IMG/VR virus record: IMGVR_UViG_3300044632_000562
Location: 1 to 20,435 of that record
DNA from: a virus
Reading direction: 5' to 3' (one strand)
DNA length: 20,435 nucleotides
Each line of letters begins with the position of its first letter. The stretch's first letter is position 1. This document shows, one piece after another, positions 1 to 20,435 of this stretch. The translations under genes were made by a program, and so were the position numbers. The notes below the pieces were generated by a model. That model was not told where the DNA came from. It saw only the letters and a program-made list of their open reading frames with translations, and searched no databases.

Positions 1-64
1 TGGCCTGGAACTGCGGCATGGCCCCGGCTTGGAGGCCAACGGAGGGAGTCGGTACGCGAGGCAT
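1..64 (-). CDS. 5' end of an internal virion / tail protein gene (partial)
   Basis: An ATG at position 64 opens a minus-strand frame that stays open to the window edge. It encodes 21 residues beginning MPRVPTPSVGLQAGAMP. The start follows the preceding gene's TGA (66-68) by one base, which suggests translational coupling; the Shine-Dalgarno is weak. The 'MPRVP...' opening followed by Pro/Gly/Gln-rich residues resembles the N-termini of large internal virion proteins that follow gp14-like genes in related short-tailed phages. Only the N-terminus is visible, so the function is inferred from position. Confidence 0.55.
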   Translation of the reverse strand, partial: MPRVPTPSVGLQAGAMPQFQA

Positions 65-65
65 T

Positions 66-788
66 TCAGGAGTTCCGGCGGTTCATGGTCTGGTACTGAC
101 CGTAGATGGTGGCGGCTTGGCCTGCGGTGCCCAGCAACTGCGCCCCAGCCCCGATTGCAGGCTGGATCGTGCGGCGGGTGGCTCGGAGGTTGCCCGCCTG
201 CGCTCGGCCCATGAGGCCCTGCTGGCGTTCGTTCACGGCCTGCCGGCGGAGAGCCTGCGACTGCCGCAGGGCGTTGGAGTCGATGGCAGCGAGGTCCAGT
301 TGCTTGGTCAACTCTTGGCTCGCCAAGACCTCCGCCGCCGTGCCGTCACCAGCAACCAGCCCGCGAGCAGCCTGCGACGCAGCCATGGCGGCCTTCTCCT
401 GCCCCGCACGCATGGCGTACAGCCCCGCCTCCTTCTGGCCTGCCTTGATCGCGTACTGCGCGTCAGACTCGGCTTGGCGGGCGTTGATGTCCGCGATTCG
501 CGCCGCGAACTCCGCCGCGCTCGCCTGCGACTTCAACTGCATGCGCTGGCTTTCGGCTTGGTAGTAGGCACCGATCGCGCTCATCACGCCGCCGGTCACC
601 ATGCCAACGGCTCCAAGCGTCGTCAGATCCGCGCCACCAGACGGAGCAGCCGTCGTAGACGCAGAAGCAGGCGTCCCTTGGTTAGGGAACACATAGCCCG
701 AGGCATACGGCCCCGGTTGCGACTGCGGCGCAAAAACCGCGCCCGACGAGCCGCCGGACAAGTTGACGTAGTTCGTAGTGGCTGGCAT
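66..788 (-). CDS. gp14-like internal virion protein
   Basis: 240 aa. The N-terminal 50 residues are low-complexity Ser/Gly/Pro/Ala. A hydrophobic glycine-rich segment follows (LTTLGAVGMVTGGVMSAIGAYY, about 56-77). The rest is a long Ala/Gln/Arg-rich helical region with coiled-coil character and a second Gly/Ala-rich stretch near the C-terminus. This layout is typical of phage internal virion or DNA-ejection proteins of the T7 gp14 type, carried in the capsid and inserted into the host envelope at infection. Its place after the gp12-like nozzle and before another internal-virion-like start agrees with that. It follows the upstream stop by two bases (TAG-CC-ATG). The role is inferred from features and synteny. 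Confidence 0.65.
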   Translation of the reverse strand: MPATTNYVNLSGGSSGAVFAPQSQPGPYASGYVFPNQGTPASASTTAAPSGGADLTTLGAVGMVTGGVMSAIGAYYQAESQRMQLKSQASAAEFAARIADINARQAESDAQYAIKAGQKEAGLYAMRAGQEKAAMAASQAARGLVAGDGTAAEVLASQELTKQLDLAAIDSNALRQSQALRRQAVNERQQGLMGRAQAGNLRATRRTIQPAIGAGAQLLGTAGQAATIYGQYQTMNRRNS

Positions 789-790
789 GG

Positions 791-3700
791 CTAGCTACCT
801 ACAGCGACCTCCATGACGATGCCGTTGATGGTCAGGCCAGAAGGATGCGATTGCCGCACCACAATCGACCCGTCTTGGCTCCACGACGGAAGCAGCGTGA
901 CCTGTCGCTCCAGCGAGGTCGCCGTCGCCGGCAACACCGACTCCTCGACCAGATCGAACTCGCTAGGACCGATCTGAAAGTTGGCGTCGCTGGCATCTAC
1001 GCGCAGCCACGCCTTGTTGACGTTCTTGGTGCGGCCCTGGCCCATGCCGTCGATCTGCATGGCGATCGGAAGCGTCTCCAGATCGGACTCGTACGGGATG
1101 CCGGCCTTGACCGCCGTCGCATGGGCAGGCAACGTGAACTCGCCGGTCCCGTCAACGACGATGCCGGAGTAGGTCGTTCGATCAGCAACAACGTCGATCG
1201 TCTTGGCAGCCAAGTTGGTTGCGCCGGAGAACGTCGATCGCGCCCATGCCCACGTTGCGATGGCCGTGTTCCGCATGGCGACCGGCAACTCGACAACAAG
1301 CTGCGCCCGAGCCTGCGCGCTGCTGATGCGCTGGACGACCAACAGGCGGTAGGCGACGCCACCCGATCGAAGCTCCAAGTAGTCGCCTACATCCGTCGGA
1401 AGGAACACCGAGCCGCTAAGGGAATCGGTCACGGTGACGAACGAACCAGCCTGCCAACCGCCGTTTTCAAACTCGGTCACGGTCAGCGATCGACCGCCCG
1501 TATGCGTGCCATCGAACGACACGCTGCTGTCGAGGTAGTTGTCCGCATCGCCGGTCGCCCGAACGTCGGTTAGCCGCTCGATGTAGCGCGCCGACGCTCC
1601 GTTGGTAGTACGCAAAACAGCGCAGTAAAGGCTGTCAACGTTGCCCTCACGAATGCAGGCTACCGACTCAACCACGCCATCGGTGTCGTGCTGGTGCCAT
1701 GCGACAACCTCTTCCTCTGGAATGTAGGTCATGCCAAGCAGCTTCCCCGAGGAACTGGCAAACCAGACGATCGGCAGCGGCGAACGCATGTAGGCCAAGT
1801 CCGCAATCGTGTAGTCGTCGAAGAGGTGCGCCGCCCGCAAGCTCAAGTCGGAAGTCGTGTAGCCTTGCGCGTTGAAGTTGAACCCGATCTGGCGCACATG
1901 CCCGCCCATGGCGGCGCAGAACACGGCGACGTTGTTGATGACCGCTGGGGTGACAAAGCTCGATCCGATGTAGCTTTGCGGCCGCACGGCGATGGTCGTA
2001 GGCGTAACCGCATCGCTGTTGACCGCCGTCACTCGCCATTCGCTGTTGTCGGTCAGTACAAGCAACTCGCCAGAACTGACCAAGTGCCGAATGACGTTGT
2101 TGTTGCGAGCCTTGACCGTGAACGCGATGCGGTCGGTATCCTTGATCGGAATACCGAAGCTCAGGTCTTGATCGGTGTTGCTTCGCGTCATCCAGATCTT
2201 GGATGGATCGCCAACCGTACCAGCCAAGACCTTGCGCTGCTCAAAGTACGATACCGCTCCAGGGTAGGCCAACTGCGGGTTAGAACTCGGGGCCAACGCC
2301 GTGTCCAAGATCGAAGGCGTGCGACTCAGATCAGGCGTGATGTTGTCGTCCTTGAACGTGACGTTAGATGCTGTGTCTGCTTGCCCAATCCACCCGAACA
2401 GGCCGCTGGTGCGCTTGTAGATGTTGTAGCGACGGGCACCGGGGACCTGCGTCCAAGTCAAGATGTTGTACGTTTCGCGGGCATACAGGTTGTTTTCAAC
2501 GCTGATTTGTGCGCTTGGCTGGCTCTCGTTGTCGTTGTCGTCTACAGCCGTAACGACGTAGTAGTTGAGGGCTTGGCTGTCGTCTGGCCACAGTTCCGCA
2601 AAGATGTCAGGGTCAATAGTCCTTCCGCCTGATGGGTACGATGTGCCAATAGTCACCTCTAATCTCTGCCCAATGCCAAGAACGGCTTGCGCAAGATTTG
2701 TTTGGCTGTTGGCCTTGACCTCAAACACAGTGTTGGACGCATTCGACGCCGTGCTGTACACACGCGACACGGTGAAAGTGTTGCTTGCGACCTTTGCGTG
2801 CAAACCAGTAGGCGAACCAGATGGCGAACAAAAAAACTTGACCGTATCGCCAGGAACAAGCGGAACAACTTCGTCGTGAAGCGTCTTAAAAGCGCATTCG
2901 GCAGTCGTTTGGTAGCCTTGAAGCCATCTTTCGCACCGTATACGAACTGCGCCGAATGGCTGCCCAACGAGTCCGGTCGGTGCGGCAATCGGGGGAACGT
3001 AACTTGCGTAAGCCCAACTCCACTGAAGATCCGTAAGCCGCGTCAAGACAAGCGTTGGCTTATTGCGATGCGTCAACGTCAACTTGTTGTTGTCCTGTGC
3101 GTAGGTCAACTCCATCAACTGCGTGTCTGAGTAGCTGTTCGGGTGCGTGAGGCCGGACGCCGGAGACACCAGCGACCAAGTAGACACCGAGTTGTTGTTG
3201 ATCGCGTAGTTGACCCAGTTGGCTGTCGCAGCACTCGACGAGAACGTCGCAGAGTTGGTGCTGTAGTAGTTGCCAAGCCCTTGGTCGAGGCGCAGCGAGC
3301 CTTGCGGGTAGTACGCTGCAATCGTAAAGCTGTTGGTCCCTGCGCTGGAATACGCATTGATCGTCGTGCCGGCGACTGACTCCTTGATCTTGAAGGTCGT
3401 GCTCGACAGCTTATCAATGTAGTACAGCGCGCTTGTGCCGATAGTTGACGTTGGCGTCACAGCAGCCGAAATCTTGAGGGCTGGAACCGCAAGAAGTGTT
3501 GATGCTGCCGGCGTCATGGTGCCGGTTTGCTGACTTCCGACCTTCAGTCTAAACTGCGATGCATCAATAACATCGATGTAGTACCAGCGAAATACCGAAC
3601 CAGATTCTTGCAAGATCACGGCGTCGTTTTGTCGAAGGCCGTGATTGACGTTTGTAGTAAAAATGCCTTCGCTATCTTTATGAGTCCATGTTCCTAGGTC

Positions 3701-4174
3701 ACGCACTTGCGCCGGACCAAGCGTCAGGGCCGTGTATACCGCGCCGACGTTTGCCGCTGTCAGCCCATAGATCGTTACCGGCGCATCGTTCGGCAGGTTG
3801 TCAAGGTTGCCCGCAGTGATGGTCCAGATGCCCGTCGAAGTGTTGACGGTGCAGGCCCGCGCAACGAAGTAGTTTTCCGCCGTCAGGGCGATCGGTGCCC
3901 CGTTGCGGTAAAACCGTACGTTGCTGGCACTGAGTTCCAACATCATGTCGGGATCGCCCTGAAAAGGGATCATCCGCGACTTGGTTGAGTTGCTGAACGC
4001 CGCGCCAACGTACTGCAACCCTGGACGCCGCTTCGCTGCCCCCTGCGGCTTGATGTACATGTTGCGGCACTTTTTCAGACCAGACTGGTGGGCTTTCTGG
4101 TCGATGCGCCCGTACATCTCCGGGCTGACTTCGCCAGCGTTGAACGCAAGTTGAATGGCACGAGTGTTCGGCAT
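791..4174 (-). CDS. Tail nozzle protein, gp12 / tail tubular protein B-like
   Basis: 1127 aa. The N-terminus carries the family hallmark LAFNAGEVSPEMYGRID (9-25), then IKPQGAAKRRPGLQYV (41-56). A region at 535-625 looks like a fibronectin-III fold (YYVVTAVDDNDNE, then GARRYNIYKRTSGLFGWIG), and YPGAVSYFEQRKVLAGT (637-653) is another conserved block. Such proteins form the distal nozzle of short non-contractile tails, bound to a gp11-like adaptor. At 1127 aa it is longer than T7 gp12 (about 800 aa). The additional length includes beta-rich segments (about 160-290) of the type phages use as decoration domains. It starts two bases after the esterase/adaptor stop, with no clear Shine-Dalgarno, so coupling is likely. 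Confidence 0.82.
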   Translation of the reverse strand: MPNTRAIQLAFNAGEVSPEMYGRIDQKAHQSGLKKCRNMYIKPQGAAKRRPGLQYVGAAFSNSTKSRMIPFQGDPDMMLELSASNVRFYRNGAPIALTAENYFVARACTVNTSTGIWTITAGNLDNLPNDAPVTIYGLTAANVGAVYTALTLGPAQVRDLGTWTHKDSEGIFTTNVNHGLRQNDAVILQESGSVFRWYYIDVIDASQFRLKVGSQQTGTMTPAASTLLAVPALKISAAVTPTSTIGTSALYYIDKLSSTTFKIKESVAGTTINAYSSAGTNSFTIAAYYPQGSLRLDQGLGNYYSTNSATFSSSAATANWVNYAINNNSVSTWSLVSPASGLTHPNSYSDTQLMELTYAQDNNKLTLTHRNKPTLVLTRLTDLQWSWAYASYVPPIAAPTGLVGQPFGAVRIRCERWLQGYQTTAECAFKTLHDEVVPLVPGDTVKFFCSPSGSPTGLHAKVASNTFTVSRVYSTASNASNTVFEVKANSQTNLAQAVLGIGQRLEVTIGTSYPSGGRTIDPDIFAELWPDDSQALNYYVVTAVDDNDNESQPSAQISVENNLYARETYNILTWTQVPGARRYNIYKRTSGLFGWIGQADTASNVTFKDDNITPDLSRTPSILDTALAPSSNPQLAYPGAVSYFEQRKVLAGTVGDPSKIWMTRSNTDQDLSFGIPIKDTDRIAFTVKARNNNVIRHLVSSGELLVLTDNSEWRVTAVNSDAVTPTTIAVRPQSYIGSSFVTPAVINNVAVFCAAMGGHVRQIGFNFNAQGYTTSDLSLRAAHLFDDYTIADLAYMRSPLPIVWFASSSGKLLGMTYIPEEEVVAWHQHDTDGVVESVACIREGNVDSLYCAVLRTTNGASARYIERLTDVRATGDADNYLDSSVSFDGTHTGGRSLTVTEFENGGWQAGSFVTVTDSLSGSVFLPTDVGDYLELRSGGVAYRLLVVQRISSAQARAQLVVELPVAMRNTAIATWAWARSTFSGATNLAAKTIDVVADRTTYSGIVVDGTGEFTLPAHATAVKAGIPYESDLETLPIAMQIDGMGQGRTKNVNKAWLRVDASDANFQIGPSEFDLVEESVLPATATSLERQVTLLPSWSQDGSIVVRQSHPSGLTINGIVMEVAVGS

Positions 4175-4176
4175 GG

Positions 4177-7100
4177 CTAGCGAATGCTGATCCAGCTAGG
4201 GGTGTGCGAGGGCTTGATCTCGGCCTGCGTAGTCTTGTCGTGCGACGATGCCTGCATCATGTATGCAGTAGCCATCTGAGCGCACCGCTTGGACTCGGCG
4301 GCCCCGACATCGCCCTTGATGATCGGGCCAGCCAGCATGGACGACAGGTGCCACGACAAAGCGATCGTGAACAGCGTGCTGAACAGCGTCGTGTCCACGA
4401 TCTTCGCGTTGTAGCGGATGACCGCCTCCTCTTGGTTGGTGTAGAGGATGCGGTTCCCGTGGATGTCCGACTCGACTACGAACTTCTGCGGGATCAGCCT
4501 GCCGTTCACCACCCAATCGTCGGCGGCGTCGGGAGGCATCACCGCCAAGATGCCGCTGGCGTCCGCCGGCACTTCGTAGGCGTACTCCCATTCCGAGCGC
4601 GGGTTGTCCGTCTCGACAAGAGCCTTGCGCTTCAGAGCGAACGACCAGCTACCCATTTCAAGCAGGGTGTCGCGGGCCAGCGGGTAGAAGCGAGCGCACA
4701 GAGCGGCCTGCGCCGAGCCGTCCGGCGGGTCGATGCTTGTGACCTTGGCCGTCTCCCCGATGTTGGCAAGAGCCAAGTTGCAGATGTCCACCTCGCTGGT
4801 GCCCATGCGCTGCACGGCAATCCACGCTTCGTAGAACCTCTGACCCAGCGTGTTCATGCCGGCACCCGTGTAGTGGATGCCGTCGAACATGACGGGAAGG
4901 TCGCTCGTCTCAATCGCACGCGAGTAGGGGTCAGCGTCCGTCATCTTGGTGATGGCGGCGTTGACCGTATTGGCGTAGGTCCACAGCACGTTCGGGCGCA
5001 CCTTGGACGCCATCCACGGGATCTTGTGCGGGCTGACGCTGGCAAGACCACGGTCCACGATGGCCTGCCGGATGACCTGACGTAGCTTGGTGCAGTTGGC
5101 GTAGTAGCGGCTGGCGCGGCTTTCCGATGTCGCGTCTTCTTCGCCCTGCGCCCAGAAGATGCCCACGCACTCGCCAGTGTCGCCCTGCAAGGCGAACGCG
5201 GTCTTGGCGGCGTCGAGGACATCCAGCAATCGCCCAAAGCAGTTGTTCGGGTCGCCCGGTGCCCAACTGGTCTGCTGGTCTGGGTCGTGCCAGCCGTAGC
5301 CCGTCGCGCCCAGAGCGGTCGTCTCCCGCTGCGCCAACCCGCTGCCGCTGAAGCCAAGCGGAATGACATGCATGGCTTCGCCAAGGTACTCATGCATCCG
5401 CAGGGCAAGGCCAACGTAGTGCCCCTGCTTCGGCTGGATGCCCAGCGACGGCCCTTGGAACGGCTGGTACATGCCTGCCACGGGCGTGTAGTGGTTCGGG
5501 TAGTTGAACCCAGGCGGGTACGGGTTGCGCTTGTCCTTCTGGTGCTGCAACGCCAAGAACCCGGTCGATGCGGTGTAAGCACTTGAACCCGTGATGGGCG
5601 TGCCGCCGTAGGTCGCGGTCAAGTTGTAGGTGCCAAGCGTCCCAGTGGGCTGCAAGAAGTACGAACGACCGTAGACGACCTCCAGCGGGGTGCTGGTGCT
5701 GATGATGTCAAACACATCGTTGGTCGCCGGAGCCGAGCCGAACGGCGCGGCAAGCTGAGCCACCGTGCCCGACGCCGTGAGGATCTGCCTGTACTGGCCA
5801 GCGAGCGCGCCGGTTCGGAACAGTACGACCTGATCTGGGCCGTAAGGGCCTCCCGCCAAGGTGGCGCAGTTGATGACGCTTGCGGTCGATCCCGCCGCGA
5901 CCGTGCTGTTTGTCGAGGCCGCCCTACCGCCGCCAAAGATCGCAACCTGAGTGTTGGCAGCAAGGATGTCGGTCAGAAACGTGACGGTGATCGGCTGGCC
6001 CGCCCCAGCGCACGCGCATGTGGTCCCAGCGGGCTGCGTGCCCTCGGCCTCGCCCTCAAACGGCGACCACGGCAGCCACAAGGCGAACTTGTTGAACGGA
6101 GTGCTCTGCCCGCTGATGGTTGGCGGCTGGATCGAATAAGTGTCGCCAGCCAACGTGTTGTTCGTGAACGCAGGGCTGACCTCCAGCACGAACTTGCCAG
6201 TCGCCGCGTCGTAGTAGACATCCCCACAGGATCGCGTCTGGTTGGCGTTGCTGCCCGTGAGCGGGGTGATCGTCAGGCCCGTCAGCGACCCACGAGCTTG
6301 GTAGGCGCGCTCTGCGAACGTCTTTTGGTAGCTGTTGGCTGCCGTCAACAGGTCTTGCCCAGCCACTTGCGTCATGGTGATTGGCAGGCTGCCGACCGAA
6401 CCGATGGTGACGCCTTGCAGCGTGATGCGCCGCTCCGCCGTTGGCTCGTTGGTTGTGCTCGACAAGCCGGAGATCGTGTAGGTCGTGTTGGCGGTGATGC
6501 CTGACGGAAGGCTCGCACCAGAGAACTGCACCTTGTCGCCGATCGTTACGAAGTGCCCTTCAGCCAACGTGATGTGGTCCGTCGATCCCACGGCAACGCT
6601 TGCCACCGCCGTCGTGGTCGGGCGGCGCAGGTAGAACATCGTTTCGGTGTCTTGGACGGTCAGCACGCTGTTCGTTGCAGCCGATGCCGATGTCACCTGA
6701 ACGAACGTCGGGTAAGGAGTCCTACTCAGTTGAATGTTCTGCTCCAGCGGACCAGTCAACGTCACGCGAACGTAGTAGTCCACGCCAGCCAAGAAGCTGC
6801 CAGTAGACGACTCAAACCGAATGCGGTCGTTGTCCGCCAACCCAGAGTTGAGGAACACATCGGCCCCGGTCGATTGAACCGTCAGAGTGCTCGTGCCAGC
6901 ATTGTATCCAGTCACGGTTGCCGAGATCGGTCTGCACTTCTTGGCGACGATGTAGTCTCCAAAGGCGTCCTCGGTAAACGATGAGACGATGCCCTGCGGG
7001 ACAGCAAGCGAGAACAGTGCCAGCACTGCCGTAGACGGAATCAGCACCGATCCGCCTCGCGTTGCAGACACTTGTATGTCCGATCCAGACGATGTGACTA

Positions 7101-7998
7101 CCCAATACGACTGCTGCGCACTCATGCCGCCGGGGATGGCTCCACTGACGCGGATGCAGTCGTTAACCGTGAACAGGTTGAATGTTAGCGTAATGGTGCC
7201 CGTCGTAGTGTTGATCCCAGTTGATGGCATCGCCAGCACCGCCCCTGGATCTGTCGCCCCACGCACCTTGACCGCTTCACCAACGCGCACAGGCTGGTTG
7301 CCGATGCGGAAGCGCGTAGGCACCTTGTTGGTCAAGTAGCCCGGCGTCGCGTAGATCTGCGCCGAAACGCCTACCGTGTAGCTGCCAGGGTCGTTGACGC
7401 CGCCTAGGACGCTACGCAGCAGCACCGTGCTCGTCGTGCCATTCGCTCCGCCAACGAAAGGATAGGTGAACTCCTCTCCAACCTCCGGCAGAGGCGACAG
7501 ATCTGGGCTGACGCTCACCTCAGAGTCGCTGGAGTTCGTCACCGTGTACGAACGCCCGTCGCGCTTGCGCGTGATGGTCAGCCCCGTCGCGTCGTACTGC
7601 CACTTGCAGTTCGTGACCAGCTTTCGCACCGACGATCCAGCCTGCACCGTGCAAGTGCCAGGGTACTTCGTAAACGACGCCCCCAGCACGTTGGTCTGCG
7701 TCGGCACCGGGTCGTAGAACGTCAGCATCTTCACGGCTTGCACCGCAAGGCCCTTGGTGCTGACCGTCTGCCACGGGCTGCTCTTCGGCCCCGTGCCGTA
7801 GCGAAGCGTCTGCCGGCCTCCCGCGAACGTCACCGGCAGCGTGAACGTGTCGCTGTAGCTGCCTTCCCCAAACTGCGTCGGGGCGATCTGCGGATTCCGC
7901 AGAGCGATTTGGAGGTTCTGGTCCTCCCAAGACTGGGCATCACCGATCGCGGTGCTGTTGCTCTGCCCGACTGCCAACAAGAACTTGCGCTTCGCCAT
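4177..7998 (-). CDS. SGNH/SASA-type esterase fused to gp11-like tail adaptor
   Basis: 1273 aa. Residues 7-20 (LLAVGQSNSTAIGD) match the GQSN nucleophile block of SASA/SGNH carbohydrate acetylesterases (Ser13). The matching later blocks are far downstream: QGPSLG at roughly 865, WAQGEED (949-955) and DGIHYTGAG (1039-1047, Asp1039/His1042). Between them lie roughly 800 residues of beta-rich tail-type sequence with repeated 'G-x-YYV...xLS' motifs. From Met1065, MGTSEVDICNLALANIGE and ARFYPLARDTLLEMGSW are hallmarks of gp11/tail tubular protein A, the adaptor that links portal and nozzle, and the 209-residue length fits that family. No stop and no good Shine-Dalgarno precede Met1065 (codon 4804-4806), so a true fusion is favoured over a separate gene. 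The ATG at 7998 has a good GAGGTG site. De-O-acetylation of host surface glycan is inferred. Confidence 0.75.
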   Translation of the reverse strand: MAKRKFLLAVGQSNSTAIGDAQSWEDQNLQIALRNPQIAPTQFGEGSYSDTFTLPVTFAGGRQTLRYGTGPKSSPWQTVSTKGLAVQAVKMLTFYDPVPTQTNVLGASFTKYPGTCTVQAGSSVRKLVTNCKWQYDATGLTITRKRDGRSYTVTNSSDSEVSVSPDLSPLPEVGEEFTYPFVGGANGTTSTVLLRSVLGGVNDPGSYTVGVSAQIYATPGYLTNKVPTRFRIGNQPVRVGEAVKVRGATDPGAVLAMPSTGINTTTGTITLTFNLFTVNDCIRVSGAIPGGMSAQQSYWVVTSSGSDIQVSATRGGSVLIPSTAVLALFSLAVPQGIVSSFTEDAFGDYIVAKKCRPISATVTGYNAGTSTLTVQSTGADVFLNSGLADNDRIRFESSTGSFLAGVDYYVRVTLTGPLEQNIQLSRTPYPTFVQVTSASAATNSVLTVQDTETMFYLRRPTTTAVASVAVGSTDHITLAEGHFVTIGDKVQFSGASLPSGITANTTYTISGLSSTTNEPTAERRITLQGVTIGSVGSLPITMTQVAGQDLLTAANSYQKTFAERAYQARGSLTGLTITPLTGSNANQTRSCGDVYYDAATGKFVLEVSPAFTNNTLAGDTYSIQPPTISGQSTPFNKFALWLPWSPFEGEAEGTQPAGTTCACAGAGQPITVTFLTDILAANTQVAIFGGGRAASTNSTVAAGSTASVINCATLAGGPYGPDQVVLFRTGALAGQYRQILTASGTVAQLAAPFGSAPATNDVFDIISTSTPLEVVYGRSYFLQPTGTLGTYNLTATYGGTPITGSSAYTASTGFLALQHQKDKRNPYPPGFNYPNHYTPVAGMYQPFQGPSLGIQPKQGHYVGLALRMHEYLGEAMHVIPLGFSGSGLAQRETTALGATGYGWHDPDQQTSWAPGDPNNCFGRLLDVLDAAKTAFALQGDTGECVGIFWAQGEEDATSESRASRYYANCTKLRQVIRQAIVDRGLASVSPHKIPWMASKVRPNVLWTYANTVNAAITKMTDADPYSRAIETSDLPVMFDGIHYTGAGMNTLGQRFYEAWIAVQRMGTSEVDICNLALANIGETAKVTSIDPPDGSAQAALCARFYPLARDTLLEMGSWSFALKRKALVETDNPRSEWEYAYEVPADASGILAVMPPDAADDWVVNGRLIPQKFVVESDIHGNRILYTNQEEAVIRYNAKIVDTTLFSTLFTIALSWHLSSMLAGPIIKGDVGAAESKRCAQMATAYMMQASSHDKTTQAEIKPSHTPSWISIR

Positions 7999-8023
7999 GG
8001 AACACCTCGGTCAGATAGCACAA

Positions 8024-8055
8024 GGCCCCGCCGTACTCGGAAGCACGGCGAGGCC
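8024..8055 (-). terminator. Strong hairpin between cement and tail genes
   Basis: On the minus-strand transcript, 8045-8055 pairs with 8024-8034 over 11 bp (one G-U), extendable by two pairs, closing a loop of about 6 nt. It lies in the 81-bp gap after the cement gene stop and before the esterase/adaptor start. The following bases are TTGTGCT, a poor U-tract, so partial termination or mRNA stabilisation of the abundant capsid transcript is as likely as full termination. Confidence 0.55.
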
Positions 8056-8079
8056 CAGGAACTCAGGCAGCCGCTCCGA

Positions 8080-8622
8080 TCAGGCGATCGAGAAGCCGCT
8101 CGGGTAGAACTGACGACCGTTCTGAACGTCCTTCACCATGACAGCGGTGGCGGAGAACGAGTAGGTCGGAGTTGCCGCAGAAGTGAACAGCGTGACGGTG
8201 ACGCCGATGTATCGACGGCCCTTGTAGTCGGCAGCACCCGTCAGCGGGTTGAAAAACTGATTGCTCGGGATCGAGGCAACGAACTGCTTGTTAGCGAACG
8301 AGGCATTGGGAATGCTGCCTCCAAGCTGAACCCTGCAAATTTCGCTGACCGTCGCAAGCTGGATCGTGCCACCGCTCACGGTGTCGGCAGCGACGAGCGC
8401 AAAGCTGCCACCAGTAATCGTGCCGCTTGCAAGCGTCACGGCCGACGTGAACGTGAACACGACATGCAGCGGCTCGCCCTCCAGAGCGCGAACCTGCGTC
8501 AAGTCGATCGCGTTCTCGAAAATCAACGCCCCAGTCGAGTTGCTGGCAGCCGTGCCAGAAAACGACTGAGCGGCAAACGAAGGAGCCGTTCCGGTGAACG
8601 AAAGAAGTGCGTCGGTAATCAT
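8080..8622 (-). CDS. Capsid cement / decoration protein, Bbp16-like
   Basis: 180 aa, starting MITDALLSFTGTAPSF. The ATG at 8622 is chosen because AAGGAAA lies at good spacing upstream; the frame extends further but overlaps the capsid gene. The protein is beta-rich, with Thr/Ser/Ala-rich strands and no hydrophobic helix. Its position directly after the major capsid gene and its N-terminal sequence resemble the cement protein of BPP-1-type capsids, which sits on the outer capsid surface and stabilises it. The gap to the capsid stop is 17 bp. The family assignment is from memory of sequence style and synteny. Confidence 0.7.
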   Translation of the reverse strand: MITDALLSFTGTAPSFAAQSFSGTAASNSTGALIFENAIDLTQVRALEGEPLHVVFTFTSAVTLASGTITGGSFALVAADTVSGGTIQLATVSEICRVQLGGSIPNASFANKQFVASIPSNQFFNPLTGAADYKGRRYIGVTVTLFTSAATPTYSFSATAVMVKDVQNGRQFYPSGFSIA

Positions 8623-8639
8623 GTGTGTGTTTCCTTGGA

Positions 8640-9683
8640 TTACGCCGGGACAACGGCTTCGGTGGAGGTGAGAGCATCGACCTTGCGGACAGGAATGCCC
8701 TGGAAGGTCAGCCACGACATCGGGGTGCCGAACTGCGACAGGCCCTTCTCGATGTCAAGAACGCCCTGCGTGCGGTCCATGGCCTGGATGCGCAGCGCGC
8801 TGTACAGCGTGCGGTTCATGTAGAAGCACGGCTTGATGCCGCCGAACGACGGAATGCGATCCATCGCACGGGCCATCAGCTTGATGATGTTCGTGGCAGC
8901 ACCCGTGCTCTGCGCGCCGCTGCCCGAGGTGGTGAAGACGCCATCCGTGCCCGAGCCGGTGTCGATGTTCGCAATGCGAACGACGTACCGCCAGTCCTTG
9001 ACCGCAAGACCCGGCTTCCACTGGAAGCGCGAGACGTACGCTTGCATGCGGTTGTCGCCCGAGAAGATCGTCTGGATGCCCAGATCTTCCTTCATCAGGC
9101 CCGCGTTGCTGCCCTTCGGGAACGGGCAGTAAACCGTACGATCCGACCAGCCGAGGAGGTAGATCGAAGCGTTGTTGCTACCGGAGCCACCACCATGCAG
9201 CACGTTCACGCTGTTGCCAACGGAAGTGGCGCGACTGTTGTAGCGGTTCGCAAGACCAAGGAACTGCTTGGGGTCCGTAGCCGGATTGCCACCGAACAGG
9301 CCCTGCACGAAGGTCTGGTTCATCGACTCGATGAACGCGGAGTCTTCCGTAAGGCGGAACTGGCTGGTGTTGCCGTTCAGCTTGGCGAGGTCAACGTCCA
9401 TCTCCGAACGCGCCTCGATCATCGCGCACGCCTCGTCCACCTGAGCCGTCGTGCTCTTGCTCGACGGGATGCCCGAGTTCAGAGCGCGGTAGTAGGTCGT
9501 CGGGAGGCCGGTGCGGATGATGACTCGATCGCCGGTCGGGAGGTTGCCTTCCTTCCAAACGCAGTCCTCAAGGACTTCGTTGGTCTGACTCAGCAGTTCG
9601 GCGATGTCGCCAATGCTGCCGTCGGGGTGAACACGCTTCGACCAGTCGGCCAGCGTGAGGTTGCTGCTTCCAAGAACTGCCAT
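8640..9683 (-). CDS. Major capsid protein (BPP-1-type)
   Basis: 347 aa, beginning MAVLGSSNLTLADWSKRV. The length, position between scaffold and cement genes, and the blocks NEVLEDCVWKEGNLPTGDRV (about 35-54) and MARAMDRIPSFGGIKPCFYM fit the major capsid proteins of BPP-1-like podoviruses, which adopt an HK97-type fold. It would assemble the icosahedral shell on the scaffold encoded just upstream. The 21 bp before the ATG contain no recognisable Shine-Dalgarno (see findings), so the start rests on family-like N-terminal sequence and close spacing to the upstream stop. Confidence 0.83.
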   Translation of the reverse strand: MAVLGSSNLTLADWSKRVHPDGSIGDIAELLSQTNEVLEDCVWKEGNLPTGDRVIIRTGLPTTYYRALNSGIPSSKSTTAQVDEACAMIEARSEMDVDLAKLNGNTSQFRLTEDSAFIESMNQTFVQGLFGGNPATDPKQFLGLANRYNSRATSVGNSVNVLHGGGSGSNNASIYLLGWSDRTVYCPFPKGSNAGLMKEDLGIQTIFSGDNRMQAYVSRFQWKPGLAVKDWRYVVRIANIDTGSGTDGVFTTSGSGAQSTGAATNIIKLMARAMDRIPSFGGIKPCFYMNRTLYSALRIQAMDRTQGVLDIEKGLSQFGTPMSWLTFQGIPVRKVDALTSTEAVVPA

Positions 9684-9704
9684 GATGATTCAGGGGGTTG
9701 GTGC

Positions 9705-10325
9705 CTACTTCGTCGAGTAGAAGGACTCGGCGATGGTGTTGAAGTCTCGCGGGCCAGTAGGCTTCTGGCTCGCAGTGCTCTTGCCGCCCACGAAATGATC
9801 CGTCGAGATCATCTCTCCGGCCTTGCGGAACAACCGCACCATCTCGGGATGGTTGGCGAGGCCGGAATCCTTCAGCAGTTCCTTGAGGGTCGGAGAAGCA
9901 AGTGCCTCGTACGCCTTGTTGGCGAGCTTCAGGCTCTCATCGAGCTTCGCGCCGCCGAACTCGGGATCGTTCTTGGACTGCTCAAGCCATTCGGCGCGCA
10001 AGTTCGTCAGCTTGGTTTCCTCGGCCTTCTTGAGAGCCGGGGCCATCTGATCGAGCATCTTCTGCGCGCCTTCTTGGTTCAGACCCATGGACTTGGCGAG
10101 GTCCGTGTACGTTGACAGGACGTTGGCGTCGTACTCACCCTTCAGGGTGTAGTCCTGAGCCTTTGGAGCCTCGCTGTTCTGCTGCTTGCCTGCCTCGGCA
10201 TCCTGCTTCGGCGCGGCTTGTGCCTCCGTCTTCGCAGGCTCCGTTGCCGGGGTCTGCGCAGGCGTAGTCGCTGCGGCTTGGCCTTGGTTGGTGGTTGGGG
10301 CGGCCCCCGTCAGCATTTCAGTCAT
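9705..10325 (-). CDS. Capsid scaffolding protein
   Basis: 206 aa. The first 60 residues are low-complexity Ala/Pro/Gln/Glu/Lys. The rest is strongly helical and charged, with LTNLRAEWLEQSKNDPEFGG (about 101-120), a motif seen in many phage scaffolds and prohead assembly proteins. Its place directly upstream of the capsid gene supports a role as internal scaffold, lost during maturation. No protease catalytic motif is visible. The ATG at 10325 overlaps the end of the preceding gene by 8 bp, suggesting coupling; an alternative in-frame Met lies three codons in. Confidence 0.72.
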   Translation of the reverse strand: MTEMLTGAAPTTNQGQAAATTPAQTPATEPAKTEAQAAPKQDAEAGKQQNSEAPKAQDYTLKGEYDANVLSTYTDLAKSMGLNQEGAQKMLDQMAPALKKAEETKLTNLRAEWLEQSKNDPEFGGAKLDESLKLANKAYEALASPTLKELLKDSGLANHPEMVRLFRKAGEMISTDHFVGGKSTASQKPTGPRDFNTIAESFYSTK

Positions 10326-10638
10326 GCTTGTCTTGCGCGGCTTCGCGCATCATCAGCGGGTAGAGGTCAGAGCAATGCACGTTGACCAAGCCCAGAATCC
10401 TGCGCGCTGCATCTCGCCTACCTTCCTCAAAGGCCATAACCCCGAAGTTGGTGTTGAAGATGGAGTGAAAGACTCCGGCCTTGGACAGCAACCGATGCAC
10501 AATGCGCCGGCCCTGCTTCTTGCCCATGAGCCACTTCACGTCCTCCACTTCCGATTCGGAAGCCAGACGTTCCCGCAAAGCTCTGTCTTGCTCTGCGGCC
10601 TTCTGGCCTTCAATGTCGTGGGGGTCGTAGTCGCTCAC
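10318..10638 (-). CDS. Bbp19-like phage protein
   Basis: 106 aa. The core WLMGKKQGRRIVHRLLSKAG (36-55), then FNTNFGVMAFEEGRRDAARRI and LYPLMMREAAQ, match the pattern of the small Bbp19-type family of BPP-1-like phages, found next to the scaffold gene. The molecular function is unknown; head assembly is inferred from location. The start is a GTG (10636-10638) with no convincing Shine-Dalgarno, preceded by the duplicated 42-nt element. The stop lies 8 bp inside the scaffold gene. Confidence 0.7.
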   Translation of the reverse strand: MSDYDPHDIEGQKAAEQDRALRERLASESEVEDVKWLMGKKQGRRIVHRLLSKAGVFHSIFNTNFGVMAFEEGRRDAARRILGLVNVHCSDLYPLMMREAAQDKHD

Positions 10639-10680
10639 TACGCCGACGCTATGGACGGCGGAAAAGCACCATGCACCCCG
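10639..10680 (-). repeat. Intergenic element copy B
   Basis: The 42 nt between the upstream stop (TAA, 10681-10683) and the GTG of the Bbp19-like gene align with the 43 nt at 17610-17652. Thirty-five of 44 columns are identical, with three single-base gaps. Both copies begin CGGGGTGCATG right after a stop codon and both contain TAGCGTCG near the 3' end. This copy can form a CGCCG/CGGCG stem. The function is unknown. Confidence 0.7.
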
Positions 10681-10983
10681 TTACAGTGCGGCGAATACGG
10701 CAGCCAGGATTCGCGTCAAAGCCTTTGTCCAGGCTTCGCGCACGATCTCCTGCACCTGAATCCGATGGGTCATGGCTCGGTTCTGCGCCTCGGCAGACAG
10801 CGACCGATAGATGCTGGTGACATCCTCGCCCCTGGCTAGGCGAATAGGCAGCATTGCCGCATCCTCTGCCATTGCAAGCAAGTTTGCCCGCAGGATCGGG
10901 TCTTGGACATCGGCCTTGAGCGACGCCAGCAGGGCGTGCAACTCGTCCTTGAGGATCGACTCGATCTGGTTGGGGACCGGCAT
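10681..10983 (-). CDS. Small helical protein of unknown function
   Basis: 100 aa, MPVPNQIESILKDELHALLA. The start is set at ATG 10981-10983, which overlaps the preceding TGA by one base (TGATG), a typical coupling junction; longer in-frame extensions run antisense-like through the lipoprotein gene and are Arg/Gly-rich. The sequence is predicted almost wholly helical and amphipathic, with a short hydrophobic tail (ILAAVFAAL) that is too short to be a confident membrane span. It is the last gene of the putative lysis-type group. I do not recognise the family. Confidence 0.6.
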   Translation of the reverse strand: MPVPNQIESILKDELHALLASLKADVQDPILRANLLAMAEDAAMLPIRLARGEDVTSIYRSLSAEAQNRAMTHRIQVQEIVREAWTKALTRILAAVFAAL

Positions 10984-11225
10984 CAGCGCACCCCGGTTGC
11001 CTTGGCGGCGGCCATCACCCGCTCGCGCCACGCCTCCAGACCGCGCAGGTAGGTCGCCTTGTCTGCCTCCGACAGCTTGGTGTCGTCCGTGACGTACGAG
11101 GCGAACATGGGGGCGAACCATTCGTAGGTCGCCACATCCGCCGACGCCATTTGGGCGTCTGGGCAGGCGCACGCGCAAAGCAGAAGGGACGCCGCGAGCG
11201 CGGCACGACGGGCGATGGTCTTCAT
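10983..11225 (-). CDS. Small lipoprotein, possible outer-membrane spanin
   Basis: 80 aa. MKTIARR, then a hydrophobic core ALAASLLL and a cluster of cysteines (17, 19, 21), make a lipoprotein signal; L-C-A-C places the likely lipidated residue at Cys19. The mature part of about 60 residues is polar and not proline-rich, so it is not a classic Rz1. The ATG overlaps the stop of the two-TM gene (ATGA), so the pair is translationally coupled, as in many lysis cassettes. A role in outer-membrane disruption is an inference from size, signal and neighbour; it may instead be a surface or exclusion lipoprotein. Confidence 0.6.
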   Translation of the reverse strand: MKTIARRAALAASLLLCACACPDAQMASADVATYEWFAPMFASYVTDDTKLSEADKATYLRGLEAWRERVMAAAKATGVR

Positions 11226-11581
11226 ACTTCTCTGTCTTGGAGGAGTGCGATCAGCCGAGCCTCGCGCCGATCGGTGTCGGTGCGCGCCTCGGCCAGGATC
11301 TTGGTAACCGTGTCGGCGAAGGTGCCGCTGATCTTGCTCGCCGTCTCCAGGTGCTGCGACACGACGCGATCGTGAGCGACGCGCAGCCGCTCCTCACGCT
11401 GGAGGAAGTACCACGCAACGCCGAAGGCGAGGCCGCCGCTACCGACGCCCAGCAGCTTGTCCCATGGGATCGAGACGAGGTCTTGCGCGGGCATTCCTGC
11501 TTGGGTGACAATGGCGACACTGCCGCCAGCGACAACCGCCGCGAGGCTTGACAAGACTGCGTGGCTCATGCTCATCGCCAT
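11222..11581 (-). CDS. Two-TM membrane protein, holin-like or spanin-like
   Basis: 119 aa. Hydrophobic segments at about 8-29 (AVLSSLAAVVAGGSVAIV) and 43-61 (LLGVGSGGLAFGVAWYFLQ) are followed by a charged helical tail of about 55 residues rich in Arg, Glu and Asp. Two membrane spans and small size fit a holin; the long coiled-coil tail recalls an inner-membrane spanin, which normally has one span. The N-terminus has three closely spaced Met codons (1, 3, 5), so alternative starts are possible. The stop overlaps the lipoprotein start. A GAGAAAG site precedes the first ATG. No endolysin gene is nearby, so the lysis assignment is tentative. Confidence 0.55.
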   Translation of the reverse strand: MAMSMSHAVLSSLAAVVAGGSVAIVTQAGMPAQDLVSIPWDKLLGVGSGGLAFGVAWYFLQREERLRVAHDRVVSQHLETASKISGTFADTVTKILAEARTDTDRREARLIALLQDREV

Positions 11582-11655
11582 AACACTTTCTCGCTGGCGA
11601 GCTTAGAAGAAAAGTCAAACATCTTTTTTCTGTTTCGCCACTAAGATGGAAACGA

Positions 11656-11835
11656 CTACTTCCAGACTCCGCCGACTCTGATAAGCGGTGTGCAAGTTTT
11701 CCATACCCCGCTGACCTTCAGCCACACGGTGGTCTGCTTCCACACGCCGCCGACCTTCAGCCAGCATTTACTGGTCGGCGGTGCACTTGTCGTCAGGGCG
11801 GCGGTTGACGGGACTCTGACCCTCAGTAGCGGCAC
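11656..11835 (-). CDS. 59-aa tail protein made of LKVGGVWK repeats
   Basis: A GTG at 11833-11835, six bases after AGGAG and one base after the LamG-like gene's stop, opens 59 codons ending in TAG at 11656-11658. The C-terminal 36 residues are a 13-residue tandem repeat: CWLKVGGVWKQTT, VWLKVSGVWKTCT, PLIRVGGVWK. The excellent Shine-Dalgarno, exact junction and clean repeat support a real gene despite its size. Similar 'KVGGVWK' repeats occur, from memory, in small phage tail-associated proteins. The position at the end of the fibre module suggests a virion accessory or fibre tip; the function is unknown. Confidence 0.7.
   Translation of the reverse strand: MPLLRVRVPSTAALTTSAPPTSKCWLKVGGVWKQTTVWLKVSGVWKTCTPLIRVGGVWK
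11659..11766 (-). repeat. 39-bp tandem repeat, 2.8 copies
   Basis: Copies at 11728-11766, 11689-11727 and a partial copy at 11659-11688 encode the 13-residue LKVGGVWK units. On the plus strand the shared core is visible as the similar segments CGACCTTCAGCCA and TGACCTTCAGCCA. Confidence 0.75.
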
Positions 11836-11836
11836 G

Positions 11837-12631
11837 CTAGTCTCCTATGACCGGCGGGCGGTTCTTGAACGGGTGGTCTGCGATCAAGCGCGATCGTGGC
11901 AAACCGCCCCAGCGATGCGCCAGATAGCCCTCAATTTTCCGCAAGTCGTCCAGTGACCAGTCCGATATCATGATGATTTCCGAAAAACGTGCCTGGCTTG
12001 GGAAAGTTGTGGCATTTTTCCGGACGCCGAATACTTTTTGGTACAGCGTTGCAGACGCTGGTGATCGGCTGAGAGATACCGACCGTCCATTCAGGTGCCC
12101 CCGCAGTTCGGGGTCGGCTGCTGGACCGTACGCGCCGCCCATGATGCAGTCGTCGAAGAACGATTGCGGCGTGCCGGTTGGCGTGTCGGCGTAGGGTCCG
12201 CCATCGAAGTTGATGGCCCGAATTGATCCGACGCTTTGAAGATGCACCTCCTGCACGCTTTCAGCACCAGACGCCCAACTTGACCACAAGAAGGGAGGAA
12301 CCGCGCTATTGGTGGGATATCCGTGGATTGCGAATATAGCGGTCTTTTGTGGTGTCGTGTTTACCGTAAGGAGGTAGTCGTTCAACCCGTCAAAATTGAC
12401 TGACGGACGCCCCGCAAATGTGCCCAGCAACGGCGCGTTGACGCCGCTGCTTTGAAGATGGTTTCCTTTGCCCGACTGGTCTCTCCACTCGGTAACCGCA
12501 GAGCCAGACAACGTGAAGGATGCGGAAACCGAGGCGTCATACCAGCCGAGAAGGCGTCTACCAAAAAGCACAGGCGTCCACAGCCGCCCCTGCAACCGTG
12601 CCGTATCCACTAGATTGACGCCCCGTGGCAT
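11837..12631 (-). CDS. LamG/concanavalin-like receptor-binding protein
   Basis: 264 aa. After a short lead, LLGWYDASVSASFTLSGSAV, WRDQSGKGNHLQSSG and PSVNFDGLNDYLL (about residues 28-90) form the hallmark opening of LamG-like jelly-roll domains. The end has FSEIIMISDWSLDDLRKIEGYLAHRWG, the usual closing helix. Such domains bind carbohydrates or proteins and are common on phage fibres. It starts after an AGGAAGTGA site two bases beyond the previous stop. It lies in the fibre module, so host-receptor binding is inferred. The sequence shows no variable-repeat features of a diversity-generating retroelement. Confidence 0.7.
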   Translation of the reverse strand: MPRGVNLVDTARLQGRLWTPVLFGRRLLGWYDASVSASFTLSGSAVTEWRDQSGKGNHLQSSGVNAPLLGTFAGRPSVNFDGLNDYLLTVNTTPQKTAIFAIHGYPTNSAVPPFLWSSWASGAESVQEVHLQSVGSIRAINFDGGPYADTPTGTPQSFFDDCIMGGAYGPAADPELRGHLNGRSVSLSRSPASATLYQKVFGVRKNATTFPSQARFSEIIMISDWSLDDLRKIEGYLAHRWGGLPRSRLIADHPFKNRPPVIGD

Positions 12632-12632
12632 G

Positions 12633-13046
12633 TCAGTTCACTTCCTCGTTGAAAGCCCTTACGTAGATTTCGTTCCCGCTCGCCGCCAGCGCCACGCCCG
12701 CGTTGTTGATGATCGAGAAACGCAGCGAGAACGGGTACAGGCGCACCAGCGGGACGTTGACGATCTTCGCCGACGCGCCAGTGGTCAGCGGCATCGTGTA
12801 AAGATCGCCGCCGACAGCATCGCCTAAATCCGTGCCATCGCTCGCCGTGACGCGCAGCGTGATGCTGCCGCCAGCTGCCGGCGTGATGCTGCCGAGCTTG
12901 ATCGTCACGAAACCGTACAAGTCACGGGTGGTGCTGTTGTCGTAGGTGACGCGGCTCGATTCGGACCCGTTTGCGACCGAGTTGAGCGTCGTGCCCGCAA
13001 GGTTACTGCTGCGGGTTGACGGTGTTGACCATTTTGCTGTTGCCAT
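12633..13046 (-). CDS. Beta-rich virion/fibre accessory protein
   Basis: 137 aa, MATAKWSTPSTRSSNLAGTTLNS. The pattern DLYGFVTIKLGSITPAAGGSITLRV in the middle and VRLYPFSLRFSIINNAGVALAASGNEIYVRAFNE at the end is one I associate with small jelly-roll-like proteins in phage tail-fibre regions. The strong Shine-Dalgarno AAGGAG overlaps the stop of the 40-aa gene upstream. The exact function is unknown; it is probably a structural partner of the fibre or LamG-like protein. Confidence 0.65.
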   Translation of the reverse strand: MATAKWSTPSTRSSNLAGTTLNSVANGSESSRVTYDNSTTRDLYGFVTIKLGSITPAAGGSITLRVTASDGTDLGDAVGGDLYTMPLTTGASAKIVNVPLVRLYPFSLRFSIINNAGVALAASGNEIYVRAFNEEVN

Positions 13047-13058
13047 ATTGTTTTCTCC

Positions 13059-13181
13059 TTACACTTTACCCCCTGGCCAACCCCACGGCGTCTGTATCTG
13101 CGCGGTCTTGCCGGAGTAACTGACCTCGCGCGTAGCGACCTTCGCGCCGGTGCCTGGGGTGTATCCTACGTTGCCGGCCAT
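13059..13181 (-). CDS. 40-aa putative virion protein
   Basis: ATG at 13179-13181, two bases after the fibre gene stop, to TAA at 13059-13061. The product starts MAGNVGYTPGTGAKVATREV and ends WGWPGGKV. The segment YTPGTGAKVATREVSYSGK resembles the N-terminal motif of small phage structural proteins of the type 'GxGAxVAxDxIxGxxYQ'. It fills an otherwise empty 137-bp gap between two real genes with tight junctions, and its stop overlaps the Shine-Dalgarno of the next gene. Function unknown. Confidence 0.55.
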   Translation of the reverse strand: MAGNVGYTPGTGAKVATREVSYSGKTAQIQTPWGWPGGKV

Positions 13182-13183
13182 GG

Positions 13184-14356
13184 TCAGACGTACTGGAGGT
13201 AGATGTCGCCGTCAGCGCCGCCGGTTGGCGACGCCGTACCGCTGCTGATGTTTTGCGTTGCTGCGCTGCCGAGGCCGAGCGTCGTGCGCTGCGATGCGGC
13301 GTCAGCGTCATCAATCAGTGCGCGGCCTGCTGCGGTGCATGAGATTGTCTCGGGAACGCCAGTGCTTGGAGACTGGCGACCGATCAGCGTGTCGGTGGCG
13401 AGGTTCGCCATCTTTGACAACGTGACCGCGCCCGTGGCGATCGTAGTCGTGTTACTGCCGGCGGATGCCTCGACATCGCCAAGCAACTGGCTGCGCCTGA
13501 TGCCGCTACCGTGGAACTCGACACCGTTGCCAACGCCGACTTCCTGCGGTGCCCCGGTGCTACCAGCGTGCCGGCCAACCAGATGGTGGCTGGTGATGTC
13601 CTGCATCTTGGCGAACGTGACAGCCGCATGGTCGATGGTCCACGTTGCGCCAGACGCCGAGACGGTGATGTCGCCCTTGTCGCCGTCCGTCACGCCGCCA
13701 CCAGTCGCCGCCAGCGTGGTGCCGGTCATCGAAAGGCCCGATCCGAGCGTGATCTCTTGCACGTCGCCCGAGCCGCTGTCGCCACGGCCAAGCAGCCGCG
13801 ACGCCGCCGAGACGTTCTGAATCTTGGCGTATGTCACGGCATCGTTGGCGATCGTCGCCGCGAAGCTGCCCGTGCCGCTGCCGGTGACATCGCCGGTCAG
13901 CGTGATGGTCTGATCGCCTGTGTTCGTGCCGCTGCTGGTGCCGCTGAACGTGCCCGACTGCGTCGCCAGCGTGCCAAGGCCCAGCGTCGTGCGCTGCGCC
14001 GCCGCGTCAACGTCATCGAGGATTGCTCGGCCTGCTGCGGTACAGGCAATCTCCTCGATGTCGCCAGCCCCCGCCGTGCTGCGCCCGAGGAGGCGATCCG
14101 TAGCGCTGACGTTCTGGATCTTTGCGTACGTCACCGCGTCGTTGTCGATCGTCCACGTCGCGCCGCCTGCGCTGACCGTGATGTCGCCCTTGTCGCCAGT
14201 GGTCAGGCCCGTGCCCGCCGCCGCCACGACCGCCCAGTACGTCGTCCACGAGCCGCCGACGCCCGGCTCGTCGCTCGCGCTGCTCGTGTGGTCCAGAATG
14301 CAGACGTAACTGCTGCCACCGTTCCCGACGACCTGCCCGCGATAGTAGACGGTCAC
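13184..14356 (-). CDS. Tail fibre protein with internal repeats
   Basis: 390 aa from a GTG at 14354-14356, chosen because AGGGGG lies at good spacing and the codon overlaps the previous stop (GTGA); a GTG two codons earlier is too close to it. After an N-terminal YYRGQVV...YVCILDHTS region, the protein consists of repeated blocks: 'AVTxxKxxxxxxxxLxGR' at about 74-92, 173-191, 245-262 and 310-327; GDKGDITVSA-GATWTID at 54-71 and 225-242; and CTAAGRA..DD.DAA.QRTTLGLG at 105-128 and 340-363. This is the usual make-up of elongated trimeric fibre shafts. It probably reaches the host surface with the smaller proteins encoded next to it. Confidence 0.8.
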   Translation of the reverse strand: MTVYYRGQVVGNGGSSYVCILDHTSSASDEPGVGGSWTTYWAVVAAAGTGLTTGDKGDITVSAGGATWTIDNDAVTYAKIQNVSATDRLLGRSTAGAGDIEEIACTAAGRAILDDVDAAAQRTTLGLGTLATQSGTFSGTSSGTNTGDQTITLTGDVTGSGTGSFAATIANDAVTYAKIQNVSAASRLLGRGDSGSGDVQEITLGSGLSMTGTTLAATGGGVTDGDKGDITVSASGATWTIDHAAVTFAKMQDITSHHLVGRHAGSTGAPQEVGVGNGVEFHGSGIRRSQLLGDVEASAGSNTTTIATGAVTLSKMANLATDTLIGRQSPSTGVPETISCTAAGRALIDDADAASQRTTLGLGSAATQNISSGTASPTGGADGDIYLQYV

Positions 14357-14628
14357 GACCACGCCCCCTGGTACTGCGACAGGAAGATGCCGTCAGGAAT
14401 GGTCCCACCCCACGACCCGGCCCACTGGAGATTGCCACCGCCCCCAGTGGAACTGATGACTTGCCACGAACCGTCGCCCGCCAAGAACTCGTCTACGTTT
14501 CCGCTGTAGACCAGCGACGCGCCTTGAGAGAAACCCAGCCGCAACACTTCACGACGGAGCACCTCGCCAGCCACAGGGATGTTCCTGGGCTGGTCGCGCT
14601 CACCGCCGCGTCTGCTGCTTCCAGACAT
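14353..14628 (-). CDS. Small fibre-associated protein
   Basis: 91 aa. The first 25 residues are Arg-rich. LGFSQGASLVYSGNVDEFLAGDGSWQVIS is a common phage fibre motif ('FLxGDGxW'), and the C-terminus is Gly/Trp-rich (GGNLQWAGSWGGTIPDG). Its ATG overlaps the preceding TAA (TAATG), and its TGA overlaps the fibre start (GTGA), so the three genes are translationally coupled. It could be an N-terminal attachment segment of the fibre that has become a separate gene. No frameshift signal was noticed at the junction. Confidence 0.6.
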   Translation of the reverse strand: MSGSSRRGGERDQPRNIPVAGEVLRREVLRLGFSQGASLVYSGNVDEFLAGDGSWQVISSTGGGGNLQWAGSWGGTIPDGIFLSQYQGAWS

Positions 14629-15134
14629 TACCAGAAGGCGACTGCGGTGAGGCCGGTCGTGGCGAACATGCGACGCGCCTTGATGGGCAGCCAGAGCGAC
14701 TGCGCGGCACCCGTGGCAAACGACATTTGCGTCGTTCCGGTCCCGCCTACGACGGCGAGGGTGGTGTCAACGTCTACGCTGACCGTCGTGCTTGGGCCGA
14801 CGTAGATCGCGTTGCATGGCGTCGCAAACTCCAAGACGAACGAGTTTCCGGAAGCCGGGGCAGCGGTCAACGCCGTAGCTAGCACAAAGTTGGTGGCGTT
14901 GTCCTGCGCCACAATCGCAGTCTGCCCCGCAGCAGGACCATCAAGAAACCTAATCCGCAATCCGACCGAGTTGGACGTTCCCGTCTTGCCGTTTGGGTTG
15001 ATGGTGGTCGTAGTCGAACCCGTGGTGACGGTGCCGTGCTGCGGAGTAGTACCCGCGTGTGCAACCGGAAACGGATGCGCCAATCCGTAGGTGTGCTGCC
15101 CCACGGGATCGACGTTGTAGAGAGGTGCAACCAT
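14628..15134 (-). CDS. Beta-rich structural protein, possibly spike-base-like
   Basis: 168 aa. The C-terminal segment CNAIYVGPSTTVSVDVDTTL followed by LPIKARRMFATTGLTAVAF resembles small phage and gene-transfer-agent spike-base proteins ('AIYVGxxGxV...LPIRxxRVxATGTTA'). The central part is Thr/Ala/Gly-rich beta sequence. The gene follows the portal stop by five bases, and GGAGC lies about 14 bases ahead of the ATG. It leads the fibre module, which suits a baseplate or fibre-attachment role. The assignment rests on a short C-terminal motif only. Confidence 0.5.
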   Translation of the reverse strand: MVAPLYNVDPVGQHTYGLAHPFPVAHAGTTPQHGTVTTGSTTTTINPNGKTGTSNSVGLRIRFLDGPAAGQTAIVAQDNATNFVLATALTAAPASGNSFVLEFATPCNAIYVGPSTTVSVDVDTTLAVVGGTGTTQMSFATGAAQSLWLPIKARRMFATTGLTAVAFW

Positions 15135-15139
15135 GGTGA

Positions 15140-16825
15140 CTAAAGCTCCGTTGACGCTGGGCTGTTGTAGCCGCTGAACATGTTCATCACATCGGTCAGC
15201 GCGCTGGGTTCGCTCGTCTTGGCGGCGGCCAAGTTCTTGGCGGTCTGCGATGACTGCTGCATGACAGCCGCCTGTTCGCGTGCGGCCATCGCCTTGTTGC
15301 GCGCATCGCGCAGGGCCTGGGCCTTCTCAGTCGGCACGATGATGTTCGGATCGATGCCGAGCATGTCGCCGTAGCGATCGACCAGCGTGTCGGTGTCGAG
15401 CTTGTCCAGCACCTCGGGACGCATTTGCGCGACCGCGCCGACGTTGCCGATGAAGCGGTCCACCGACGAACTGCCAACGGCGCGCTGGGCCTGTGCAAGA
15501 ACCGACACGAACTCGACGCCGAGGTTGACGCCGCCAAGCTCTTCTGGTGCCGGCGGGATGAGACCTTGCTCCAGCATCGCGTCGAAGGTCAGGTCGATCA
15601 GCGGCTCCAGCAGTTCGTTCTGCAACCGCTCCATGACCGGGCCGAGCATGAGCAGTTTCTCCTCGTGCCGCTCTTGGATTTCTCGCGCAGTCATGTTGCT
15701 GCGGAGGTCGTTCTGCATCATCAGGAACAGGTCTTCGTAGAACGACCGGCTGATGCGCGAGCGAACGTCTTGGATGTCGTTGAGCAGGTACTGGAGGTTG
15801 AGGTTCGTCTCGAACGCGGTACGGATGCCCTGCTGCTGCGGCGCGTCGTGGAACGTGACGCCGCCCGGCAGCATGTTGACCGCACGGCCCTGCATGCTGG
15901 TCGGGGCCTGCAACGGCGGCTGGGTCTGGTAGTCGATGCCCTGCGCCTTGCGAAGCTGCTCGTGCTGAAGCTGGCGGATGTCGGGCAACGCCTCCATGCC
16001 GGGGCTGTTGCCGTAGACATCGTTGGCGGTCACCGACCAGCGCGGAGCCAGCACCGGGAACTTCTCGAACCCCGACTCGCGCAGCACGACCGGCTCGTTG
16101 TTGCTCTGCTCGTAGTAGACCGAGCGGTACGGCATGTTCATCTTGTCGAGCTTCGACGGGTCGCGGTCGTAGCGAGGCTCGATGCAATGGATGATGGTGA
16201 TGCCGCCTTCTAGCGTGCCACGGTCGTACAGCGTGCGTACCGAGTGCGAGCACTTGTCGTAGCCAAACTCGCGGACGACCTGCGCGACGGTCATCTCAAA
16301 CTCGCGGTAGAAGACGCAGACCTTGCCCTGCGGGTCTTGCGACAGGCAGTACTCGCCTGCGGTGATCGGGTAGAGGTGGATCACCTTCTCGGGGTCAGGC
16401 AGCAGGATGGAGACGCCTGTGCCGAACGCGCCAAGCTCCTCGTACATGGAGTGCAGTGCGCGGTAGGCGTTCGACCGCTGGAACACCCGCATCATGCGTT
16501 GCTGAACGTCCTCCAGCCAGATCTTGACCGGGTGGAACTGGTTGAGGTCAGGGTCTGGCGCGGCGAGTCGAAACCAAGGGCGGGCTGGCGAAGTCGCTCC
16601 GGCCATCAAGCCCGAGTTGAGCGTTCGCAGGGCGCGGGTCGCCGTGTTGTCGTAGATGTTGGTCTGCCGCTTGTTGCCCTTGTTGCGATCGGTCGTGTAG
16701 TAGCGACCTGACCACGGCAGCAGGTACTCGGTGATCTCGCGCCAGTGGGTGTCCCACGACGTACGCTCCGTCTTGAGCGAGCTATGTCGCTCTTGGAGTC
16801 GTTGGCGAAGCGTACGCTTGTCCAT
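15140..16825 (-). CDS. Portal protein (head-to-tail connecting family)
   Basis: 561 aa from ATG 16823-16825, preferred to the GTG two codons earlier because GGGTGAG then has proper spacing. WREITEYLLPWSGRY, then NIYDNTATRALRTLNSGLMAGATSPARPWFRL near the N-terminus, is the hallmark of the podovirus 'head to tail connecting' portal family. Later blocks include QPPLQAPTSMQG, the helical YEDLFLMMQNDLRSNMTAREIQERHEEK typical of the portal stem and wing, and an Ala/Gln-rich helical C-terminus. It would form the 12-subunit ring through which TerL packages DNA and to which the gp11-like adaptor binds. Length is normal for the family. Confidence 0.88.
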   Translation of the reverse strand: MDKRTLRQRLQERHSSLKTERTSWDTHWREITEYLLPWSGRYYTTDRNKGNKRQTNIYDNTATRALRTLNSGLMAGATSPARPWFRLAAPDPDLNQFHPVKIWLEDVQQRMMRVFQRSNAYRALHSMYEELGAFGTGVSILLPDPEKVIHLYPITAGEYCLSQDPQGKVCVFYREFEMTVAQVVREFGYDKCSHSVRTLYDRGTLEGGITIIHCIEPRYDRDPSKLDKMNMPYRSVYYEQSNNEPVVLRESGFEKFPVLAPRWSVTANDVYGNSPGMEALPDIRQLQHEQLRKAQGIDYQTQPPLQAPTSMQGRAVNMLPGGVTFHDAPQQQGIRTAFETNLNLQYLLNDIQDVRSRISRSFYEDLFLMMQNDLRSNMTAREIQERHEEKLLMLGPVMERLQNELLEPLIDLTFDAMLEQGLIPPAPEELGGVNLGVEFVSVLAQAQRAVGSSSVDRFIGNVGAVAQMRPEVLDKLDTDTLVDRYGDMLGIDPNIIVPTEKAQALRDARNKAMAAREQAAVMQQSSQTAKNLAAAKTSEPSALTDVMNMFSGYNSPASTEL

Positions 16826-16827
16826 GG

Positions 16828-17169
16828 TCACTCACCCAAGAGGGTGTTCTTGCCGATGCGGTCCATCTGGTCACCGATGCGGGTGTTGCCTGTCAGCAGC
16901 GTGCTGGCAGCACCTCGGCCCTGCGCGCCCTGTTCGCCGGTCAGCAGCGCGGCGACATCCGGCGTCTTGCCTTCCATGCGGCGGCGTTCCATGCCGGCCA
17001 TCTCGCGTTCCGAAGCAGCCATTCGGGTCGCTTCGTTCTGTGCCTTCTCTTGCTGACGAAGAGCTTGCTTCTGGCCTTTCTTGGCCGTTTCGGCTGCGTA
17101 GACAGTAGCTCCTGCCCCTGCCATAGCAGCCGCCGCCGCCAAAAGAACTGTTCCGGTTGCGATTGCCAT
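16828..17169 (-). CDS. Conserved small phage protein with N-terminal hydrophobic segment
   Basis: 113 aa. The ATG at 17167-17169 follows an AGGAAGTGA site; the frame extends upstream but would overlap the GNAT gene. MAIATGTVLLAAAAAMAGAGATVYAA is hydrophobic and could span a membrane. A Lys/Gln/Glu/Arg helical stretch follows, then a C-terminal pattern TPDVAALLTGEQGAQ...STLLTG...GKNTLLG. From memory, that last pattern recurs in small proteins encoded near phage portal genes. The function is unknown. The stop overlaps the portal start region. Confidence 0.65.
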   Translation of the reverse strand: MAIATGTVLLAAAAAMAGAGATVYAAETAKKGQKQALRQQEKAQNEATRMAASEREMAGMERRRMEGKTPDVAALLTGEQGAQGRGAASTLLTGNTRIGDQMDRIGKNTLLGE

Positions 17170-17171
17170 AT

Positions 17172-17609
17172 TCACTTCCTGTAGGAGTTCTCGACCAGTT
17201 CGTACCCCAGCTTGCCGTACAGATTGCCGACCTTTTTGCTGATGGCTGGGATGCTGCTGACAATGACTTGATCGGCGTTCTTGCTTTCGGCCCACGCCTC
17301 AAACTGGCGCAGCATGCGAACGGCGGTCATGCCGTGTCGGTGCCCTGGCTTCATCCACCAAGCGAGTTCGGCGGCGACTGTGCAGTTGGGAGCGCACCAA
17401 ACTGGTGCCAGCATCCCAGCCAAGAAGCCAATCAGTTCGCCGTTGATGTCTTCGGCAACGATGATGACGCCCTGCTCGATGATGTTCGACAGAGCGGCGG
17501 CCATACCCTCGTCGGGCACGGTTACGCCCTTCAGCATGGGGTGCTGATTCAGGAATGGCCGGCCTAGCTCAACTAGAGCCAGTACGTCATCTTGCGTGGC
17601 GTACCGCAT
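17172..17609 (-). CDS. GNAT-family acetyltransferase
   Basis: 145 aa from ATG 17607-17609. MRYATQDDVLALVELGRPF (beta1/alpha1), VIIVAEDINGELIGFLAGM (beta2-3), then AAELAWWMKPGHRHGMTAVRML, the acetyl-CoA-binding motif A, and VGNLYGKLGYELVENSYRK (motif B) give a complete GNAT fold. It would transfer an acyl group from acyl-CoA to an amine; the substrate is unknown. A GTG at 17648 in the same frame would add 13 residues, but that stretch matches the non-coding duplicated element, so the internal ATG is preferred. It sits between TerL and the portal, so it is probably co-expressed with late genes. Confidence 0.8.
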   Translation of the reverse strand: MRYATQDDVLALVELGRPFLNQHPMLKGVTVPDEGMAAALSNIIEQGVIIVAEDINGELIGFLAGMLAPVWCAPNCTVAAELAWWMKPGHRHGMTAVRMLRQFEAWAESKNADQVIVSSIPAISKKVGNLYGKLGYELVENSYRK

Positions 17610-17652
17610 TCTCAGCGACGCTAGGTCGCCGGAAAAACACTCATGCACCCCG
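17610..17652 (-). repeat. Intergenic element copy A
   Basis: The 43 nt between the TerL stop (TGA, 17653-17655) and the GNAT ATG match the 42 nt at 10639-10680 in 35 of 44 aligned columns. The element starts CGGGGTGCATG directly after the stop codon and contains a GCGAC/GTCGC stem with a 5-nt loop. No Shine-Dalgarno is obvious ahead of the ATG. Confidence 0.7.
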
Positions 17653-19203
17653 TCAGCGCAGGTCCATCCGCAGGATGTCGTACGGGTTGTACTGGGCGTT
17701 GTCTCGGACGTTTGCGCGCCAGTCTTCCAGCAGGGTGCCGGTCTTGGTGGTCTGCATGAGGGCCAAGACGTAGGCGGTGCCGAAGTCTGGCGACCGCCCC
17801 AGGCGTTCGTAGATTTCTTCGCGGCTGGCGACGGCGATGGTGGTGCCGACCGACTTCCACGTTGGCGCGCAGAGGTCTGCCAGCAGGCGCGGGTCTGGGG
17901 GCAGGCAGATGCCGGTGTTGTTGGCGGGATCTAGGGATTCCCGCATCTTCCACCACAGTTCGCTGCGAAGGTTCTTGAAGGTGATGCGCCCGCTCTTGTC
18001 GGTCGAGCGCGCCGACTCGGCCACGTTGACGCCGATGGTCTGGTGCCCCATCTCCCGCAGGAAGTCGTAGGGCGAGCTACCGACGCCGATCACATCGATG
18101 TGGATTGGGGCTTGGTTGCGCTTGGCTGCCATGACCAGCGCGGCCACGGTCTGCCCGTCTGGGGTCTGGCTGCCTGGGTAGACCAGCGGCTGGTTGAACC
18201 ACATGCCATGCCGGCGGGCGATGATGGTCTGGTCCCTGCCGCCACGGGCAACGTCCACGCCCAGGCTGGTCATCTCGTCCAGCTTGTCGGGCATCTTCCA
18301 GCGGGCCTGTGCTGCCTCGACCCAGCCGGTGGGGATGACTTGGAACGGGTCGTCCTCCATGCCGGCGGAGAAGTCGCCGTACAGCATCTGGCTGCGCAGA
18401 GGCTCTGGCAGGCTCTGTAGCTGCGCCATGTAGCCTGTGCCCATCAGGTAGGGGTTGTCAGCGATCCGCGACGGGATGAACGTTCTGGACTGCGGCAGGA
18501 TCTTCTCCGCCCCTGCCATGAACGGCTTGCCGTCAGCGACCTCGATCTCCTTGCCGTCCACCACGGCGAACCACCGCAGTTCGCCTGGGTTGGCGGGGTT
18601 CGGGTGCTTCTTGTTCAGCCACGGCGCGAAGTACTCGACCACCCATCTGCCCTCGGCGGTCGTGGGTGGGTTGAACGTGAACAGGGCGCGGCACCGCTGC
18701 TTTTGGTCGGTCGTGCGCAGCCAGCCCAGCAGGAACCGGACGGCTTCGACGCGCATGTTCGACGCCTCGTCAAAGACCAGCAGATCGTGTGGTCTACCCT
18801 GGTACTTGCGTTCTTCGCCGGGGTTGGGAAACGACCCGAACTCGATTTGGACCTGTGCCCCGTCAGGACGCTGGAACCGCCAGATGTGGTCCTTGCCATT
18901 GTAGCCGTCCTTCGTCTTCAGGATCTCCCCGATCCGGTCGATGATGCCGACCAGTTCGGTTCCGTTCTGGCGGAAGATCCCCACCTTCTGGTGCTGGGTG
19001 ATCGACAGGCCGACCGCGAGGTCCGATTTTCCTCCACCAGCCGCGCCGCCGTACCCAACCACATCGGCCTTGCTGTGGAAGGCCATCGTCTGCGGCCCAG
19101 GAAGCGGCCTCCACAGCGTCGTGTCCGCCGCAAGAAGTTCGTCCAACTCTTTCCGCTTCTCGGGCGAAAGGCGCGCAAGAACCTCAGGACTGATCGTCGT
19201 CAC
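17653..19203 (-). CDS. terL: Terminase large subunit
   Basis: 516 aa, GTG start at 19201-19203. The ATPase domain shows Walker A GYGGAAGGGKS (50-60), Walker B LLVFDE (141-146) and the coupling motif FTFNPP (175-180). The nuclease domain shows GVDVARGGRD (315-324, Asp317), Asp370 in IHIDVIGVG and Asp473 in SPDFGTAYV, the expected RNase H-like acidic residues. It is the packaging motor and headful or site-specific nuclease, docking on the portal. The gene overlaps the end of the upstream small gene by 20 bp. All catalytic residues look intact and the length is normal. Confidence 0.93.
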   Translation of the reverse strand: MTTISPEVLARLSPEKRKELDELLAADTTLWRPLPGPQTMAFHSKADVVGYGGAAGGGKSDLAVGLSITQHQKVGIFRQNGTELVGIIDRIGEILKTKDGYNGKDHIWRFQRPDGAQVQIEFGSFPNPGEERKYQGRPHDLLVFDEASNMRVEAVRFLLGWLRTTDQKQRCRALFTFNPPTTAEGRWVVEYFAPWLNKKHPNPANPGELRWFAVVDGKEIEVADGKPFMAGAEKILPQSRTFIPSRIADNPYLMGTGYMAQLQSLPEPLRSQMLYGDFSAGMEDDPFQVIPTGWVEAAQARWKMPDKLDEMTSLGVDVARGGRDQTIIARRHGMWFNQPLVYPGSQTPDGQTVAALVMAAKRNQAPIHIDVIGVGSSPYDFLREMGHQTIGVNVAESARSTDKSGRITFKNLRSELWWKMRESLDPANNTGICLPPDPRLLADLCAPTWKSVGTTIAVASREEIYERLGRSPDFGTAYVLALMQTTKTGTLLEDWRANVRDNAQYNPYDILRMDLR

Positions 19204-19567
19204 ACTCGAAAGCGTACCTGTGGCCGGCTTTCTTGGAAGCCTCCATCCGCCCCTTGGCTTGCTCAGTGGCCCAGTCCTTCAGCATCGTGCCGGAGTCGTT
19301 CGTCGCCAAGCACAGAACGTACAGCCGCGTCTTGTCGTAGGGGTTCCTCTGCCCCTCCAGCACGATCGCCCCCATGCCGGACATCTCGGACAGGATCGGG
19401 CCAACGGCCTTGCCGAACATCTGCGTCATCCGCTGGACAGCCTTCGCCAGGACCTCGTCGCCATTCGGCATCTCATCCGAAGCCTCGGCCAGAGAAAGCA
19501 TCTCCTCGTACAGCGTGTGCAGCAACTGCTCGCACGACATCAGCCAGTGGTCGAACTTCTCGCTCAT
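19184..19567 (-). CDS. Putative terminase small subunit
   Basis: 127 aa, MSEKFDHWLMSCEQLLHTLY. The ATG at 19565-19567 has AGGGAGA about 5 bases upstream. The frame remains open for 70 more codons, but that part is unlike coding sequence and contains promoter-like DNA. The product is largely helical and acidic at the C-terminus (CDDDQS). It directly precedes and overlaps TerL, the normal place of TerS, which recognises the packaging site. I see no clear helix-turn-helix and do not recognise the family, so the assignment is positional. Confidence 0.5.
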   Translation of the reverse strand: MSEKFDHWLMSCEQLLHTLYEEMLSLAEASDEMPNGDEVLAKAVQRMTQMFGKAVGPILSEMSGMGAIVLEGQRNPYDKTRLYVLCLATNDSGTMLKDWATEQAKGRMEASKKAGHRYAFECDDDQS

Positions 19568-19590
19568 CGCGGTCTCCCTACAGGTTAAGT

Positions 19591-19630
19591 CTGGGGGTCT
19601 CCGGCACAACGAGTACCGAAGCCCCCCCAG
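19591..19630 (-). promoter_or_regulatory. GC-rich hairpin in the packaging-operon leader
   Basis: CTGGGGG (19591-19597) pairs with CCCCCAG (19624-19630), and the inner CTTCGG/CCGGAG segments on the transcript can add six pairs. It lies about 24 bp upstream of the TerS-like ATG. Neither strand has a T-tract after it, so it is more likely a leader structure or protein-binding site than a terminator. Confidence 0.5.
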
Positions 19631-19676
19631 GTCAGTTGACCCGTCAGAAACGAGCGAAACCAACGGGCTGGCGGCA

Positions 19677-19705
19677 AGATTACCAGCCACCACCAGCCCA
19701 CGCAA
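19677..19705 (-). promoter_or_regulatory. Leftward sigma-70-like promoter candidate
   Basis: On the minus strand, TTGCGT (19700-19705), a 17-bp spacer, then TAATCT (19677-19682), with TGG before the -10 giving an extended -10. The match to consensus is moderate (3/6 in each box). It would start transcripts about 100 nt ahead of the TerS-like gene, through the leader hairpin. Confidence 0.4.
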
Positions 19706-19779
19706 GCCCCTGCCCAAGAATCTCTCCAGCCCCACCCGTTTACGCTGACGCGCATCTGTCACGCCGAACATCGCCATTT

Positions 19780-19833
19780 GTTACGCTCGGCACCGTAACG
19801 AAACGCCTCCGTTACGTAACGTTACGCGTAACG
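19780..19833. repeat. GTTACG/CGTAAC cluster 1 with perfect palindromes
   Basis: Six half-sites: 19780-19785, 19794-19799, 19811-19816, 19815-19820, 19821-19826 and 19827-19832. They form the 12-bp perfect palindrome CGTTACGTAACG (19810-19821) and the 14-bp perfect palindrome CGTTACGCGTAACG (19820-19833). A dimeric protein binding site is implied. Confidence 0.8.
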
Positions 19834-19927
19834 CCAATCGGCAAGATTCTGAGAGCCGCCACACCCCAAAAACACTAGGGGAACACGGATTCTTCGGCAA
19901 CTTCACCTACGCAGGCCAACTTCGGCG

Positions 19928-19956
19928 TTGAAAAAAGTCTCCCGGCATGGTACAGA
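19928..19956 (+). promoter_or_regulatory. Rightward sigma-70-like promoter candidate
   Basis: TTGAAA (19928-19933, 5/6 match), a 17-bp spacer, then TACAGA (19951-19956), with TGG before it as an extended -10. It points away from the terminase operon, toward the right edge, between the two half-site clusters. Confidence 0.4.
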
Positions 19957-19993
19957 CTACTACCTCAACGGCCCCAGTACGCACGCCGCTTGA

Positions 19994-20024
19994 AGAGCAG
20001 AGGCAAACCTCGCAACTCTGCTCT
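19994..20024. repeat. 9-bp perfect inverted repeat
   Basis: AGAGCAGAG (19994-20002) and CTCTGCTCT (20016-20024) form a 9-bp stem with a 13-nt loop. No T-tract follows. A second small hairpin, GATCGC/GCGATC with a 6-nt loop, lies just after it at 20036-20053. Confidence 0.6.
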
Positions 20025-20170
20025 GCTGCTCATCAGATCGCACAACAGCGATCCTGACCCCCTCTACCTTCTACAGAGAGAGCGGAGCGAAGCGCAGCGT
20101 CAGGTGCGAAGCACCGCATCCGGGAAAACGCAGCAAACGTCGGTTGCAAGGACTCCGTACACGCCCACAG

Positions 20171-20246
20171 CGTTACGACGCGTTTCGTAACAAAACGCCA
20201 AACGTTACGCGTGTTCGCCGTAACAGATGCAGTCCACCGTAACGGT
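20171..20246. repeat. GTTACG/CGTAAC cluster 2
   Basis: Five half-sites: 20172-20177, 20186-20191, 20204-20209, 20219-20224 and 20238-20243, with alternating orientation and spacing of about 14-19 bp start to start. The last sits in CACCGTAACGGTG, an inverted repeat with a single central base. Confidence 0.75.
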
Positions 20247-20300
20247 GCAGGAGAGAGCAAGCAGACCCTCAACACGGCCTGCACTTGTACAAGCACCCAA

Positions 20301-20318
20301 ACCACAACAGCTTGTGGT
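20301..20318. repeat. 7-bp hairpin with tetraloop
   Basis: ACCACAA (20301-20307) and TTGTGGT (20312-20318) surround the loop CAGC. The 10-bp palindrome CTTGTACAAG lies just upstream at 20284-20293. Confidence 0.5.
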
Positions 20319-20379
20319 ACACCAGCGGTTGCTTGCTACATAAGGTACGGCCAGGGAGCAGAACGACAACAACTCCAAG

Positions 20380-20435
20380 ATGCACGGCAGTCTTGCCGAG
20401 AAGATTGAGTTGGTTTGCCCTTGGGAAGGGGGGGG
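20380..20435 (+). CDS. Possible start of a rightward gene (partial)
   Basis: An ATG at 20380-20382 opens a plus-strand frame to the window edge: MHGSLAEKIELVCPWEGG, 18 codons. A TACATA box at 20337-20342 could serve as a -10. No good Shine-Dalgarno is close; GGGAG is about 22 bases away. The opposite orientation would fit an early or regulatory gene divergent from the late operon. The last codons fall in a nine-G run that may be an assembly end artefact. Confidence 0.3.
   Translation, partial: MHGSLAEKIELVCPWEGG

Follow-up and report, generated by a model that had tools for sequence, protein, structure and literature searches.

Adaptors and connector rings are usually regarded as conserved plumbing, with host recognition sought in fibers and spikes. 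The gp11-like and gpW-like connectors are dodecamers beneath the portal, SASA enzymes take O-acetyl groups off sugars, and the phi29 neck appendages show that glycan-directed modules can sit at the neck. The neck passage structures of lactococcal phages likewise carry swappable glycan modules (PMC6669499; PMC10684548), and the gp53 fibers of Pseudomonas phage DEV, with an esterase-like domain, project from a collar at the head-tail adaptor, docked noncovalently (PMC10925440). Searches of the open PMC subset turned up no account of an esterase or other enzyme fold fused to a connector, nor of a single module carried by several types of connector. Here, we report a phage gene in which a SASA/SGNH carbohydrate-esterase domain and a gp11-like head-tail adaptor share one open reading frame.

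The window (the whole stretch of DNA analyzed, 20,435 bases) is an entire IMG/VR virus record from an uncultured phage. The frame originally predicted at 4177-7998 was recovered with exactly those coordinates as a single open frame of 1273 residues on the minus strand, and all of its predicted landmarks were present, namely, GQSN (Ser13), WAQGEED (949-955), DGIHYTG (Asp1039/His1042), and the 209 residues from Met1065 (Table 1). Gene order was capsid, adaptor, nozzle, as in BPP-1, with the GP7 capsid gene upstream and the phrog_376 tail protein downstream.

Table 1. Coordinates of the fusion gene, its parts, and neighboring genes in the window
Feature	Position	Strand	Basis or detail
SASA-adaptor fusion ORF	4177..7998	-	ATG 7998..7996, stop 4179..4177, 1273 aa
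Shine-Dalgarno GAGGTG before fusion ORF ATG	8003..8008	-	sequence
SASA/SGNH domain, N-terminal part, residues 1-95, strand 1 and GQSN	7714..7998	-	Ser13 codon 7962..7960
Beta-rich insertion, ~727 residues (96-822), inside SGNH domain	5533..7713	-	model, divergence
SASA/SGNH domain, C-terminal part, residues 823-1064, WAQGEED and DGIHY	4807..5532	-	Asp1039 4884..4882, His1042 4875..4873
gp11/tail-tubular-A-like head-tail adaptor, residues 1065-1273	4180..4806	-	phrog_394; 8ck1_E E 4e-17
Downstream nozzle/tail-tubular-B-like protein, 1127 aa, BPP-1 Bbp13 position	791..4174	-	phrog_376 E 4e-154
Upstream ORF in BPP-1 bbp16 position; true start may be lower	8080..8715	-	weak phrog_427
Major capsid protein, GP7 family	8640..9683	-	PF20911 E 1e-114
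Portal/head-tail connecting protein	15140..16831	-	PF12236 E 4e-183

The C-terminal part (residues 1065-1273) matched phrog_394 (PHROG 394) nearly end to end (E, 2.3e-39; residues 1067-1273 on profile positions 2-188 of 190), was 53% identical to BPP-1 Bbp14, and, by sequence alone, matched the solved podophage connector 8ck1 chain E (E, 4e-17). Instead of the usual stand-alone form of ~200 residues, this is a variant architecture with 1064 in-frame residues ahead of a complete adaptor domain. Membership in a dodecameric adaptor family would place ~12 copies around the upper tail.

The N-terminal part (residues 1-1064) matched the SASA profile (PF03629) at residues 911-1060 (E, 1.3e-12; 48.3 bits against the Pfam cut-off of 24.8). 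Its sequence match to acetylxylan esterase 1zmb was weak (E, 0.21), with QGE and DGIH in register. The predicted model of this part had a mean pLDDT of 69, mostly 85-96 in the esterase core and below 50 over long stretches of a poorly modeled insertion. In the model, a strand (residues 2-11) ends at GQSN and is followed by a long beta-rich insertion, with the rest of the SGNH fold resuming from residue ~840; an insertion of about 730 residues thus splits the fold between strand 1 and the remainder. Both separated parts (residues 1-~90 and ~840-1064) aligned on 1zmb as a single SGNH domain (Z, 23.2; 2.0 Å; 220 residues), and comparable scores were obtained with 2apj (Z, 23.0), the SGNH domain of the Pan3 tailspike (Z, 22.8), and NanS (Z, 20.6). 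The profile match and modeled fold bear out the esterase domain of the original prediction, and the near full-length phrog_394 match does the same for its complete 209-residue gp11/tail-tubular-A-like adaptor from Met1065. The catalytic Ser (in GQS) and DxxH are present (Ser13, Asp1039, and His1042), and DGIH aligns with DGIH of 1zmb; with this Ser-Asp-His set intact, family and fold suggest that the window protein is a glycan deacetylase. Between the window and its relative L014, identity was 69% in the insertion and 96-99% in the esterase parts and adaptor, making the insertion the fastest-diverging region within this lineage, as one would expect if it faces the surface. It had no significant sequence similarity to the extra region of the nozzle.

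A search with the SASA part alone found 51 places, and all 49 that were readable and assignable were fused C-terminally to a connector. The carriers were gp11-like (29 places), Ad1/DnaT_2 (10), and gpW-like (10); one further place had an unassigned C terminus in which no family was found (L133), and one was truncated. The three connector types were unrelated by the searches. The Ad1 carriers have the DnaT_2/“head-tail adaptor Ad1” domain (PF20557, phrog_477; E about 1e-30 where scanned), lack a sequence match to any solved structure, and are encoded with a MuF-like gene upstream and head closure Hc1 immediately following (L131 and L142). The gpW-like carriers matched phrog_2545/118 where scanned (L150 was assigned by alignment and synteny only), and their tails matched residues 112-168, the tube domain, of the roseophage R4C adaptor (8gtd; E, 1e-4); their genes lie between TerL (large terminase) and a lambda-type portal (L127, L144, and L150). 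The fusions thus occupy the gene positions normal for Ad1/DnaT_2-type and gpW-type connectors. The earlier reading of the window alone had missed SASA fusion to other connector types.

The SASA tree did not follow the carriers: L149 (gp11 carrier) grouped with L131 and L136 (Ad1 carriers; SH-aLRT, 98), and L130 (Ad1 carrier) fell within the gpW carriers (SH-aLRT, 99). The SASA part of L130 was 65% identical to that of gpW-fused L139 (68% in the insert) and only 42% identical to that of L137, whereas the Ad1 domains of L130 and L137 were 84% identical. By these groupings and identities, the esterase module has moved between carriers; the SASA part of L149 was also 66% identical to that of Ad1-fused L131. 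On balance, we lean toward a mobile esterase or glycan-binding module that becomes fused to the portal-proximal connector at hand (gp11-like, Ad1/DnaT_2-like, or gpW-like), equips podophages and long-tailed phages alike with a covalent, 12-fold collar whose receptor-modifying domains sit where head meets tail, and is diversified by swapping as tail fibers are.

For the protein itself, we consider it probable that it is a head-tail adaptor with an N-terminal SGNH carbohydrate-esterase module, forming a swappable neck collar of ~12 copies that binds or deacetylates glycan, with position and copy number read from homologous rings and catalysis as a prediction. About 12 copies would assemble below the portal via the C-terminal adaptor domain, and a short rigid helix would hold the twelve esterase modules radially around the neck, each with a variable beta-rich arm. 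The modules would bind acetylated glycan on the host surface, whether O-antigen, capsule, or exopolysaccharide, and those with an intact Ser-Asp-His set, the one in the window among them, would remove its acetyl groups. Either activity would help the phage to adsorb or to get through the glycan layer. Phages exchange the module, which travels on whatever portal-proximal connector they have. No Mtd-type tropism protein was detected in the fused phages (BPP-1 was positive), an absence that is only suggestive in leaving room for another host-recognition device.

The active site is not uniformly kept. Ser is replaced by Asn in 7 of the 21 distinct gp11-type members with a readable N terminus, in a well-supported clade, and Asp is absent from most gpW-type members; catalysis therefore cannot be the general role of the SASA module. 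Among members with both ends readable, Ser, Asp, and His are all kept in 13/21 gp11-type and 10/19 others, and some members probably bind only or catalyze in a reduced way. The same substitutions favor a different reading, in which SASA is an esterase fold that has been exapted and now has little or no catalytic role. Such a collar domain would serve mainly to bind glycan or as a structural part, anchoring the virion to glycan or bracing the ring against the capsid. The N-terminal Ig domain of the R4C adaptor does contact the capsid (PMC10276861), and DEV virions, with their esterase-like fiber domain, had no LPS hydrolase activity (PMC10925440). GQSN, QGExD, and DxxH are nonetheless kept in the window and most members, and the esterase core is better conserved than the insert; we regard a mainly binding or structural role as possible but rather unlikely, and prefer the binding or deacetylating collar.

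A collar with SASA on only some of its ring subunits would result if the gene gave two products, the fusion and a free adaptor, through an internal start at Met1065 or proteolysis. The free adaptors of the closest unfused relatives start exactly at the Met1065 position (BPP-1 MASEVDICNLAL), which suggests how the fusion arose; Met1065 is retained in the closest relatives of the window, and GAGG or AGGAG lies near the corresponding ATG in L016 and L126. Conservation of Met1065 does not extend throughout the fused members, however: eight have no ATG at that position (L117, L119, L120, L135, L148, L149, L032, and L033), and in L148 the stretch reaching from 25 codons before it to 5 after is free of ATG, GTG, and TTG alike; an internal start there is thereby rejected as a general rule. 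In the window, as had been noted from the sequence, no Shine-Dalgarno precedes Met1065; GAGGTG instead precedes the start at 7998. The link was also predicted to be a helix rather than a loop. For L032, a fused relative whose insert is short, the full-length model (771 aa; pLDDT, 82) had an esterase resembling 1zmb (Z, 24.3) and an adaptor resembling the Carin 1 connector (Z, 20.1), with further Foldseek matches of the adaptor to T7 gp11 and KP32 TTPA. The last helix of the esterase continued into the first helix of the adaptor as one unbroken helix (residues 521-559), which should make the link rigid. Two products are accordingly improbable, and proteolysis freeing the esterase once the ring has assembled is possible; we retain a ring whose subunits each carry the module.

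The same 1273-codon frame recurred at 97-100% identity in contigs of 7 other IMG samples (L007-L013 and L023-L028). More distant relatives were fused too, including L014 (81% identity), L016 and L017 (adaptor identity, 63%), and others down to ~40% adaptor identity, and profile searches added L030-L033, L111-L126, L135, L148, L149, and L151. Fused members formed one clade of the adaptor tree (SH-aLRT, 98), in which the lone “unfused” row, L015, belongs to a contig that begins inside the adaptor; one old fusion event, retained since, would be the simplest reading. Across the junction (residues 1031-1100), the window and L014 differed in 10 codons, 10 synonymous and 0 nonsynonymous (substitutions at codon positions 1/2/3, 1/0/9), a pattern indicating that the junction is under purifying selection. 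Many frameshifts are scattered along the gene in one relative (L021/L029) and look like raw long-read error, not a split gene. The covalent fusion is thereby confirmed, with both domains full-length in one frame and recurring in other samples and divergent relatives, and the sequencing error that had been feared to remove a stop near 4806 is excluded. That two genes were joined by an assembly or sequencing error, for which nothing speaks other than the initial single-contig origin, is ruled out for practical purposes by this recurrence in other samples, the relatives at ~40% adaptor identity, and the purifying selection across the junction.

In 13 fused contigs (21-45 kb), profile searches found one gp11-like adaptor place each, the fused one, and no second adaptor, although some contigs may lack part of the genome; in G012, a record with frameshifts, the single place appeared as two broken pieces of one gene. 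On this count, these phages very probably use the fusion protein as their adaptor. Among 17 unfused relatives, 16 lacked any SASA ORF and one had one, and a SASA protein acting in trans in such phages was rejected on that count. Other adaptor ORFs (n = 138) had at most 115 stop-to-stop residues ahead of the domain. No fused adaptor occurred among 55 adaptor loci of genome contigs from bacteria, nor among 50,697 cultured-phage records queried with the window, Ad1-type, and gpW-type forms; longer matches to Vibrio phage ALK and Pseudomonas phage JG054 proved to be separate genes. All fused members found so far are metagenomic. A BFVD model (A0A516LTA4, 1084 aa) is 27% identical, which suggests that family members are already present, unlabeled, in public databases.

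If connector rings bear swappable glycan enzymes, labels such as “tail protein,” “head-tail adaptor,” and “hypothetical” hide a class of host-interaction proteins, and in many phages the upper end of the tail may be ringed by a collar of such esterases or of sugar-binding domains. Parallel occurrence on three unrelated connector types would mark the neck as a favored place for glycan-active domains. The N-terminal module should then track the host glycan and the C-terminal module the virion type.

The window protein resembles BPP-1 Bbp14 and other gp11-like adaptors (PHROG 394; T7 gp11, P22 gp4, KP32 TTPA, and the Carin 1 connector) in its 209 C-terminal residues, in gene order, and in the modeled fold of its fused relative L032, but those adaptors are stand-alone proteins of ~190-230 aa, whereas here 1064 residues come first. 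With the SASA/SGNH acetylesterases (PF03629; NanS, 1zmb, At4g34215, and SIAE) it has in common the fold and the GQS, QGExD, and DGxH motifs, yet a ~727-residue insertion interrupts its domain, which is also joined to a ring protein of the virion. An esterase-like domain is also presented on the virion by the DEV gp53 long fiber, the G7C/N4-like deacetylating fibers, and the Pan3 tailspike; these are separate trimeric fibers or spikes, docked noncovalently and outside the adaptor chain. The N-terminal anchor of such fibers and tailspikes (DEV gp53 and G7C type) has no counterpart in the modeled window protein, in which SGNH strand 1 starts at residue 2 and the C-terminal adaptor domain would be the anchor. 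The dodecameric, gpW-type adaptor of roseophage R4C, whose tube domain the gpW-type fusions match, has an extra N-terminal domain outside the capsid and shows that such an addition is tolerated; that domain is an Ig-like attachment domain of ~106 residues, not an enzyme fold (PMC10276861). The R4C Ig domain and the docking of DEV gp53 at the adaptor (PMC10925440) partly soften the original view of the upper tail as an unusual site for a receptor-modifying enzyme. The lactococcal 936 neck passage structures, whose tips vary among phages (PMC6669499), also place glycan-directed modules at the neck. Both these structures and the phi29 appendages are made of separate proteins that assemble into a ring or appendage of their own around the connector, unlike the window fusion, in which module and connector are one chain.

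The window nozzle protein aligned end to end with phrog_376 over 710 positions and, at 1,127 aa against ~681 aa for its BPP-1 counterpart, Bbp13, appears, like the fusion protein, to carry large extra regions. Between the portal and capsid genes lies a candidate head or tail fibre gene, matched weakly by tail-fibre profiles, whose product contains degenerate repeats (DKGDITVSxxGxTWTIDxDAVTYAKIQNVSA). The GNAT-type acetyltransferase gene adjoins the large terminase gene, the position held by bbp24 in BPP-1; the same phage encodes a predicted deacetylase.

Additional features of the window
Feature	Position	Strand	Length (aa)	Profile match
Nozzle/tail-tubular-B-like protein	791-4174	-	1127	phrog_376
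Fibre-like ORF	13184-14362	-	392	tail fibre (weak)
GNAT-type acetyltransferase	17172-17648	-		phrog_1249 (E 2e-18)

Limnohabitans phage DC33 (PQ492659, L002) is filed in GenBank under Inoviridae, a placement that looks wrong because its 39-kb genome encodes a Bbp14-like adaptor (53% identity) within a BPP-1-like gene layout. A fused relative (L021/L029, contig IMGVR_UViG_3300049043_000052) contained many scattered frameshifts; rather than a split gene, the pattern resembles an assembly of long reads left uncorrected.

A single unfused relative (L039; G016:C1:38744-39442) had a SASA ORF (423 aa) elsewhere in its genome, which may encode a conventional fibre or enzyme with deacetylating activity. 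At another related locus (L133:6733-7224), SASA of the window-type subfamily was joined to a C-terminal part of 164 aa that matched neither Pfam nor PHROG and by analogy may be a fourth connector type, after gp11-like, Ad1/DnaT_2, and gpW-like. Structural comparison matched the window model to an SGNH-like region (Z 12.8; residues 733 to 971) of PDB 9lc0 chain N (1,190 residues), from the phage N4 tail complex, likewise a virion protein with an SGNH-like fold in the tail.
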